Source of the DNA: Acidaminococcaceae bacterium
Lineage (GTDB): Bacteria; Bacillota; Negativicutes; Acidaminococcales; Acidaminococcaceae
Assembly: GCA_944390935.1 (NCBI GenBank)
Contig: CALXRU010000002.1
Coordinates: 1-64,000 of the forward strand
Direction: 5' to 3'
DNA: 64,000 nucleotides
Position numbers and translations under genes: made by a program. The notes under the pieces were generated by a model, which made no database searches, was not told the DNA's origin, and saw nothing but the letters and a program-made list of their open reading frames with translations. This document shows positions 1 through 64,000 of this stretch, one piece after another. Every line of letters starts with the position of its first letter. The stretch's first letter is position 1.

Positions 1-1
1 G

Positions 2-100
2 AGTCGCCAATTAGCAGCGAGTGTAAACGACGCTGATAATTGTGCCAGCGAGCCTTCGCACAATATGCGACTGAATAAGGAGCATATGACGCTTGCATAG
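2..100 (+). CDS. Possible C-terminal end of a gene entering from the left (partial)
   Basis: The reading frame starting at base 2 is open for 32 codons to a TAG at 98-100; the other two forward frames stop within the first 40 bases. The encoded tail is polar and I recognise no family. The same bases can fold into three successive hairpins (10-40, 40-63, 64-86), so this could instead be non-coding. Too little is visible to decide. Confidence 0.2.
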   Translation, partial: SRQLAASVNDADNCASEPSHNMRLNKEHMTLA

Positions 101-317
101 ATAGCGGCCTTCATTATTTTTTCAACTGTAAATATTGTTGCACATATAGCCTTTAAATTTCAGCCTAATCATAAATTTTTCACAATTTACGGCAAAATGC
201 TTGACTTAACACTTTTATCCCTTTATTATAGAGTTTAATAACCCTTGTATACAAAAATAAGCAAAGGGTAGTTATAATTTTATTTTATTGTAAAGAAATA
301 AGGGGAAGGTGAAAGGG
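101..317. other. Intergenic region upstream of the MFS transporter
   Basis: AT-rich, no gene seen. It holds the promoter at 201-229, and between promoter and gene an interrupted inverted repeat (ACCCTT at 241-246, AAGGGT at 264-269) whose left arm overlaps a 10-bp palindrome, TTGTATACAA (245-254). The position suits an operator for the transporter gene; the regulator is unknown. Confidence 0.5.
201..229 (+). promoter_or_regulatory. Sigma-70 type promoter of the MFS gene
   Basis: TTGACT (201-206), a 17-bp spacer and TATTAT (224-229), each one base from consensus. The transcript would start near 236, just before the TTGTATACAA palindrome, which could therefore act as a roadblock operator. Confidence 0.65.
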
Positions 318-1565
318 ATGAAAATGACTAATTTTCGCTGGAAGGTTGCCTGGCTGATTTTTGCCATCAGCTTTGTATCTTATATGGACAGGGTAAACCT
401 GTCGGTAGCAACGCCTGTTATTATGCAGGAGTTTGGTTTTACCAAGATTGACATGGGTCTTATTCAATCGTTCTTTTTTGCCGGTTATGCACTGTTCCAG
501 GTACCTGGCGGTATGATGGCTGAACGTTTTGGGCATCGCCTGACCGGCTCTGTCGCTGTTATCTGGTGGTCCATTTTTACGGCATTGACAGCAGTTGCCA
601 GCGGTAAGTTTTCGTTTGCAACCGTACGCTTACTGTTCGGTATCGGCGAGGCGCCGATTTACCCGGCAGCGGCTATTGCAGGGCACAGATGGTTTAACAA
701 AGGCGAAAAGGGTAAAGTCAGTTCCTTTATTTTGAACGGCTGCTTCTTTGGCCCGGTTGTTGGTCCGGCTGTTACCGTTGCTTTAATGGCAGCGTTGGGC
801 TGGAAGGCAGTTTTCTGGCTGTTCGGTATTATTGGCGTACTGCTTGGCCTGTTGTGGCTTAAATATGTGCCCGACAGCCCGGAGCAAAGCCCGTATGTTA
901 ACGAGGCAGAGCTGGCGCACATCAACGACGGCCGTGAAGAAGCTAAAAATGAAAAACAAATTGCGCCCTGGGGCAAACTGCTTAAATCTTCGCAGTTCTG
1001 GTCGCTGGGCCTGCAGTTTATGATTACCGACTATATTATGTACGTATTTTTGGCATGGCTGCCGATGTATTTAATGGAAGTACACGGTTTCTCGCTTTCC
1101 AAAATGGGCCTGTGGGCAGCGGCACCCTGGCTTTCGCTGATGGCAGTGGTTTCCTGCTGTGGGTATCTTTCCGATAAGGCTATTGCCGCAGGTTTTTCGC
1201 AGAACCTTGTTAAAACTTCTACCGGCGCTGTTGGCATTCTGCTGTGCGCCTGCACTTTGTTTATTGCTACAAGAACTGCCGACCCGATGATGAATGTTTT
1301 CTGGCTCAGCGTTGCGCTTGGTTCGCTCGGTTTGACGATGAGCGCTTCGTGGTCCAGCGTAATCAGCATGGGCGGCCAGTTTGCCGGTTCCGTATCCGGC
1401 TGGATGAACTTCTGGGGTAACATAGGTGGCGTTTTGGCGCCGAGCGTTACTGCGTGGGTTGCAACCACTTACGGTTGGCAGGCTGCACTGGTTGTTACTG
1501 CGGTTTCCGGCATCGCCGGTGCAGTGCTGTGGCTGTTTGTAAAACCGGATAAAGCCATCGTATAA
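318..1565 (+). CDS. MFS transporter, anion:cation symporter (ACS) type
   Basis: A 415-residue, very hydrophobic protein with the 12-helix pattern of the major facilitator superfamily. The N-terminal stretch SYMDRVNLSVA and the following GLIQSFFFAGYALFQVPGG are typical of the ACS family, which brings organic anions such as hexuronates, galactonate, glucarate or phthalate into the cell with protons. The substrate cannot be read from sequence. I chose the ATG at 318 because AAGGTG lies 6 bases upstream; an in-frame GTG at 309 sits on top of the ribosome-binding site. It has its own promoter and shares a bidirectional terminator with the convergent LysR gene, which may or may not regulate it. Confidence 0.85.
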   Translation: MKMTNFRWKVAWLIFAISFVSYMDRVNLSVATPVIMQEFGFTKIDMGLIQSFFFAGYALFQVPGGMMAERFGHRLTGSVAVIWWSIFTALTAVASGKFSFATVRLLFGIGEAPIYPAAAIAGHRWFNKGEKGKVSSFILNGCFFGPVVGPAVTVALMAALGWKAVFWLFGIIGVLLGLLWLKYVPDSPEQSPYVNEAELAHINDGREEAKNEKQIAPWGKLLKSSQFWSLGLQFMITDYIMYVFLAWLPMYLMEVHGFSLSKMGLWAAAPWLSLMAVVSCCGYLSDKAIAAGFSQNLVKTSTGAVGILLCACTLFIATRTADPMMNVFWLSVALGSLGLTMSASWSSVISMGGQFAGSVSGWMNFWGNIGGVLAPSVTAWVATTYGWQAALVVTAVSGIAGAVLWLFVKPDKAIV

Positions 1566-1579
1566 ATTTAAACAAAAAC

Positions 1580-1613
1580 AGAGGATAACAGTGCAAACTG
1601 CTATCCTCTATTT
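1580..1613. terminator. Bidirectional intrinsic terminator
   Basis: A 13-bp stem (1580-1592 with 1597-1609, one mismatch) around a GCAA loop, A-rich on the left and T-rich on the right, lies between the convergent MFS and LysR genes and can serve both. Confidence 0.8.
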
Positions 1614-2501
1614 TTATGCATTGATTTCGTTTTTCAGGTATTCCAGAAACTTTTGCGAAGCCTTGGAGAAAATCTGGTATTTTTTCCAGACGAGATTTAA
1701 ATTTATGCGCAGTTCCGGTTTCAGCGGGCGGAAGCATAAATCGCTGTCGCTGCCGGTGTTGGCAAGTTTGTCCAGTGTCAGCGTATAGCCAAAGCCTTCG
1801 CGCGTCATAATGGCTGCGTTATAAACAAGGTTATAAGTGGCAACCACGTTTAAATTTTGTATCTGCTTTTTGCCCCAATGGCTGATATCTTCCTGCACCA
1901 GCGCCTGCCGCGACATAATCAGCGGCAGCCCTTGCAAATCCTGCGGCGTAATAAAATCTCTTGCCGCAAGTTTGTCGCTTTTGCGCATAATCAGCCCCCA
2001 TGTATCGTAAGCGGGCAGTTTTAAATAATCGTATTTGTCAATGTTAGCTGACGTGATAAAAATGCCGAAATCCAGCAGCCCTTTTTCCATGCGTTCCGAC
2101 ACGTCTTCGGCGTTGCCGCTGTATAAATGAAAATGGATGTCCGGGTAATCCTGCCGCAGTTTAACGGCAGTTTTGGCAATAATGCGCATGGCGTCGCTTT
2201 CGCCGCAGCCAATGTAAACATCGCCGCTGACGGCGTCGTCACCTGCTAAAAATTCAGCTTCGGTTTTATCTGCCAGTGCTACAATTTCTTCCGCACGTTT
2301 ACGCAGTCGCATGCCGTCTTCTGTAAGCATTATTTTGCGGTTGCGCTTGCCGCGGATTAACAGTTGTTTGCCAAGTTCTTCTTCCAAATCCATCAGCTGG
2401 CGCGATAAAGTTGGCTGTGTGATATGCAAAAATTCCGCCGCATCGGATATGCTTTCTTCGCGTGCGACGGCGAGAAAATAGCGCAGTACCCTCAATTCCA
2501 T
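1614..2501 (-). CDS. LysR-family transcriptional regulator
   Basis: A 295-residue protein of standard LysR length. The N-terminal winged helix-turn-helix is clear (LRYFLAVAREESISDAAEFL followed by HITQPTLSRQL, about residues 4-36), with the usual periplasmic-binding-like effector domain after residue 90. The ATG at 2501 is preceded by GGGAGGTG at 6 bases; an upstream GTG would add 7 residues but has no such site. It has its own promoter and is divergent from the small gene at 2632, whose operon it may control; it is also convergent with the MFS transporter. The effector is unknown. Confidence 0.88.
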   Translation of the reverse strand: MELRVLRYFLAVAREESISDAAEFLHITQPTLSRQLMDLEEELGKQLLIRGKRNRKIMLTEDGMRLRKRAEEIVALADKTEAEFLAGDDAVSGDVYIGCGESDAMRIIAKTAVKLRQDYPDIHFHLYSGNAEDVSERMEKGLLDFGIFITSANIDKYDYLKLPAYDTWGLIMRKSDKLAARDFITPQDLQGLPLIMSRQALVQEDISHWGKKQIQNLNVVATYNLVYNAAIMTREGFGYTLTLDKLANTGSDSDLCFRPLKPELRINLNLVWKKYQIFSKASQKFLEYLKNEINA

Positions 2502-2523
2502 AAAAGCACCTCCCGTTACCAAA

Positions 2524-2552
2524 ATTATAAGCTGTAATTATATGCCCGTCAA
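2524..2552 (-). promoter_or_regulatory. Promoter of the LysR gene
   Basis: On the minus strand TTGACG (complement of 2547-2552), a 17-bp spacer and TATAAT (complement of 2524-2529). It lies back to back with the promoter at 2580-2608, the usual arrangement for LysR control of a divergent operon. Confidence 0.65.
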
Positions 2553-2579
2553 GCATGAAGCTTAATTCAATATAGGTAT

Positions 2580-2608
2580 TTGATGATAAAAGCGCGAAAG
2601 ATTATACT
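2580..2608 (+). promoter_or_regulatory. Promoter of the flavodoxin / DUF3737 operon
   Basis: TTGATG (2580-2585), a 17-bp spacer and TATACT (2603-2608), about 24 bases upstream of the first gene of the operon. Confidence 0.65.
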
Positions 2609-2631
2609 ATTTATCAGAAGGGGGCGGTATT

Positions 2632-2868
2632 TTGCAAAAGGACGAAGCATCTGCGCTGGCGCTGATTTTAAAAGACTGCGGCTGTGCGCGCCAACTGATT
2701 GACGAATGTATCAGGATAAAGACAGGCAGCGGCGAAAAAGAGCTTTTGCCGGTTTTGCAGCAGCAGCGTTACCGCCTTTTGGATAAAATCCATGAGGAAC
2801 AGCAAAAGCTGGACGTTTTGGATTATGTAATTTTCAGGTTTAAACAGGGAGGGCTTAAAAATGTCTAA
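2632..2868 (+). CDS. Small protein resembling the C-terminal coil of MerR regulators
   Basis: A 78-residue protein starting with TTG, with a G-rich ribosome-binding site (AAGGGGG) just upstream. Residues 40-70 (ending EEQQKLDVLDYVIFRFKQ) form a heptad-like helix resembling the dimerisation coil at the end of MerR-family regulators, but no DNA-binding helix-turn-helix precedes it. It is first in a probable operon and overlaps the flavodoxin gene by 8 bases, suggesting coupled translation. I cannot assign a function; it may be a remnant of a regulator or a small stand-alone partner protein. Confidence 0.6.
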   Translation: MQKDEASALALILKDCGCARQLIDECIRIKTGSGEKELLPVLQQQRYRLLDKIHEEQQKLDVLDYVIFRFKQGGLKNV

Positions 2869-3400
2869 AAATATTCTTGTAATTTCCAGCAGCTTAAGGG
2901 GCGGCAGCAACTCCGATGTTTTAGCGGACGAATTTATCCGCGGTGCGCGCGAGGCAGGCAATAAAGTGGAGAAAATCAGCCTGCGCGGCAAAAAAATTAG
3001 TTTTTGCATTGGCTGCCTGGCATGCCAGCAAACCGGCAGCTGCGTGCTGAAAGATGACATGGCGGAAATTTTGCCTGTTATGCAGCAGGCAGATGTAATT
3101 TGCTTTGCGTCGCCGGTGTATTTTTACGATATGTGCGGGCAGTTGAAAACTTTTTTAGACCGTACCAACCCGCTGTTTCCGTCGGAATATAAGTTCAGGG
3201 ACATTTACTTTTTACTGACCGCTGCGGATACGGAACAAACAGCGGCAGAAGGACCGCTTAAAGGTTTGCAGGGCTGGATGGACTGCTTTGAAAAGGCGGA
3301 ATTAAAAGGCGTTGTGTGCGGCTTGGGCGCAGAAAAACCGGGCGACGTTAAAGCTATGCCTGCTATGGCAGAAGCTTATGAATTGGGCAGAAATGTATGA
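2861..3400 (+). CDS. Flavodoxin family / NADPH-dependent FMN reductase-like protein
   Basis: A 179-residue flavodoxin-like fold: first strand NILVISSSLRGGSNSD, which forms the phosphate-binding loop for FMN, then the FASPVYFYDMCGQLKTFLDR segment that stacks on the flavin. Between them is the cysteine cluster CIGCLACQQTGSC, common in the iron-sulfur flavoprotein-like subgroup of anaerobes. It should be a cytosolic FMN-dependent electron carrier or quinone / small-molecule reductase. It is translationally coupled to the preceding small gene and overlaps the following lipoprotein by 4 bases. Physiological partner unknown. Confidence 0.82.
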   Translation: MSKNILVISSSLRGGSNSDVLADEFIRGAREAGNKVEKISLRGKKISFCIGCLACQQTGSCVLKDDMAEILPVMQQADVICFASPVYFYDMCGQLKTFLDRTNPLFPSEYKFRDIYFLLTAADTEQTAAEGPLKGLQGWMDCFEKAELKGVVCGLGAEKPGDVKAMPAMAEAYELGRNV

Positions 3401-3873
3401 TGAAGAAATTAAACTTTGCAATTTTCTTTTATGTTTTATTGACAGCATTGGGTGTTTCCGGCTGTGCGCATGGTGCTGGGCAGTTTGAAAATGCGCCGGT
3501 AAATAAAATAGAGGGTGAACATAAAATGCAGACGCTGAAAATAAATATTAACGGGCAGCGATTTACAGCAATGTTATATGATAATGCGGCAACACAGAAA
3601 CTGGTGCAGAATCTGCCGGTGACTTTAAATATGAAAGATTTACATGGTAACGAAAAATATTATTATCTGGATACTTCGCTGCCGGCAAAAGCACAGCACA
3701 TAGGTAAAATTAACGCCGGTGACATCATGCTGTTTGGCAGTGATTGTCTGGTTGTGTTTTACGAAAGCTTCAATACTTCGTACAGCTATACGCCCATAGG
3801 TAAAATAGAAAACGCTGCCGGACTGAAAAAAGCTGTTGGACGAGGTAGCGTTAAAATAGAATTTAGTTTGTAA
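3397..3873 (+). CDS. Cyclophilin-like fold lipoprotein
   Basis: A 158-residue protein with an N-terminal hydrophobic segment ending in a lipobox (VSGC, Cys at about residue 22), so it is likely a lipid-anchored envelope protein. The remainder, beginning around KININGQRFTAMLYDN and continuing through LNMKDLHGNEKYYYLD, matches the small bacterial cyclophilin-like beta-barrel family often found beside flavodoxins. Whether it isomerises prolyl bonds is not established for this family. It overlaps the flavodoxin gene by 4 bases. Confidence 0.75.
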   Translation: MMKKLNFAIFFYVLLTALGVSGCAHGAGQFENAPVNKIEGEHKMQTLKININGQRFTAMLYDNAATQKLVQNLPVTLNMKDLHGNEKYYYLDTSLPAKAQHIGKINAGDIMLFGSDCLVVFYESFNTSYSYTPIGKIENAAGLKKAVGRGSVKIEFSL

Positions 3874-3886
3874 TGGGGGCAGAAAA

Positions 3887-4732
3887 ATGCAGGTTTTTCA
3901 AAACGAAACTTTTGACGCGGAACGCGCGTTGTACGGCGTGCATAGTGCGCAGGTAATAAATTGTGAATTTGCAGGACCGGCTGACGGTGAATCGGCGTTG
4001 AAGGAATGTAGTAATATACAAATAGATAACTGCCGTTTCCTGCTGCGCTATCCGCTGTGGCATCTGCATGGCGGCAGCATGAAGGGCAGTGTAATGACTG
4101 ATAGCTGCCGTGCCGCGATGTGGTACGATAAAGATTTTACTATTGAAAACAGTAAAATCGGCGGTATTAAAGCCGTGCGCGAATGTGATAACACGGTGCT
4201 GAAAAATTGTGATATCAGTTCCGAAGAATTTGGCTGGTTTTGCCGTAAAATGCAGATTGAAAACAGCAAGCTGATTTCGGTTTACCCGTTTTTGCAGAGC
4301 CGTGATTTGGAAATTGACGGCCTTGACATGCAGGCAAAATATAGTTTTCAGTATGTTGAAAATGTAACGATAAAAAACTCGGTGCTGGATACGAAGGATG
4401 CCTTCTGGCACAGCAAAAACGTAACGGTTATCGACAGCGTGGTAAAGGGTGAATATCTGGCGTGGTATTCTGAAAACCTGCATTTAATACGCTGTAAAAT
4501 TATCGGCACGCAGCCGTTGTGCTACGCCAAAGGACTTGTGCTGGAGAACTGCACCACTGAAGGCTGCGACCTTGCGTTTGAGTACAGTGATGTTAAAGCC
4601 GATATCAAAGGCAGTATTGTCAGCGTAAAAAATCCGCGCAGCGGTTATATCCGCACGGGCGCGATTGGCGAAATTATTTTGGATGAGCATCAGGCGGCAG
4701 ACGGCACCTGTAAAATTACAACCGTAAAATAA
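3887..4732 (+). CDS. DUF3737 family right-handed beta-helix protein
   Basis: A 281-residue protein built of short repeats in which Cys/Asn/Ser turns recur about every 20-25 residues (for example 'IQIDNCRF', 'FTIENSKI', 'TVLKNCDI', 'MQIENSKL', 'VTIKNSVL'), the pattern of a parallel beta-helix. Sequence and length fit the DUF3737 family. No signal peptide is present. Biochemical function is unknown for the family. It follows the cyclophilin-like gene by 13 bases with a GGGGGC ribosome-binding site and ends the operon before a strong terminator. Confidence 0.8.
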   Translation: MQVFQNETFDAERALYGVHSAQVINCEFAGPADGESALKECSNIQIDNCRFLLRYPLWHLHGGSMKGSVMTDSCRAAMWYDKDFTIENSKIGGIKAVRECDNTVLKNCDISSEEFGWFCRKMQIENSKLISVYPFLQSRDLEIDGLDMQAKYSFQYVENVTIKNSVLDTKDAFWHSKNVTVIDSVVKGEYLAWYSENLHLIRCKIIGTQPLCYAKGLVLENCTTEGCDLAFEYSDVKADIKGSIVSVKNPRSGYIRTGAIGEIILDEHQAADGTCKITTVK

Positions 4733-4736
4733 AAGT

Positions 4737-4787
4737 AAAAAGCAGAGCTTAAAGTAAGCAGTATCGCTTGCTTCGGCTCTGCTTTTT
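4737..4787. terminator. Bidirectional terminator between DUF3737 and the FrhB-like gene
   Basis: Twelve-bp arms AAAAAGCAGAGC (4737-4748) and GCTCTGCTTTTT (4776-4787) between convergent genes, with A- and T-tracts at the two ends. Confidence 0.85.
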
Positions 4788-4789
4788 AT

Positions 4790-5878
4790 TTATTGCGGCA
4801 AAATTTCCTGTTCCAGTTCTTTTAAGGTTTTACGGTCAAGGTTATCAAAAAAGTACTGGCGTTTGGGGTGCAGCCCCAGCGATTTGCTGACGGCGACGTT
4901 ATACTGTGCGCCTTTGGCAAAATCCGTGCTGATTAAACTTGCGGCTGATTTAACATCATCAAACAGCTGCTGCCCTTTAGCGGTGTTGATAAGCACCAGC
5001 GTTACGCCTTTATCGTCGTCAAATTCGGGGAATTGTTTATCGACGCCCCAATAATCGGCAATGGTAATATCCGCCAGGCTGCGTTTATTGTTAAAGGCGC
5101 AGTCCGCGCAGCTGGGGCGGATACTGACGTTGTTCAAAAACAGGCGCATATAGGTTTCCTGCCGTTTGGGGGCGCCAAAGCGCTGATGTTCCGTTAAAAA
5201 CAGCGTTTCGCCTTGCTTCCAGCCGTTGGCTTTGTCGCGGAACTTAACCTGCTGCACTGCTTCACCGGCAGCGGCGGCAATTTCCTGCAAATGCTTGTTG
5301 TAAACTTTGGCGCTGGGTACGCCGTGGCAGACGACGTCGACAGTGAAAAGATTGGCGTAATCCTTCATTAAAAAGCCTTTCAGCCCGGCAATCTGGCAGG
5401 GCGTGCCGCTGAACAGCACGGGTTTATCGGAGTTTAAAAGTGTACGTACCTGTTTAAACACGCCTGTCATATTGCTTTGCACATATTTGCTGCCGCGCAG
5501 TTTTGGCAATGCGTCCGTGCTTTCAATGGCGGTATGGCGTACCTGCAAATTTTCGTCCAGTTCTGCACCGAATATTGTGCCGCCGCTGTTTAATACCCAT
5601 TCGGCAAACAGCGTAAACATCCCGCCGCTGCTGCTGGTAAAACGCACGCTGTCGTCGCTGTTTTTAGCGCCGTATACATTCAGCACATCGTGCTGCGCCG
5701 GTTTACGCAAAAGCGGGCACACTTTTTCGCACAGCCCGCAGTTAATGCAATTTGCTTCGTCAATCTGTGGGTAGCAAAAGCCTTCGCTGTCAGGCGTCAC
5801 GGCAATGCAGCCCTTGGGGCAGATGCTGGCGCAGGCAGTGCACCCGCAGCAGTTTTGATTGGAAGTCAGTTTCAGCAT
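4790..5878 (-). CDS. Coenzyme F420 hydrogenase/dehydrogenase beta-subunit family (FrhB-like) ferredoxin protein
   Basis: A 362-residue protein. The N-terminus has two 4Fe-4S motifs (CCGCTACASICP, then CINCGLCEKVCP, within residues 10-60), followed by the FrhB N- and C-terminal domains, with landmarks 'FTSSSGGMF', 'SGTPCQIAGL' and 'VDVVCHGVPS'. Relatives in gut anaerobes occur without an F420 pathway and are thought to be flavin- and ferredoxin-linked oxidoreductases of unknown substrate. The ATG at 5878 has AGAAGG 8 bases upstream; a GTG 9 bases earlier lies within that site. The gene begins 15 bases after the LysR gene on the same strand, so the two are probably co-transcribed. Confidence 0.78.
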   Translation of the reverse strand: MLKLTSNQNCCGCTACASICPKGCIAVTPDSEGFCYPQIDEANCINCGLCEKVCPLLRKPAQHDVLNVYGAKNSDDSVRFTSSSGGMFTLFAEWVLNSGGTIFGAELDENLQVRHTAIESTDALPKLRGSKYVQSNMTGVFKQVRTLLNSDKPVLFSGTPCQIAGLKGFLMKDYANLFTVDVVCHGVPSAKVYNKHLQEIAAAAGEAVQQVKFRDKANGWKQGETLFLTEHQRFGAPKRQETYMRLFLNNVSIRPSCADCAFNNKRSLADITIADYWGVDKQFPEFDDDKGVTLVLINTAKGQQLFDDVKSAASLISTDFAKGAQYNVAVSKSLGLHPKRQYFFDNLDRKTLKELEQEILPQ

Positions 5879-5893
5879 GGTTGACACCTTCTT

Positions 5894-6778
5894 TTAATTA
5901 AAATTTTCCAAAAAGAAATTAACAAAGGTTTTGGCAACGGTGGAAAGCGGCCTGCCCTTAACGACGGACAGCGTTTTTTCCACAAAAAGGCGTTCGTCCT
6001 CAATCTGCTTGGGCACAAGGCATTCGTCAAAAATTTCGTAGCGTTCGGCAGGCACAATGGCGACGCCGATATTTTGTGTGGCCCACGCGATGGTGGAGAG
6101 CTTGGTGGTGTTAATGCTTAAAACCTGCGGCAAAAGGCGCGAATCGTTGCAGGTGTTTAAAAACAGCGTGCTGCACCCGCGCGACAGGCACAGCGGCACG
6201 TCCTCCAAATCATCCAGCAGGATGTGCGGCTTGGTGCCTTGCAGATAGGGACTGTCCTTATGGAACAGGGCAATTAAACGGTCGCGCTTGCGGTAAATGG
6301 TTTCAAAACGGTTCACCTGCAAAAGCGGCGCGTTGGCGATGCCGATTTCCGTCTTGCCGTCCAGCAGCTGCTGGGTCTGTTCGTCGATAGGCACTTCGTA
6401 CAGCTCGTAGTTTATCTGCGGGTACTGGCGCGAAAATTTACTGAGGTAATTTTTAATGAAGGAAATGGACATCGACGGCGACAGGCTTAAACGCAGCGTT
6501 CCACTGAAGCCGCCCGCGCAGTCGGCAATTTCCTTGATGATGTTATCCTCGGTAGAGCAGATGTATTTTGCCTTGTTGTACAAAATGCAGCCTGCTTCGG
6601 TAAGCTCAACCGTGTGCCCGCCGCGTTTTAAGTTTAACAGCGGCGTGCCGAATTTTTTCTGCAAGGTTTTCAGCTGGTTGCTGAGCGCCGGTTGGGCAAC
6701 TGCTACGCGCTTGGCTGCGGCGGAGATGCTTCCGGCTTCGACGATAGCGATAAAGTTGCGGTAATATTCTATGTTCAT
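5894..6778 (-). CDS. LysR-family transcriptional regulator
   Basis: A 294-residue LysR protein: helix-turn-helix in residues 1-60 (YRNFIAIVEAGSISAAAKR then VAVAQPALSNQLKTLQKKFG), followed by an effector domain beginning about residue 92. It is transcribed divergently from the CoA-transferase/mutase cluster, with a 287-bp gap, the classic arrangement for a LysR activator of the neighbouring operon. The FrhB-like gene follows 15 bases downstream on the same strand. The co-inducer is unknown; an organic acid or acyl-CoA used by the divergent operon is an inference. Confidence 0.87.
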   Translation of the reverse strand: MNIEYYRNFIAIVEAGSISAAAKRVAVAQPALSNQLKTLQKKFGTPLLNLKRGGHTVELTEAGCILYNKAKYICSTEDNIIKEIADCAGGFSGTLRLSLSPSMSISFIKNYLSKFSRQYPQINYELYEVPIDEQTQQLLDGKTEIGIANAPLLQVNRFETIYRKRDRLIALFHKDSPYLQGTKPHILLDDLEDVPLCLSRGCSTLFLNTCNDSRLLPQVLSINTTKLSTIAWATQNIGVAIVPAERYEIFDECLVPKQIEDERLFVEKTLSVVKGRPLSTVAKTFVNFFLENFN

Positions 6779-7065
6779 GGCTGCTCCTTAAAAAATTTTT
6801 TAGCTTAAGCTGATTATACTACAAAAACTTAAATATATAAAGATATAGCAAAAACAGCTAAGTTGTATCAAAATTAGTTATAAGTTTGACGACGCTGCGT
6901 AAAAATTACCGCCTGCACTTGCAGAAAACCGAAAATTTTTGCGTAAGTCAGTTAAAACATATAATAAATTTTTATTTTTATTGCAAGAAAACAGTATTTT
7001 ACATTATATGTTTTTGCGTTTACACTATAAGTAAGATATAAGTGAACGCGAAAGAAGGGAGAAAA
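6779..7065. promoter_or_regulatory. Divergent control region between LysR and the CoA-transferase operon
   Basis: An AT-rich gap of 287 bp with no gene. On the minus strand TTTATA (6836-6841), a 17-bp spacer and TATAAT (6813-6818) could drive LysR. For the plus strand only a weak pair, TTGCAA (6981-6986) with TTATAT (7004-7009), is visible, as expected for a promoter needing an activator. No exact LysR box could be fixed. Confidence 0.45.
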
Positions 7066-8586
7066 ATGTTAAGTGACGACAGGCTTCGCAGTCCTGCACT
7101 GTTTGAAAAAATTGCAACGCCGGAGCAGGCAGCCGCACTGATTGAAGACGGCATGAACGTCGGCGTCGGCGGCTTTACGCCGTCCGGATATCCTAAAAAG
7201 ACAACGATGGCGCTTGCCAAAGCCATCAAAAACGGTAAAAAATGCCGTATCAATATCTGGAGCGGTGCTTCCGTAGGGCCGGAAATTGAAGAAGAACTGG
7301 CAGCGGTGGACGGCGTTAAAAGCCGTATGCCGTATTATGCCGCGTCCAATAAATCCATGCGGGCAGGAATTAACGGCGGCAAAATTGATTACATTGATTT
7401 GCATTTAAGCCATTTTGCCCAGCAGGTGGATTACGGCTTTTTCGGCGATGTCGATATTGCCATTGTGGAAGCGGCGGCCATTAACGCCGACGGCAGCATT
7501 GTGCTTGGCCCCGGCGTCGGCAACATACCGATGTTTGTAAAGCACGCCAAAAAAGTGATTGTGGAAGTCAACACCACCATTCCGCTTTCCATGGAGGGCA
7601 TGCACGATATTTACATCTGCGAAAAGCCGCCCTGCCGCAGGGAGATACCTATTTACCACGTCGGCGACCGCATCGGTTCGCCGTATATGGCGTGCGGGCT
7701 GGATAAAATTGCCTGCATTGTGGAATCGGATATTGTCGACCATGTGCGCAACCTTAACGCACCAGATGAAAACAGCATCAAGATTGCAGAGTATCTGGTT
7801 GAGTTTTTGGAAAACGAGCAAAAGCACGGACGCCTGCCGCAGGAGATGCTGCCCATTCAGTCCGGCGTCGGCAGTATTTCCAATGCCGTTTTAATGGGGC
7901 TTTCCAAATCGAAATACGAAAATTTAAAAATGTATTCCGAAATTTTGCAGGACGCGGTATTCAGCCTGATAAAAATGGGCAAGGTGTCGCAGGCATCAGG
8001 CTGCGCCTTTACGCCGTCGCCAAATGTGTGGAAGGTGTACAACGAAGACCCGGACTTATACCGCAAAAGCATTGTGCTGCGCCCGCTGGATATCAGCAAC
8101 AACCCGGAAGTTATCCGCCGTTTGGGCGTAATTTCCATCAACACGCCGCTGGAATTTGACATTTACGGGCAGGCCAACAGCACGCATGTTATGGGCGCGC
8201 AGATGATGAACGGCATCGGCGGCAGCGGCGATTATATGCGCAACGGCTACATTACTATTTTCTGCACTCCGTCAACGGCAAAGGGAGGCAGCATATCCAG
8301 CGTGGTGCCGATGGTAACGCACGCCGACCATACCGAACACGACACGATGATATTCATTACCGAGCAGGGCGTCGCCGATATCCGCGGCTTATCGCCGGTG
8401 AAGCGCGCCAAGCTGATTATAGAAAAATGCGCCCACCCAGATTACAAGGCGCAGCTTTTGGAATATTTGCAGCAGGCACAGCGAAAAAACGCACATATGC
8501 CTGTGGATCTGGCGCATGCGTTTGATATGCAGGCACGTTACGAAAAATACGGCACGATGAAGGCTAAGGAGGATTACCATGGATAA
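7066..8586 (+). CDS. Acetyl-CoA hydrolase/transferase family CoA-transferase (succinate/acetate/propionate type)
   Basis: A 506-residue class I CoA-transferase, moving CoA between short-chain acids such as succinate, acetate or propionate through a glutamyl-CoA intermediate. The likely catalytic residue is Glu292 in YSEILQD, matching the SEVLQD-like motif of succinyl-CoA:acetate CoA-transferases, and the C-terminal signature '[13 protein letters not shown]' is present. The ATG at 7066 follows GAAGGGAG; an in-frame GTG 24 bases earlier has no such site. It overlaps the mutase gene by 8 bases, indicating coupled expression. The actual acid pair cannot be determined; succinate with propionate is the default guess in this type of organism. 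Confidence 0.85.
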
Positions 8587-10228
8587 AGAAAAATTACAGC
8601 AGGGTTTGGCAGAATACGACGCGAAGGTTGCCAAGGCAACAGCGAAATTTCCGGAGCGCAAGGAGTTTGCGGCGCAGCGTTTATATACGCCGCTGGATGT
8701 AGAAGGCTTTGACTACGGCGAAAAGCTCGGCTTCCCGGGTCAGTATCCGTTTACGCGCGGCGTGCAGCCGACAATGTACCGCGGACGCCTGTGGACGATG
8801 CGCGCTTATGCCGGTTTCGCCACGGCGGAAGAAACCAACGCCCGCTATAAATATCTGCTGGAAGCAGGGCAGACCGGTCTTTCCGTCGCTATGGACCTGC
8901 CGACGCAGATTGGCCTTGACAGTGACCACGAATTAAGCCACGGCGAAGTTGGCAAGGTTGGCGTTGCTATCGACTCGCTGGCAGATATGGAAGCGCTGTT
9001 TGACGGTATCCCGCTGGATAAGGTCAGCACCTCCATGACTATTAACGGACCGGCGGCGGTGCTTCTGGCTATGTACGTTGCCGTTGCTGAAAAGCAGGGC
9101 GTTGCGCCGGAAGCCTTGAAAGGCACAATCCAGAACGACATTTTAAAAGAATATATCGCGCGCGGCACATATATTTTCCCGCCGCGCCCGTCCATGCGCT
9201 TAATTACCGATACTTTTGAATACTGCTCAAAAAACATCCCCAAATGGAACACCATCAGCGTGGGCGCGTACCATATCCGCGAAGCAGGCGCTTCCGAAGT
9301 GCAGGAAATTGCCTTTGCCTTTGCCAATGCCATGGCGTATATCGACGCTGCAATTAAAGCAGGTCAGAAGGTTGACGACTTTGCCCCAGGCATCAGCTGG
9401 ATTTTTACGGCGGGGCTTGATTTCTTTAGCGAAGTTGCCAAGTTCCGTGCGGCACGCCGCCTGTGGGCGCGCATTATGAAAGAACGCTACGGCGCGACCG
9501 TGCCCAAAGCGCAGATGCTGCGTGTGCATGTGCATACGGCAGGCAGCGTTTTAACCGCACAGCAGCCTCTTAACAACGTGGTGCGCATTACCTGGCAGGC
9601 TATGAGCGCAGTTCTGGGCGGTATTCAGTCCATGGCGTGCTGCGCTTACGATGAAGCCATTGCCCTGCCTACGGAAGAAAGCGCAACGCTGGCTCTGCGT
9701 ACGCAGCAGCTGTTGGCGTATGAAAGCGGCGTAACCGATACCATCGACCCGTTGGCAGGTTCTTATTACATCGAAAGCCTGACCGACAAAATTGAACAGG
9801 AGGCTTATGAATATATTGCCAAAATCGATAAAATGGGCGGCGCCGTTGCGGCAATCGAACAGGGCTACATGCAGCAGGAAATGGCGGCGCACGCTTACGA
9901 ATACCAGCACGATGTAGAGCTTGGCAAACGCACCGTTATCGGCGTCAACAAATTTGCCGATAACAAAAAAATGGCGGAGCAGGATGTGCTGACTGCCGAT
10001 TTAAGCGTGGGCGAGCGCCAGGTGGCACGCCTGAACAAGATGAAAGCAGGGCGCGACAACGCCGCCGTTCAGACATCGCTTGCCAAACTGCGCGAAGCAG
10101 CTAAAGGTACGGAAAACTTGATGCCGTACCTCATCGACGCTGTTAAAACCTACGCAACGCTCGGTGAAATCTGCGGCGTACTGCGCGAAGAATTTGGTGA
10201 ATACAAACAAAGCGGCAGCATGTTTTAA
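8579..10228 (+). CDS. Methylmalonyl-CoA mutase family large (catalytic) subunit, atypical
   Basis: A 549-residue TIM-barrel subunit of the adenosylcobalamin-dependent acyl-CoA mutases; the C-terminal B12-binding domain is absent, so it needs a separate small subunit. The family is unmistakable ([11 protein letters not shown], '[11 protein letters not shown]', '[12 protein letters not shown]'). However, positions normally constant differ: the Arg of the 'APRLSFF' motif is Gly271, the Gln of 'RFHTQTAG' is His319, and the 'HTN' of 'QSLHTNSLDE' is Ala353-Cys354-Cys355. These positions contact the CoA ester or lie near the corrin in Propionibacterium methylmalonyl-CoA mutase (from memory: Arg283, Gln330, 364-366). 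A substrate other than methylmalonyl-CoA is likely. ATG at 8579 has AAGGAGG. No epimerase, decarboxylase, small subunit or MeaB-type G protein is nearby. Confidence 0.85.
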
Positions 10229-10252
10229 TGATAGAAAGCAGGTGAACAGCTT

Positions 10253-11617
10253 ATGAACGAAACTGCTCAACTGGCAAAATTTACTGCGGAAATGACTTAT
10301 AATAAGCTGCCCGCGCAGGCGGTGGCAGTTGCCAAACAGTGCATTCTGGACTGGCTCGGCGTTGCCATCCGCGGCGCGCACGAAGAACCGGCAAAAATTT
10401 TACGCAGCGTGGCGCTGAAAATGTGCGGCACGGGTGACGCAACCGTGTTTGACGGCGGCGGCAGGCGCATCGACGCTTACAATGCGGCCATGGTTAACGG
10501 CGCGGCGTCGCACACACTTGATTTTGACGATTTGCACAACGCTTCCATTATCCACCTGGCAACGGTAGTTGTACCGGCGGCAATGTCCGTGGCGGAAGCG
10601 GAACATAAAAGCGGTAAGGCTTTGCTGGCAGCGGTGTGCGCCGGTTACGAAGCAGGCGCGCGTGCGGGCGAAGCGATTATACCGGAATCCTACTTTTACT
10701 GGCATACCACCGGCACGGCAGGCATTTTTGGCAGTGCGGCGGCAGCGGCGTCCCTGCTGGGGCTGACGGCGGAACAGACCAACATGTGCCTTGGCAGCGC
10801 CGGTACGCAGGCCGCCGGTCTGTGGGAATTTTTAAAAGAAGGCGCGATGAGCAAAGCCCTGCATTCCGCCAAAGCGGCAAGTGCAGGCGTATTTTCGGCG
10901 TACCTTGCGCAAAACGGCTTTACGGCGGCAAGCGCGATTTTGGAAGGCGAAAAAGGTTTTTGCCCTGCGCTGTCGGAAGCGCCGCGGCTGGAAAAAATTA
11001 CCGAAAACCTTACTTATGCTGATTTAAAAATTCAGCACAACTCTTTTAAGCCATATGCCTGCTGCAAGCACGCCCACGCCGCAATTTACGGCGCGCAGGT
11101 TTTGCGCGGCAAGCACGGCATAATGCCGGATATTATTGAGAGTGTGGAACTTAAAGTCAACAATATTACAGATTTTCTCATCAACAACCCTGCGCCGCAG
11201 AATGTGTACGGCTGCAAATTCAGCATACAGTATTGCGTGGCGGCGGCGCTGCTGTACGGGCGCGTCGGCATTGATGAGTTCAGCGCACAGGTACGCGAAA
11301 GCGAAGCAATGCAGCAGTTGATGGCAAAAATTACCGTTACTAAAGATGCGGAGCAGGAAACCATCAATAAGGCCGCGCCCGATAAGCTGGCGTCCAGAAT
11401 TATTATTACCTTAAAAGATGGTACCCAGCACGCTATGCAGGTTGATTACCCAAAAGGCGACCCCGATAACCCGATGAGCTGGGAAGAAAGCGCGGAAAAA
11501 TTTATGACGCTTGCCGAAGCAATTTGCGGCAGGCAAAAAGCGGAAGCGTTATGCGCTCTGGTTAAAAATCTGGACGAAGCGGACGACGTAGCGGTAGAAA
11601 TTAAGAAAATTTTTTAA
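10253..11617 (+). CDS. MmgE/PrpD family protein
   Basis: A 454-residue protein of the family that includes 2-methylcitrate dehydratase, cis-aconitate decarboxylase and iminodisuccinate epimerase. Landmarks are the N-terminal helical domain with ILDWLGVAIRG and 'VNGAASHTLDFDD' (the His-Thr-Leu-Asp-Phe-Asp-Asp active-site loop), 'HTTGTAGIFGSAAAAA' and 'FKPYACCKHAHAAI'. It starts 24 bases after the mutase and ends before a terminator, so it is the last gene of the cluster. The substrate is unassigned; no methylcitrate synthase or lyase is present, which argues against a classic 2-methylcitrate cycle here. Confidence 0.85.
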   Translation: MNETAQLAKFTAEMTYNKLPAQAVAVAKQCILDWLGVAIRGAHEEPAKILRSVALKMCGTGDATVFDGGGRRIDAYNAAMVNGAASHTLDFDDLHNASIIHLATVVVPAAMSVAEAEHKSGKALLAAVCAGYEAGARAGEAIIPESYFYWHTTGTAGIFGSAAAAASLLGLTAEQTNMCLGSAGTQAAGLWEFLKEGAMSKALHSAKAASAGVFSAYLAQNGFTAASAILEGEKGFCPALSEAPRLEKITENLTYADLKIQHNSFKPYACCKHAHAAIYGAQVLRGKHGIMPDIIESVELKVNNITDFLINNPAPQNVYGCKFSIQYCVAAALLYGRVGIDEFSAQVRESEAMQQLMAKITVTKDAEQETINKAAPDKLASRIIITLKDGTQHAMQVDYPKGDPDNPMSWEESAEKFMTLAEAICGRQKAEALCALVKNLDEADDVAVEIKKIF

Positions 11618-11628
11618 TTGATTAAACA

Positions 11629-11672
11629 AAAATAACAGCTTGCTGTAAAAATACGGCAGGCTGTTATTTTCA
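11629..11672 (+). terminator. Intrinsic terminator after the MmgE/PrpD gene
   Basis: AAAATAACAGC (11629-11639) pairs with GCTGTTATTTT (11660-11670), extended inwards by further pairs, with a T-tract at the end. Confidence 0.75.
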
Positions 11673-11780
11673 TTTGTAAAATTTCTATTATATTTAATAT
11701 AATAAATTTTATCTTAAATATTAAAAAAGAGGCAACTTCTATTTAAATTACGTTATTTTGCATAAAATATAAAATTTTTG

Positions 11781-11809
11781 TGGCAAAAATCTCAAAAATC
11801 GTGTATAAT
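11781..11809 (+). promoter_or_regulatory. Promoter of the XRE regulator
   Basis: TATAAT (11804-11809) with a weak -35, TGGCAA (11781-11786), at 17 bp. The leader would be about 90 bases. The surrounding 11673-11907 is AT-rich and otherwise empty. Confidence 0.5.
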
Positions 11810-11907
11810 AATTTAGTAGTTAAAGTAAAATCAATCTTTTAGCGGTTTTACCCGAAAGATAAATGAAGAAGTAATCGCAAATTAAGTCCAAACAAGGGGG
11901 AATTCTT

Positions 11908-12234
11908 ATGTCTGTACAGCGAGTTATAGACAACAAAAAAATCGGTGCCAACATCAGGTTGGCGCGTGTCAAAAAAATGATGAGCCAATCCGAGCTTGCC
12001 AAGCTTCTGGGCGTAACGCAAACGCACATGAGCAATCTGGAGCGCGGGCGCTGCGGCATTACCGTAACCATGCTTAACCAGCTTACCAATCTTTTTGATG
12101 TGGAAACTGATTCGCTTTTATACGGTACGCCTGCCATCCGCCCCAAGGCGGAAGCAGCAGAGCTTGACGGCGGCATAGAAAATTATACCCTTGGGGACTT
12201 AATTAAAGCGGCAAAACTTTTGAACGGACAGTAA
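11908..12234 (+). CDS. Small XRE-family helix-turn-helix regulator
   Basis: A 108-residue protein with a Cro/CI-type helix-turn-helix in residues 11-66: IGANIRLARVKKMMSQSELA, the recognition helix 'VTQTHMSNLERGR', then 'LNQLTNLFDVETDSLL'. The C-terminal 40 residues are acidic and contain no known ligand domain. A strong AAGGGGG site precedes the ATG. It is monocistronic, with its own promoter and terminator; targets are unknown. Confidence 0.85.
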   Translation: MSVQRVIDNKKIGANIRLARVKKMMSQSELAKLLGVTQTHMSNLERGRCGITVTMLNQLTNLFDVETDSLLYGTPAIRPKAEAAELDGGIENYTLGDLIKAAKLLNGQ

Positions 12235-12239
12235 AAAAT

Positions 12240-12277
12240 ACCGGCACTGCCAAATGCGGCAATGCCGGTTCTTTTTA
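12240..12277. terminator. Bidirectional terminator
   Basis: An ACCGGCA... stem (12240-12251 with about 12256-12269, one mismatch) flanked by A- and T-tracts lies between the convergent XRE gene and the small membrane protein gene. Confidence 0.75.
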
Positions 12278-12499
12278 TTTGTTTTTGGGGTTTAAAAACT
12301 TGTTCCAGCTGTAGCCGAACACCGCACCGGCAATAACCGCCGTGCCCCACGCCAGCCTGATGGCATAAGCTTCAAGCCCGAACATCCCTAAAAGGGTGTA
12401 GCACAAAAGCCCCACTACCAGCATCACAATGGGCAGGGTAATTAAAAACATTGTTCCGGAAAAGCCGCTTGTCATGCGCTTTAAAAAATCTTCAAACAT
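12275..12499 (-). CDS. Small membrane protein, unknown function
   Basis: A 74-residue protein with two predicted membrane helices (about residues 15-40 and 45-65; the first is FLITLPIVMLVVGLLCYTLL) and short charged ends. A GGTGGGAG site stands a few bases before the ATG. It is transcribed alone and divergently from the HAD phosphatase gene. I do not recognise a family. Confidence 0.65.
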   Translation of the reverse strand: MFEDFLKRMTSGFSGTMFLITLPIVMLVVGLLCYTLLGMFGLEAYAIRLAWGTAVIAGAVFGYSWNKFLNPKNK

Positions 12500-12620
12500 A
12501 ATTCTCCCACCTGAAAATATTGCTGATACTATTATACTTTAGCGGCGCGCAAAAGCAAAGCTTTTTGTGGCGGCGGTGTGATATAATAAAATTATATTTA
12601 TATAAGGAAGGTGCAATACC

Positions 12621-13436
12621 ATGCAGATAAAACTCATCGCCAGCGATATGGACGATACGCTTTTAAATAATAACCGCCAGATTTCCTCGCGCAACGAGGC
12701 CGCCATCAAAAAAGCCATTGAGGCAGGCATTGTTTTCACGCTCGCTTCCGGACGCATGTACTGCTCCATGCAGCCTTACGCGCAAAAGCTGGGGCTTGAT
12801 GTGCCGCTGGTATCCTACAACGGTGCGCTGGTAAAAGGCGCGCTCAGCGGCAAGGTTTACGTTAACCATCCGCTGAAGCTGGAAACGGCGCTGGCGCTTT
12901 TGGACTACGTTAAACAGCAGGGGCATTACGTGCAGGTTTACATGGGTGATAAACTTTATGTTAAGGAAGAAAATGAATATTCGCGCCGCTATGCGGAAAT
13001 TTCCGGCATTCAGCCGGTTGCGCTGGGCGAAGATATTTACCATATTACCGAAGCGCCCAACAAACTGCTTTTGATGACGACCAGCGACAAATTTGAAGCG
13101 ACATGGCAGGACGTTGCCGAAAAATTTAAAGGTAAGGTAGACGTAACCAGCTCCAAAGATAACTACCTGGAACTGATGGAACCGGGCGTAAACAAATGGC
13201 AGGCAGTTAAACAGCTGGCTGAAAGCTTCGGCATCCAGCCGGAAGAAATTATGTGCATCGGCGACAGCAACAACGATTTAAGCATGATTAAAAATGCCGG
13301 CCTTGGCGTGGCAGTCGCCAACGCCAAACCGCAGGTGCAGCGCGAGGCTAAAATGATAACCGCCAGCAACGACAACGACGGTGTCGGCCTTGCGATTGAG
13401 AACATATTGACTGCACAGGTGCAGGTGCCGGAGTGA
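12621..13436 (+). CDS. Cof-type HAD-IIB family hydrolase
   Basis: A 271-residue haloacid dehalogenase-like phosphatase with a Cof-type cap. The nucleophile motif 'ASDMDDTLL' (Asp9 with Asp11) opens the protein; motif II Ser is in TLASGRMYCS, the Lys of motif III lies near 'VNKWQAV', and motif IV is 'MCIGDSNNDLSM'. These enzymes dephosphorylate sugar phosphates, FMN, PLP precursors and similar metabolites; the substrate here is unknown. An AAGGAAGG site precedes the ATG. Confidence 0.85.
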   Translation: MQIKLIASDMDDTLLNNNRQISSRNEAAIKKAIEAGIVFTLASGRMYCSMQPYAQKLGLDVPLVSYNGALVKGALSGKVYVNHPLKLETALALLDYVKQQGHYVQVYMGDKLYVKEENEYSRRYAEISGIQPVALGEDIYHITEAPNKLLLMTTSDKFEATWQDVAEKFKGKVDVTSSKDNYLELMEPGVNKWQAVKQLAESFGIQPEEIMCIGDSNNDLSMIKNAGLGVAVANAKPQVQREAKMITASNDNDGVGLAIENILTAQVQVPE

Positions 13437-13486
13437 GAGATAAAATAGTAAATTTGAAAATTTTGTAAAAATTTAACATTTGCGGC

Positions 13487-13515
13487 TTGAATTTTCAGAA
13501 AATATGGAGTAAAAT
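13487..13515 (+). promoter_or_regulatory. Promoter of the first OmpM porin gene
   Basis: TTGAAT (13487-13492), a 17-bp spacer and TAAAAT (13510-13515). It gives an untranslated leader of about 190 bases. Confidence 0.65.
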
Positions 13516-13576
13516 ATAGGAAAGTTGAGTGAGACTGAGGAGTCACTTGACTATTGTTATTGTTTATAAAGTGCCT

Positions 13577-13711
13577 AAAGGTAAAAAATGTTGAAGTAAT
13601 TGGTTTGTGGAGTAGAGGAAACCAGGAGACTCGCACGAAGCTGCTGACGAAAAGACAGGATTTATCCGCAGGCGTTTTATAAAAATAAACGTTCCTGAGG
13701 AGGAATACATT
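13577..13711 (+). ncRNA. Conserved 5' leader RNA of OmpM gene 1 (copy A)
   Basis: This 135-base stretch is almost the same as 15160-15293 upstream of the second porin gene, although the DNA further upstream is unrelated. It includes GGAAACCAGGAGACTCGCAC and AGGCGTTTTATAAAAATAAA in both copies. Possible pairings are GGTTT...AAACC, GAGT...ACTC and CTG...CAG, and a final hairpin TTCCT-GAGG-AGGAA (13692-13705) that covers the ribosome-binding site. It resembles a structured control element, not a chance repeat. I do not recognise a described family. Confidence 0.6.
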
Positions 13712-14932
13712 ATGAAAAAATCTTTAGTACTTGCAATGGCTATGGCTCTCGGCGTAACTGCTTCCGCTTATGCAGCTAACCCGTTCAGCGACGTACCGGC
13801 CGGCCACTGGGCTTATGACGCAGTTAACAAACTGGCTGCAGAAGGCGTTGTAACCGGTTATCCTGACGGCACCTTTGGTGGCGACAAACTGATGACCCGT
13901 TATGAAATGGCACAGATCGTAGCAAAAGCTATGGCAAACGGCGCAAACGTAGACAAACTGGCTGCTGAATTCGCAGACGAACTGGACAGCCTTGGTGTTC
14001 GCGTTGCTAACCTTGAGAAAAAAGCTGACAACGTAAAAATCACCGGTCAGATCCGTGCTTCCTATCGTGATGTTGATGGCGATGCTAAATCCCATGAAGG
14101 CCGTCTGCGTACCCGTTTGTTTGTAAACGGTGCTATTAACGAAGACTGGACTTATACCGGCCGTTTTGAAAACAGCCAGTATTATGATGGCGATGGCACT
14201 GATGGCAAAAAAGGTGAAGCTGGTGACGACGAAGTAAAACTGAACTGGGCATATGTAACCGGTAAAGTTGGCGGCGTTGCTGTAACCGCTGGCCGTCAGG
14301 ACTTCAAACTCCATACCGGTAACGTAGTAGATGCTACTTTTGATGGTGTTTCTGCAGCTTATGGCAAAGATGTAAAACTGACCGGCTATGTAGCAAAAGC
14401 AGCAGATACTGGCAAATGGGATAATGATGACAAGTTAGAAGAAGGCGACCGTATGTATGCTGTTGACCTGAGCGCTAAACTTGGCGTAGTTGATTCTTAT
14501 GTAACCTACTACAAAGCTGATACTTTGAACGATAACGAAATTTGGAACGTAGGTGTAGCTGTACCTGTAGTTAAAGATTTGACTTTGAAAGCTGAATATA
14601 TGCATGGTGATGCAGATGCTACTGATGGCGATAACAATGGTTGGGTAGCAGGCTTGGCATACAAAGGCGCTAAAGCTTCTAAAGTTGGTAGCTGGGGCAT
14701 CTATGCTAATTACTATGATCAGCCGGAAGCAACCTATCTTGAACAGACCATGGACGGTTATACTCCGTTGAGCTTTAATGGTACTGACGGTTTTGAAGGT
14801 TATGAAGTAGGCGCTAACGTAACTTTGGCTAAAAACATTGTTGCAGCAGTTAAATACTATGACCTCGAAGGTCGTGAAGGCGCTGACTACGACGAAGAAA
14901 CCCTGTGGTCCGAAGTTGTATTCACTTTCTAA
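13712..14932 (+). CDS. ompM: OmpM-type SLH-domain porin (copy 1)
   Basis: A 406-residue outer-membrane protein. A signal peptide of about 21 residues (cut after 'ASAYA') is followed by one S-layer homology domain (residues 22-80, 'FSDVPAGHWAYDAVNKLA' and 'GYPDGTFGG'), a coiled coil (about 84-108, 'LDSLGVRVANLEKK') and a beta-barrel to the C-terminal Phe ('WSEVVFTF'), the signal for outer-membrane insertion. In Negativicutes the SLH domain binds polyamine-modified peptidoglycan and tethers the outer membrane to the wall while the barrel acts as a pore. The first 115 or so residues match copy 2 almost exactly; the barrels differ. Strong GAGGAGG site. Confidence 0.92.
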   Translation: MKKSLVLAMAMALGVTASAYAANPFSDVPAGHWAYDAVNKLAAEGVVTGYPDGTFGGDKLMTRYEMAQIVAKAMANGANVDKLAAEFADELDSLGVRVANLEKKADNVKITGQIRASYRDVDGDAKSHEGRLRTRLFVNGAINEDWTYTGRFENSQYYDGDGTDGKKGEAGDDEVKLNWAYVTGKVGGVAVTAGRQDFKLHTGNVVDATFDGVSAAYGKDVKLTGYVAKAADTGKWDNDDKLEEGDRMYAVDLSAKLGVVDSYVTYYKADTLNDNEIWNVGVAVPVVKDLTLKAEYMHGDADATDGDNNGWVAGLAYKGAKASKVGSWGIYANYYDQPEATYLEQTMDGYTPLSFNGTDGFEGYEVGANVTLAKNIVAAVKYYDLEGREGADYDEETLWSEVVFTF

Positions 14933-14967
14933 TCTTAGCCTTACAACAGCTTAATATTAGAATAACT

Positions 14968-14998
14968 AAAGCGGATGGCTTTATGCCATCCGCTTTTT
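14968..14998 (+). terminator. Terminator of OmpM copy 1
   Basis: AAAGCGGATGGC (14968-14979), loop TTTAT, GCCATCCGCTTT (14985-14996), then T's. The 35 bases before it are the same as those before the terminator of copy 2. Confidence 0.9.
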
Positions 14999-15159
14999 GT
15001 ATCTCTTATTAACAATTACTGTGTAACTATTTTAACACTTCAAGTAAACTCCAAATCTTTTCAAAAATTATTATTATAAAAACTTGTCAAAAATGTGAAC
15101 ATAGTGTATAATGCAACATAAATCATATACAAATTTTTACACAAGTTTATAATACGCTG
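14999..15159. other. Spacer between the two porin transcription units
   Basis: About 160 AT-rich bases with no gene, holding the promoter of the second porin gene at 15084-15112. It shows no similarity to the DNA upstream of the first copy beyond promoter elements. Confidence 0.6.
15084..15112 (+). promoter_or_regulatory. Promoter of the second OmpM porin gene
   Basis: TTGTCA (15084-15089), a 17-bp spacer and TATAAT (15107-15112), stronger on paper than the promoter of copy 1. Leader of about 175 bases. Confidence 0.75.
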
Positions 15160-15293
15160 AAAGGTAAAAAATGTTGAAGTAGTTGGTTGGTAGAGTAGAG
15201 GAAACCAGGAGACTCGCACGAAGTGGCTGATGAAAAGACAGGCTTTATCCGCAGGCGTTTTATAAAAATAAAATTCCTGAGGAGGAATACGTT
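15160..15293 (+). ncRNA. Conserved 5' leader RNA of OmpM gene 2 (copy B)
   Basis: The 134-base counterpart of the leader at 13577-13711, differing at roughly a dozen positions. The hairpin over the ribosome-binding site is kept (TTCCT 15274-15278 with AGGAA 15283-15287), and the extra outer pair is A-T here and G-T in copy A. The strong match in non-coding DNA next to divergent DNA indicates selection or recent gene conversion. Confidence 0.6.
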
Positions 15294-16544
15294 ATGAAAA
15301 AATCTTTAGTACTTGCAATGGCTATGGCTTTGGGCGTAACTGCTTCTGCTTATGCAGCTAACCCGTTCAGCGACGTACCGGCTGGCCACTGGGCTTATGA
15401 TGCAGTTAACAAACTGGCTGCAGAAGGCATCGTAAACGGTTATCCTGACGGCACCTATGGTGGCGACAAACTGATGACCCGTTATGAAATGGCACAGATC
15501 GTAGCAAAAGCTATGGCAAATGGCGCAAACGTAGACAAACTGGCTGCTGAATTCGCAGACGAACTGGACAGCCTTGGCGTTCGCGTAGCTAACCTTGAGA
15601 AAAAAGCTGACAACGTAAAAATCACCGGTCAGATCCGTGCTTCCTATCGTGACGCTGATGATAAAGGTCATCAGGGCCGTCTGCGTACCCGTTTGTTCGT
15701 AAACGGTGCAATCAATGAAGACTGGGCTTATACCGGACGTTTTGAAAACAATCAGTATTATGATGGTGCAGATACTGATGCGGGTTATTCTGATGCAGCT
15801 GGCGATGACGAAGTTAAATTTAACTGGGCTTATGTAACCGGTAAAGTTGGCGGCGTTAAAGTTGAAGCCGGCCGTCAGGACTTTACCAATGCTGACGTAG
15901 TAGATATCACCGGCGACGGCGTTAAACTTGCTTATGGTAGCGATTGGCAGGTAAAAGGCTGGGCATTCAAAGGCACTTCTGACATCAAAGACTACACTGA
16001 AGGCGATGAATCCGGTATGCAATCTGGTGATCGTGTATATGTAGCTGCTGTTGAAGGTGCTTTCGGCGCTCTTGATACCGCTGTTCGTTATTATAAAGCT
16101 GATACTGTAAACGAAAATGAAATCGTAGAAGTTGCTCTTGCAACTGAAGTTGCTGAAGACCTGACTTTGAGAGCTTCCTGGTTCAACGGTACTATTGACA
16201 ATGCTGCTGAAGCAAAAGTAAACAATGATAACGCTGATACCAACGGCTGGTTGGTAGGCCTGTCCTATGGCGGCGCTAAAGCTTCCGAAGTAGGTTCTTG
16301 GGGCGTATATGCTAACTACAGCGACCGTCCGTATGCTACTTACCTGCTGCCGACTAACTTCAGCGGTTATGCAGTAAAACCGGTTGATCTTGTAGCTGGC
16401 GACGGTTATGAAGGCTACGAAGTTGGCGCTAATGTAACTCTTGCTAAAAACATCGTAGCAGGCGTTAAATACTTCGATTATGAAGGCCGTGAAAACAACG
16501 AAGATGCTCAGACCCTGTGGTCCGAAGTTATCTTCACTTTCTAA
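15294..16544 (+). CDS. ompM: OmpM-type SLH-domain porin (copy 2)
   Basis: A 416-residue paralogue of the preceding gene with the same order: signal peptide, SLH domain, coiled coil, beta-barrel, C-terminal 'WSEVIFTF'. Up to about residue 115 only a few residues differ (for example 'GIVNGYPDGTYGG' for 'GVVTGYPDGTFGG'); beyond that the strands remain alignable but loops differ in length and sequence. It should play the same wall-tethering and pore role, with different exposed loops. It has its own promoter and terminator, so the pair can be expressed independently. Confidence 0.92.
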   Translation: MKKSLVLAMAMALGVTASAYAANPFSDVPAGHWAYDAVNKLAAEGIVNGYPDGTYGGDKLMTRYEMAQIVAKAMANGANVDKLAAEFADELDSLGVRVANLEKKADNVKITGQIRASYRDADDKGHQGRLRTRLFVNGAINEDWAYTGRFENNQYYDGADTDAGYSDAAGDDEVKFNWAYVTGKVGGVKVEAGRQDFTNADVVDITGDGVKLAYGSDWQVKGWAFKGTSDIKDYTEGDESGMQSGDRVYVAAVEGAFGALDTAVRYYKADTVNENEIVEVALATEVAEDLTLRASWFNGTIDNAAEAKVNNDNADTNGWLVGLSYGGAKASEVGSWGVYANYSDRPYATYLLPTNFSGYAVKPVDLVAGDGYEGYEVGANVTLAKNIVAGVKYFDYEGRENNEDAQTLWSEVIFTF

Positions 16545-16579
16545 TTTTAGCCTTACAACAGCTTAATATTAGAATAACT

Positions 16580-16610
16580 AAAGCCGTTGGCATTTTGCCA
16601 ACGGCTTTTC
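16580..16610 (+). terminator. Terminator of OmpM copy 2
   Basis: AAAGCCGTTGGC (16580-16591) pairs with GCCAACGGCTTT (16597-16608). The stem bases differ from copy 1 on both sides so that pairing is kept. Confidence 0.9.
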
Positions 16611-16675
16611 TGCGTTTTAATACAGGTTTTGCTGTTTTTTGATTATGAAAATTATAAAATTGAATTGTTAAACTA

Positions 16676-16975
16676 TCATTCCCTCGGCAAGGTGTAATTT
16701 TCAACGGCGGCGATAAAATCGTTATCGTCTGCGTTTGCAGCGCGGAGGGCTTGCAGGGCAGCGAAGTTTTGCAGTTCTTTGCCCCATAAAAAGGCGTCGC
16801 GGTTGTCATAGCAGGCGGCGACGATTGGCGCTTTTGTGTCTACTGGTGTTTTGCCGTCAAGGTCGGTAAAAATAATGTAGCAGTTATCAAAATCAAGCCC
16901 ATAAACGCTGATGTGTTCTTCTTCGGTCGGTGCGCTCCAGCAGCCGAGCGCTTCAAATTCTTTTTGCAGTGCCAT
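16676..16975 (-). CDS. Hypothetical protein
   Basis: A 99-residue acidic cytosolic protein with no signal or membrane segment. It alternates strands and helices (for example 'HISVYGLDFDNCYIIFTDLD' then 'APIVAACYDNRDAFLWGKEL'), suggesting a small alpha/beta domain. The start at 16975 has AGTGAGG a few bases upstream. It is alone on the minus strand between the porin and a zinc-ribbon gene. Family not recognised. Confidence 0.55.
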   Translation of the reverse strand: MALQKEFEALGCWSAPTEEEHISVYGLDFDNCYIIFTDLDGKTPVDTKAPIVAACYDNRDAFLWGKELQNFAALQALRAANADDNDFIAAVENYTLPRE

Positions 16976-17054
16976 AATGTAACCTCACTTAAACTTTATT
17001 TAATAATAGCATATAAAATTTTACGCGGTTTGTCCATAAAACTTGCAACAAAAT

Positions 17055-17084
17055 CTGCAAAAAAGCGCCGCGATAGTGTATAAT
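17055..17084 (+). promoter_or_regulatory. Promoter of the small zinc-ribbon gene
   Basis: TATAAT (17079-17084) with a poor -35, CTGCAA (17055-17060), at 18 bp. Confidence 0.45.
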
Positions 17085-17117
17085 AGATTGGAAAGGCCGC
17101 AAAGGAGTTGACGGAGA

Positions 17118-17315
17118 ATGAAAAAATACCAGCCCGGCGAAAATATGCAGGTGCTTTTTGTTTGCCCTAAATGCGGCAGGCAGCTGGCGTGGGCTTTGCC
17201 TGCGGCGGAGATGCAGTGCCCCAAATGCGGTACATGGGTCAACAATAAAAACCGCAAAGGCCGCGGGCGGGATGTTTTTCTGCCTCCGGACAGCGACCAG
17301 ACGGTACTATTTTAA
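17118..17315 (+). CDS. Small zinc-ribbon protein
   Basis: A 65-residue protein with two CPKC knuckles ('FVCPKCGRQ' at about residues 15-22 and 'MQCPKCGTW' at 34-41), enough for one zinc ribbon. The tail is basic and then acidic. AAGGAG precedes the ATG. Zinc ribbons of this kind bind nucleic acid or proteins; no specific role can be given. Confidence 0.7.
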   Translation: MKKYQPGENMQVLFVCPKCGRQLAWALPAAEMQCPKCGTWVNNKNRKGRGRDVFLPPDSDQTVLF

Positions 17316-17388
17316 GTGAGCGCCAATTAGTGGCGGTTTACTGTTTGAATTTATTAACAAAAACTTAAATATGAAAGAGGTATGAGTT

Positions 17389-18033
17389 GTGAAGATTTTT
17401 ATGGATACCGCTAACGTGGCGGAAATTGCAGAAATGGCGGCGCTGGGCGTTGTGTACGGCGTTACTACTAACCCGAGCCTGATTGCCAAAACTGGCAGGA
17501 CGCAGGCGGAGGTTATCCCCGAAATTTGCGGTTTGGTTGACGGACCTGTCAGCGCCGAAGTTATCAGTACGGACTGCGAGGGCATGGTTTCCGAAGCGCG
17601 CAAGCTGATGAAAATTTCCGACAAGGTTGTCGTTAAAATTCCGTGTATTGCCGAAGGCCTGAAAGCCGTTAAAATTTTGAGTAAAGAAGGCATTAAAACC
17701 AATGTAACGCTGGTGTTCAGCCTGCCGCAGGCGCTTATGGCTGCACGTGCCGGTGCAACTTACGTCAGCCCGTTCATCGGCCGTCTGGACGACATCGGTG
17801 AGAACGGCGCTGAGCTTGTTGAAAAAATGGTTAAGGTTTTCCGCCAGTACAATCTGGATACGCAGATTATCGCGGCCAGCATCCGCAATATGGAACACGT
17901 GGAAAAGGTAATGCTCGCCGGTGCGGATATTGCAACTATCCCGACTAAAGTTTTAAAAGAAATGCTGCTGCATCCTTTGACCGACAAAGGCCTTGCGCAG
18001 TTCCTTGAAGACTACAAAAACAGCTTAAAATAA
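17389..18033 (+). CDS. Fructose-6-phosphate aldolase / transaldolase-like (TalC/FSA) protein
   Basis: A 214-residue TIM-barrel aldolase of the small transaldolase subfamily. Landmarks are 'MDTANVAEI', '[11 protein letters not shown]', the Schiff-base Lys in 'VVVKIPC' or equivalent strand, 'TNVTLVFS', 'SPFIGRLDD' and 'IIAASIRN'. Members either transfer dihydroxyacetone units in the pentose phosphate pathway or cleave fructose 6-phosphate; sequence alone does not separate the two. It starts with GTG, with AGAGG upstream. It ends about 90 bases before the cobalamin riboswitch and is a separate unit from the cob operon. Confidence 0.87.
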
Positions 18034-18125
18034 CATCTCGCGGCGGCGTAGTGCTTCCGCTAAATTTTTATCTGCGTAAGCAGGATTTTTGCTAAACGCA
18101 GAGAATATATAATTTTGGAAAAATC
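18034..18125. other. Spacer between the aldolase gene and the cobalamin riboswitch
   Basis: About 90 bases without a gene. A short inverted repeat (CTGCGTAAGCAGG... GCTAAACGCAG) near 18070-18102 may terminate the aldolase transcript or be part of the riboswitch's outer stem. The promoter of the cob operon must lie here or just upstream, but no good match was found. Confidence 0.4.
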
Positions 18126-18325
18126 AACAGGTGATGCGGTTAACCCCGCGAGCTTAATAGGGAAGCCGGTGCGAATCCGGCGCAGTCCCGCTACTGTAAT
18201 GGCGAGCCGTCTGCAAGATGTCACTGAAGCGATGCTTTGGGAAGGCGCAGCGCGGCGATGAACCTGAGCCAGGAGACCTGCCTGTTACGAGTGCTATTGC
18301 CTACGGGGGATAGGTGGGCGCTTGC
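18126..18325 (+). promoter_or_regulatory. Cobalamin riboswitch
   Basis: The conserved core is present in order: GGTGATGCGG..., then GGGAAGCCGGTGCGAATCC (18160-18178), CAGTCCCGCTACTGTAA (18183-18199) and the B12 box AGCCAGGAGACCTGCC (18267-18282). It senses adenosylcobalamin and is followed at once by a transcription terminator in front of cobU, so high B12 should shut down the salvage operon. Confidence 0.92.
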
Positions 18326-18341
18326 ATATTGGTAAAAGTGT

Positions 18342-18369
18342 AATCCTCTTTGTTAAAAGGGGATTTTTT
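18342..18369 (+). terminator. Riboswitch-controlled terminator
   Basis: AATCCTCTTT (18342-18351), loop GTTA, AAAGGGGATT (18356-18365), then TTTT, only 22 bases before the cobU start. It is the expression platform of the cobalamin riboswitch. Confidence 0.8.
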
Positions 18370-18391
18370 GTTTATAGAAAGGAGTTTTAAG

Positions 18392-18970
18392 ATGCCGGGT
18401 AAACTTGTTTTGGTTACGGGCGGGGCACGCAGCGGTAAAAGCGAATTTGCCGAAAAATACGTGCTGCATTACGGCGCTAAATGCGCCTACATTGCTACCG
18501 CCGAGATTTTGGACGACGAAATGGCTGAACGTGTACGCTTGCATCAGGCGCGCCGCCCCCAGACGCGCTGGATAAATTTTGAAGCCCCCTACAACGCGCA
18601 TGAGGTGATGCGCGAGGCTGTGCAGCGGGCAGATGCAGTTTTGTTCGACTGCCTGACGCTATACATGAGCAATTTGCTGTATGGTAAAAATGCACCGCAG
18701 GACACAACGGAAGAAAAGGCGCAGGCTGTGAAGGCAGAGATTGCCAAACTTTTGGAGGCAGCACGCGCGGGTGATGTGCCGGTGGTGTTTGTTACAAACG
18801 AAGTTGGCGCGGGCATTGTGCCGGAAAACGCTATGGCGCGCGAATACCGCGATATTGCGGGCTGGGTGAACCAGCAGGTGGCGGAAGCTGCGGACTGCGT
18901 GTTTTACTGCGTTGCCGGACAGGCCGTCGATGTGAAGAAGCTTGCTTTTAAATTTGAGGAGGAAAATTGA
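18392..18970 (+). CDS. cobU: Adenosylcobinamide kinase / adenosylcobinamide-phosphate guanylyltransferase
   Basis: A 192-residue bifunctional enzyme that phosphorylates adenosylcobinamide and then adds GMP, activating it for nucleotide-loop assembly. The P-loop GGARSGKS lies at residues 10-17, and 'FDCLTLYMSNLL' and 'VTNEVGAGIVPENAMAREYRD' are family signatures. The ATG at 18392 has AAAGGAG 7 bases upstream; earlier in-frame starts fall inside the terminator. It is first in the riboswitch-controlled operon and its stop overlaps the next start (TGATG). Confidence 0.93.
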   Translation: MPGKLVLVTGGARSGKSEFAEKYVLHYGAKCAYIATAEILDDEMAERVRLHQARRPQTRWINFEAPYNAHEVMREAVQRADAVLFDCLTLYMSNLLYGKNAPQDTTEEKAQAVKAEIAKLLEAARAGDVPVVFVTNEVGAGIVPENAMAREYRDIAGWVNQQVAEAADCVFYCVAGQAVDVKKLAFKFEEEN

Positions 18971-19998
18971 TGCAGGAAATTACCGTTCCGCCGCTGAACA
19001 CGGATGCGGCAGAGATTGTACATAAAAACTGGCTGGCGCTGGACGAAGTACCCGGTCAGCTTGGCAAAGTAGAAAGAATGGTTGAGCGTTACGCGGCAAT
19101 TTGCGGCACGCCGGATTTTGACGGCAAACTGAAACCCGCCATGCTTTTGATGTGCGGCGACCACGGCATTGCCAAATACGGCGTCAGCGCTTACCCGCAG
19201 GAAGTAACCATGCAGATGATTAACGGTTACATGCGCGGTACGGCGGGTGCAAACGTAATGGCGCGCCACGCCGGTGCGGATGTTTTTGTGGTTGATATGG
19301 GTACAACTTTTGATTTAAGCCACCTGCCCAAGGTGCGCAACGAAAAGGTTGCCTGGGGTACGGAAGATTTTACCAAAGGCGCTGCCATGACACGCGAGCA
19401 GGCGGAAGAAGCCTTGCAGCGCGGCATGAAGGTTGCCGATGAGTGCATTGACAAAGGCTACAACATGCTGGTAACGGCGGAAATGGGCATTGGCAACACC
19501 ACAAGCACGGCAGCTATTGTATCGGCGTTTACCGGCCTGCCGCCGGAGCTGACTGTTGGGCGCGGTACGGGCATTAACGATGAGCGCATGAAGGTAAAAC
19601 GCCAGGTTGTAGCCGACGGTTTGGCGTTTAACAAGCCAAAACTGGGCGATGCTATGGATATTTTGTGCAAGGTTGGCGGTTACGACCACGCAGGCCTTGC
19701 CGGTATGATTATCGCCGGTGCGCGCCGCCGTGTGCCGACAATGGTGGATGGCGTAAACGCAACGGCAGCGGCACTGCTCGCTTACGGCATTGAGCCTGCC
19801 TGCGCCGATTATATGTTCTGCTCGCATTTGTCGGCGGAGATTTCGCACGCCAAAATGCTGGAAATTTTGAACTTAAAGCCAATTGTCGATGCAGGCATGC
19901 GCCTTGGCGAAGGCACGGGTGCATCGCTTGCGATTGTAATTTTGCAGCAGGCGCTTGATTTATACAAAAAAATGACGGCGGGTGGCGCAAATGCGTGA
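18970..19998 (+). CDS. cobT: Nicotinate-nucleotide:base phosphoribosyltransferase (CobT)
   Basis: A 342-residue enzyme that transfers phosphoribose from nicotinate mononucleotide to the lower-ligand base (dimethylbenzimidazole or another base) of cobamides. Signature 'LLMCGDHGIAKYGVSAYP' and both catalytic glutamates are present: Glu171 in AEMGIGNTT and Glu314 in 'RLGEGTGAS' (Glu174 and Glu317 in the Salmonella enzyme). Its ATG overlaps the cobU stop and its end overlaps cobS by 8 bases. A shorter CobT homologue lies further down the operon, so it may act as a heterodimer. Confidence 0.93.
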   Translation: MQEITVPPLNTDAAEIVHKNWLALDEVPGQLGKVERMVERYAAICGTPDFDGKLKPAMLLMCGDHGIAKYGVSAYPQEVTMQMINGYMRGTAGANVMARHAGADVFVVDMGTTFDLSHLPKVRNEKVAWGTEDFTKGAAMTREQAEEALQRGMKVADECIDKGYNMLVTAEMGIGNTTSTAAIVSAFTGLPPELTVGRGTGINDERMKVKRQVVADGLAFNKPKLGDAMDILCKVGGYDHAGLAGMIIAGARRRVPTMVDGVNATAAALLAYGIEPACADYMFCSHLSAEISHAKMLEILNLKPIVDAGMRLGEGTGASLAIVILQQALDLYKKMTAGGANA

Positions 19999-20776
19999 TT
20001 TTATTACCTGCCTGGAATTTTTAACGCGCATTCGTTTCAGCCACCGCACGGACTGGCGTGACGAGGATTTTTCGCGCAGCGTGCCTTATTTTCCGCTGGT
20101 CGGACTTGTTATTGGCGCGTTTCTGGGTGCAGTCAATTACGGTCTGGTCTGGCTTGCGGTGCCTGATTTTATGCGGGCGGCGCTTTTAATACTTGCGGAA
20201 ATTATCATCACCGGCGGGCTGATGTACGATGGTTTTATGGATACCGCCGACGGCGTTTTTTCGGCGCGTAACCGCGAGCGCATGCTGGAAATTATGAAGG
20301 ACAGCCACGTCGGTTCCAACGCCGTGCTGGCAGTTGTAACCTTGATTTTGCTGAAAGTGGCGGCGTATGTTTCCATCATGCCGCAGGAGCTGACGGCGGC
20401 GCTGATTGCTATGAGCGTGGCGACGCGCACTTTTATGGTAATTTTTATCGTCAACTTTCCTTACGCGCGCAAAACCGGCATCGGGCACATGTTTAAAATG
20501 TACGCCAAACCTGTTTACACTGTCATCGCGCTGGCGCTGGGCATTGGCATAACGGCGCTGTGCGGCTTGCAGTACCTTGCGGTGATGGCGGTAACCTTTG
20601 TGCTGGTGTTTGGCTTTGGCAAATTTTTGCAGGGACAGCTTGGCGGGCTTACTGGCGACACTTACGGCGCGCTGACGGAATGCGGCAACGTGCTGTACTT
20701 AATTATGGTAATAATTGGCGGACGCTTTTTGGTGCTTGGCTTTTATACTTACCACAGCATATTTAGTTTGTTTTAA
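19991..20776 (+). CDS. cobS: Adenosylcobinamide-GDP ribazoletransferase (cobalamin synthase)
   Basis: A 261-residue integral membrane protein with about six hydrophobic helices. It joins adenosylcobinamide-GDP to alpha-ribazole or its phosphate, the last step of nucleotide-loop assembly. The N-terminal 'FITCLEFLTRIRF', the acidic motif 'DGFMDTADGVFSARNRERML' and 'DSHVGSNAVL' are diagnostic. The ATG at 19991 lies within the end of cobT; a GTG 9 bases earlier is possible. Confidence 0.93.
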   Translation: MRDFITCLEFLTRIRFSHRTDWRDEDFSRSVPYFPLVGLVIGAFLGAVNYGLVWLAVPDFMRAALLILAEIIITGGLMYDGFMDTADGVFSARNRERMLEIMKDSHVGSNAVLAVVTLILLKVAAYVSIMPQELTAALIAMSVATRTFMVIFIVNFPYARKTGIGHMFKMYAKPVYTVIALALGIGITALCGLQYLAVMAVTFVLVFGFGKFLQGQLGGLTGDTYGALTECGNVLYLIMVIIGGRFLVLGFYTYHSIFSLF

Positions 20777-20788
20777 GGATGGTGCAGA

Positions 20789-21640
20789 ATGGAGATAGAT
20801 GTTTTGGCGGCCAACGTGCTGCCTGCCGATAGAAACCTGATTGCCAAAGCGCAGGAGCGTTTTGACAATTTAATAAAACCGGTCGGTTCGCTGGCGAAGC
20901 TGGAAGAAATGGCGACGCGCTATGCGGAAATTTATGGCAGTGCCGATAAAAACGACCTGAACTACCCGCAGAAATCGCTGCTAATGTGGACTGCCGACTC
21001 GGCGCAAGCAGCAGCTTATATGCAGGGCGGCAAACAGGCAAGCGTGCTGGCTACTAACGCCGGAATAAACGCGCAGACCTTTCTGGTAACGGCTGAAAGC
21101 ATTGAAGAAGCGTTGCTGGAGGGCGCGCTTTTGGTTAGGGAAGCGGCAAGCCTGCAAAGCGGTCAGCAGGTGCTGGCTTTCGGTTGTGCGGATGACGTGC
21201 CGGAATATAAGCTGAATAATGACGCTGACGGCTATGAATTTTTGCAGCAGCTTGGCAGCATGGCTATCGCCGCTATGGCAGGCGGCATTTTGCAGGCAGC
21301 AGCGCTTAAAGTGCCGGTAATGTTGGACGGCGCTGCTACGGTACTTGCGGCAATTGCTGCGGTTAAGTATAATACGGCGGCGAAGGATTATCTGTTCGCC
21401 GGGCATGTATCGGCAGAGCCGGGCATGGAAGATTTGTTAAATGCTATCGGGCTTGCCGCACCGCTGAGGCTGGATATAAAAATCTGCCGTGGCGAGGGCG
21501 CTGTGCTGGCGCTGAGTTTGCTTGACGCTGGGCTTAAAGCCTACAAGGAAATGGAAACCTTTGCCGAAGCAGGCGTACATGTTGAAGTAAAAGAATTTTC
21601 GCATGCCGAAGAATTGAAGGGCAAACAGGGGGCGAAGTAA
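20789..21640 (+). CDS. Second, shortened CobT homologue
   Basis: A 283-residue paralogue of CobT. The N-terminus 'LIKPVGSLAKLEEMATRYAEIY' and the C-terminus 'CRGEGAVLALSLLDAG' (Glu236, in the position of the Salmonella Glu317) are typical, but the 'GDHG' motif has become 'TADSA' and the segment with 'MGIGNTT', which carries the other catalytic Glu, is missing; the protein is about 60 residues shorter than normal. It probably cannot work alone. In Sporomusa and Veillonella, paired CobT homologues (ArsA and ArsB) form a heterodimer that attaches phenolic or other bases. A similar partner or regulatory role is inferred here. ATG at 20789 with AAGGATGG upstream. Confidence 0.85.
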   Translation: MEIDVLAANVLPADRNLIAKAQERFDNLIKPVGSLAKLEEMATRYAEIYGSADKNDLNYPQKSLLMWTADSAQAAAYMQGGKQASVLATNAGINAQTFLVTAESIEEALLEGALLVREAASLQSGQQVLAFGCADDVPEYKLNNDADGYEFLQQLGSMAIAAMAGGILQAAALKVPVMLDGAATVLAAIAAVKYNTAAKDYLFAGHVSAEPGMEDLLNAIGLAAPLRLDIKICRGEGAVLALSLLDAGLKAYKEMETFAEAGVHVEVKEFSHAEELKGKQGAK

Positions 21641-22248
21641 TGGGCAGGCTGTATTTAATCCGCCACGGCGAAACAGATTCCAACAAGAGCTACCGCTTTC
21701 AGGGGCAGACGGATATTGAACTGAATGCCAAGGGCAAGGCGCAGGCTCAGCTTCTGGCAGAGCATTTTAAGGACATCAAGCTTGATAAAATTTATTGCAG
21801 CAGCCTTCTGCGCGCACGCCAGACGGCTGAACCGGTAGCGCAGACGCACGGGCTTGCGATTGAAACGGTTGACGATATCAAGGAAATTGCCTTCGGTGAA
21901 TGGGAGGGCATGACCTTTGACGAAATCAACGCCAAATGGCCGGGCGAAATTGACGCTTTCTTTAAAAATCCGGCGCTGTGCCATGTGCCTGGCGGCGAAA
22001 ATTTTACCGCCGTCGCCGCGCGCGTGGAGCCGTTTTTTAAACGCTGCCTTGCGGAGATGGATGATAAAGATATTGCCATTGTGTCGCACGGCGGTATTAT
22101 CCGCGTTTTGCTGTGTCTGTTTTTGGGCGTGGATTTGAATAATATCTGGAATTTCAGCGTAGGTAATTGCAGCACATCAACGCTTGCAAAATGGCGCGGG
22201 TTCACGACAGTGCTGGAAAACACCAACGCAACCTATTATTTACGTTAA
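21640..22248 (+). CDS. cobC: Histidine phosphatase, probable alpha-ribazole phosphatase
   Basis: A 202-residue phosphoglycerate-mutase-like phosphatase. 'LIRHGETDSNKSYRFQG' carries the phosphorylated His (His9), 'SSLLRARQTAEPV' the second Arg, and 'IVSHGGIIRVLLC' the second His. Its place as last gene of the cobU-cobT-cobS operon, overlapping the previous stop by one base, points to CobC activity (removing the 5' phosphate from alpha-ribazole phosphate or from cobalamin phosphate). Other members act on sugar phosphates, so the assignment rests on context. Confidence 0.85.
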   Translation: MGRLYLIRHGETDSNKSYRFQGQTDIELNAKGKAQAQLLAEHFKDIKLDKIYCSSLLRARQTAEPVAQTHGLAIETVDDIKEIAFGEWEGMTFDEINAKWPGEIDAFFKNPALCHVPGGENFTAVAARVEPFFKRCLAEMDDKDIAIVSHGGIIRVLLCLFLGVDLNNIWNFSVGNCSTSTLAKWRGFTTVLENTNATYYLR

Positions 22249-22285
22249 ATTTTGGCTGACAAATGTTAAAAACAGCCATGATATA

Positions 22286-22314
22286 TTGACATTTGTACTT
22301 TAAAAAGATATACT
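22286..22314 (+). promoter_or_regulatory. Promoter of the zinc-ribbon gene at 22444
   Basis: TTGACA (22286-22291), a 17-bp spacer and TATACT (22309-22314): one of the best promoter matches in the window. It gives a leader of about 120 bases with no recognised riboswitch. Confidence 0.75.
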
Positions 22315-22443
22315 TAAATCAGTATATCTCTGTTGGTTCATAAAGGGTTCATATCTTCTTTGATGCTTCTTGCATTTATATCGAAGCCGTGGCAAATCTA
22401 TGAAGTCCTCATGGGGTATGATTAATGTAAGGAGCTGATAACA

Positions 22444-22734
22444 ATGAAAGAAGACAAAACTTTAGTATGCAAGGAATGCGGCAAGGAATTTGTTTTTTCC
22501 GCTTCCGAACAGGAATTTTATGAATCCAAAGGCTTCACCAACGAACCGGGCCGCTGCCCTGCCTGCCGTCAGGCTCGCAAACAGCGTCTTGGCATTGTAA
22601 GCGACCGTCCGGCCCGTCAGATGTATCCGGCAGTTTGCGCTGAATGCGGTAAAGAAACCGAAGTTCCGTTCAAACCGTCCGAAGACCGTCCGGTTTACTG
22701 CCGCGACTGCTTCAACGCGCATCATCGCGCTTAA
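22444..22734 (+). CDS. Zinc-ribbon domain protein (two CxxC pairs, repeated)
   Basis: A 96-residue protein with two treble-clef or ribbon units: 'LVCKECGKEFVFS...GRCPACRQARK' (residues 8-48) and 'AVCAECGKETEVPF...VYCRDCFNAH' (residues 60-93). Both resemble the small zinc-binding domains common in Firmicutes. The middle is basic, so RNA or ribosome binding is conceivable but unproved. It is strongly promoted and codon use is that of a well-expressed gene. AAGGAG precedes the ATG. Confidence 0.8.
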   Translation: MKEDKTLVCKECGKEFVFSASEQEFYESKGFTNEPGRCPACRQARKQRLGIVSDRPARQMYPAVCAECGKETEVPFKPSEDRPVYCRDCFNAHHRA

Positions 22735-22747
22735 TTTAATAACAACG

Positions 22748-22772
22748 CCTGCCGTTTTTGCGGCAGGTTTTT
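22748..22772 (+). terminator. Intrinsic terminator
   Basis: CCTGCCG (22748-22754), loop, CGGCAGG (22761-22767), then TTTTT. Confidence 0.85.
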
Positions 22773-22811
22773 GTTTTTTATGCAAATTTTATAAATAATG
22801 TGACAGAAACT

Positions 22812-22841
22812 TTGGGAAAGTTACCCGCAGTATGGTATAAT
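22812..22841 (+). promoter_or_regulatory. Promoter of the DUF2156 gene
   Basis: TATAAT (22836-22841) preceded by TGG, an extended -10, with a moderate -35 TTGGGA (22812-22817) at 18 bp. Confidence 0.6.
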
Positions 22842-22873
22842 ATTTTAATAAGAACAAAATTGGGGGTAATTTT

Positions 22874-23758
22874 ATTTTAGAACTCAAAGAAATTGCTGTC
22901 ACCGATAAGGCGTTGTTTGAAAGCTACATGTCGCGCCCGGATTACCACGGCTCGGAATGTGCTTTCGGCAATTTGTTTATGTGGCAGACCTGTTACGATA
23001 TTTTCTGGACAGTTGCGCATGATTTTCTGGTTATCAAGGTTAAGCGCAACGACGTTGACTTTTTTTTGCAGCCTTTTGGCGGCAAGGATGAAGACCTGCC
23101 CAAGCTGATGCAGGAAATTAAGGAATACAACGGCGGCAAGCCGTTTGAGATTCACGGTATTTACGAAGACGGAAAGGAACGCTTGTTAAAAGCCTTCCCC
23201 GATTTGGAAATTACCGACGACCGCGACAATTGGGACTATGTTTATTTGCAGCAGAACATGGCGACTTTGGCAGGGCGTAAATATCACGGCAAAAAGAACC
23301 ACTGCAATGCTTTTGTAAAAGAGTACCCGGATTATGTTTACGAGGAAATGAGCAGAAGCAACATCGACGAGTGCATAGCCTTCGGCGATATGTGGTGCGA
23401 GCGACGCATGGGCGACGACCCTTCGCTGGTATGCGAAAAATGTGCTATCCACGAAGCACTGAACAATTTTGAAGCGCTGAAGCTGCGCGGCGGTGTTATC
23501 CGCATAGGCGGCAAGGTGGAAGCCTTTAGCTTTGGCGAAAAAATTAACGACAATACCGCAGTACTGCATGTGGAAAAGGCAAACCCGGAAATCCGTGGGC
23601 TGTATTCGGTTATTAACCGTGACTTTGCCAAAAATGCATGGGGCGATGTAACCTATCTGAACCGCGAGGAAGATATGGGCATCGAAGGCCTGCGCATGGC
23701 GAAGGAATCGTACAAGCCGGAATTTATGGTTAAAAAATATTCCACTGTTTTTAAATAA
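22874..23758 (+). CDS. DUF2156 family protein (aminoacyl-transferase-like fold), probable ATT start
   Basis: A protein of about 294 residues similar to the DUF2156 / phosphatidylglycerol lysyltransferase C-terminal domain family (two GNAT-like folds): 'YHGSECAFGNLFMW' near the start, then a 'WDYVYLQQNMATLAGRKYHGKKNHCNAF' region typical of the family. No ATG, GTG or TTG fits the expected N-terminus. GGGGGT (22862-22867) stands 6 bases before ATT at 22874, and translation from there gives LELKEIAVTDKALFESY, which aligns with family N-termini. The first usual start (TTG 22913) would cut 13 residues. Function is unknown; transfer of an amino acid to lipid or peptide is a family-based guess. Confidence 0.75.
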   Translation: MLELKEIAVTDKALFESYMSRPDYHGSECAFGNLFMWQTCYDIFWTVAHDFLVIKVKRNDVDFFLQPFGGKDEDLPKLMQEIKEYNGGKPFEIHGIYEDGKERLLKAFPDLEITDDRDNWDYVYLQQNMATLAGRKYHGKKNHCNAFVKEYPDYVYEEMSRSNIDECIAFGDMWCERRMGDDPSLVCEKCAIHEALNNFEALKLRGGVIRIGGKVEAFSFGEKINDNTAVLHVEKANPEIRGLYSVINRDFAKNAWGDVTYLNREEDMGIEGLRMAKESYKPEFMVKKYSTVFK

Positions 23759-23767
23759 GAGGTCTGT

Positions 23768-24946
23768 ATGGATTTCAGAATGTTAAACGCAAAGCTGCTG
23801 CCGCAGGCGGCAGCTTTGTGGGATTACTGCTTTGAAAAAAAAGGCGACCCGTTTTACGAATGGTATTTCAGCGAATACTGTTTGAAGCAGAATACTGTTA
23901 TCGGCGGGTTTGACGGTGATAAGCTGGCCTGCATGCTGCACCTTAATCCGTATGCCATAACGCTGCGCGGCAGCGAGGTGCGTTTGCCTTACATTGTTGG
24001 TGTGGCAACAGCGCCGGAATACCGCGGGCAGCATTTGACAAGGCCGATGCTGGAAACTGCTTTTACGGTTTTGCGGGCGCAGGGCGCGGCGTTTGCATTG
24101 CTTATGCCTATAAATCCTGCAATTTACACGCCGTACGGTTTCAGCTACTGCTATTACCGCCATTTTTACAAGCTGCCGCTGACGGAGCTGAAAAGCCTGC
24201 CGCCGGTGCAGAATGTAAAACTTGAGCGTTACGCTGATATAACTGAAGGATTGGACGCAGTTGCCAAAATTTACAGTGCCTGCAGTCAGAGCCTTAACGG
24301 CATGGCGGTACGCAGCAAAGCCAAATGGCAGGAGCTTTTAAACGGTTATAAAGCCGAAAAGGTTATGCTGGCAGTTGCTGTGCAGAATGATGAGCCTGTT
24401 GGTTATATGCTGTACGCTATAAGCGGCGGTACATTTAAAGTGCAGGAAATGCTGACGCTGAACTGTGAAGCACAGAACGCGCTTTTGCATTACGCCGCAG
24501 GGCATTTAAGCGACGCGCAGACCTTTGAATGGCTGGCGGAAGCGGATAATCTGGCGTATCTTGATTTTGCGGGCGCGGATTACTGTGGAAGCGTTAAGCC
24601 TTTTATGATGGCGCGCTGCATTAATATCCGCAAGGCGCTGGAGCTTTTGCCCTTGCCGCAGGGTTTGGAAGGCGAAGCCACGCTTTTAATTACCGATAAA
24701 TTTTTGCCGCTGAACAACGGGCTTTTGAAAATTAAAGCCTCGGGCGGTGTTTTAACGCACGCCAGTACCGTCGATGATGAAGAAATCGTTATGGATGCGG
24801 CGGCCTTTACGCAGTTATGTTTCGGCACGTTCAGTTTTGACGAGCTGGTGCGCGCCGGTAAAATAAAAGTTCTTAATCCGCACAAAAGCGGTTTTATGCA
24901 GGCATTGTTTGCCAAATGCCGCAACTACATCAACGAGTATTATTGA
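23768..24946 (+). CDS. GNAT family N-acetyltransferase, Eis-like
   Basis: A 392-residue protein. Residues 1-130 form a GNAT domain with the acetyl-CoA loop 'VGVATAPEYRGQHLTRPML' and 'PINPAIYTPYGFSY'; residues 130-280 look like the second, degenerate GNAT domain; and the C-terminal 100 residues resemble the sterol-carrier-like domain, as in Eis. Such enzymes acetylate amines in drugs or peptides. It follows the DUF2156 gene by 9 bases with a GAGG site and is probably in the same operon. Confidence 0.8.
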   Translation: MDFRMLNAKLLPQAAALWDYCFEKKGDPFYEWYFSEYCLKQNTVIGGFDGDKLACMLHLNPYAITLRGSEVRLPYIVGVATAPEYRGQHLTRPMLETAFTVLRAQGAAFALLMPINPAIYTPYGFSYCYYRHFYKLPLTELKSLPPVQNVKLERYADITEGLDAVAKIYSACSQSLNGMAVRSKAKWQELLNGYKAEKVMLAVAVQNDEPVGYMLYAISGGTFKVQEMLTLNCEAQNALLHYAAGHLSDAQTFEWLAEADNLAYLDFAGADYCGSVKPFMMARCINIRKALELLPLPQGLEGEATLLITDKFLPLNNGLLKIKASGGVLTHASTVDDEEIVMDAAAFTQLCFGTFSFDELVRAGKIKVLNPHKSGFMQALFAKCRNYINEYY

Positions 24947-24970
24947 AAATAAAGCAGGGAGGCTGATTTA

Positions 24971-27900
24971 ATGGACAAAATCAGACGCATTTTTGTAGAG
25001 AAAAAAGAAGCTTTTGCCGTTGAAGCAAGGGGCATGCTTGCCGATTTGCAGACTAACCTCGGCATGAAAGGCTTAACCGGCATCCGCGTGCTGAACCGTT
25101 ACGACGTGATGGGCGTAACCGATGAGGAGTTTGCCGCTGCCAAAGGCTTGGTTTTAAGTGAACCACCGGTTGACACTGTTACCGAAGAACTTGAAGTACC
25201 GGCAGGCTGCCGCGCTTTTGCCGTTGAATTTTTGCCCGGCCAGTACAACCAGAGGGAAGACTTTGCCGCGCAGTGCATTCAGCTGATTACCCAGAAGGAG
25301 CGTCCGCTGGTATCTTCCGCCAAGGTTTATATTTTGTCCGGCACAATCAGCGACGGGGAGTTTGCCAAAATCAAGGCTTACTGCATCAACCCGATTGAAG
25401 CGCGCGAAGCTGCGTGGGAAAAACCGGCAACCCTTGTGCAGAGCTGCGAGGAGCCTCAGAAAATTAAATCCGTAGAGGGCTTTTTAACCTTTACCAAAGA
25501 CGAAATGGAAGCCTACCGCGTGGAAAACGGACTGGCCATGAGCCTGGACGACCTGCTGTGGTGCCAGAAATATTTTAACGAAGAACACCGCGAACCGACC
25601 ATTACCGAAATTAAGGTGTTGGATACTTACTGGTCCGACCACTGCCGCCATACCACTTTTATGACGCAGATTGAGGACGTGGAAATTGAGCCCGGCCTTT
25701 ACAACCAGCCCGTGCAGGCTGCGCTGGATAAATACATGGCGGCGCGCGACGAAGTTTACGGCGCGGATACCAAACGCCCGGTAACTTTGATGGACATCGC
25801 CGTTATCGGCATGAAAAAACTGCGTGCCGAAGGCAAACTGAACGATTTGGACGAATCGGAAGAAATTAACGCTTGCACCATTGTTGTGCCGATTGAAGTT
25901 GACGGCAAAACCGAAGAATGGCTGCTGCTGTTCAAAAACGAAACCCATAACCATCCGACGGAAATCGAACCGTTCGGCGGCGCTGCTACCTGCCTTGGCG
26001 GCGCAATCCGCGACCCGCTTTCCGGCCGTGCTTATGTATACCAGGCAATGCGCGTAACCGGCGCTGCCGACCCGCGCGTACCTGTTGAGGACACTCTGCC
26101 TGGCAAACTGCCGCAGCGCAAAATTACTATCGGCGCGGCTGCCGGTTACAGCTCTTACGGCAACCAGATCGGCCTTGCAACCGGTCATGTACAGGAATAC
26201 TACCACGATAAATTTGTGGCTAAACGCATGGAAGTCGGCGCTGTTGTAGGCGCTGTGCCGCGTAAGCTTGTTAAACGCGAAACTCCTGAACCGGGCGACC
26301 TTCTGGTACTGCTCGGCGGCAGAACGGGCCGTGACGGCTGCGGCGGCGCAACCGGTTCTTCCAAGGAACACACAGTTGATTCTTTGGCAAGCTGCGGCGC
26401 GGAAGTGCAGAAAGGCAACCCGCCGACCGAACGCAAAATTCAGCGCCTGTTCCGCAATCCGGAAGTAACGCCGATGATTAAACGCTGCAATGACTACGGC
26501 GCAGGCGGCGTATCCGTTGCTAACGGCGAACTGGCCGACGGCATGGTTATCGACCTTGACAAAGTACCGAAAAAATACGAAGGCCTTGACGGCACCGAAC
26601 TTGCGATTTCCGAATCGCAGGAACGTATGGCGCTTGTCATCGCCCCGGCGGATATTAAAAAATTTGTGGCTTTCGCCGATGAAGAAAACCTTGAAGCAAC
26701 TGTTATCGGAGAAGTTACCGACAGCAGACGCCTTGTAATGTTCTGGCGCGGCGATAAGATTGTTGACCTTTCCCGCGACTTTTTGAATACCAACGGCGTG
26801 GCACAGCATGCCGATGTTAAAGTTCTGGAAACCACCGGCGAATGTGTATTTGACAAAATCCCGGCAGAAGTTGCAGGCAAAGAACTGAAAGATGCATGGC
26901 TGGCAAACCTTGGGCGTTTGAATGTTTGCAGCCAGAAAGGTCTGAGTGAACGCTTTGACAGTACCATCGGCCGCGGCACCGTGCTGATGCCGTTTGGCGG
27001 CAAAAACCAGCTTACCCCGGCTGAAGGCATGGTTGGACGCCTGCCCGTACTGCACGGCAAAACAACGGCAGCTTCCGTAATGGCTTGCGGCTATAACCCG
27101 GATGTCGCCTGCTGGAGCCCGTTCCACGGCGCAATGTACGCAGTTGTGGAATCCGTAACGCGCGCCATTGCTTTGGGTGCTGACCCGTCCAAACTGCGCC
27201 TGACCTGTCAGGAATACTTCCCCAAACTGCATAACAACGAACTTTGGGGTCAGCCGTTTGCGGCACTGCTCGGCGCATTTACCGCGCTGGACGCTTTGGA
27301 ACTGCCTGCAATCGGCGGCAAGGACAGCATGAGCGGCACCTTTATGGATAAAACCGTTCCGCCGACGCTGGTATCCTTTGCGGTTGACGTTATCGACGGC
27401 GACAAAGCCGTATCGGCAGAATTCAAACAGGCAGGCAGCAAGGTAGTATTCCTTTCCTGCCCGCGCGATAACAGCGAAGTGCCTGATTTTGGCGTGCTGA
27501 AACAGAACCTGACCGCAGTGCATAACGCAATGCTGGCAGGCAAAATCAGCGCCGCCGCTGCCGTAAAAGAAGGCGGCATTGCAGCGCTTATTACAACCAT
27601 GTGCCTTGGCAACAACCTTGGCTTTGAATTTATTAAACCTTACAACGATACCGACGGACTGTTTACTTTGCAGCCAGGCGGACTGGTGCTGGAACTTGCC
27701 GCAGGCGTTGAACCGGAAGAACTGTTCGACGGGCTGGATTACATGCTGCTTGGCCACACCGCGGAAAAACCGGTTATCGCCATCAATGATGACCTTATTG
27801 AAATCGCGGCCGCGCTTAAAGCATACAGCGCTCCGCTGGAAGGTATCTTCCCGTCCAAAACTGCGGATAAAGATGACAAAGACATTGACATGCCGCTTTA

Positions 27901-28738
27901 TAAGGCAGAGCTGCCTTTGACCGCGCCGGTAACCATTGCCAAACCGCGCGTATTCATTCCGGTATTCCCGGGCATCAACTGCGAATACGACAGTGCCCGC
28001 GCGTTTGAGGACGCAGGAGCGCTTGCCGAAACCTTTATCGTGCGCAACCTTACCCCGCAGGCGGTAGAAGAATCCGTAGCGGCGATGGTAAAAATGATTG
28101 ACAATGCACAGATTGTAATGCTTCCGGGCGGATTCAGCGCCGGCGACGAACCGGACGGCAGCGGCAAATTTATTGCTACCATGCTGCGCAACCCGCGCAT
28201 TAAAGAAGCTATTGAGCGTTTGCTTAACGACCGCGACGGCTTGATGCTCGGCATCTGCAACGGCTTCCAGGCTCTGGTTAAACTCGGCCTTGTGCCTTAC
28301 GGCGAAATCCGCGACATGACTGCTGAAAGCCCGACGCTGACCTTCAACAACATCGGCCGCCACGTATCGCAGATTGTAAGCACGCGTATTGTTTCTAATA
28401 AATCACCGTGGTTCAGTGCTGTTGAACCGGGCGAAATCCATTCCGTTGCCGTATCTCACGGCGAAGGTCGCTTCTATGCGCCGGAAGCAACGATTAAAGA
28501 ACTGTTTGCCAATGGGCAGGTAGCAACGCAGTACGTTGACGAAAACGGCAAACCGAACATGGCAATGCCGCATAACCCGAATGGTTCGCTGTATGCTATC
28601 GAAGGCATTACAAGCCCCGACGGCAGAATCCTCGGCAAAATGGGCCACAGCGAACGCTTTGTGCCCGGTCTGTTCAAAAATATCAGCGGCAACAAAGACC
28701 AGAAAATCTTCATCAGCGGCGTAAATTATTTTAAATAA
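24971..28738 (+). CDS. purL: Phosphoribosylformylglycinamidine synthase, single-chain (PurL with glutamine amidotransferase domain)
   Basis: A 1255-residue enzyme for step 4 of purine synthesis: FGAR + ATP + glutamine to FGAM. It begins with a PurS-like region (1-150), then a linker and two AIR-synthase-like halves with 'LDTYWSDHCRHTTFM', 'FKNETHNHPTEIEPFGGAATC' and 'GAGGVSVANGELADG'. The C-terminal 260 residues are a class I amidotransferase with the nucleophile in 'GICNGFQALVKLG'. This is the large single-polypeptide type found in many anaerobic Firmicutes and in proteobacteria. It stands apart from other pur genes. AGGGAGG precedes the ATG. Confidence 0.95.
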   Translation: MDKIRRIFVEKKEAFAVEARGMLADLQTNLGMKGLTGIRVLNRYDVMGVTDEEFAAAKGLVLSEPPVDTVTEELEVPAGCRAFAVEFLPGQYNQREDFAAQCIQLITQKERPLVSSAKVYILSGTISDGEFAKIKAYCINPIEAREAAWEKPATLVQSCEEPQKIKSVEGFLTFTKDEMEAYRVENGLAMSLDDLLWCQKYFNEEHREPTITEIKVLDTYWSDHCRHTTFMTQIEDVEIEPGLYNQPVQAALDKYMAARDEVYGADTKRPVTLMDIAVIGMKKLRAEGKLNDLDESEEINACTIVVPIEVDGKTEEWLLLFKNETHNHPTEIEPFGGAATCLGGAIRDPLSGRAYVYQAMRVTGAADPRVPVEDTLPGKLPQRKITIGAAAGYSSYGNQIGLATGHVQEYYHDKFVAKRMEVGAVVGAVPRKLVKRETPEPGDLLVLLGGRTGRDGCGGATGSSKEHTVDSLASCGAEVQKGNPPTERKIQRLFRNPEVTPMIKRCNDYGAGGVSVANGELADGMVIDLDKVPKKYEGLDGTELAISESQERMALVIAPADIKKFVAFADEENLEATVIGEVTDSRRLVMFWRGDKIVDLSRDFLNTNGVAQHADVKVLETTGECVFDKIPAEVAGKELKDAWLANLGRLNVCSQKGLSERFDSTIGRGTVLMPFGGKNQLTPAEGMVGRLPVLHGKTTAASVMACGYNPDVACWSPFHGAMYAVVESVTRAIALGADPSKLRLTCQEYFPKLHNNELWGQPFAALLGAFTALDALELPAIGGKDSMSGTFMDKTVPPTLVSFAVDVIDGDKAVSAEFKQAGSKVVFLSCPRDNSEVPDFGVLKQNLTAVHNAMLAGKISAAAAVKEGGIAALITTMCLGNNLGFEFIKPYNDTDGLFTLQPGGLVLELAAGVEPEELFDGLDYMLLGHTAEKPVIAINDDLIEIAAALKAYSAPLEGIFPSKTADKDDKDIDMPLYKAELPLTAPVTIAKPRVFIPVFPGINCEYDSARAFEDAGALAETFIVRNLTPQAVEESVAAMVKMIDNAQIVMLPGGFSAGDEPDGSGKFIATMLRNPRIKEAIERLLNDRDGLMLGICNGFQALVKLGLVPYGEIRDMTAESPTLTFNNIGRHVSQIVSTRIVSNKSPWFSAVEPGEIHSVAVSHGEGRFYAPEATIKELFANGQVATQYVDENGKPNMAMPHNPNGSLYAIEGITSPDGRILGKMGHSERFVPGLFKNISGNKDQKIFISGVNYFK

Positions 28739-28755
28739 TGATTGAGTAACTTTTA

Positions 28756-28794
28756 ATACCGTCTCTGCACTATGCAGGGGCGGTATTGTTTTTT
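28756..28794 (+). terminator. Terminator of purL
   Basis: ATACCGTCTCTGCA (28756-28769) pairs with TGCAGGGGCGGTAT (28773-28786, some wobble), then a T-rich tract. Confidence 0.85.
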
Positions 28795-28861
28795 GTGGCG
28801 GAACTTGTTAAAATGTAGTTTAGTTTTTTAATGTATTATGAAATTTATAAAAGGTAACGCT

Positions 28862-30034
28862 ATGCAATCAACAAATTTACAACCATACAAACAAATACAG
28901 GGTGTTTATGTACACATTCCGTTTTGCAGGCAAAAGTGCCTGTACTGCGATTTTAATTCTTATGCCGGTTTTGGCGCGGACGTAATGGCGGCGTATGTCG
29001 GTGCCGTATGCCGCGAAATTGCCGGGTACAGTAAAGATTTGCCGGTAAATGCCAACGCCAGCATTTATTTTGGCGGCGGCACGCCCAGCCTTTTGCCGGT
29101 GGATTGTATTGAGCAGATTGTAAGTGCATTAAAGCAGTACGGTTACTGGCAGCAGCCGCGCGAAGCAAGCATCGAAGCTAACCCAGGTACGGTTGATTTG
29201 GCAAAATTAAAAGCGCTGCGGCAGATGGGCTTTGACCGCATTAGTTTTGGTGTGCAGAGCTTAAACGATGATGAGTTGCGCGCGATTGGCCGCGTGCATA
29301 ATTCCGAGCAGGCATTGGAAGCGATTGACCTTGCCAAACAGGCCGGTTTTACGCGCATTAACGCCGATGTTATTTACGGCCTGCCCGGGCAGACGATGGC
29401 GAGCCTGCAAAATACGCTGACGCAACTTGTGGCTACGGGCATTGAACACCTTTCCGTGTACGGCCTGATTGTGGAGGACGGCACGCCGCTGCAAAAGCTG
29501 GTTGACGCAGGCAAAATTATTTTGCCGGATGAGGACGAAGCTGCCGATATGTACGAATTTGTGCAGGCATTTTTAAAAGCGCGGGGCTTTGAGCGGTACG
29601 AAATATCCAACTACGCCCGCAACGGCGCATACAGCAAACATAATTTAGTGTACTGGCATTACTACCCTTATGCGGCGTTCGGCGCAGGTGCTTGCGGCTT
29701 TAACGGCAGCGCGCGTTTTACAGGTACGCCCGCCGTGCGCAATTATATAGAAGGAATTACAAACGGCAAACCGGTTTATGATGTTGAACGGCTTATGCCT
29801 GCCGTGCAGTTTGAAGAATTTATGTTCATGGGGCTGCGCAAAAAAAGCGGCGTCAATTTATTGCAAGCAAAAGAACGCTTCGGTGTGGATGTACGGCAAA
29901 AATTCGGCGCGGAGCTTGCGCCTTTTATCGCCCGCGGGCTGATAAAAAATGATGAGGACGGGCACAACATCAGCCTGACGGAAGCAGGGATGGAAGTGGG
30001 CAACCAAATTTTTGAAATCTTTGTGACGGATTAA
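28862..30034 (+). CDS. hemW: Radical SAM protein HemW (coproporphyrinogen oxidase-like haem chaperone)
   Basis: A 390-residue radical SAM enzyme. 'YVHIPFCRQKCLYCDFNSY' carries the CxxxCxxC cluster plus the next Cys-Asp-Phe, and 'IYFGGGTPSLLP', 'EANPGTVD' and 'RISFGVQSLND' follow. The 'CDF' motif and the family size favour HemW, a haem-binding chaperone, over the true oxygen-independent oxidase HemN. The ATG at 28862 has AAAGG 8 bases upstream; an earlier ATG (28838) lacks one. It precedes hrcA, the common order in Firmicutes. Confidence 0.9.
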   Translation: MQSTNLQPYKQIQGVYVHIPFCRQKCLYCDFNSYAGFGADVMAAYVGAVCREIAGYSKDLPVNANASIYFGGGTPSLLPVDCIEQIVSALKQYGYWQQPREASIEANPGTVDLAKLKALRQMGFDRISFGVQSLNDDELRAIGRVHNSEQALEAIDLAKQAGFTRINADVIYGLPGQTMASLQNTLTQLVATGIEHLSVYGLIVEDGTPLQKLVDAGKIILPDEDEAADMYEFVQAFLKARGFERYEISNYARNGAYSKHNLVYWHYYPYAAFGAGACGFNGSARFTGTPAVRNYIEGITNGKPVYDVERLMPAVQFEEFMFMGLRKKSGVNLLQAKERFGVDVRQKFGAELAPFIARGLIKNDEDGHNISLTEAGMEVGNQIFEIFVTD

Positions 30035-30063
30035 ATTTTATTTAAAAAATATATAAAAACTTA

Positions 30064-30092
30064 TTGACAATCTCCATAGGCAGTGCTATTCT
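30064..30092 (+). promoter_or_regulatory. Promoter of the hrcA-dnaK operon
   Basis: TTGACA (30064-30069), a 17-bp spacer and TATTCT (30087-30092) with an extended TGC. The transcript would start a few bases before the CIRCE element. Confidence 0.8.
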
Positions 30093-30104
30093 AATATCAA
30101 GATG

Positions 30105-30131
30105 TTAGCACTCTATGATAACGAGTGCTAA
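30105..30131. promoter_or_regulatory. CIRCE operator (HrcA-binding site)
   Basis: A perfect TTAGCACTC (30105-30113), nine bases, GAGTGCTAA (30123-30131). HrcA binds here and represses its own operon until heat stress. Confidence 0.97.
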
Positions 30132-30153
30132 CAATCCCTTCGGAGGTGGGGAT

Positions 30154-31173
30154 ATGTTAAACGAAAGAAAGAAGAAAATTCTGCAAATCATTATAGAAGA
30201 TTACATTTCGACGGCGGAGCCGGTAGGCTCGCGCACCATTGCGCGCAAACATGATTTGGGTTTAAGCCCGGCAACAATCCGCAACGAAATGAGCGACCTG
30301 GAGCTTTTGGGATATCTCGAACAGCCTCACACTTCGGCGGGCCGCGTGCCTTCGGCGCAGGCGTACAGGTTTTACGTCGACTCGATGATTGAGCCTGATA
30401 CGCTGGACGACAACGACCGCACCTTAATCAATACGCTGTACCATGAACAACAGCGCAGTATCGACGATATCTTCCTTTCCACTGCCAAAATCCTCTCGCA
30501 GATGACGCATAACGTGTCGATGGTGCTGGCCAACCAGCATTCGGTCAGCCGTTTCTGCTACTTGAAGTTTTTGCCGCTGGACAGCAACCACGCTATTTTG
30601 TGCATCGTCACCGACGACGGCAACGTAAACAACTGCGTGGTGGAAATACCCGCCGGCATGAGCGTTAAAGAGCTGGAATACATGGCAGGCCGCATTACGC
30701 GGATGCTGGAAGGCAAGGCCGTAACCGATATTGATAAGGACCTGCTGGAGGCAGTGCAGTCAGCGGTTAAGGATGACCGCCTGCTGCATTCTTCGCTTCT
30801 GCACGTTTTGCGCCGCATGACGCGACCCGAAAAGGAAACTTTCTTTATGGGCGGCACAAGGCAGCTGTTAAGCCAGCCGGAGTTTCGCGATATGGAAAAG
30901 GTTAAAAACCTTTTGGGCGTGCTGGAAGAAGAAAAGGTTGTGCGCAACATTTTAAAATCCGGCGAAGAAGGCGATGGGCTGCGCATAACGATTGGCAGCG
31001 AAAACAAATTTGAAGGCATTCAGGATTGCAGCATGGTGCAGGCAACCTACCGCTTAAACGGCAAAATAGTCGGAACAATGGCGGTGCTGGGGCCGACGCG
31101 CATGCAGTACGGCAAGGTAATTGCCGTTATGGATTATCTTCATAAATATCTGAAAACGATTTTAAATAATTAA
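30154..31173 (+). CDS. hrcA: Heat-inducible transcription repressor HrcA
   Basis: A 339-residue repressor: winged helix-turn-helix in residues 1-75 ('EDYISTAEPVGSRTIA', 'LSPATIRNEMSDLELLGYL', 'PHTSAGRVPSAQAYRFYVD') and the GAF-like dimerisation domain ending with 'GPTRMQYGKVIAVMDYLHKYL'. The ATG at 30154 follows GGAGGTGGG; upstream in-frame starts would lie in the CIRCE element. First gene of hrcA-grpE-dnaK-dnaJ. Confidence 0.96.
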   Translation: MLNERKKKILQIIIEDYISTAEPVGSRTIARKHDLGLSPATIRNEMSDLELLGYLEQPHTSAGRVPSAQAYRFYVDSMIEPDTLDDNDRTLINTLYHEQQRSIDDIFLSTAKILSQMTHNVSMVLANQHSVSRFCYLKFLPLDSNHAILCIVTDDGNVNNCVVEIPAGMSVKELEYMAGRITRMLEGKAVTDIDKDLLEAVQSAVKDDRLLHSSLLHVLRRMTRPEKETFFMGGTRQLLSQPEFRDMEKVKNLLGVLEEEKVVRNILKSGEEGDGLRITIGSENKFEGIQDCSMVQATYRLNGKIVGTMAVLGPTRMQYGKVIAVMDYLHKYLKTILNN

Positions 31174-31184
31174 GGAGGGTAAAG

Positions 31185-31772
31185 ATGCAGGCAGAAGACA
31201 TTAAAGCTACCCAAAACCCCGATACCGAAGCTGAACAGACCGAAGCGGCAAAAGCTGCGGAAGGCGCAGCAGAAGCCGAAGCCCAGAACGCACAGGCGGA
31301 AGAGGCGAAAGCTGAAGAACCGCAGAAAGATGAAAAAGATGTAAAAATCGAAGAACTGCAAAAACAGCTTTTGCGTTTGCAGGCCGATTTTGAAAATTTC
31401 CGCAGGCGCAATGCCGCCGAGCGCGAACAGCTTTCAACCTTTGTTACGGCAGAAGTTGTCGGCAAGTTTTTAAAAGTGCTTGATAACTTTGAAAGAGCCG
31501 AGCAAAGCGTTAAAACCACCGGCGATATGGCCGCTATCGTAACCGGCATGGAAAAAATCCGCCGCCAGTTCGAGCAGGCTTTTAAAGAGCTGGAGGTTGA
31601 AGAAATCCCCGCAGAGGGGCAAAAATTTAACCCGGAACTGCACGAAGCGGTAATGCGCGGGCAGAACCCGGATATGGAGGATGAAAGCATTGAGCAGGTC
31701 TTTGAAAAAGGCTACAAACTGCGCAATAAAATCATCCGCCACAGCAAGGTTAAAGTAATAAGCAACGATTAA
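31185..31772 (+). CDS. grpE: Nucleotide exchange factor GrpE
   Basis: A 195-residue co-chaperone that releases ADP from DnaK. The N-terminal 60 residues are Ala/Glu-rich and disordered; a long dimerising helix (60-125, with 'LLRLQADFENFRRRNAAERE') and the C-terminal beta domain ('FNPELHEAVMRGQNPDMED', 'GYKLRNKIIRHSKVKV') follow. It begins 11 bases after hrcA with AAGGAGG. Confidence 0.95.
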   Translation: MQAEDIKATQNPDTEAEQTEAAKAAEGAAEAEAQNAQAEEAKAEEPQKDEKDVKIEELQKQLLRLQADFENFRRRNAAEREQLSTFVTAEVVGKFLKVLDNFERAEQSVKTTGDMAAIVTGMEKIRRQFEQAFKELEVEEIPAEGQKFNPELHEAVMRGQNPDMEDESIEQVFEKGYKLRNKIIRHSKVKVISND

Positions 31773-31815
31773 GCTGCAGACCTTATAAAGTGTAAAATTT
31801 GAGGAGGAAAATAAA

Positions 31816-33657
31816 ATGTCTAAAGTAATTGGTATTGACTTAGGTACTACGAACTCCGTAGTAGCTGTTATGGAAGGCGGCGAACCGACCGTCATCACAA
31901 ATCAGGAAGGCAGCAGGCTGACTCCGTCCGTTGTTGGTTTCTCCAAAAACGGCGAACGCCTTGTAGGCCAGCTGGCAAAACGCCAGGCTGTTTCAAACCC
32001 GGACAGAACCATCAGCTCCATTAAACGCCACATGGGCACTGACTACCGTGTAGAAATCGACGGTAAAAAATATTCTCCGGAAGAAATTTCCGCAATGATT
32101 CTGCAAAAATTAAAAGCTGACGCTGAAAAATACCTCGGCGAAACCGTAAGCCAGGCAGTAATTACCGTACCGGCTTACTTCTCTGACAGCCAGCGCCAGG
32201 CAACCAAGGACGCAGGTAAAATCGCAGGCCTTGAAGTTCTGCGTATCATCAACGAACCTACCGCCGCAGCACTGGCATACGGCATTGATAAGAGCGAAGA
32301 CCACACCGTTATGGTTTACGACCTTGGCGGCGGCACCTTCGATGTATCCATCCTTGACGTAGGCGACGGCGTATTTGAAGTAAAAGCTACCAACGGCGAT
32401 ACCCACCTCGGCGGCGACGACTTCGACCAGCGCATTATCGACTGGATGGTTGACGAATTCAAAAAAGCAGAAGGCATTGACCTTAGCGCTGACCGCATGG
32501 CTATGCAGCGTCTGCGCGAAGCAGCAGAAAAAGCTAAAATCGAACTTTCCGGCGTTATGACCACCAACATCAACCTGCCGTTCATTACCGCCGGCGCGGA
32601 TGGCCCGAAACATTTGGATATGGACCTGTCCCGTGCTAAATTTGAAGAAATGACCGCAGACCTTGTTGAACGCACCATGGGACCGACCCGTCAGGCTATG
32701 GCAGACGCAGGCCTTAGCGCAAGCGATATTAACAAAGTAATCCTTGTCGGCGGCTCTACCCGTATCCCTGCCGTACAGGAAGCTATTAAAAAATTCATGG
32801 GCAAGGAACCGCACCGCGGCGTTAACCCGGATGAATGTGTTGCAGTAGGCGCTGCCATTCAGGCAGGCGTACTGGCAGGCGAAGTTAAAGACGTACTGCT
32901 TCTTGACGTAACTCCGCTGTCCCTCGGCATTGAAACCGCAGGCGGCATCTTCACCAGAATGATTGACCGCAACACTACGATTCCTACTTCCAAATCCCAG
33001 ATTTTCTCTACGTATTCCGATAACCAGCCTTCCGTTGATATCCACGTACTGCAGGGCGAACGCGACATGGCTGCCGACAACAAAACCCTCGGCCGCTTTG
33101 AACTGTCCGGTATTCCTCTTGCACCGCGCGGAGTACCTAAAATCGAAGTTACTTTCGATATCGACGCTAACGGTATCGTAAACGTAAAAGCAAAAGACCT
33201 CGGCACCGGCAAGGAACAGAAAATCACCATTACTTCTTCCGGCACGCTTGATAAAGACGAAGTTGACCGTCTTGTTAAAGAAGCCGAAGCCAACGCCGAA
33301 GCGGATAAAAAACGCAAAGAAACCGTTGAAGTTCGCAATCAGGCCGACAGCCTGTGCTACCAGGCCGAAAAAACCATTAAAGACATGGAAGGCAAAGGCC
33401 ACGACGATTTGATTGCCAAAGTTAAAACCGCTATGGACACCCTGAAAGAAACCATGAAGGGCGATGACGTTGACGCTATTAAAAAAGCTACCGAAGAACT
33501 TACCAAACCTTTGTATGAGCTGAGCGCTGAACTTTACAAACAGACCGAAGCAGCAAAAGGCGCGGAAGCCGGTAACGCAGGCGCAGCAGGCGGCGAAGCT
33601 AAAAAAGCTGACGACGACGTAGTTGACGCCGAAGTTGTTGACGACGACAAAAAATAA
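31816..33657 (+). CDS. dnaK: Molecular chaperone DnaK (Hsp70)
   Basis: A 613-residue Hsp70. The ATPase domain (1-360) shows '[18 protein letters not shown]', '[14 protein letters not shown]', '[15 protein letters not shown]' and '[11 protein letters not shown]'; the interdomain linker '[14 protein letters not shown]' and the substrate-binding domain follow, ending in a Gly/Ala-rich tail with '[15 protein letters not shown]'. The gap between the lobes lacks the extra segment of Gram-negative DnaK, as in Firmicutes. Strong GAGGAGG site. Confidence 0.97.
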
Positions 33658-33676
33658 TCATCAGGTGGTGTAAACC

Positions 33677-34828
33677 TTGGAAAAAAGAGATTACTATGAC
33701 GTGCTGGGCGTTTCCAAAAACGCAACGGCAGACGAGATAAAAAAAGCATATCGTAAACTGGCACGTCAGTATCATCCTGATGTCAACAAGGATAATCCTG
33801 ATGCTGCGGAAAAGTTTAAAGAATGCTCTGAAGCATACAGTGTTTTAAGCGACGAACAAAAACGCGCCCAGTATGACCAGTTCGGCCATGCAGCCTTTCA
33901 GGGCGTTGCCGGTGGCGGCGGCGCGGGCGGTTTTGGCGGGTTTGATTTCAGCGGCTTCGGCGGCGGTGGCGGCATGGAGGACATTTTTGACATGTTCTTC
34001 GGCGGCAGCGGACGCAGCCGTGGCGGCCGTCAGGCAGGCCCGCAGCGCGGCAGTGATTTGCGCTTCGATTTGGAAATTACCTTTGAAGAAGCAGCTTTTG
34101 GCGTAGAACGCGAAATTAACCTGACGCGCGACGAACAATGCCCCAAATGTAAGGGCAGCGGCGCAGAACCGGGCAGCAAGGTGGAGACCTGCCCCGAATG
34201 CCACGGCACAGGCCAGGTAAGCTTTACGCAGAACACCATGTTCGGGCAGATGCGCAATGTACGCCCGTGCAGCAGGTGCCACGGCGAAGGCAAAATCATC
34301 AACGACCCCTGCCACGAATGTAAAGGCAAGGGTACTGTGCGCCAGACCAAAAAGCTTAAGGTTAAAATACCGGCAGGCGTTAACGACGGTTCGCGCCTGC
34401 GCGTAAGCGGTGAAGGCGAAGCAGGCATGCGCGGCGGCCCCAGCGGCGACCTTTACGTATACCTGTATGTGAAGCCGCATAAGTTCTTTGAACGCGACGG
34501 CAACACTGTTTTATGCGAAGTGCCTATTAACATTGTACAGGCAACTTTGGGCGACGAGATAAAAGTACCGACGCTGGACGGACAGGTAACTATGAAGATA
34601 CCCGAAGGCACCCAGCCGGGGCAGGTGCTGCGCTTAAAAGGCAAAGGTATACCCAGCCTGCGCGGAGGCAGCCGTGGCGACCAGCTGGTACGCATCAAAG
34701 TTGTTGTGCCTAAAAAGCTTAACGACAAACAAAAAGAAGCTTTGCGCAAGTTTGCCGATATCAGCAAGGACAACATCAATCCCGAAGAAAAAAGCTTTTT
34801 GAACAAAATTAAAGATTTGTTTAAATAA
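33677..34828 (+). CDS. dnaJ: Chaperone DnaJ (Hsp40)
   Basis: A 383-residue type I J-protein: J domain (1-70) with the HPD motif in '[15 protein letters not shown]', a Gly/Phe-rich linker (75-120), four CxxCxGxG zinc motifs ('[12 protein letters not shown]', '[10 protein letters not shown]', '[10 protein letters not shown]', '[10 protein letters not shown]'), and two client-binding beta domains. The start is TTG at 33677, preceded by AGGTGGTG. Last gene of the heat-shock operon. Confidence 0.96.
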
Positions 34829-34832
34829 ACAA

Positions 34833-34866
34833 AAAACAGGCTGAACTTTTGGTTCGGCCTGTTTTT
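34833..34866 (+). terminator. Terminator of the heat-shock operon
   Basis: AAAACAGGC (34833-34841) with GCCTGTTTTT (34857-34866) and inner pairs TGAAC/GTTCG. Confidence 0.88.
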
Positions 34867-35004
34867 ATATAACTTGTTTATAAGAAAAATTTACTGTTTT
34901 GGTAATATAAATAATAAATACAAAACTCCCGCTTGCCCAAACCATACTTTTATTGTAAAATTGATAAAGTAGTATACTTTGTTTTTTTATTGGAGGCTAT
35001 AAAA

Positions 35005-35256
35005 ATGAACACCAATGCAAAACCCGCTATGAATTTGCAGGACAGCTTTTTGAACCATGTAAGAAAGGAAAACCTTGGCGTAATTATCTATCTCGTTAAC
35101 GGCTTCCAGATCAGAGGCCTGGTACGCGGCTTTGATAATTTTACCGTTATTATAGAAAACGAAGGCAAGCAGCAGCTTGTTTATAAACATGCCATTTCCA
35201 CAATTTCCCCTGCGGCCAACATTACCATTATGCAGCCGGAAAAACGTGAGCAATAA
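35005..35256 (+). CDS. hfq: RNA chaperone Hfq
   Basis: An 83-residue Sm-like protein that forms hexameric rings and helps small RNAs pair with mRNAs. Sm1 spans '[13 protein letters not shown]...[24 protein letters not shown]' and Sm2 has the diagnostic 'YKHAIST'. The ATG at 35005 has GGAGG upstream. It lies between dnaJ and xerD as its own unit. Confidence 0.95.
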
Positions 35257-35268
35257 TTTATAAAGCAG

Positions 35269-35300
35269 AGAAAAACGGCGCTGCGGCGTTGTTTTTCTTT
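35269..35300 (+). terminator. Terminator of hfq
   Basis: AGAAAAACGGCG (35269-35280) pairs, with G-T wobbles, with CGTTGTTTTTCT (35287-35298). Confidence 0.65.
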
Positions 35301-35315
35301 ATATAGGGTATTTTT

Positions 35316-36206
35316 ATGGCAACAAAAATGCAGCTTTTTATGGAATATTTAACGGTTGAGCTGGGCCTTGCGACAAACACGCGGCAGGCTTACAACCGTG
35401 ATTTGAGCCTGTTTGTGGACTGGCTGGGCTTTAAAAGCGCCGACAGCCTGATAAATGTGGAACGCCGGCAGGTGACTGATTATCTGACGTGGCTGAAAGA
35501 AAAAGGCCTTGCTGCCGCGACTATTGCCCGCAAACTGGCGGCGGTAAAATCTTTTTACCGTTTTATGACGGCGGAAGGTTATATGGATGTGAACCCCGCG
35601 GAAGTTGTGGAAGCGGGTATGAAAGGCATCAGGCTGCCGCGCGTATTGAGCGAGGACGAAGTGCTGCGCCTTTTGAACCAGCCGGATATAACAATGCCGG
35701 AAGGCTTACGCGACCGTACGATGCTGGAGGTTTTGTACGCTACCGGCATGCGCGTTTCGGAGCTTATCAACCTGACGCTGGAGCGCGTGAACCTGAACAT
35801 GAAGTACATCATTGCTTTCGGTAAGGGTTCCAAGGAGCGCATTATTCCGCTCGGTTCTGTCGCCGCGGGATTTTTGCAGAAGTATCTTGACGAAGTGCGT
35901 CCCAAACTTGTGCATGAGGACCGCACGAGCGATATAGTCTTTCTTGCTCAGGGCGGGCACGCGCTGACACGCCAGCGTTTCTGGCAGATTATCCGTGCAT
36001 ACGGCAAGGAAGCGCGCATAAAAAAGACTTTAACGCCGCATATCCTGCGCCATTCGTTTGCGACGCACCTTCTGGACAACGGTGCCGACCTGCGCAGCGT
36101 GCAGGAGCTTTTAGGGCATTCGGATATTTCCACAACGCAGATTTATACGCATTTAACCAACAAACGCCTGCGCGATATTTACGCCAAAGCGCATCCGCGG
36201 GCATAA
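35316..36206 (+). CDS. xerD: Site-specific tyrosine recombinase, XerD type
   Basis: A 296-residue tyrosine recombinase. The N-terminal SAM-like domain (1-100) is followed by the catalytic domain with Arg146 ('TGMRVSELINL'), the beta-hairpin Lys, 'PHILRHSFATHLLDNGADLR' (His242, Arg245), 'LGHSDISTTQIYTH' with the His and nucleophile Tyr277. Length and lack of neighbouring phage genes fit a chromosomal XerD, which resolves chromosome dimers at dif, rather than an element-borne integrase. No dif site was found in the window. Confidence 0.9.
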   Translation: MATKMQLFMEYLTVELGLATNTRQAYNRDLSLFVDWLGFKSADSLINVERRQVTDYLTWLKEKGLAAATIARKLAAVKSFYRFMTAEGYMDVNPAEVVEAGMKGIRLPRVLSEDEVLRLLNQPDITMPEGLRDRTMLEVLYATGMRVSELINLTLERVNLNMKYIIAFGKGSKERIIPLGSVAAGFLQKYLDEVRPKLVHEDRTSDIVFLAQGGHALTRQRFWQIIRAYGKEARIKKTLTPHILRHSFATHLLDNGADLRSVQELLGHSDISTTQIYTHLTNKRLRDIYAKAHPRA

Positions 36207-36218
36207 AGGAGGAATAAC

Positions 36219-37463
36219 ATGGCTAAAAGAGGAAGAAGCAAAAAATCTTCCAACTGGTTGACGGTGATTATGTTGGCAGTGGTGCTTATCGCCGCTGTGG
36301 CAGCAGGCATATATTACGCATCTTCGCGTGCAGAAAAAGATGTTGAAGGCGGCATTACCGGTGCGCCGGAGCAAATTGAACTGCTGGAGGAATCCAAGGT
36401 GGCACAGAAAGCTGTGGACGACATTTTGCTGACGCGCGACAACTGGCAGCTTACCGATAACGGCCGCGCCGAGCAGAGCGAAAAACAGTCTTCCGGCACG
36501 GAAGTAATCTGGAACAAACGCGAACTGGCAATCGGCATCCCGGCAGGGACGGAACTGCGCGACGCTGCGGGCTGGCTGCGCGACAAAATTGAAGGCAGCG
36601 GGCTGCAAAGCATGCGCCTTGAAGAAACTACTTATAACGACTGGGATTCCGTACGGCTGGATATTGCCATCAGTACCAAAGCGGGCGAGGGCACGAAAGA
36701 ATTTGTGACGGACGTGGTTTATTTTTACCACAACCTGAACCTTGATAAGCCTGATAAGGACATCAAGAAAGAAGAACCTGCAAAACCAAAACGCAGCCAT
36801 CACGGCAGATTGGCGGTAATTATTGACGACTGCGGCTACGACGTTGACCTTGTGCAGCGCCTTGTTAACCTGCATGCGCCATTCAGCTTTGCTATTATCC
36901 CGTACCGCGATTTCAGCAGCGATTCGCTGCACGTAATTAACGGCGGCGGTCAGATTGCCATGCTGCACCTGCCGATGGAGCCGATGAACGCTTCCGCGAT
37001 GAGCGAGGGCAAAAGCACTGTGCTGACCAGCATGGATGATAAGCGCATTATGCAGCTGACGCATGAAATGGTAAACAGCCTGCCCGGCATCAGCGGCGTG
37101 AATAACCATCAGGGCAGTAAAGCCACCAGTGACGAGCGTACAATGCGCGCTGTTCTGAAAGAGCTGAAACGCAACGGGCTGTTTTTTGTGGACAGTAACA
37201 CCTACGCCAAATCACTGGGAGACAAGCTGGCAGCGCAGATGGGCGTGCCGACCGGACGCAACAACATCTTTCTTGACAACAGCACCAACGAAGACGAAAT
37301 TATCGGTAAAATCTGGCAGGCAGCCGCTATTGCCGATGAATACGGCAGCGCCATTGCCATCTGCCACGCGCGCCCCCATACCGTCAACGCATGGGAGCAG
37401 GTTATTGATGAAGTTAAGGCTTCCGGGCTGAAGCTGGTGCCTGTCACAGAAGTTTTACACTAA
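36219..37463 (+). CDS. Divergent polysaccharide deacetylase family protein
   Basis: A 414-residue envelope protein: basic N-terminus, one membrane helix (about 13-32, 'WLTVIMLAVVLIAAVAAGIYY'), a variable stretch, then the YibQ-type deacetylase fold from residue 195 ('LAVIIDDCGYDVDLVQRL', 'PFSFAIIPY', 'IAMLHLPMEPM', 'GVNNHQGSKATSD', 'AICHARPHTVNAW'). The family is related to NodB deacetylases, with altered metal ligands; a cell-wall or exopolysaccharide substrate is likely but not known. It follows xerD by 12 bases. Confidence 0.87.
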   Translation: MAKRGRSKKSSNWLTVIMLAVVLIAAVAAGIYYASSRAEKDVEGGITGAPEQIELLEESKVAQKAVDDILLTRDNWQLTDNGRAEQSEKQSSGTEVIWNKRELAIGIPAGTELRDAAGWLRDKIEGSGLQSMRLEETTYNDWDSVRLDIAISTKAGEGTKEFVTDVVYFYHNLNLDKPDKDIKKEEPAKPKRSHHGRLAVIIDDCGYDVDLVQRLVNLHAPFSFAIIPYRDFSSDSLHVINGGGQIAMLHLPMEPMNASAMSEGKSTVLTSMDDKRIMQLTHEMVNSLPGISGVNNHQGSKATSDERTMRAVLKELKRNGLFFVDSNTYAKSLGDKLAAQMGVPTGRNNIFLDNSTNEDEIIGKIWQAAAIADEYGSAIAICHARPHTVNAWEQVIDEVKASGLKLVPVTEVLH

Positions 37464-37577
37464 AAACACTTGCGGTATTTGAAAAACAATCTTTAAATTG
37501 ATATAATATTTAATAGGGCTTTGCCTTAAATGCTTTTTAATGTTTTGTTTTATTTATGAAGGAGGACACAACCTACT

Positions 37578-38435
37578 ATGAAAACAGCTTTTTTAATGAC
37601 GGCTCTGACCGTGCTTTTAGTGCTTATCGGCGATTATTTCGGCGGTTTGCAGGGCATGATTGTGATGCTGAGCTTTTCTGTAATCATGAACTTTATTGCT
37701 TACTGGAACAGCGATAAAATGGTGCTGAGACACTACAATGCCCGCGAGGTTGACGCACAGTCCGCACCGGCGTTATATAAAATGGTGCAGGATTTGGCGC
37801 GCCGCGGTAATTTGCCGATGCCGAAAGTATATATTATTGACAGCCCGGTGCCGAATGCTTTTGCAACCGGCCGTAACCCCGAACACGCTGCCGTTGCCGT
37901 AACCACGGCACTGTACGATGTGCTTGACAAACGCGAAATTGCAGGCGTTTTGGGCCACGAGCTGAGCCACGTTAAACACAACGATATTTTAATCAGCACC
38001 GTTGCCGCAACCATGGCTGGTATTATTACCACCATTGCGCAGTGGGGCATGTTCCTTGGCGGTGGCCATCAGGATGAAGAAGGCAACAACGGCGGCAACT
38101 TTATCGTTACGCTGCTGATTATGATTCTGGCACCGATTGCCGCAGCATTGATTCAAATGGCGGTATCCCGCTCGCGCGAATACCTTGCCGACGAAGGCGG
38201 CGGCGAACTGAGCGGCGACCCGGACGCACTGGCGGACGCGCTTTTGAAAATTGACGCTTACGCACAGCGCCGCACCATGCCGGGCGCAACCACCGCAACG
38301 GCGCATATGTTCATCATCTGCCCGTTCAGCGCGCGCAACATGCAGCAGATGTTCAGCACTCACCCCAGCACGGAAGACCGTGTGGCGCGCCTGCGTGAAC
38401 AGGCTGCCGAAATGAGAAAACACGGAGGTCGTTAA
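37578..38435 (+). CDS. htpX: Membrane zinc protease HtpX
   Basis: A 285-residue M48 peptidase for membrane-protein quality control. Two N-terminal membrane helices, the zinc motif HELSH (residues 127-131, in 'VLGHELSHVKHND'), two further helices (about 140-195) and 'SRSREYLADEGG' with the third ligand Glu. The C-terminal 'MFSTHPSTEDRVARL' is a family signature. Good AAGGAGG site; the next gene begins 2 bases after the stop. Confidence 0.93.
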   Translation: MKTAFLMTALTVLLVLIGDYFGGLQGMIVMLSFSVIMNFIAYWNSDKMVLRHYNAREVDAQSAPALYKMVQDLARRGNLPMPKVYIIDSPVPNAFATGRNPEHAAVAVTTALYDVLDKREIAGVLGHELSHVKHNDILISTVAATMAGIITTIAQWGMFLGGGHQDEEGNNGGNFIVTLLIMILAPIAAALIQMAVSRSREYLADEGGGELSGDPDALADALLKIDAYAQRRTMPGATTATAHMFIICPFSARNMQQMFSTHPSTEDRVARLREQAAEMRKHGGR

Positions 38436-38437
38436 TA

Positions 38438-39520
38438 ATGGATAAGAAAACCAAACTGGCGTGGCTGAAAAGATATTCCGAAACCAATGCTGTATCGGGC
38501 TTTGAAGCCCCGATGAAAGAGCTTATGCAGGAACGCCTTGCAGGCAAGGCCGAAGTAAGCTATGACAAGCTGGGCAGCGTGGTGTTTACCAGTGCCGCAG
38601 CTGATGAAAACGCACCTAAAATTATGCTGGCAAGCCATATGGACGAAATCGGCTTTATGGTTAAGCATATTACCAAAGAAGGCTTTTTGAAATTTGTCTG
38701 CCTCGGCGGCTGGTGGGAGCAGGTTATGCTGAGCCAGCGTGTTACCGTCCACGGCAGCAAGGGCGACCTGTTTGGCGTTATCGGCAGCAAGCCGCCCCAT
38801 ATTTTAACGCCGGAAGAACGCACCAAAGTTGTGCAGAAACGCGATATGTATATCGATATCGGCGTTGAGGACGAAAAAGAAGCGCGCAAGCTGGGCGTAT
38901 TTGAAGGCTGCCCGGTTACGCCTTATGCCGAAATGGCAGTAATGGCAGACGGTAAAACCTTACTTGGCAAAGCCTGGGATAACCGTATCGGCTGTGCTGT
39001 TATGGCGGACGTTATGGATAATATTTCCGGCAAAAAACACCCCAACACCGTTTACGGCGTGGCAACCGTACAGGAAGAAGTCGGACTGCGCGGCGCACAG
39101 ACCAGCGTTAACCTGCTGAAACCGGATGTTGCCTTTGTAATCGATACCTGCGTGGCAGGCGGCACGCCCGGCGTGGCGGACGATGTTGCACCGGCAAAAA
39201 TCGGCGGCGGCATTGCCATTACCATTTACGATGCGGGCATGATTCCCAACACCGCGCTGCGTGATTTTGCGGCGAAGGTTGCCAAGGATTTGAAAATCCC
39301 GACGCAGATCAGCATTTCCGAAGGCGGAGCTACCGACGGCGGACGCATTCATCTGCACGGCGACGGCGTTTTAACCTTAACCTTCAGCATTCCGACGCGC
39401 TATATCCACAGCCATCAGTCCATTATCCATATGGATGATTACGAAGGCGCGGTAAAACTGATTACCGCCATGATTGAAAAGCTGGACGCCAAAAAGTACC
39501 AGCAGCTTTTAAAAGGCTAA
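38438..39520 (+). CDS. M42 family aminopeptidase
   Basis: A 360-residue metallo-aminopeptidase of the glutamyl/FrvX type. Metal and catalytic motifs are 'ASHMDEIGFMV' (first His), 'KAWDNRIGCAV' (bridging Asp), 'VATVQEEVGLRGAQ' (catalytic Glu pair), 'VIDTC' (Asp) and 'IPTRYIHSHQSIIH' (last His). These enzymes form dodecamers that trim peptides in the cytosol. Coupled to htpX with only 2 bases between. Confidence 0.92.
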   Translation: MDKKTKLAWLKRYSETNAVSGFEAPMKELMQERLAGKAEVSYDKLGSVVFTSAAADENAPKIMLASHMDEIGFMVKHITKEGFLKFVCLGGWWEQVMLSQRVTVHGSKGDLFGVIGSKPPHILTPEERTKVVQKRDMYIDIGVEDEKEARKLGVFEGCPVTPYAEMAVMADGKTLLGKAWDNRIGCAVMADVMDNISGKKHPNTVYGVATVQEEVGLRGAQTSVNLLKPDVAFVIDTCVAGGTPGVADDVAPAKIGGGIAITIYDAGMIPNTALRDFAAKVAKDLKIPTQISISEGGATDGGRIHLHGDGVLTLTFSIPTRYIHSHQSIIHMDDYEGAVKLITAMIEKLDAKKYQQLLKG

Positions 39521-39576
39521 AATCGTTTAACGATTTAGTATAAAATTAAAACCAAGAAGAATAGGAGCGATTTTAA

Positions 39577-39990
39577 ATGCAGCAGACACTCGTACTTGTA
39601 AAACCTGACGGAGTAAGAAAAAATCTTATCGGTGAAATTATCTCCCGTTTTGAACGCCGCGGTCTGAAAGTTTCCGCACTGAAACTTGTTAAAATGACCG
39701 ACGCACAGGCTAAATTCCATTATGCTGAACATGAAGGCAAACCCTTCTTTGGCGAACTTGTTGATTTCATTACCTCCGGCCCGGTTGCCGCTATGGTAAT
39801 CTCTGGCGAAAACGCAATCAAAGCAGTACGCGGCCTGATGGGCGCAACCAACCCGCTGGAATCCGTACCGGGCTCCATCCGCGGCGACTTTGCACTGTCC
39901 ATCGGTGAAAACATCGTTCACGGCAGCGACAGCGAAGAATCCGCTAAACGCGAAATCAACAACTTCTTCAAACCTGAAGAAATTTACTAA
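39577..39990 (+). CDS. ndk: Nucleoside diphosphate kinase
   Basis: A 137-residue kinase exchanging the gamma phosphate among nucleotides. The phosphorylated His115 is in '[17 protein letters not shown]', and '[18 protein letters not shown]' opens the protein. AGGAGCG site. A short palindrome AAATCGTT-T-AACGATTT lies just upstream (39520-39536) without a T-tract; its role is unclear. Confidence 0.96.
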
Positions 39991-40029
39991 GATTAAACTT
40001 ACAGATTGTTCCCAAAGGAGGGCGGCAGC

Positions 40030-40548
40030 ATGACGAAAGCAGCGGTTTATACAAGAACAGGCGATAAAGGCACCACCGGCCTTTATACCGGTGAGCGTGT
40101 TTCCAAGCACAGCCTGCGCGTGGAAGCGTACGGCACGGTGGACGAAATTACTTCGGCACTGGGGCTGGCACGCGCAACAGTAACAAGGCAGGATGTTAAG
40201 GGGACTATTTTAAAAGTCCAGCAGCTTTTGATGTCGCTGATGGCCGATATTGCAAGCGTGAACCTGCCTGAACCGTACATTAAAGAGGAACATGTAAAAA
40301 TGCTGGAAAGTACGATTGATAAGTTCGACGCGATGCTGGAGCCGCTTGGGCATTTTATTATCCCCGGCGACACCCTTGGCGCGGCGGCGCTGGATATTGC
40401 CCGCACCACTACCCGCAGGGCAGAACGCTGCGCACTGCGCCTAGCAGAAGAAGAACCTGTTAACCAGCAGGCTTTGATTGCGCTGAACCGTTTATCCGAT
40501 TTGTGTTTTATTCTGGCAAGGGTAGAAGCCGAAGTCGGCAACAAATAA
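40030..40548 (+). CDS. Cob(I)alamin adenosyltransferase, PduO type
   Basis: A 172-residue ATP:corrinoid adenosyltransferase that makes adenosylcobalamin. 'VYTRTGDKGTTGLYTGERV' is the ATP-binding loop and 'IARTTTRRAERCALRL' the conserved helix with the catalytic Arg. The ATG at 40030 follows AAGGAGG. It belongs to a different fold from the CobA/BtuR-type enzyme at 61335. Often the PduO type hands its product directly to a mutase; here none is adjacent. Confidence 0.92.
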   Translation: MTKAAVYTRTGDKGTTGLYTGERVSKHSLRVEAYGTVDEITSALGLARATVTRQDVKGTILKVQQLLMSLMADIASVNLPEPYIKEEHVKMLESTIDKFDAMLEPLGHFIIPGDTLGAAALDIARTTTRRAERCALRLAEEEPVNQQALIALNRLSDLCFILARVEAEVGNK

Positions 40549-40563
40549 TTAAGTTTTACGCAG

Positions 40564-40592
40564 GCCGCCGTAATACGGCGGCTTTGCTTTTT
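40564..40592 (+). terminator. Terminator after the PduO-type gene
   Basis: GCCGCCGT (40564-40571), loop AAT, ACGGCGGC (40575-40582), then a T-rich run. It ends only a dozen bases before the next start, so some read-through is plausible. Confidence 0.75.
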
Positions 40593-40603
40593 GGGGAAAG
40601 AAC

Positions 40604-41794
40604 ATGAAGAACTGGAAAGTTATTCTGGCCATTTTAACGGCCAATGTTGTTTTTATGTCGGCAAGCTATACCATGCTGATACCTTTTTTGCCGATGTACC
40701 TTATCCGCGAGCTGGGCGTGCCGCAGAGCGATGTACAAATGTGGTCGGGCGTTGTGTTTTCGGTTACGTTTTTAATTGGCGGTATTATGGCGCCTATCTG
40801 GGGCAAAATGGCCGATAAACACGGCAAAAAGCCGATGGCTATCCGCAGCGGTTTGGGTTTGGCGCTGTCATACCTTCTGGGCGGTATGGTAACAAGCCCG
40901 GAGCAGATGGTGGGCGTGCGCGTTTTGCAGGGTTTTGCCGCAGGTTTGTGGTCGGTGTGCCTTGCCATTGCCACGTCGTCGGTGCCGGTTGGCAAGCTGG
41001 GTATGAGTTTGGGTATATTGCAGTCCGGCCTGACTGCCGGCAACGTCATCGGGCCGCTTATCGGCGGTGTGCTGGCGTCGGCGTTCGGCATGCGCACATC
41101 GTTTTATCTTGGCGGCGCGGTGTTGTTCATCATCACGCTGGTGTTCTGGTTTTATATTCCGGAACCGCCCGGCAGTAAAGCCTCCAAAGAAGAACTGGAG
41201 GGCGAATCCGCAACGGCGCTGTTAAAAAATCCGCCCATCCGCGAGGCGCTTATTTGCAGCGGCATTGTGCAGATGGTAATTCTTTTAATTCAGCCGATTA
41301 TAAGCCTGTATGTGGAGCAGCTTTACGACGGTACGGATAACATTATTTTCATTGCGGGGCTGGTGTTCTCGCTGGTGGGCATTGCCAGCGCCATTACCGC
41401 GCCGTATTGGGGGCGCTTTGGGCAGAACAGGGGCTTTTACCTGTCGCTGTCGCTTTCGTCAGTCGGTGCTGGCATTGTAATGATTTTGCAGTCCGTGCCC
41501 GATTCACTGACGCTGTTTGCCGTGCTCAATTTTACGGTGGGGCTGTTCTTTGCGGGCATCCACCCGTCAATCAGCGCTATTCTGGCGAACAAAACGGAAC
41601 GCACTCAGCGCGGGCGCGTGTTTGGTATGCTGTTTTCAGCGCAGCAGTTCGGCTCAATGGTTGGGCCTTTGGTAGGCGGTGTAATTGCAACCTTTTTGCC
41701 GCTGCACGTTCTGTTTGTACTGGGCGGCTGCGTGCTGCTTGCCATTGCCGCAGTTATCTACAAACGCCACCGCGGCGAAGCGCCTGTAATGTAA
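40604..41794 (+). CDS. MFS transporter, drug-efflux type
   Basis: A 396-residue, 12-helix major facilitator protein. Motif A-like 'GKMADKHGKKPMAIR' lies between helices 2 and 3 and motif C-like 'LQSGLTAGNVIGPLIGG' in helix 5, the pattern of proton-driven exporters (Bmr/MdtG group). Substrate unknown. GGGGAAAG precedes the ATG. Confidence 0.85.
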   Translation: MKNWKVILAILTANVVFMSASYTMLIPFLPMYLIRELGVPQSDVQMWSGVVFSVTFLIGGIMAPIWGKMADKHGKKPMAIRSGLGLALSYLLGGMVTSPEQMVGVRVLQGFAAGLWSVCLAIATSSVPVGKLGMSLGILQSGLTAGNVIGPLIGGVLASAFGMRTSFYLGGAVLFIITLVFWFYIPEPPGSKASKEELEGESATALLKNPPIREALICSGIVQMVILLIQPIISLYVEQLYDGTDNIIFIAGLVFSLVGIASAITAPYWGRFGQNRGFYLSLSLSSVGAGIVMILQSVPDSLTLFAVLNFTVGLFFAGIHPSISAILANKTERTQRGRVFGMLFSAQQFGSMVGPLVGGVIATFLPLHVLFVLGGCVLLAIAAVIYKRHRGEAPVM

Positions 41795-41845
41795 AAATAA
41801 GCTGTACCGTAAGGGTTAATCCTGCCGGTGCAGCTTTTATTTTGT
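41794..41845 (+). terminator. Terminator of the MFS exporter gene
   Basis: AAAATAAGCTGTACCG (41794-41809) pairs with CGGTGCAGCTTTTATTTT (41826-41843) with a small bulge. Confidence 0.75.
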
Positions 41846-41959
41846 GTAAAAAACGAAAATTTTTAAATTAAATACAGCAATTTTGTAAAAAATGTATTAT
41901 AATTATAGAGATATAACAAAAACGGTTTTTAACCGTAAGCCAGGAAGGTTTTACCGCCA

Positions 41960-43090
41960 ATGAGAACGACTTATTTAAAAATATATCAGGATGCTTTAAG
42001 GCATAACCTGCGTGCTATCCGCGCTTTAGTGCCAAAAGAAACGGAAACGGTAGCTGTTGTTAAGGCTAACGCTTACGGCTATGGCGCGGTGCTGGTGGCA
42101 GGCATGGCCATGGAAGAAGGCTACGAGGCGCTTGCAGTTGCCGTAACGGGCGAGGCGCGCCAGCTGCGCGAGGCGGGCTTTAAATGCCCGATTTACCTTT
42201 TGGGGCTGCTGATGCCGGACGAATACGAGGACGCTTTTGAAACGGACGCTATTATTCCGATTTGCGAATCGACCAATTTAAAGTTGCTGGATGAAACGGC
42301 GGCGCATTTTGGCAAAACCGCCAGCGTAATGGTAGCGGTGGACAGCGGCATGAACCGTATCGGCGTGCAGGCTGAGGACGTGCCTGAGTTTTTGGAGGCT
42401 ATCAAAAAATATACCAACATTACCGTGCATGGCTTTTTTACGCATTATGCCTGCGCAGACGGCGAGAGTCACGAGCATGTTAAGCGCCAGATGTACCGCT
42501 TTGAAAGCATGGTAAGGCGCATACCGAACCCGGAAAGATATATTTTTACCGCAGCCAACAGTTCTACGACGCTGTACTTCCCGGAATCCTACTACGACGC
42601 AGTGCGCCCGGGGCAGATTATTTACGGCTACATGCCGGACGGGCACGCCGACACGCAGGAGCGTGAAGATATGCTGCCGGAATTTGAAAGCTGCTTGGGG
42701 CTTTTCAGCCGTATAGTGCATATTCACAAGGTAAAAGCAGGAGATACCGTCGGCTACGGCGCAACCTATAAATGCGACGAGGATACATGGATTGGTACCG
42801 TGCCTATCGGCTATGCGGACGGCTATCCGCGCTGCCTTTCCAACCGCGGTGAGGTTTTAATCGGCGGAAGGCGCTATAAAGTGGCAGGGCGTGTGTGCAT
42901 GGACCAGGTTATGATTGAGCTGGGTCACGAAACGGACGTTAAAGTTGGCGACGAGGTAGTGCTTATCGGCAGGCAGGGCGGCGATGAAATTACCGTCAGC
43001 GATATTGCAAGGCTTGCGGATACACATCCGGACGAAATTTCCTGCCAGTTAACGCAGCGCATACCGCGCATTTACTGCAACAAATATTAA
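41960..43090 (+). CDS. alr: Alanine racemase
   Basis: A 376-residue PLP enzyme that makes D-alanine for peptidoglycan. Lys35 in 'AVVKANAYGYG' binds PLP; Tyr266 in 'DTVGYGATYKCDEDTW' is the second base; 'VDSGMNRIGV' and 'AGRVCMDQVMIEL' are also conserved. AGGAAGG lies upstream. Some relatives act on serine or other amino acids; alanine is the default. Confidence 0.92.
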   Translation: MRTTYLKIYQDALRHNLRAIRALVPKETETVAVVKANAYGYGAVLVAGMAMEEGYEALAVAVTGEARQLREAGFKCPIYLLGLLMPDEYEDAFETDAIIPICESTNLKLLDETAAHFGKTASVMVAVDSGMNRIGVQAEDVPEFLEAIKKYTNITVHGFFTHYACADGESHEHVKRQMYRFESMVRRIPNPERYIFTAANSSTTLYFPESYYDAVRPGQIIYGYMPDGHADTQEREDMLPEFESCLGLFSRIVHIHKVKAGDTVGYGATYKCDEDTWIGTVPIGYADGYPRCLSNRGEVLIGGRRYKVAGRVCMDQVMIELGHETDVKVGDEVVLIGRQGGDEITVSDIARLADTHPDEISCQLTQRIPRIYCNKY

Positions 43091-43102
43091 AACGCAAAAT
43101 AA

Positions 43103-43146
43103 AAAAGCATCTGCTTGGGCGCAATGCCTTGGGCAGATGCTTTTGT
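43103..43146. terminator. Bidirectional terminator between alr and the orphan gene
   Basis: AAAAGCATCTGC (43103-43114) with GCAGATGCTTTT (43133-43144), A- and T-rich on the outer sides. Confidence 0.85.
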
Positions 43147-43160
43147 GTTTTTGGGCTTAA

Positions 43161-43538
43161 TTACATAACTGGAGTGGGGTCCAGCGGGGTATCGGTTGCG
43201 CCGGGCTGTTCAAAAATGAACGCCGGGGAAGGATAGTAGAACTGGCAGTGCTGGAAAGCAACGGTTTCGGTGGAGAAGCGTTTTAAGAGCGCGTAGGAAA
43301 CACGTTCTTCAAAGTCGATGAGGTTGTCCTTGTTGATATCGGCGTCATCGACGATAACCAGCAAAAACGGGCTTACTACCGGCGCGTTTTCGGGCAGTAC
43401 GCTTCTATCCAGAGGAATAGAGGGCACAATGCGCAGTTTGCCGATAACGTCCTTGTTATCGTTTAAAACATGTGCCGCATAAGTGTTTTCAAAAAGGGTT
43501 TTTGCAAGGCGAAGATCATAAGCATTGTTTTTTACCAT
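43161..43538 (-). CDS. Hypothetical protein with an EF-hand-like motif
   Basis: A 125-residue cytosolic protein of unknown family. Residues 68-79 contain 'DADINKDNLIDFEE', which resembles a dockerin or EF-hand calcium loop (Asp-x-Asn-x-Asp-x-Leu-Ile-x-Phe-Glu-Glu), and the N-terminal half carries Pro-rich beta strands. No signal peptide. It stands alone, divergent from the TAXI transporter operon. The calcium-loop reading is tentative. Confidence 0.6.
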   Translation of the reverse strand: MVKNNAYDLRLAKTLFENTYAAHVLNDNKDVIGKLRIVPSIPLDRSVLPENAPVVSPFLLVIVDDADINKDNLIDFEERVSYALLKRFSTETVAFQHCQFYYPSPAFIFEQPGATDTPLDPTPVM

Positions 43539-43819
43539 TTATAACACATCCTTTGATTTAATAAGTTTGTAATGCTTACAAATTTTTACAATAAATATGA
43601 TAACATGGTTACAGTTTTTTTGCAAAACTTTACATAACGCTATGAAATTTGAAATGTATTTTAAAAGTATACGTGTATACAAAAATAAAATATTAAAAAT
43701 AAAAACAAGTTTGCAGGAAATTGTGAAAAAAAAGCGAATTAAACTACATAATCATGTGGCGTAATACCTGTTTACTTTTGAGGAGGATATTCGTTCACTA
43801 AATTACAGGGGGGAATACT
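43539..43819. other. Divergent intergenic region upstream of the TAXI TRAP operon
   Basis: AT-rich, 281 bases without a gene. It contains a 17-bp inverted repeat TTTGTAA-TGC-TTACAAA (43566-43582) near the orphan gene and AGTATACGTGTATACA (about 43669-43684), which continues as TGTATACAAAAATAA, a 15-mer also found at 245-259. Either may be an operator; no promoter could be fixed with confidence. Confidence 0.45.
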
Positions 43820-44788
43820 ATGAAAAAACTACTTGCTTTTTTGATGTCGATGATGATGTTCGCTGTGCTTGTGGCAGGCTGCGGCGGTGACGACAAAGCA
43901 GGCGGCAAAGCGCCCGCACAGAAGTTCATCAACATCGCTACCGGCGGTACTGCCGGCACTTATTATCCGCTTGGCGGCGCTATTGCGGATATCCTTAACA
44001 AAAATATCCCGGGCTGCAATGCTTCCGCACAGGCAACGGGCGCTTCCATTGCCAACATCAACATGCTGCAGCAGGGACAGGTTGACATCGCATTTATTCA
44101 GAACGATAACGCTTATTATGCCGTAAACGGTACCGAAATGTTTAAAGATAAAAAAGTTACCAACCTTTACGGCCTTGCAACTCTCTATCCTGAAACCGTT
44201 CAGATTGTAACCCTTGCCGAAAGCGGAATTACCGACCTTTCCGGCGTTAAAGGCAAACGCGTTGCGGTAGGCGCACCGGGTTCCGGTACCGAAGCTAACG
44301 CCCGTCAGATTCTGGCTGTTTATGGTGTTACCTATGACGATATTGATGTTCAGTATCTTTCTTTCGCTGAAGCTTCCAGCGCATTGAAAGACGGTAACGT
44401 TGACGTTGCTTTCGTAACCGCTGGCCATCCGACCGCAGCTATTCAGGATATCGCTACTCAGAACAACGTAGTTCTGCTGCCGGTTGCTCCGGATAAAGCA
44501 GACGCTTTGATTAAAGAATATCCGTTCTACACCAAAGTAAATATTACCGCCAATACTTATAACAATCAGGCTGCTGATTGCCCGGCAGTTGCAGTACGCT
44601 GCATGCTGGCTGTAACCGACAAAATGGATGCCGACACCGGTTATGCTGTAACCAAAGCTATCTACAGCAACCTCGACCGTCTGAAAGCAGCTCATTCCGC
44701 AGCTAACGTAATTACCAAAGAAAGCGCTATGGACGGTATGTCCATTCCTGTTAACGCAGGCGCTGAAAAATTCTTTAACGAAAAATAA
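43820..44788 (+). CDS. TAXI family TRAP transporter solute-binding lipoprotein
   Basis: A 322-residue periplasmic binding protein. A lipoprotein signal ends in 'LVAGCGG' (Cys at about residue 20). The mature part has the TAXI hallmarks 'FINIATGGTAGTYYPLGGAIADIL', 'QNDNAYYAVNG' and 'VAVGAPGSGTEANARQIL'. Such proteins capture dicarboxylates, glutamate or other organic anions for a fused TRAP permease. Strong codon bias and a GGGGGG site suggest high expression. First gene of a three-gene operon. Confidence 0.93.
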   Translation: MKKLLAFLMSMMMFAVLVAGCGGDDKAGGKAPAQKFINIATGGTAGTYYPLGGAIADILNKNIPGCNASAQATGASIANINMLQQGQVDIAFIQNDNAYYAVNGTEMFKDKKVTNLYGLATLYPETVQIVTLAESGITDLSGVKGKRVAVGAPGSGTEANARQILAVYGVTYDDIDVQYLSFAEASSALKDGNVDVAFVTAGHPTAAIQDIATQNNVVLLPVAPDKADALIKEYPFYTKVNITANTYNNQAADCPAVAVRCMLAVTDKMDADTGYAVTKAIYSNLDRLKAAHSAANVITKESAMDGMSIPVNAGAEKFFNEK

Positions 44789-45321
44789 TGTGGTTTAAAG
44801 AGACGCCCCGGTCACCGTTTGTGCTCGGTAACCGGGGTGTATCTAAATTATATACGGTTTTTGCGGGCGGTATTATCGTTATCGCGCTGGGCGCGTTTTA
44901 CTGGTATGCCACACAGCTTGTGGTGGCGCTTTTGCCGGAACGCGGCGCAAAACAATGCTTTGCCGTAACACAGGGCAGCGTCTGGCAGATGGAGTTTAAA
45001 CATTCCTACGAGCTTACGCTGTGGCGTGATTATTTTACGGTTAACGGCGCGGACGATATGGTTTTAACGCATACAATTTACCAGTCGCAGGGATGCGGTT
45101 TTCCGTTTTCTGCGGGGGAGGGCAAGTTTGAAGCACTGCCTGACGGGCATTTTAAATTAACCTTGAACCGGCCTTATAAAATTATAAATATGCGGCCAGC
45201 AGAGCAGGCAAGCCCCAAAATACTGTACGAAGAAACTGTATATGATTTGTGCAAGCTGTTCGGGCACGGAACGCTGTTAACCATTAAGGCGGAACCGCGC
45301 TGGAAGTATTGGCTGGAATAA
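44788..45321 (+). CDS. DUF1850 domain protein of the TRAP operon
   Basis: A 177-residue protein with one N-terminal membrane helix (about 22-43) and an extracytoplasmic beta-rich domain with 'FKHSYELTLWRDYFTV', the DUF1850 signature. DUF1850 genes regularly lie between TAXI binding proteins and fused TRAP permeases, so an accessory role in transport is inferred; no activity is known. Its ATG overlaps the stop of the binding-protein gene. Confidence 0.85.
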   Translation: MWFKETPRSPFVLGNRGVSKLYTVFAGGIIVIALGAFYWYATQLVVALLPERGAKQCFAVTQGSVWQMEFKHSYELTLWRDYFTVNGADDMVLTHTIYQSQGCGFPFSAGEGKFEALPDGHFKLTLNRPYKIINMRPAEQASPKILYEETVYDLCKLFGHGTLLTIKAEPRWKYWLE

Positions 45322-45350
45322 TTTAATTTTTATTTTGCGAGGTGGAACGT

Positions 45351-47288
45351 ATGGACTTAAAACACGAAATTATGGAAGAAGTTGAAAAAGCCCAGCTGTC
45401 GGCAGAAGAAATACTCAGAAAGTACGATAAAGAATCCGACAAAAGGGAATTGACCGGTGTATGGAACACGATTATTAACGTGATTTGTATTGTGTTCTGT
45501 ATTTTCCAGGTTTATACGGCAGCATTCGGCGTACTTGACGCCCAGCTGCAAAGGGCAGTGCATCTGGCTTTTGGTTTTGCGCTTGTATTTTTGCTGTACC
45601 CGATGCGCGCTTCCTGGTCGCGTAATGAAATGAACATTATCGACGTTCTTTTTGCCATTGTTGGTGTCGGCACGGCGATGTATATTGTTGTGTTCTATCA
45701 GGATCTGGTTCTGCGTGCAGGCATGAACAGCGAAACCGACTTTATGGTTGGCCTTTTGGGCACGGTGCTTGTTATTGAAGGCGCACGCCGCGTTGTAGGC
45801 TGGCCGATGATTACCATTGCGCTGCTGTTTATGGTTTACGCGCTGTTCGGCAACTATGTGCCCGGTATTCTGGCACACCGCGGACTTGGCTTCCACGAAA
45901 TCATCAACTACCTGTTCTACACCACTGAAGGTATTTTCGGTACCCCGATGGGCGTATCTTCAACCTTCATTTACCTGTTCATTCTGTTCGGCGCTTATCT
46001 GGAAGCGACCGGACTTGGCAAATTCTTTATTGATATTTCCAATGCGATTGCCGGTTGGGCATCCGGCGGCCCGGCAAAAGTAGCCGTTATATCCAGTGCG
46101 CTGGAAGGTACTGTATCCGGCAGTTCCGTTGCCAACACCGTAGGCAGCGGCTCGTTCACCATCCCGATGATGAAAAAATTAGGCTACGGCAAAGACTTTG
46201 CCGGTGCGGTTGAGGCTGCGGCTTCTACCGGCGGTCAGTTAATGCCTCCTGTAATGGGCGCGGCAGCATTCCTGATGGCGGAATTTGTTGGTGTTCCTTA
46301 TATGGAAGTTGTTAAAGCCGGCGTTATCCCGGCGCTGTTGTACTTCACCGGCATCTGGCTGGGCGTACATTTTGAAGCTAAAAAGCTTGGCCTTAAAGGC
46401 ATGAGCCGTGACGAAATGCCGAGCTACAAATCTATTTTCCTCGAAAGAGGCCATTTGGTAATTCCGCTTATCGCGATTATCCACTTCCTCAGCAGCGGCT
46501 ATACCCCGATGCGTGCAGCGCTTGTTGGTATCGGCCTTGCGATTGTCAGCTCCTGCCTGCGTAAATCCACCCGCATTACCTTTAAGGATTTTGTTAACGG
46601 CATGATTAACGGTTCCAAAGGTATCCTCGGCGTATTGATTGCCTGCGCTACTGCTGGTATCATCATCGGCGTTGTTACCAAAACCGGCGTCGGCCTGAAA
46701 ATGGCAACCGCGTTGCTCGACATGGCAGGCGGCCACTTAATCCCGGCGATGGTATTTACCATGTTCACCTCGCTTATCCTTGGCATGGGCGTACCGACCA
46801 CTGCTAACTACGTAATTACCTCTACCATTGCTGCACCGGCACTGGTACAGATGGACGTGCCTGTTCTGGCAGCGCATATGTTCGTATTCTACTTCGGCAT
46901 CGTAGCCGATATCACTCCTCCGGTTGCGCTGGCAGCTTATGCCGGTTCCGGTATTTCCGGCGGCGACCCGCTGCGTACCGGTATCAACGCTTCCAAACTG
47001 GCAATTGCGGCGTTCATCATTCCGTACATCTTTGTACTTTCGCCTGAAATTCTGATGATTGACGCAACTCCGTTCGGCGTAATTTTCTCCTGCTGCACCG
47101 CAATCCTCGGCATGGTTGGCGTAGCTTCCGCAATGGCAGGCTTCTTTACCCGCCATTTGAACGGTTTGCAGCGCCTGCTGTTCTTCTTCGGCGGTCTCGG
47201 CCTTATCGACCCGGGCCTGACGACCGACCTTATCGGCGTTGCCATGCTCGCTGTTGGCTACATCTGGAGCCGCAGAAACCCCAAATAA
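45351..47288 (+). CDS. TRAP transporter, fused small and large permease (4TM/12TM)
   Basis: A 645-residue membrane protein combining DctQ-like helices (about 40-140) with the DctM-like transport domain. Features include 'LEGTVSGSSVANTVGSGSFTIPMMKKLGYG', 'STGGQLMPPVMGAAAFLMAEF' and 'GMGVPTTANYVITSTIAAPAL', all conserved in fused permeases that work with TAXI proteins using an ion gradient. The ATG at 45351 has GAGGTG; an in-frame GTG 9 bases earlier is part of that site. Confidence 0.93.
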   Translation: MDLKHEIMEEVEKAQLSAEEILRKYDKESDKRELTGVWNTIINVICIVFCIFQVYTAAFGVLDAQLQRAVHLAFGFALVFLLYPMRASWSRNEMNIIDVLFAIVGVGTAMYIVVFYQDLVLRAGMNSETDFMVGLLGTVLVIEGARRVVGWPMITIALLFMVYALFGNYVPGILAHRGLGFHEIINYLFYTTEGIFGTPMGVSSTFIYLFILFGAYLEATGLGKFFIDISNAIAGWASGGPAKVAVISSALEGTVSGSSVANTVGSGSFTIPMMKKLGYGKDFAGAVEAAASTGGQLMPPVMGAAAFLMAEFVGVPYMEVVKAGVIPALLYFTGIWLGVHFEAKKLGLKGMSRDEMPSYKSIFLERGHLVIPLIAIIHFLSSGYTPMRAALVGIGLAIVSSCLRKSTRITFKDFVNGMINGSKGILGVLIACATAGIIIGVVTKTGVGLKMATALLDMAGGHLIPAMVFTMFTSLILGMGVPTTANYVITSTIAAPALVQMDVPVLAAHMFVFYFGIVADITPPVALAAYAGSGISGGDPLRTGINASKLAIAAFIIPYIFVLSPEILMIDATPFGVIFSCCTAILGMVGVASAMAGFFTRHLNGLQRLLFFFGGLGLIDPGLTTDLIGVAMLAVGYIWSRRNPK

Positions 47289-47311
47289 TTTCATAGTACA
47301 TTAACAAATTT

Positions 47312-47342
47312 AAAGCCCGTCAATTAACTTTGGCGGGCTTTT
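47312..47342 (+). terminator. Terminator of the TRAP operon
   Basis: AAAGCCCGTC (47312-47321) with GGCGGGCTTT (47332-47341), then T's. Confidence 0.85.
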
Positions 47343-47374
47343 GTAAAATATTTTACGCATTTATTAAAACTACT

Positions 47375-47413
47375 TGAATATCACATATAAATGTGATATA
47401 GTATACACTATAT
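47375..47413 (+). promoter_or_regulatory. ppsA promoter with two overlapping palindromes
   Basis: TTGAAT (47375-47380) and TATAGT (47397-47402) are 16 bp apart. The spacer is filled by a perfect inverted repeat, ATATCACAT-ATAA-ATGTGATAT (47378-47399). A second perfect repeat, ATATAGT-ATAC-ACTATAT (47396-47413), covers the -10 and start region. The layout indicates tight control by one or two repressors; the proteins are unknown. Confidence 0.6.
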
Positions 47414-47459
47414 TGAAGGTGTAAAACCTTTAAAGTATAACACAAAAGGAGTAACGGAC

Positions 47460-49841
47460 ATGAATAAGGAAAAAGAATTTCTTCTCTGGTTCGAGCAAAT
47501 GGAAAGAGGCGACGTTGCCATCGTTGGCGGCAAATCCTCATCTCTTGGTGAAATGACATCCAAAACTGATGTACCTGTACCGTATGGCTTTGCAACTACT
47601 GCCTATGCTTATAGATACTTTATTGAAAAAAGCGGCCTGAAAGAAAAAATGCAGGCTATCCTGGCAGACCTTACCGACGTTGAAAACAGTGCCCAGCTGC
47701 GCGACGTAAGCGCACGCCTGCGCGAAGCCATTATGGCAGAAGAAATGCCTGCTGATTTAAGCGCATCCATTGCTGCCGCTTATGAAGAACTTGGCAAAAA
47801 AGTGGGCGAAGCAGAACCTTATGTTGCAGTACGCAGCAGCGCTACCGCGGAAGACCTGCCGGACGCCAGTTTTGCAGGACAGCAGGATACTTACCTGAAC
47901 GTAAAAGGCGCTGAAAACATTATCGCCAAAGTTAAGGAATGCTATGCTTCCTGCTTTACCGACCGTGCCGTTTACTACCGTGAAAAACAGGGCTTTGACC
48001 ATATCGAAGTAGCGCTCAGCGCCGTTATCCAGATGATGGTATTCAGTAAGGCCGCAGGCGTTATGTTTACCGTTAATGTTGCTACCGGCGACGACAGCAA
48101 CATCCTTATCGAAGGCGCATTCGGCCTTGGCGAATATGTTGTACAAGGCACCGTTACGCCGGATAACTACACGGTATCCAAAGCCGAAAATAAAATTATT
48201 GACCGCTGCGTAAACGAACAGGACGTTATGCTTGTCCGCAAAGAAGGCGGCGACTGCGAAGAACAGCCGGTGCCGGAAGAACTGCGCAACGTACAGACCC
48301 TTACCGACGAGCAGATTCTTGAACTTGCCGGTTACGCTAAAAAAATTGAAGCACACTATGGCTGCTACATGGATATGGAATGGGGCATCGACGCACGCAA
48401 TAACAAAATCTGGATTTTGCAGGCACGCCCGGAAACCGTATGGAGCCGCCGCAACAAAGATAAAAAACCTGCACAGGCAGAGGTTAAAGCTGCCGCTACC
48501 GACCGCAAGGTTATCGTTAAAGGCTTGCCTGCAAGCCCGGGCCTTGTATCCGGCCGCACGCACGTTATTCTTGACCCGTCCCACATCGACGAGTTCAAGG
48601 AAGGCGAAATCCTTGTAACCGAAATGACCGCGCCTGACTGGGTACCGGCCATGAAGAAAGCAAAAGCCATCGTTACCGACAGCGGCGGCATGACCTGCCA
48701 CGCTTCTATCGTAAGCCGCGAACTCGGCATTCCGTGTATCGTAGGCACCAAGAGCCGTGGCGAAGCTGCTACTACTACCGTGCCCGACGGCATCGACGTA
48801 ACGGTTGACGCAACCCACGGCGTTGTATACGAAGGCATCCTTGAAGAAAAGAAACCGGAAGCACAGGCTCAGGCAGTTGCACCGGTCGCCGAATACTTCC
48901 CGCCGACCGGCACCAAGATTTACATGAACCTCGGTGACCCGGACCTTGCCGAAAAATATTCCGCACTTCCGTGCGACGGCATCGGCCTGATGCGCGAAGA
49001 ATTCATCTGGACCACTTATATCCACGAACATCCGCTGTATCTCATCAAAACCGGCCATCCGGAAAAAGTTGTTGACCAGCTTGCAGAAGGTATCCGCCAG
49101 GTATGCCAGGCAATGGCACCGCGCCCGGTAACCCTGCGCTTCAGCGACTTTAAATCCAGCGAATACCGCGACCTGAAAGGCGGCGACGAATTCGAGCCGT
49201 ATGAACCTTCCGCACTGCTCGGCTGGCGCGGCGCTTCCCGCTACTACGACCCGAAATATGTAGAAGCATTTAAGCTGGAATGCCAGGCTGTACGCAAAGT
49301 ACGCGAAGAATTCGGTTTGAAAAACCTTAACGTAATGATTCCGTTCTGCCGCAATGTGGAAGAAGCTGAAAAAGTAACCTCCATTATGGCAGGCGAAGGC
49401 CTTGTTCGCGGCAAAGACTTTAAAGTATGGCTGATGGCTGAAATTCCGTCCAACATCATTCTGGCAGACCAGTTCAACAAATTTGTTGACGGTTATTCCA
49501 TCGGTTCCAACGACCTGACGATGCTGATTCTGGGCTGCGACCGCGACAACGACACCGTATCCCATATCTATGACGAACGCAATCTGGCAGTACGCCGTGC
49601 AATCCGCCACCTCATCGAAGTTGCGCACAAAGACGGCAAAACCGTTTCCATCTGTGGACAGGCGCCGAGCGTATATCCGGAATTCTGCGAATTCCTCATC
49701 AAGAGCGGCATCGACAGCATGTCCGTTAACCCGGATACCGTTAAATTTACCAAAAAACTGGCAGCGCAGATTGAACAGCGCATTATGCTGGACGCACTTA
49801 CCGGCAGAGGCCGCGCCGAAAGCGAAAACCTTGACTGGTAA
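47460..49841 (+). CDS. ppsA: Phosphoenolpyruvate synthase
   Basis: A 793-residue enzyme making PEP from pyruvate, ATP and water for gluconeogenesis. The ATP-grasp domain (1-330) shows 'VGGKSSSLGEM', 'VAVRSSATAEDLPDASFAGQQDT' and 'LQARPETVWS'; the phosphohistidine domain has His414 in 'DSGGMTCHASIVSRELGIPC'; the PEP-binding barrel has 'DGIGLMREEF' and the Cys loop 'SICGQAPSVYPEF'. A strong AAAGGAG site and biased codons suggest high expression. It suits an organism growing on organic acids. Confidence 0.95.
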   Translation: MNKEKEFLLWFEQMERGDVAIVGGKSSSLGEMTSKTDVPVPYGFATTAYAYRYFIEKSGLKEKMQAILADLTDVENSAQLRDVSARLREAIMAEEMPADLSASIAAAYEELGKKVGEAEPYVAVRSSATAEDLPDASFAGQQDTYLNVKGAENIIAKVKECYASCFTDRAVYYREKQGFDHIEVALSAVIQMMVFSKAAGVMFTVNVATGDDSNILIEGAFGLGEYVVQGTVTPDNYTVSKAENKIIDRCVNEQDVMLVRKEGGDCEEQPVPEELRNVQTLTDEQILELAGYAKKIEAHYGCYMDMEWGIDARNNKIWILQARPETVWSRRNKDKKPAQAEVKAAATDRKVIVKGLPASPGLVSGRTHVILDPSHIDEFKEGEILVTEMTAPDWVPAMKKAKAIVTDSGGMTCHASIVSRELGIPCIVGTKSRGEAATTTVPDGIDVTVDATHGVVYEGILEEKKPEAQAQAVAPVAEYFPPTGTKIYMNLGDPDLAEKYSALPCDGIGLMREEFIWTTYIHEHPLYLIKTGHPEKVVDQLAEGIRQVCQAMAPRPVTLRFSDFKSSEYRDLKGGDEFEPYEPSALLGWRGASRYYDPKYVEAFKLECQAVRKVREEFGLKNLNVMIPFCRNVEEAEKVTSIMAGEGLVRGKDFKVWLMAEIPSNIILADQFNKFVDGYSIGSNDLTMLILGCDRDNDTVSHIYDERNLAVRRAIRHLIEVAHKDGKTVSICGQAPSVYPEFCEFLIKSGIDSMSVNPDTVKFTKKLAAQIEQRIMLDALTGRGRAESENLDW

Positions 49842-49877
49842 GATAGGGTAAAAGTGAATAGGTTATAACCTGCAATA

Positions 49878-49910
49878 AACCGGAACTGCTTTAAGCGGTT
49901 CCGGTTTTTG
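49878..49910 (+). terminator. Terminator of ppsA
   Basis: AACCGGAACTGC (49878-49889) with GCGGTTCCGGTT (49895-49906), then TTT. Confidence 0.88.
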
Positions 49911-49963
49911 TAAATAATATAAAAATTTGCCATAAACGTTAAAATAACCCCTTGTATACTTTT

Positions 49964-50000
49964 AGCGTGCGTTGACTTTGCACGCTAATTTTTATATAAT
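49964..50000 (+). promoter_or_regulatory. alaS promoter overlapped by an inverted repeat
   Basis: TTGACT (49972-49977), a 17-bp spacer and TATAAT (49995-50000). AGCGTGC (49964-49970) and GCACGCT (49980-49986) flank the -35 box symmetrically, as an operator would. No T-box RNA is seen downstream. Confidence 0.65.
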
Positions 50001-50043
50001 TTTGTTATGCGTTGTACCTATTTTAAAGGAGCGATTGTTTAAG

Positions 50044-52668
50044 ATGAAGTATATGACTGGTAACGAAATCCGTGCAAAATTTTTAAAGTTTTTTGAAGAC
50101 AGAGGGCATCTCATTCTGCCGAGCGCTTCGCTCATTCCGCAGGATGACCCGACCCTGCTCTTAATCGGCGCAGGCATGGCGCCTTTTAAACCGTTTTTTA
50201 CCGGCAAGATGAAACCGCCTTCTCCGCGTATCACCACTTGCCAAAAATGCGTGCGCACCGGCGATATTGAAAACGTAGGCCGCACTGCGCGCCACCATAC
50301 TTATTTTGAAATGCTGGGCGATTTTTCCTTCGGCGATTATTTTAAAAAGGAAATTATCCCCTGGAGCTGGGAGTTTTTGACCAAAGAGCTGGAACTGCCT
50401 GCCGATAAACTTTGGGTAACCATTTACCCGGACGACGATGAAGCTTATGAAATCTGGCGCAATGTTGTGGGCGTGCCCGATGAACATATTGTACGTCTTG
50501 AAGAAAACTTCTGGGAAACCGGCAGCGGCCCGTGCGGACCGGACAGCGAAATCCATATTGACATGGGTGAAGAACGCGGCTGCGGCAAACCGGACTGCAA
50601 ACCGGGCTGCGACTGCGACAGATTCCTCGAAATCTGGAACCTGGTATTTACCCAGTATGACCAGCATGACGACGGCACTTACACCCCGTTGGCCAACAAA
50701 AACATTGATACCGGCGCAGGATTAGAACGTTTGGCTTCCGTTTTGCAGGGCAAACCGTCCAACTTTGAAACCGATTTGATTTTCCCGATTATCGAACATG
50801 CGGCTAAAGTTGCCGGTGTTGAATACGGCAAGGATAAAAAGACCGACGTATCCTTAAAGGTTATTGCCGACCATGTACGCAGCATTACCTTTATGATTGC
50901 CGACGGCGTGTTGCCTTCCAATGAAGGACGCGGCTATGTACTGCGCCGCGTTTTGCGCCGTGCTATCCGCCATGCGCGTTTGATTGGCATTGAAGACAAG
51001 TTCCTGTGCGATGCGGTTGATGTTGTTATCGACATGTTCAAAGAGCCGTATCCGTACCTTGTTGAAAAAACCAACTTCCTGCACAAAGTTGTCGATATGG
51101 AAGAAACCAGCTTCCTGCGTACCCTGCGTCAGGGCACTGACCTTTTGAACGAAGAAATTGCCAAATTAAAGGCAGAAAATAAAACCGTGCTGGATGGCGC
51201 AACCGCTTTCCGTTTAAGCGATACCTTCGGCTTCCCGCGTGAGCTGACTGCCGAAATCCTTGAAGAAGAAGGAATGACGCTGGACGAAAAAGGCTTTAAC
51301 GAAGCACTGGAAGTACAGCGCAAAATGGCGCGCGATGCTCGCGACGATAAGACCGGACGCCCGGTTATTTACAACACCCGCAGCATTGACCTTGCTGCTT
51401 TGAAGGTTGACGAAGGCGCAGAAGGCGGCAAAATTGTTGCTATGTACCCGGCGCATGACGCACAGCCTGTTGACAGCATGGAGGACGGCAAAAAAGCCGC
51501 AGTTATCTGCGATGTTACCGCGTTCCACGCTGAAGGCGGCGGACAACTTGGTGACACCGGCCGCATTATTGCACCGGCAGGCGTGCTGGAAGTTGAAACC
51601 ACCAAAAAACTGCCGGACGGCGCTACCATTATGATTGGCACCGTGCTGGAAGGCACCGTTGCCGTTGGCGACGAAGTTAAATTTGAAATTGAACGCGCGC
51701 GCAAAAACGACATTGCCCGCAACCATACCGCAACCCACCTGCTGCATGCAGCGCTGAAACTTGTTCTTGGCGACCATGTAAACCAGGCAGGCAGCTATGT
51801 TGGACCGGACCGCCTGCGTTTCGACTTCTCGCATTTCTCCCCGGTAACGGAAGAAGAACTGCGCAAGGTTGAAGAAATCGTTAACGAGCAGATTCTGGCT
51901 GCGAAAGACGTAACCATTGAAGAACTGCCGATTGACGAAGCCAAAAAACGCGGCGCTGTTGCCCTGTTTGGCGAAAAATACGGCAGCATTGTACGTGTTG
52001 TAACTGTGCCGGGTTATTCCATGGAATTCTGCGGTGGCGTGCATGTTAGCAACACCGCGCAAATCGGCATGTTTAAAATTCTGTCCGAATCCAGCACCGG
52101 CGCAGGCGTACGCCGTATTGAGGCTGTAACCGGCCATGGCGCGCTGGCTTATGTGCGTGAGATGGAGGACATGGTTAAAACCGCAGCGGCAGGCCTTAAA
52201 TGCCGCAGCAACGACCTTTGCGCACGCATTTGCGCATTGCAGTCCGACTATAAAGCTGCCGAGCAGAAAATCGGCGAGCTGGAAGGCCAGATTGCCAAAG
52301 CACAGGTCAGCGGCGCGGCAGACTGCGTTTGCGATATTAAAGGCGTGCCCGCACTGGTACAGAAAGTCAGCGCAGGCGACGTTGAAGCGCTGCGTAACCT
52401 GGGCGACCAGATGCGCGACAAAGTCGGCGGCGTAGTTGTGCTGGCTGACGTTGTCGGCGACAACAAAATCAACATTCTGGCTATGGCAACCAAAGACGCT
52501 GTTGCCAAAGGTATCCACGTCGGACAGATTGTTAAGGAAGTTGCCAAAATCTGCGGCGGTGGCGGTGGCGGACGCCCGGATATGGCTCAGGCCGGCGGCA
52601 AGGACGCAGCAAAACTTGACGAAGCTTTGCAGGCTGCGCTGAAGGTTATCGAAGCACAGATTAAATAA
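50044..52668 (+). CDS. alaS: Alanyl-tRNA synthetase
   Basis: An 874-residue class II synthetase. The catalytic domain begins 'MTGNEIRAKFLKFFEDRGH' with 'FKPFFTGKMKPPSPRITTCQKCVRTGDI'; the editing domain has 'NHTATHLLHAAL' and 'MEFCGGVHV' (zinc ligands His and Cys); the C-terminal C-Ala domain ends with 'GGGGGGRPDMAQAGG'. The ATG at 50044 is 12 bases from AAAGGAG; a TTG at 50035 would be closer than usual, so the start is slightly uncertain. Confidence 0.95.
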   Translation: MKYMTGNEIRAKFLKFFEDRGHLILPSASLIPQDDPTLLLIGAGMAPFKPFFTGKMKPPSPRITTCQKCVRTGDIENVGRTARHHTYFEMLGDFSFGDYFKKEIIPWSWEFLTKELELPADKLWVTIYPDDDEAYEIWRNVVGVPDEHIVRLEENFWETGSGPCGPDSEIHIDMGEERGCGKPDCKPGCDCDRFLEIWNLVFTQYDQHDDGTYTPLANKNIDTGAGLERLASVLQGKPSNFETDLIFPIIEHAAKVAGVEYGKDKKTDVSLKVIADHVRSITFMIADGVLPSNEGRGYVLRRVLRRAIRHARLIGIEDKFLCDAVDVVIDMFKEPYPYLVEKTNFLHKVVDMEETSFLRTLRQGTDLLNEEIAKLKAENKTVLDGATAFRLSDTFGFPRELTAEILEEEGMTLDEKGFNEALEVQRKMARDARDDKTGRPVIYNTRSIDLAALKVDEGAEGGKIVAMYPAHDAQPVDSMEDGKKAAVICDVTAFHAEGGGQLGDTGRIIAPAGVLEVETTKKLPDGATIMIGTVLEGTVAVGDEVKFEIERARKNDIARNHTATHLLHAALKLVLGDHVNQAGSYVGPDRLRFDFSHFSPVTEEELRKVEEIVNEQILAAKDVTIEELPIDEAKKRGAVALFGEKYGSIVRVVTVPGYSMEFCGGVHVSNTAQIGMFKILSESSTGAGVRRIEAVTGHGALAYVREMEDMVKTAAAGLKCRSNDLCARICALQSDYKAAEQKIGELEGQIAKAQVSGAADCVCDIKGVPALVQKVSAGDVEALRNLGDQMRDKVGGVVVLADVVGDNKINILAMATKDAVAKGIHVGQIVKEVAKICGGGGGGRPDMAQAGGKDAAKLDEALQAALKVIEAQIK

Positions 52669-52681
52669 TTCACAAAATAGT

Positions 52682-52715
52682 AACGGCTGGGTGGCAAAGC
52701 CCGGCCGTTTCTTTC
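52682..52715 (+). terminator. Terminator of alaS
   Basis: AACGGCTGGG (52682-52691) with CCCGGCCGTT (52700-52709, one wobble), followed by a T-rich run. Confidence 0.75.
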
Positions 52716-52774
52716 TATTATTTTGCGTTAAGGTGTGTTAAAATAAGATAAAAGATGTTTGAGGAGGAAAGATT

Positions 52775-53035
52775 ATGGGAATCTCAAGCGAAACCATGAT
52801 GTTTAAACGTAGTGAAGATAAAAAGAATGCGGCGCAGACTATCCGCGAGGTATACGCTGCGCTGGAAGAAAAGGGCTACAACCCGGTTGACCAGCTGGTT
52901 GGCTATCTGTTAAGCGGCGACCCGACTTATATTACCAGCCACAAGGATTCGCGCACCAAGCTGCGCCGTTTTGAACGCTATGAACTTTTGGAAGAACTGG
53001 TAAAAAGTTATCTTGCCTCGGCGGCAAAAAAATAA
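52775..53035 (+). CDS. ireB: IreB family regulatory phosphoprotein (UPF0297)
   Basis: An 86-residue protein almost certainly of the IreB/YrzL family: '[31 protein letters not shown]' and '[33 protein letters not shown]'. In Enterococcus IreB is phosphorylated by the kinase IreK and controls cephalosporin tolerance; the role here is inferred. The order alaS-ireB-ruvX is conserved in Firmicutes. GAGGAGG site. Confidence 0.93.
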
Positions 53036-53044
53036 GGTGGACGC

Positions 53045-53458
53045 ATGAGGACAATGGCACTTGACGTTGGCACGCGCACGATTGGCGTGGCGACGAGCGA
53101 TTTGCTGGGCATGATTGCCGGAGGTGTGGAAACAATCCACCGTACCAGCGAGGAGAAAGATTTTGCCCGCATCGGCGAGCTGATTAAGGAGCACGAGGTA
53201 GATACCATCGTTGTGGGCTACCCTAAAAACATGAACGGCACTATCGGCGAGCGCGCGCAGATTAGCGAGGCTTTTGCCGACGAGCTGCGCAGGCGTTTTG
53301 ATGGTATTAAGGTAGTGTTGTGGGACGAGCGCCTTTCGACTGTGGCGGCGCAGAACGTGTTGATTGACGCCGATATGAGCCGCAAAAAGCGCAAAAAAAT
53401 TATTGATATGATGGCTGCTGTGGTAATTTTGCAGAACTATCTGGACAGCCGCCGTTAA
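53045..53458 (+). CDS. ruvX: Putative pre-16S rRNA nuclease / Holliday junction resolvase-like protein
   Basis: A 137-residue RNase H-fold protein (YqgF): '[20 protein letters not shown]' with the first acidic residue, '[17 protein letters not shown]' and '[15 protein letters not shown]'. Members mature 16S rRNA ends and some cut Holliday junctions. It begins 9 bases after ireB with AAGGTGG. Confidence 0.93.
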
Positions 53459-53475
53459 GACGGCAGCGGGGTGAT

Positions 53476-55110
53476 ATGATGTTGCAGAGAAAACATAAAA
53501 TAGCCGGCGGCGTTGTTGCCGTGCTGGTAATTTTGGGTACGCTGGCCGTGCATGTGGCAGGCAACAAGGCGGCAGGCTTTGTAAACGAAATGGCCGACCG
53601 CCAGACTGTTTTGCAGGGCAAGCTGCAAATAGGGCATTTTAACGCCAGCGTATCGGGCAACGTAGTTTTTCAGGACGTGGTATGGACTGCGCCTGACGGC
53701 AAAACGCTGGCTGAAGTGCCGGAGATGAATATATCGGCCAACCTGTTTGACATTGTCAAAGGGTCGTTTGGTATCAATTCTATCAACAGCATAACTATTG
53801 AAAAGCCAAAATTTGCGGTGGCTTACACCGATAAAGACGGGCTTGATATTATTAACTACATCAATTTTTCTAAGGAAGAAGACGACAAGCCGACCGAGTT
53901 CCGCGGCATGGTAGAGATTGAAGAAGGCGCGCTGGCGCTGGATATGAACGGGCAGAAGCTTGATTTTGACAGCGTGCAGATGCAGGCTAATTTAAAGGAA
54001 TTCCCGTCTATTAACTTTACCTTGCAGGGCAAAAACGGCGATGCTGATTTAATCGGCAGCATTGATAAAAAGTATGACGATGTGAACATCGGCGCGGAAG
54101 TTAAAAATTTGCAGATAACCGAGCTGATGAAAGTTCTGCCGTCCTTCGGCGATTTGAAGATTACCGGCGGCGTTATTAACGGCGCCAAGCTGACAAGCAG
54201 CCTGCATGACGCTAAATGGAAGCTGAACCTTGACGGCAGCCTCGCAGGCGTAGCGGCGCAGGTGCTTGGCTATAATATCAGCGACGGCGGCGGCAGCTTT
54301 GCCATTGACAACGACGCAGCCAGCTTTACCGGCGTAAGCGGCAAGGTGGAAGGGCAGGATGTAAACATGGACGGCAAAATAATCTTTCAGGATTTGGGCA
54401 TGCCTACCTATGATTTGAACGTGGCAGCGCCTGCCTTCCGTGTGGACGCGGTAAGCCCCGGCCTTGGCATTACGGACAGCGTAAACATTAACGGCAAGGT
54501 AACCGGCCCGATTGACGAGCCTGTAATTAACGGCAGCTTTACCATGGATAAGCTGGAGGTTGCGCCGCTGGTTGCAACCGGCATTAACGGCAATTACAAC
54601 TATACTGACGGCCTTGTAACCTTAACCAACACCTATGCCAATGTTTACAGCGGCACGCTGGGCGTAAGCGGCACGGTGGAAGCGGCAAACAAAAACTTTG
54701 CGCTGCACCTTTCCGGCAGCGGCATGGACAGCACCGCCGTAACGGAAACGCAAATCAGCGGCCCGTTATCCTTTGAAGCCGACGCAAACGGCACCGGCAG
54801 TGCGGACAGCGCTGTGGCAAGCGGCACGTTTACCATCGTACCCGGCAATTTTGCAGGCGTTCCGTTCAATTCGCTGGCAGGTAATTTCAGCCGCGCGGGT
54901 GGCGTGATGACGTTCTCCAACATCAGCATCGGTACGCCGCTGGGCAGCTTTACCAGCAACGCTGTGATGAACAGTAACGGCAAAATTACTTTTGATAAGA
55001 TGAGCGAAGTCAGCCTGAACATTCCGACGAAGGAAGAAGTGCGCGAAAACGTGCGTCAGCAGGTAGGCGGTGCTGTTAAACAGGGGCTTGGCAAACTGTT
55101 TGGCAGATAA
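53476..55110 (+). CDS. AsmA-like / DUF748-type envelope protein
   Basis: A 544-residue protein with an N-terminal membrane anchor (about 9-28) and then a long series of beta strands rich in Gly, Asp and Asn ('FNASVSGNVVFQDVVW', 'DSVNINGKVTGPIDEPVINGSF', 'GSFTSNAVMNSNGKI'). This is the pattern of AsmA/TamB-type proteins, which form hydrophobic grooves between the inner and outer membranes and carry phospholipids in diderms. It fits the presence of an outer membrane here. It follows ruvX by 17 bases. A second ATG at 53479 is better spaced from GGGGTG. Confidence 0.8.
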   Translation: MMLQRKHKIAGGVVAVLVILGTLAVHVAGNKAAGFVNEMADRQTVLQGKLQIGHFNASVSGNVVFQDVVWTAPDGKTLAEVPEMNISANLFDIVKGSFGINSINSITIEKPKFAVAYTDKDGLDIINYINFSKEEDDKPTEFRGMVEIEEGALALDMNGQKLDFDSVQMQANLKEFPSINFTLQGKNGDADLIGSIDKKYDDVNIGAEVKNLQITELMKVLPSFGDLKITGGVINGAKLTSSLHDAKWKLNLDGSLAGVAAQVLGYNISDGGGSFAIDNDAASFTGVSGKVEGQDVNMDGKIIFQDLGMPTYDLNVAAPAFRVDAVSPGLGITDSVNINGKVTGPIDEPVINGSFTMDKLEVAPLVATGINGNYNYTDGLVTLTNTYANVYSGTLGVSGTVEAANKNFALHLSGSGMDSTAVTETQISGPLSFEADANGTGSADSAVASGTFTIVPGNFAGVPFNSLAGNFSRAGGVMTFSNISIGTPLGSFTSNAVMNSNGKITFDKMSEVSLNIPTKEEVRENVRQQVGGAVKQGLGKLFGR

Positions 55111-55120
55111 AAGAAAAAAT

Positions 55121-55154
55121 AACGGCGTCCGGCGTTAGTGCCGGGCGCTGTTTT
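55121..55154 (+). terminator. Terminator of the AsmA-like gene
   Basis: AACGGCGTCCGGC (55121-55133) with GCCGGGCGCTGTT (55140-55152), two G-T wobbles, then T's. Confidence 0.8.
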
Positions 55155-55186
55155 AATATTAACGCCAAAATTAACAGTTTGTTTGG

Positions 55187-55216
55187 TTGACAGCTTGCTA
55201 TATGATAAGATAAAAT
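55187..55216 (+). promoter_or_regulatory. Promoter of the DUF1292 gene
   Basis: TTGACA (55187-55192), an 18-bp spacer and TAAAAT (55211-55216). Confidence 0.65.
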
Positions 55217-55256
55217 AAAGCTGATTAACCTTGAATATTAAGAAAGAGGTGCACTA

Positions 55257-55607
55257 ATGGAAGACAACAAAGATTTTGAGCTTGAGCATGACCATATCGA
55301 CGAAGAAGAAATCGTAGTATTTACCGACGAAGACGGCAATGAAATGTATTTCCGCGAAGAAATGGTAATCCCCGTGGGCGAAAAGAGCTTTGCCGTGCTT
55401 TGCGCGCTTGACGTTGACGACTGCGAATGCGGCGATGAAGAATGCCATTGCCACGATGAGGAGGACGATGACGACGATAACGTGGTTATTGCCCGCATCG
55501 ACTTTGACGAAGACGGCAACGAAACTTATCTTGCCCCGACCGACGAGGAATTTGAAGAAGTTAAAGCAGCTTACGAAAAACTCGTTGAAGAATGGGACGA
55601 AGAATAA
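55257..55607 (+). CDS. DUF1292 family acidic protein (YrzB-like)
   Basis: A 116-residue, extremely acidic protein: a DUF1292 core of beta strands ('EIVVFTDEDGNEMYF', 'KSFAVLCALDV'), interrupted by a Cys/His/Asp-rich insertion 'CECGDEECHCHDEEDDDDD' that could bind metal, and a C-terminal helix ending 'YEKLVEEWDEE'. The family lies next to ireB-ruvX in many Firmicutes; its function is unknown. GAGGTG precedes the ATG. Confidence 0.88.
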   Translation: MEDNKDFELEHDHIDEEEIVVFTDEDGNEMYFREEMVIPVGEKSFAVLCALDVDDCECGDEECHCHDEEDDDDDNVVIARIDFDEDGNETYLAPTDEEFEEVKAAYEKLVEEWDEE

Positions 55608-55616
55608 TAACAAACC

Positions 55617-55643
55617 TGCCGGGCCTTGTGTCCGGCATTTTTT
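55617..55643 (+). terminator. Terminator of the DUF1292 gene
   Basis: TGCCGG (55617-55622) with CCGGCA (55632-55637), then six T's. Confidence 0.75.
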
Positions 55644-55671
55644 AAGTACAACAGTTTAGGGGCAGTAATAT

Positions 55672-56682
55672 ATGAGAAAACTATTGCCGTTTATTTTGAG
55701 CGCGGTGCTAGTGGTTTTTGTGGCGGCGTATTGGGTGCTGAACTACACCGGCAACAATGCCGATTTAGCCGACGGCAGAACCTGCGTGATAACGGTCGAA
55801 AACGGCATGACGGCGGCGGATATCGCCAACATGCTGCATAAGGAAAAACTGATTAAACGCCCGGAAAGCTTCCGCCTTGAGGCGCGTTTTATGGGGCTGG
55901 AGGGTAAGCTTCAGGCCGGTAAGTACGAAATTGAAGCCGGTAAATCCAACAGCGAAATTATTGATATCCTTGCGCGCGGGCAGGTTAAAACCGTAAGCTT
56001 TACCGTGCCGGAAGGCTATACCGTAAATAAAATTGCTGCCAAGCTGGCGGCGGAAGGCCTTGGCGACGCCGAAAAATTTAAGGAAGCGGCGCGCAACTAC
56101 ACGCCTTACAAATATATGGAAACCAACAATCCGGACGTTATTTACAAGGCGGAGGGCTTTATTTACCCTTCAACGTATCTTTTTACCGACGGCATGACGG
56201 AAAAAGACATGCTGGCAACGATGGTTAAGGAGTTCAACACGCAGATTAACCACGAAAAAATAGGCGACGCAGCCGAAAAAGCCGATATGCAGCTGCGCGA
56301 TATTGTTACTATTGCTTCGATGGTAGAACTGGAAGCTGTTTTTAAAGAGGAACAGCCGCGCATTGCCGGCGTATTTTTGCGCCGACTGCAAATTTATATG
56401 CCGATACAGTCCGACACTACCATTCAGTACATTTTAGGCGCGCAGAAGGAAGAAATTACTTTCGCCGATACGGAAATCCAGAACCCGTACAACACCTACG
56501 TCAACGCCGGTTTGCCGCCGGGACCGATTGGCAGCCCGAGTCTGGATGCCATTAAGGCTGTGCTGAACCCGGAACAGACGGATTATTTGTATTTTGTGGC
56601 CGATAAGGACGGGCATCACCGCTTCACGCGTACTTATGATGAACACTTGCAGGAGATTGAAAACATCCACGGCCCGCAGTAA
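55672..56682 (+). CDS. mltG: Endolytic murein transglycosylase
   Basis: A 336-residue protein with one N-terminal membrane helix (about 4-24) and an extracytoplasmic YceG domain. A LysM-like part ('TVPEGYTVNKIAAKLAAEG') precedes the catalytic part with Glu219 in 'IASMVELEAVFKEEQPRIAGVFLRRL' and the 'PIQSDTTIQY' and 'NPYNTYVNAGLPPGPIGSPS' signatures. It cleaves nascent glycan strands and so sets their length. Confidence 0.94.
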   Translation: MRKLLPFILSAVLVVFVAAYWVLNYTGNNADLADGRTCVITVENGMTAADIANMLHKEKLIKRPESFRLEARFMGLEGKLQAGKYEIEAGKSNSEIIDILARGQVKTVSFTVPEGYTVNKIAAKLAAEGLGDAEKFKEAARNYTPYKYMETNNPDVIYKAEGFIYPSTYLFTDGMTEKDMLATMVKEFNTQINHEKIGDAAEKADMQLRDIVTIASMVELEAVFKEEQPRIAGVFLRRLQIYMPIQSDTTIQYILGAQKEEITFADTEIQNPYNTYVNAGLPPGPIGSPSLDAIKAVLNPEQTDYLYFVADKDGHHRFTRTYDEHLQEIENIHGPQ

Positions 56683-56691
56683 GGAAGGAAT

Positions 56692-57924
56692 ATGACTGAA
56701 AAACTAATCAGGCCGGAGCTTTTAGCGCCGGCAGGCAATATGGAAAAGTGCAAAATGGCGCTGCGTTATGGTGCTGACGCCGTCTACCTGGGCGGCAAAA
56801 TGTTTGGCCTGCGCGCCTTTGCCAACAATTTTGAACTTGACGAAATTAAAGAGGCCTGTGATTTTGCGCACAGCCTTGGCAAAAAAGTTTATGTAACCGT
56901 AAATATTTTTGCGCATAACAGCGATATCGAAAAACTGCCGGACTATCTGCTCGGTTTGCAAAAAGCCGGTGCGGATGCGCTTTTAATCAGTGATTTGGGT
57001 GTATGGAGCGTTGCCCGCCGCGTAGTGCCGGATATGCCGCTGCATGTCAGCACGCAGGCTAACACCACCAACTGGGCATCCGTGCAGGCGTGGCAGGCTT
57101 TGGGCGCGGAGCGCGTGGTACTGGCGCGCGAGCTTTCACTGAAAGAGATTGAAGAAATCGGCGCTAAAGCCGAAGTTGAACTGGAAGCCTTTGTGCATGG
57201 AGCAATGTGCATATCATACAGCGGACGCTGTTTGTTAAGCAGCTATTTAACCGGGCGCGACGGCAACCGCGGCGCGTGTGCGCAGGCCTGCCGCTGGGAA
57301 TACACTATGCACGAAAAGAACCGCCCCGGCGAAAGTTACGACCTTGAAGAAGACGAACACGGTACTTATGTGATGAACAGCAAGGATTTGTGCCTGCTGG
57401 CGCGCATACCGCAGCTTGTTAAAGCAGGCGTTTGCAGTTTAAAAATCGAAGGCCGCATGAAAAGCGTGCATTATGTGGCAACCGTGGTCAGCGTGTACCG
57501 TAAGGCTATCGACGCCTTTATGGCAGACCCCGAAGGCTACAAGGTGCAGCCCGAATGGCTGGAGGAACTGAACAAAGTATCGCACCGCCCGTACACCGAA
57601 GGCTTTGCTTTTGGCACTCCCAGCGCGGACGCGCAGGTTTACACCACCAGCAGCTACGAGCAGACGCATGACTTTGTCGGCATTGTTTTAAGCTACGATA
57701 AACAAAACAAACAGGCACTTATTGAGCAGCGCAACAACGTAAAAAACGGCGAAGAACTGGAACTGCTAATGCCGGACGGCACCTTAATGCCGCTGGCGCT
57801 GACGGATATGCGTGACGAGGAAGGCACACCGATTGACTGTGCGCCGCACGCACGCCAGCATTTTTATATTAGCTGCGGCACGGAGCTTTTGCCCGATTCG
57901 CTACTGCGGAGGAAAATTTTATGA
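56692..57924 (+). CDS. U32 family peptidase-like protein, probable tRNA hydroxylation factor
   Basis: A 410-residue U32-family protein: 'RPELLAPAGNMEKCKMALRYGADAVYLGG', 'HVSTQANTTNW', 'AFVHGAMCISYSGRCLLSSYL' and 'RGACAQACRWEY' with conserved cysteines, then a small C-terminal beta-barrel. Bacterial relatives (TrhP) use prephenate to hydroxylate uridine 34 of tRNAs. Whether this copy is TrhP rather than another U32 enzyme cannot be proved here. It follows mltG by 9 bases. Confidence 0.85.
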   Translation: MTEKLIRPELLAPAGNMEKCKMALRYGADAVYLGGKMFGLRAFANNFELDEIKEACDFAHSLGKKVYVTVNIFAHNSDIEKLPDYLLGLQKAGADALLISDLGVWSVARRVVPDMPLHVSTQANTTNWASVQAWQALGAERVVLARELSLKEIEEIGAKAEVELEAFVHGAMCISYSGRCLLSSYLTGRDGNRGACAQACRWEYTMHEKNRPGESYDLEEDEHGTYVMNSKDLCLLARIPQLVKAGVCSLKIEGRMKSVHYVATVVSVYRKAIDAFMADPEGYKVQPEWLEELNKVSHRPYTEGFAFGTPSADAQVYTTSSYEQTHDFVGIVLSYDKQNKQALIEQRNNVKNGEELELLMPDGTLMPLALTDMRDEEGTPIDCAPHARQHFYISCGTELLPDSLLRRKIL

Positions 57925-58145
57925 GCGATGACCGAAGTATAATATATGTGCGCGTTGCGCCGGAACGAATTGCCGACGTGAACTGGATTATGGAAGGCTA
58001 CGAGCACCTGGCGCTTGTAACTACCGTAGACCCGGCTGACGGCGTGGTAAAGCTTTTGGGCACACCCGATACCTACAACGACGTAATGGAAATAATTGAA
58101 AATATGCCCTTCCAGACAGAAGTTTTGGAAGCAGAACCGGCATAA
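57921..58145 (+). CDS. DUF4911 domain-containing protein
   Basis: A 74-residue protein with the DUF4911 pattern ('IIYVRVAPERIADVNWIMEGYEHLALVTTVDP', 'VKLLGTPD', 'VMEIIENMPF'). The fold looks like a small ferredoxin-like alpha/beta domain. It overlaps the U32 gene by 4 bases; the two are often neighbours, so a link to tRNA modification is possible. Function unknown. Confidence 0.85.
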   Translation: MSDDRSIIYVRVAPERIADVNWIMEGYEHLALVTTVDPADGVVKLLGTPDTYNDVMEIIENMPFQTEVLEAEPA

Positions 58146-58149
58146 ATGC

Positions 58150-58178
58150 GTGACATCCTGCGCGGTTTATGTTAAAAT
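58150..58178 (+). promoter_or_regulatory. Promoter of the M24 peptidase gene
   Basis: GTGACA (58150-58155), a 17-bp spacer and TAAAAT (58173-58178); an overlapping TATAAT is at 58178-58183. Confidence 0.55.
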
Positions 58179-58219
58179 ATAATGGTATTATTGTTTAATG
58201 AAGGAATGGTGGGATACAA

Positions 58220-59284
58220 ATGATGCAGCGTTTAGGCAGGTTTTTAAGCTTGATGGCAAAAAACGGCATGGACTGCGTTATTGTGAAGGATATTCCCACA
58301 ATCCGCTATTTGTCCGGCTTCCGCGGCGACAGCAGTTTGCTTTACGTTGACGCGAAAAGCACCGTTTTAATAACGGACGGGCGTTATACCACGCAGGCGA
58401 ATGACGAAGTACAGAATTACTGCCGCGTGCTGACCTATACGGATAACATCTGGCAGGCAGTGGCGGAACTTGCATCGGCGCATACTAAAATCGGCTTTGA
58501 CGGTGCGGCTTACAGCTACAACGATTACGAGAGCCTGAAAGAAGCGGTGCCCGGCAAGGAACTTTTAAACATTGATTTGAAGTACCTGCGCATGGTGAAG
58601 GACGAGCGCGAGCTGAACCTGATGTGGAAAGCTTTTAAAATTGCCGACCAGGCATTTTTGAAGCTGCTTCCGGAGATTAAGCTCGGCATGACGGAAAAAT
58701 CGCTTGCCGCAAGACTTGAATATTACATGAGCAGCATGGGCAGCGAAAAACCTTCGTTTGATACCATTATTGCCTCCGGCGCACGCAGCGCACTGCCGCA
58801 TGGCATGGCAAGCGATAAGCAGATTGAAGTAGGCGATTTTATTACTTTTGATTTTGGCGCTGTGTATGACGGCTACCATTCCGATATGACTAGGACGGTA
58901 GTTTTGGGCATGGCCAATTCGTGGCACAAGGAAATTTACACCATTGTGGAAGAAGCGCAGTGGCGTGGCCTGAAAGCTGCCAAGCCCGGCATGACGGGTG
59001 CAGAGCTGGACGCGATTGTAAGGGAATATATTACATCGCGCGGCTACGGCGAAAATTATGTGCATGGCCTTGGGCATGGCGTGGGGCTTGAGATTCACGA
59101 GATGCCCAATATTAACAAATGCGGTACTGACGTGGTGCTGGAAAGCGGCATGACGTTCAGCATAGAACCAGGTATTTACATTCCCGGTAAGGGTGGTGTA
59201 CGTATCGAAGACACGGTTGTATTGACGGATGACGGCGCGAAAGTGCTGTGCGGCGTTAAAAAGCAACTGATGGAAATTGTTTAA
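58220..59284 (+). CDS. M24 family Xaa-Pro peptidase
   Basis: A 354-residue aminopeptidase P-like enzyme: N-terminal creatinase-type domain (1-125) and a pita-bread catalytic domain with metal ligands in 'FDFGAVYDGYHSDMTRTV' (two Asp), 'HGLGHGVGLEIHE' (His), 'FSIEPGIYIPGKGGVRIED' (two Glu). It removes the N-terminal residue before proline or splits Xaa-Pro dipeptides. It lies directly upstream of efp, the standard order in Firmicutes. Confidence 0.92.
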   Translation: MMQRLGRFLSLMAKNGMDCVIVKDIPTIRYLSGFRGDSSLLYVDAKSTVLITDGRYTTQANDEVQNYCRVLTYTDNIWQAVAELASAHTKIGFDGAAYSYNDYESLKEAVPGKELLNIDLKYLRMVKDERELNLMWKAFKIADQAFLKLLPEIKLGMTEKSLAARLEYYMSSMGSEKPSFDTIIASGARSALPHGMASDKQIEVGDFITFDFGAVYDGYHSDMTRTVVLGMANSWHKEIYTIVEEAQWRGLKAAKPGMTGAELDAIVREYITSRGYGENYVHGLGHGVGLEIHEMPNINKCGTDVVLESGMTFSIEPGIYIPGKGGVRIEDTVVLTDDGAKVLCGVKKQLMEIV

Positions 59285-59309
59285 TTTTAAATAAACAGGA
59301 GGAGCATTT

Positions 59310-59867
59310 ATGATTTCAACCAACGAATTTAAAACCAACGTAACTGTTACCATCGATGGCGACGCATGGCAGGTTGTAGAGTTCCAGCATGTAAAACCGG
59401 GCAAAGGCGCAGCTTTTGTCCGTGCAAAAATGCGCAACCTTTGCACCGGCGCTGTTGTAGAGCGTACCTTCAACGCCGGCGAACGTATGCCGAAAGCACA
59501 CATCGACCGCCGCGCAATGCAGTACCTGTATGAATCCGACGGCATGTATGTATTCATGGACAACGAAACCTATGAACAGTCCGAACTGACCAAAGAACAG
59601 CTCGGCAATGCTATTAACTTCCTGAAAGAAAACATGGAAGCTAAAATCATGATTTACAGCGGCCGCGTAATCGGCGTTGACCTGCCGAACACCGTTGAGC
59701 TGACTGTTGTTAAAACCGACCCGGGCATCCGCGGCGATACGGCTACCGGCGGCAGCAAACCCGCAACCATGGACACCGGCTATGTTGTTAAAGTACCTCT
59801 GTTCATCAACGAAGGCGACGTACTCAACATCGATACCCGTACCGGCGAATACATTTCCCGTGCTTAA
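59310..59867 (+). CDS. efp: Elongation factor P
   Basis: A 185-residue tRNA-shaped protein that relieves ribosome stalling at proline runs. Three beta-barrels; the tip residue is Lys32 in '[14 protein letters not shown]', and '[25 protein letters not shown]' is the family signature. In Firmicutes the lysine may be modified; no modification gene (such as epmA) is nearby. GGAGGAG site and biased codons. Confidence 0.96.
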
Positions 59868-59896
59868 TTGAGTTGCCAATAATAAGTTAAAAACAC

Positions 59897-59928
59897 AAAG
59901 GGCTGAACATAATGTTCAGCCCTTTTAA
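59897..59928 (+). terminator. Terminator of efp
   Basis: A near-continuous 29-base palindrome, AAAGGGCTGAACAT-A-ATGTTCAGCCCTTT (59897-59925), followed by T's. Confidence 0.9.
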
Positions 59929-59978
59929 TTTTCTCTGATACCATTAAACTTTTTTCAAGCCACTGCGTGTAAAGCGTT

Positions 59979-60007
59979 TTGCAATTTGACATAATTAAAT
60001 GTATAAT
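59979..60007 (+). promoter_or_regulatory. Promoter of the DUF512 gene
   Basis: TTGCAA (59979-59984), a 17-bp spacer and TATAAT (60002-60007). Confidence 0.6.
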
Positions 60008-60044
60008 ATAAACTATCAAAGTGTTTGTAAATAAAGGAGTATAT

Positions 60045-61325
60045 ATGCAGGGTTTAATCAGCAGCGTTAAGCACGGCAGCCTTGCCGAAGCCGCAGGCAT
60101 TAAAGCGGGCGAAAGCCTGCTTACAGTTAACGGCAGCAGCTTGCGCGATATTATAGATTTAAGCTTTTTGCTGGCAGACGAGCAGGTGGTGCTTAAACTT
60201 GCCGGTGCTGACGGCACGGAACGCGAAATTACGATTGATAAAAGAATAGATGAAGATTTGGGACTGGAGTTTGAAAGCGCCGTTTTTGACAAGGTAACGA
60301 CCTGTTACAACAAATGCGTTTTCTGCTTTGTGGACCAGATGATACCGGGCATGCGCAAGGGACTTTATGTGCGTGACGACGATTACCGCCTGTCGTTTTT
60401 GTATGGCAATTTCATCACCCTTACCAACATGAAGGACGAGGATTTTGACCGCATAATCCAAACACATATGTCGCCGCTGTATGTTTCCGTACACGCTACC
60501 GACCCGGAAGTGCGCTGCAAAATGATGAATAACCGTTTTGCGGGCGAACTGATGGACAAGCTGAAACGCCTGTTTGATGCCGGTATTACCGTGCATACGC
60601 AGATTGTGTGTTGCCCCGGTTATAACGACGGCGATGTTTTAAAACGCACTTACGCCGATTTGCGTGCACTGGCGCCGATGGTGGAAACCATGGCGGTTGT
60701 GCCCGTCGGTTTAACCAAAAACCGCGCGCATTTAACGCCGCTGCGTTTGTTTACGCCGGAAGAAGCGCGCGAAATTGTCACAATGGTAACCGAATGGCAG
60801 CAGGAATGCCGCCAGAGCCTTGGCAAATCGTTTGTATACCTTGGCGATGAGTTTTATATTTTAGCCGGTATGCCGCTGCCACAGGCAGAATGGTACGACG
60901 GTTTTCCGCAGCTGGAAAACGGTATCGGCCTGAGCCGCAACTTTTTGGAGGAGTGGCAGGAAGCAAATAAAATTGCGCCGGTTAAGGGTGAAGTAAACAG
61001 CGTTATCCCCGTGGGGACGAGCGCTTTTAAGGTTTTGCAGCCTATTATTGCAGATTTTAACGCCAAAACAGGCATGCAGCACAGGCTGATTGGCGTGGAA
61101 AACGAATTTTTCGGCAACACCGTTAATGTAACGGGCCTTTTGTGCGGCAACGATATTTTAAACGCCGTTAAGGGCGCAGAGAGTATTATTCTGCCGGAGG
61201 TCGTGCTGAACAGCGACGATTTATTCCTTGACGATATGAGCTATGCAGAGTTTTGCAAAGCCGCCGGTGCGCCGGTACACCGCGCCGTTGCGGCAGGCGA
61301 TTTGTACAAATTGCTGCAAAGATAG
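60045..61325 (+). CDS. DUF512 family radical-SAM-like protein with N-terminal PDZ domain
   Basis: A 426-residue protein. Residues 1-70 form a PDZ-like domain ('GSLAEAAGIKAGESLLTVNG'), followed by a cysteine cluster in 'TTCYNKCVFCFVDQMIPGMRKGLY' resembling radical SAM proteins, and 'VHTQIVCCPGYNDGDVLKRT' and the C-terminal DUF512 domain ('IVLPEVVLNSDDLFLDDM'-like). The family stands just upstream of der in many Firmicutes. Biochemical role is unknown. The ATG at 60045 follows AAGGAG; an upstream start lacks one. Confidence 0.87.
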   Translation: MQGLISSVKHGSLAEAAGIKAGESLLTVNGSSLRDIIDLSFLLADEQVVLKLAGADGTEREITIDKRIDEDLGLEFESAVFDKVTTCYNKCVFCFVDQMIPGMRKGLYVRDDDYRLSFLYGNFITLTNMKDEDFDRIIQTHMSPLYVSVHATDPEVRCKMMNNRFAGELMDKLKRLFDAGITVHTQIVCCPGYNDGDVLKRTYADLRALAPMVETMAVVPVGLTKNRAHLTPLRLFTPEEAREIVTMVTEWQQECRQSLGKSFVYLGDEFYILAGMPLPQAEWYDGFPQLENGIGLSRNFLEEWQEANKIAPVKGEVNSVIPVGTSAFKVLQPIIADFNAKTGMQHRLIGVENEFFGNTVNVTGLLCGNDILNAVKGAESIILPEVVLNSDDLFLDDMSYAEFCKAAGAPVHRAVAAGDLYKLLQR

Positions 61326-61334
61326 GTGAAATTT

Positions 61335-61859
61335 ATGCAGGGTTATGGTAAAATTCAGGTTTATACGGGCGACGGCAAGGGCAAAACCAGCGCCGCTTTG
61401 GGCGTTGCCTTCCGTGCATGCGCACGCGGGGCAAAGGTTTTAATGCTGGCCTTTTTAAAGGACGACCCCGAATACAGCGAAGCTATCGGCGCACATCTTT
61501 TGCCGGGCTTTACGCTGAAGCAGGTCGGGAGAGACGCTTTTGTAAACTTCAAAAACCCCGATAAAATAGATCTGGATATGGCGCGCGCAGGCTGGGAGTT
61601 GGCTAAAGAAGCTATCGCACAGCAGCATGCAGACGTTATTATCCTTGACGAAATTAACATTGTATTACAGACAGGCATGCTGCCGGTGGATGAAGTGGTT
61701 GGCTTCTTATCCGCGCACAAGGGCGGGGCAGAAGTTATCTGCACCGGGCGCGGCGCACCGCAGGAGCTTTGCGCCATAGCCGACCTTGTAACGGATATGC
61801 GGGAAGTTAAGCACTATTTCCATTTGGGGGTTGCCTCCAGAGCAGGTATAGATTTTTAG
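61335..61859 (+). CDS. Cob(I)yrinic acid a,c-diamide adenosyltransferase, CobA/BtuR type
   Basis: A 174-residue P-loop adenosyltransferase: 'VYTGDGKGKTSAALGVAFRACARG' (ATP phosphates), 'VIILDEINIVLQTGML' and 'VICTGRGAPQEL'. It adenosylates cobinamide or cobalamin. The ATG at 61335 has AGGTG upstream. It is unrelated in fold to the PduO-type enzyme at 40030, so the genome carries two routes to adenosyl-corrinoids. It lies between DUF512 and der and is likely transcribed with them. Confidence 0.9.
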   Translation: MQGYGKIQVYTGDGKGKTSAALGVAFRACARGAKVLMLAFLKDDPEYSEAIGAHLLPGFTLKQVGRDAFVNFKNPDKIDLDMARAGWELAKEAIAQQHADVIILDEINIVLQTGMLPVDEVVGFLSAHKGGAEVICTGRGAPQELCAIADLVTDMREVKHYFHLGVASRAGIDF

Positions 61860-61875
61860 AGAGCGAGGTTAAGAT

Positions 61876-63204
61876 ATGAGTAAACCGATAGTTGCCATTG
61901 TTGGCAGGCCTAATGTGGGCAAATCGACCTTATTTAATATTTTTGCAAACAGCCGCATCTCCATTGTTGAGGACACGCCGGGCGTTACGCGCGACCGCCT
62001 TTACGCCGAGGGCGACTGGCTGGATAATCAGTTCATGATGGTTGACACCGGCGGCATCGAGATTATGAACAGCGACGCGATTGCTGTTTCTATCCGCCAG
62101 CAGGCGGAAATTGCCATTAAAGAGGCGGACGTTATTTTGTTTGTGTGCGACGCGCGCAGCGGCATTGTGCAGGAGGACAGCGACGTTGCCAAAATTCTGC
62201 GCAAAAGCGGCAAGCCGATAGTGCTGGCTGTAAACAAGGCCGATTCGCCGAAGCAGGAATTAAACGTATATGAATTTTATAACTTAGGTTTGGGTGAACC
62301 GTTCCCGATTTCCGCAGCTAACCATTTGGGCATTGGCGACCTTTTGGACGCCGTTGTGGCGAAGTTCCCGAAAAATAAGGCGGGCATGTTTGACAACGAC
62401 GAGGACCAGATTAAAGTTGCGCTTATCGGCCGCCCGAATGTAGGCAAGTCCTCTATTTTTAACACGCTGGTAGGGCAGGAACGCAGCATTGTCAGCGACG
62501 TTGCCGGTACTACGCGCGACGCTATCGACACGCCGGTTGTGCGCAACGGGCAGAAGTACCTGTTCATCGACACCGCAGGCATGCGCCGCAAGGGCAAAAT
62601 TGACGAGCCGATTGAAAAATACAGCATTATCCGCAGCCTGCGCGCCGTGGACCGCAGCGACGTGGTGCTGATGGTTATTGACGCTGTGGACGGCGTTACC
62701 GAGCAGGATAAAAAAATTGCCGGTTACGCGCATGAAGCAGGCAAGGGCATTGTTATCGTTGTAAATAAATGGGATATTTACGAAAAGGACGAGAACAGCA
62801 CCCTGCGCTATACCGAAAACCTGCGCAAAGAGCTGGTTTTTATGCAGTATGCACCGGTTGTGTTTGTATCGGCGCTTACCAAGCAGCGTATCCACCGCCT
62901 GCCGGAGGTTATCAATTACGTTGCCGAGCAGAACGCAATGCGCGTGGCAACCAGTGTTTTGAACCAGGTTATTGCCGACGCCGTTGCTGTTAACCCGCCG
63001 CCGACGGATAAAGGCCAGCGCCTGAAAATTTTGTACGCAACGCAGGTTAAAATTAAACCGCCGACGTTTGTTATTTTTGTTAACGAACCGGAAATCATGC
63101 ATTTTTCCTATCAACGTTATCTGGAAAACAAACTGCGTGAAGCGTTCGGCTTTGAAGGCACGCCACTGACGATGATAATCCGCGGCAAAAAAGAGGACGA
63201 ATAG
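61876..63204 (+). CDS. der: Ribosome-associated GTPase Der
   Basis: A 442-residue GTPase for 50S subunit assembly with two G domains in tandem. The first has 'VGRPNVGKSTLFN', 'DTPGVTRDR' and 'NKAD'; the second 'GRPNVGKSSIFN', 'DTAGMRRKGK' and 'NKWD'; a KH-like domain closes the protein ('PTFVIFVNEPEIMHFSYQRYLENKLREAFGF'). Confidence 0.96.
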   Translation: MSKPIVAIVGRPNVGKSTLFNIFANSRISIVEDTPGVTRDRLYAEGDWLDNQFMMVDTGGIEIMNSDAIAVSIRQQAEIAIKEADVILFVCDARSGIVQEDSDVAKILRKSGKPIVLAVNKADSPKQELNVYEFYNLGLGEPFPISAANHLGIGDLLDAVVAKFPKNKAGMFDNDEDQIKVALIGRPNVGKSSIFNTLVGQERSIVSDVAGTTRDAIDTPVVRNGQKYLFIDTAGMRRKGKIDEPIEKYSIIRSLRAVDRSDVVLMVIDAVDGVTEQDKKIAGYAHEAGKGIVIVVNKWDIYEKDENSTLRYTENLRKELVFMQYAPVVFVSALTKQRIHRLPEVINYVAEQNAMRVATSVLNQVIADAVAVNPPPTDKGQRLKILYATQVKIKPPTFVIFVNEPEIMHFSYQRYLENKLREAFGFEGTPLTMIIRGKKEDE

Positions 63205-63215
63205 AGGCTGGATAG

Positions 63216-63836
63216 ATGGATATGATGAATTTTGTTTTATGGTTTGCGGTCGGCTTCGTGTTCGGCTCCATACCTTCGGGGCTGTGGCTGGTTAAAGCTA
63301 TCCACGGTATTGATATCCGCGAGTACGGCAGCAAAAATATCGGCAGTACCAATGTTTTCCGCACGGTTGGCGGCAAAACAGCGGCGCTGGTGCTGATTTG
63401 CGACGCTGCCAAGGGCATTCTGGCAGTAATGCTGGCCGATATGATGAGCGGCGGCGATTTGTATGTGATGCTGTTTGCCGCTATCGGCGCGCTTTTAGGG
63501 CACAATTATTCGCTGTTCCTTGGTTTTAAGGGCGGGCGTGGCGTTGCAACCGGTTTGGGCTTGCTTATCTTTTTCATGCCTAAGGTCAGCGGCATTTGCT
63601 TTCTGGTGTGGCTGGCAATCGTGCTGGCAACGCGTTATGTATCGCTGGGCAGCTGCGTGGGCGCTTTGTGCGCGCCGTGCCTTGCCGTGTATTTCGGCTA
63701 TCCGCTGCCTGTGATAATGTTTGCGGCAGTGGCAGCGGCGTTTGTCATCATCCGCCACAAGGATAACATTAAGCGTTTGCTGAACGGCACGGAAAGTAAA
63801 ATCCGCCAGGGCAGCGCAAAAGACTTAAAGAAATAA
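63216..63836 (+). CDS. plsY: Glycerol-3-phosphate acyltransferase PlsY
   Basis: A 206-residue membrane enzyme that transfers acyl groups from acyl-phosphate to glycerol 3-phosphate, the first step of phospholipid synthesis. About five helices; the three conserved loops are 'IPSGLWLVK', 'GSKNIGSTNVFRTVG' and 'GHNYSLFLGFKGGRGVATGLG'. der-plsY is a conserved Firmicute pair. Starts at 63216 or the ATGs 6-9 bases later are all possible. Confidence 0.94.
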   Translation: MDMMNFVLWFAVGFVFGSIPSGLWLVKAIHGIDIREYGSKNIGSTNVFRTVGGKTAALVLICDAAKGILAVMLADMMSGGDLYVMLFAAIGALLGHNYSLFLGFKGGRGVATGLGLLIFFMPKVSGICFLVWLAIVLATRYVSLGSCVGALCAPCLAVYFGYPLPVIMFAAVAAAFVIIRHKDNIKRLLNGTESKIRQGSAKDLKK

Positions 63837-63865
63837 CGGAAGGACTTAAACAATAAACTATACGG

Positions 63866-63899
63866 CACATTCTGCCTTAACCGGCGGAATGTGTTTTAT
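63866..63899 (+). terminator. Terminator of the der-plsY unit
   Basis: CACATTCTGCC (63866-63876) with GGCGGAATGTG (63883-63893, one wobble), then TTTT. Confidence 0.85.
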
Positions 63900-64000
63900 T
63901 TTTGAAATTTTAAGAAAATTTAAGCAAAATGACAGAAACATATGGCTTTTACCACGAAACAATGTTATAATAAATCTATGAGTATTACGAAAAAATTTTT
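63900..64000. other. Region after plsY, window edge
   Basis: AT-rich; TATAAT at 63966-63971 with an extended TGT suggests a promoter for a gene beyond the window. An ATG at 63978 opens a frame to the end, but it is only a few bases from the -10 box and has no ribosome-binding site, so it is not called. Confidence 0.4.

Follow-up and report, generated by a model that had tools for sequence, protein, structure and literature searches.

A conserved leader hairpin upstream of ompM-type genes in several bacterial phyla and its likeness to the cyanobacterial small RNA Yfr2

The leaders of two tandem ompM genes in an Acidaminococcaceae genome share a small hairpin whose core, as comparison between species shows, is conserved as an RNA structure. 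In the genome sequences searched, which place this element in four or more phyla, it sits almost exclusively in front of genes whose products are outer-membrane proteins, for the most part barrels with an SLH tether. It is followed by a second, predicted hairpin over the Shine-Dalgarno (SD) sequence, and its architecture recurs in the cyanobacterial small RNA Yfr2. In bacteria outside the Proteobacteria, proteins of the OmpM/SlpA type link the outer membrane to the cell wall and form its main pores (Silale et al. 2023, PMC10628300). How their amount is controlled is largely unknown, and a leader conserved in several phyla points to one mechanism; the two hairpins together suggest an old, shared control of porin and anchor proteins in many double-membraned bacteria.

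Both genes of the window (the whole stretch of 64,000 nucleotides that was analysed) encode OmpM-type proteins with a signal peptide, one SLH domain and a porin barrel. The core hairpin of their leaders consists of a variable, covarying stem (P1), a bulge, a 3-bp stem (P2) and a 12-nt loop, GAAACNNGGNNA. It was searched for with R1, a covariance model of 41 positions that was built from a seed of 70 sequences and trained without any Yfr2. The features of the locus are as follows.

13565 to 13570, plus strand: putative -10 box TATAAA of copy 1, read from the sequence
13577 to 13711, plus strand: leader RNA of ompM copy 1, 93% identical to the copy 2 leader
13612 to 13636, plus strand: core hairpin of copy 1 (R1 match 13606-13646, 35.4 bits; covariation), with P1 GU 13612-13613 / AC 13635-13636, A 13614, bulge GC 13633-13634, P2 GAG 13615-13617 / CUC 13630-13632 and loop GAAACCAGGAGA 13618-13629
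13665 to 13701, plus strand: predicted SD-sequestering hairpin of copy 1 (fold; linker-SD pairing enriched across leaders), pairing UCC 13665-13667 with GGA 13699-13701 and CAGG 13669-13672 with CCUG 13694-13697; the SD is AGGAGG 13698-13703
13712 to 14932, plus strand: ompM copy 1, open reading frame of 406 aa with SLH domain (Pfam, E 5.7e-15) and porin barrel (Porin_5, E 1.8e-5)
15148 to 15153, plus strand: putative -10 box TATAAT of copy 2, predicted from the sequence
15160 to 15293, plus strand: leader RNA of ompM copy 2, forming a repeat pair with the copy 1 leader
15195 to 15219, plus strand: core hairpin of copy 2 (R1 match 15189-15229, 37.3 bits), with P1 GU 15195-15196 / AC 15218-15219, A 15197, bulge 15216-15217, P2 GAG 15198-15200 / CUC 15213-15215 and loop 15201-15212
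15248 to 15283, plus strand: predicted SD-sequestering hairpin of copy 2 (folds), pairing UCC 15248-15250 with GGA 15281-15283 and CAGG 15252-15255 with CCUG 15276-15279, with an upper stem 15257-15263 / 15268-15274
15294 to 16544, plus strand: ompM copy 2, open reading frame of 416 aa with SLH domain (Pfam, E 7.5e-15)

The leader starts would be the expected transcription starts, since they lie directly 3' of the -10-like boxes. Similarity between the copies begins at 13562 and 15145 (repeat D2).

An earlier note on this DNA had described the two leaders as nearly identical below differing upstream DNA, and the alignment confirmed this, with 93% identity and a single 1-nt gap in the leaders versus 49%, about the random level, in the 150 nt upstream. 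Over their first 300 nt, the two ompM genes share 96% identity and differ at only 6 of 90 third codon positions; the remainder of the genes is 68% identical. The leader similarity of the pair is no greater than its synonymous-site similarity. As the gene starts are as similar as the leaders, recent duplication or gene conversion accounts for the near-identity of the pair, and because this event took in leader and gene start alike, the resemblance between just these two leaders does not count as evidence for an RNA element. The several possible stems, to which the note had also pointed, do not help, since single-sequence folds of the window leaders are no better than those of shuffles (z -0.68 and -0.29). 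What argues for an RNA element comes from other species and from paralogues that have diverged. With these included, the two explanations that the note had offered as alternatives hold side by side: duplication or conversion made the pair near-identical, and the leader is also a conserved structured RNA.

Seven ompM genes are present in the source genome. Five of their leaders contain the exact core AGAGGAAACNNGGNNACTC, and on contigs 9, 11 and 18 this core is kept in surroundings that have almost wholly diverged. The sixth leader (L380, near 1428-1451) has the variant GUAAAG GCAACACGGAAA CUUUAC, which lacks the bulge, and no recognisable core was found in the seventh (L382). A 22-letter core pattern with at most two mismatches was detected in 46 of the 59 genomes of the family, with a reversed control near zero, and the exact 19-letter core in 133 of the 380 genomes of the class, against four control hits.

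Comparison with the leaders of other species, proposed in the earlier note as a way to refute a structured RNA, revealed common stems as well as common sequence. Around P2, which is flanked by an A at position 0 and by NN at +1 and +2, position -1 pairs with +3 in 81% and -2 with +4 in 76% of 165 distinct leaders. In the seed of 70 diverse sequences, 74 double-changed cells were counted for P1, compared with 32.5 +/- 5.3 for shuffled controls, and its covariation score was 0.325 against 0.109 shuffled and at most 0.19 slid, at least 1.7 times that of any slid version. After addition of Deinococcota, Atribacterota, Armatimonadota and Yfr2 sequences, the contrast grew to 121 versus 50 cells and 0.413 versus at most 0.14 for slid structures; because position guided the fit of the seed alignment (A1) and the model that of A2, such pair counts lean towards the structure, and the slid and shuffled controls guard only partly against this bias. 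P2 was seen as GAG/CUC, GAC/GUC, GUG/CAC and AAG/CUU, with pairing in every case. Above P1 lies an outer stem, and in 148 of 155 leaders its pairing surpasses that obtained when the upstream arm is shuffled. The loop itself is almost invariant, apart from four free positions at fixed places.

R1 matched 227 of 380 Negativicutes genomes (E <=5e-4), 77 of 111 in Deinococcota, 21 of 50 in Atribacterota and 8 of 121 in Armatimonadota; the best E values on three unrelated control genomes were 0.005 to 0.34. A scan of unannotated GTDB species genomes for the core followed by GGAGG returned at least 118 stretches. Among the matches listed, 125 of 148 distinct sites precede an SLH gene (phmmer); the other listed sites are mostly ompM genes that are cut short or out of frame, apart from about nine coding or other matches, no more than expected by chance. 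Meiothermus, Calidithermus, Atribacteria, an Armatimonadetes MAG and UBP9 are among the sources of these listed matches, as is one MAG labelled Cyanobacteria (UBA7694). The genes that follow the element were inspected at the retrieved loci rather than in each matching genome. Thermus-type targets combine Pfam SlpA_C with SLH. In a few targets, all outer-membrane proteins, no SLH domain was detected; they comprise a TonB receptor (L067), proteins with weak Pfam matches to YjbH-like (L371) and Wzi-like (L128) proteins, and unassigned signal-peptide proteins (L148, L266). What unites the targets is an outer-membrane product more than the presence of an SLH domain.

Some single loci deserve mention. 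In one genome of the window's family, the core (28.5 bits; L067 1547-1587, minus strand) lies upstream of a TonB-dependent receptor gene, the only such case seen. Two MAGs titled Acholeplasmataceae (L147) and Burkholderiales (L189) contain ompM-type genes of Acidaminococcaceae and UBP9 type, respectively, and are probably misassigned or contaminated records. The Armatimonadota match L374 lacks the expected context and is probably due to chance.

The second hairpin had likewise been proposed in the earlier note, and it covers part of the SD in both window copies. For copy 1, folding under a constraint also gave a pairing of the anti-SD arm with sequence further upstream, and because of this competing fold the closed state is not the sole one in that copy. 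In a set of 155 leaders with linkers less than 80% alike, SD-linker pairing averaged 0.73 compared to 0.59 for shuffled linkers, in favour of the real linker in 123 of the 155 (Wilcoxon p ~7e-13, a value that overstates independence because the leaders are related to each other). For 23 other open reading frames of the window, which served as control, the values were 0.37 and 0.39 (p 0.92). The letters of the pairing, as read from the sequences, are ACCUCC..GGAGGU in Thermus-type leaders and CCUUGG..CCAAGG(AGG) in Atribacterota; paralogues in the window's genus have UUUCUUCCC..GGGAGGAAA, and the window leaders UCC.CAGG..CCUG.GGA. Sequestration of the SD by the linker between core and start codon is thereby shown by prediction and comparison. 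Pairing between the anti-SD strand and the purines of the core likewise exceeds the level of shuffles (0.43 versus 0.34), a signal that is confounded because SD and core are both purine-rich; it would make an RNA-only switch possible. We also discarded a pseudoknot in which GGAAAC would pair with GUUUU in the loop of the SD hairpin, as this loop is not conserved in other genera.

Unexpectedly, R1 also matched 25 of 292 genomes of Cyanobacteriota, mostly at the small RNA Yfr2 (Cyano-1). The Yfr2 5' motif GUGAGGAG lies upstream in 20 of the 25 cyanobacterial loci (L344 to L368); in addition, L344 has a near version of it, and three tested loci passed the Cyano-1 gathering score of Rfam. The matches L347, L348, L362 and L364 lack the expected context and are probably chance hits. 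Three Yfr2-type loci with the hairpin AGACGAAAC..GG..AGTC (L346, L349, L352) score below Cyano-1 gathering (37.9 bits versus 41 for L346), so the Rfam Cyano-1 model under-covers Yfr2.

In the description of Yfr2 by Voss et al. (2009, PMC2662882), who suggested that it binds protein, a stem with a bulge at -4 carries a 12-nt loop. Yfr2 (RF01701) and the leader core have in common the loop GAAACNNGGNNA on a 3-bp stem, the bulge at -4 and then a longer variable stem. The Yfr2 network also has porin targets, by way of Yfr1, which targets two porins in Prochlorococcus and with which Yfr2 interacts (Lambrecht et al. 2019, PMC6778093). In contrast, Yfr2 is a separate, abundant transcript, whereas the ompM leader, as predicted from the sequence, runs into its gene and adds the SD hairpin. 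Yfr2 further has a conserved single-stranded 5' motif, UGUGAGGAG, which is absent from 13577-13711 and 15160-15293, and a sequence scan of the window leaders found no terminator-like site between core and start codon. The element of the window is therefore not a Yfr2 small RNA. The Cyano-1 model had no match on the window at gathering, none on leader 2 at E values up to 5, and none on an Armatimonadota leader; on a Thermus-type slpA leader no other Rfam family scored higher, but its E was 0.026 and its 24 bits lie below the gathering score of 41. Since Cyano-1 misses the window leader and only hints at the Thermus-type one, the similarity to Yfr2 could be convergence. The shared hairpin may reflect common descent or convergence on one fold. 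The role of the invariant loop of the very abundant Yfr2 has been open since at least 2009, and the same hairpin in cis before porin genes offers a concrete hypothesis as well as a bait for the Yfr2 binder.

The earlier note recognised no described RNA family in the leader, and this holds for Rfam 15: no family was matched by the window leaders at gathering or at permissive E values, and no riboswitch class matched them. For the literature it holds only in part, given the Yfr2/Cyano-1 hairpin architecture and an orphan "SLH motif" (Stav et al. 2019, PMC6429828), a riboswitch candidate from Synergistaceae, Clostridia and Negativicutes that was discovered in Thermovirga lienii. According to the passages of the source available to us, this motif has 80 examples, and SLH genes follow some 60% of these. 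The position upstream of SLH-domain genes and the occurrence in Negativicutes are shared with our element, a likeness of context as those passages describe it, and on genetic context and taxa the leader element is probably this motif. Deinococcota, Atribacterota, Armatimonadota and the link to Yfr2 belong to the leader element and are not mentioned in those same passages. A literature search that covered few subscription papers found no report joining the element to Deinococcota slpA or to Yfr2. Experimental work on the leader of the S-layer gene slpA of Thermus thermophilus was reportedly published by Castan et al. in 2001 (J Bacteriol). Genomes of the Thermus/Meiothermus phylum carry the hairpin before slpA-type genes with Pfam SlpA_C.

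Our preferred reading, to which we give an even chance, is that the leader is a cis-acting element of translational control, whose hairpin is read by a trans-acting factor, likely a protein, shared with Yfr2. The invariant loop and the bulge would form the binding site of this factor, most likely an RNA-binding protein to which Yfr2 also binds. Once bound, the factor would tip the SD hairpin towards its closed or its open form, and this balance would set the amount of porin or tether protein made. Cyanobacteria would carry the hairpin on an RNA that acts in trans, to which it would have moved and where it could titrate that factor. The near-exclusive link to one product class and the presence of the same hairpin in an abundant small RNA favour a protein with a sponge over a metabolite. 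A wider version, in which one hairpin and its binder form an ancient regulator of porins and tethers in diderm Terrabacteria, acting in cis in Negativicutes, Deinococcota, Atribacterota and Armatimonadota and in trans as Yfr2 titrating the same factor, is more tentative and in our view rather falls short of an even chance.

The logic would resemble that of CsrA/RsmA and RsmX/Y/Z, where GGA likewise lies in a hairpin loop near the SD and a sponge-like small RNA carries the same hairpin; it was suggested for Yfr2 by Voss et al. (2009, PMC2662882), who found no RsmA homologue in cyanobacteria. Unlike in that system, the leader loop has 12 nt, and only its first GGA is invariant: the second GG is followed by A in 63 of 100 sequences (position 13 being A, C or U).

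The main rival to our preferred reading is a metabolite-binding riboswitch, in which the core binds a small envelope-related molecule and switches the SD hairpin. A loop that is very conserved over several phyla, the adjoining covarying stem and the SD hairpin downstream would all suit it, and Stav et al. (2019, PMC6429828), in the passages mentioned, view the SLH motif upstream of SLH genes in Negativicutes as a riboswitch candidate. We consider it unlikely: the regulon comprises outer-membrane proteins only and lacks genes for the biosynthesis or transport of a single pathway's compounds, an aptamer would be expected to be larger than a 3-bp stem with a 12-nt loop, and the recurrence of the same hairpin in an abundant cyanobacterial small RNA is not expected of one.

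The hairpins might instead be constitutive and stabilise a very abundant mRNA or tune its translation without any regulation, comparable to E. coli ompA, whose mRNA owes its stability to a long structured leader. The target is indeed a major, highly expressed surface protein and the single-sequence fold energy is ordinary, but invariant loop letters and a bulge conserved across phyla exceed the needs of a stabilising stem, and a hairpin that hides the SD would lower output rather than raise it, which leaves this explanation improbable.

Less probable still is that the conserved, purine-rich core serves as the pairing target of a trans-encoded small RNA. GAGGAAAC does consist largely of purines and is in part unpaired, and in Prochlorococcus two porins are targeted by Yfr1, to which Yfr2 binds (PMC6778093). 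However, four free loop positions at fixed spacing and the covariation in P2 fit recognition of a fold, not a long duplex, and the part of Yfr2 that is complementary to Yfr1 is its 5' end, the motif missing from the window leaders. For Hfq together with a small RNA, as envisaged in the earlier note, we found nothing specific in favour. Duplication and gene conversion of the two ompM genes without any RNA element, which would explain why the leaders match each other as closely as the first 300 nt of the genes do and why synonymous changes are few, is already refuted as the sole explanation by the cross-phylum covariation: the core persists in paralogues of this genome that have diverged, and in other phyla, where its stems show compensatory changes.

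Two further candidates in the leaders were rejected: a short upstream reading frame, AUG UUG AAG UAA, is present in both window copies and broken in the other leaders of the genus, and a hammerhead-like pair, CUGAUGA..GAAAC, is visible in copy 2, its CUGANGA not being kept in other leaders. At L057, a drum RNA (RF02958; 2328-2440, minus strand) lies near an ompM gene. Before the cobalamin genes that start at 18350, the window contains an ordinary cobalamin riboswitch (RF00174, 116 bits) at 18112-18299. Finally, the terminators of the two ompM genes (14968-14996 and ~16580-16609) differ in their stem letters and keep the pairing: GCGGATGGC/GCCATCCGC versus GCCGTTGGC/GCCAACGGC is a compensatory change between recent ompM copies.
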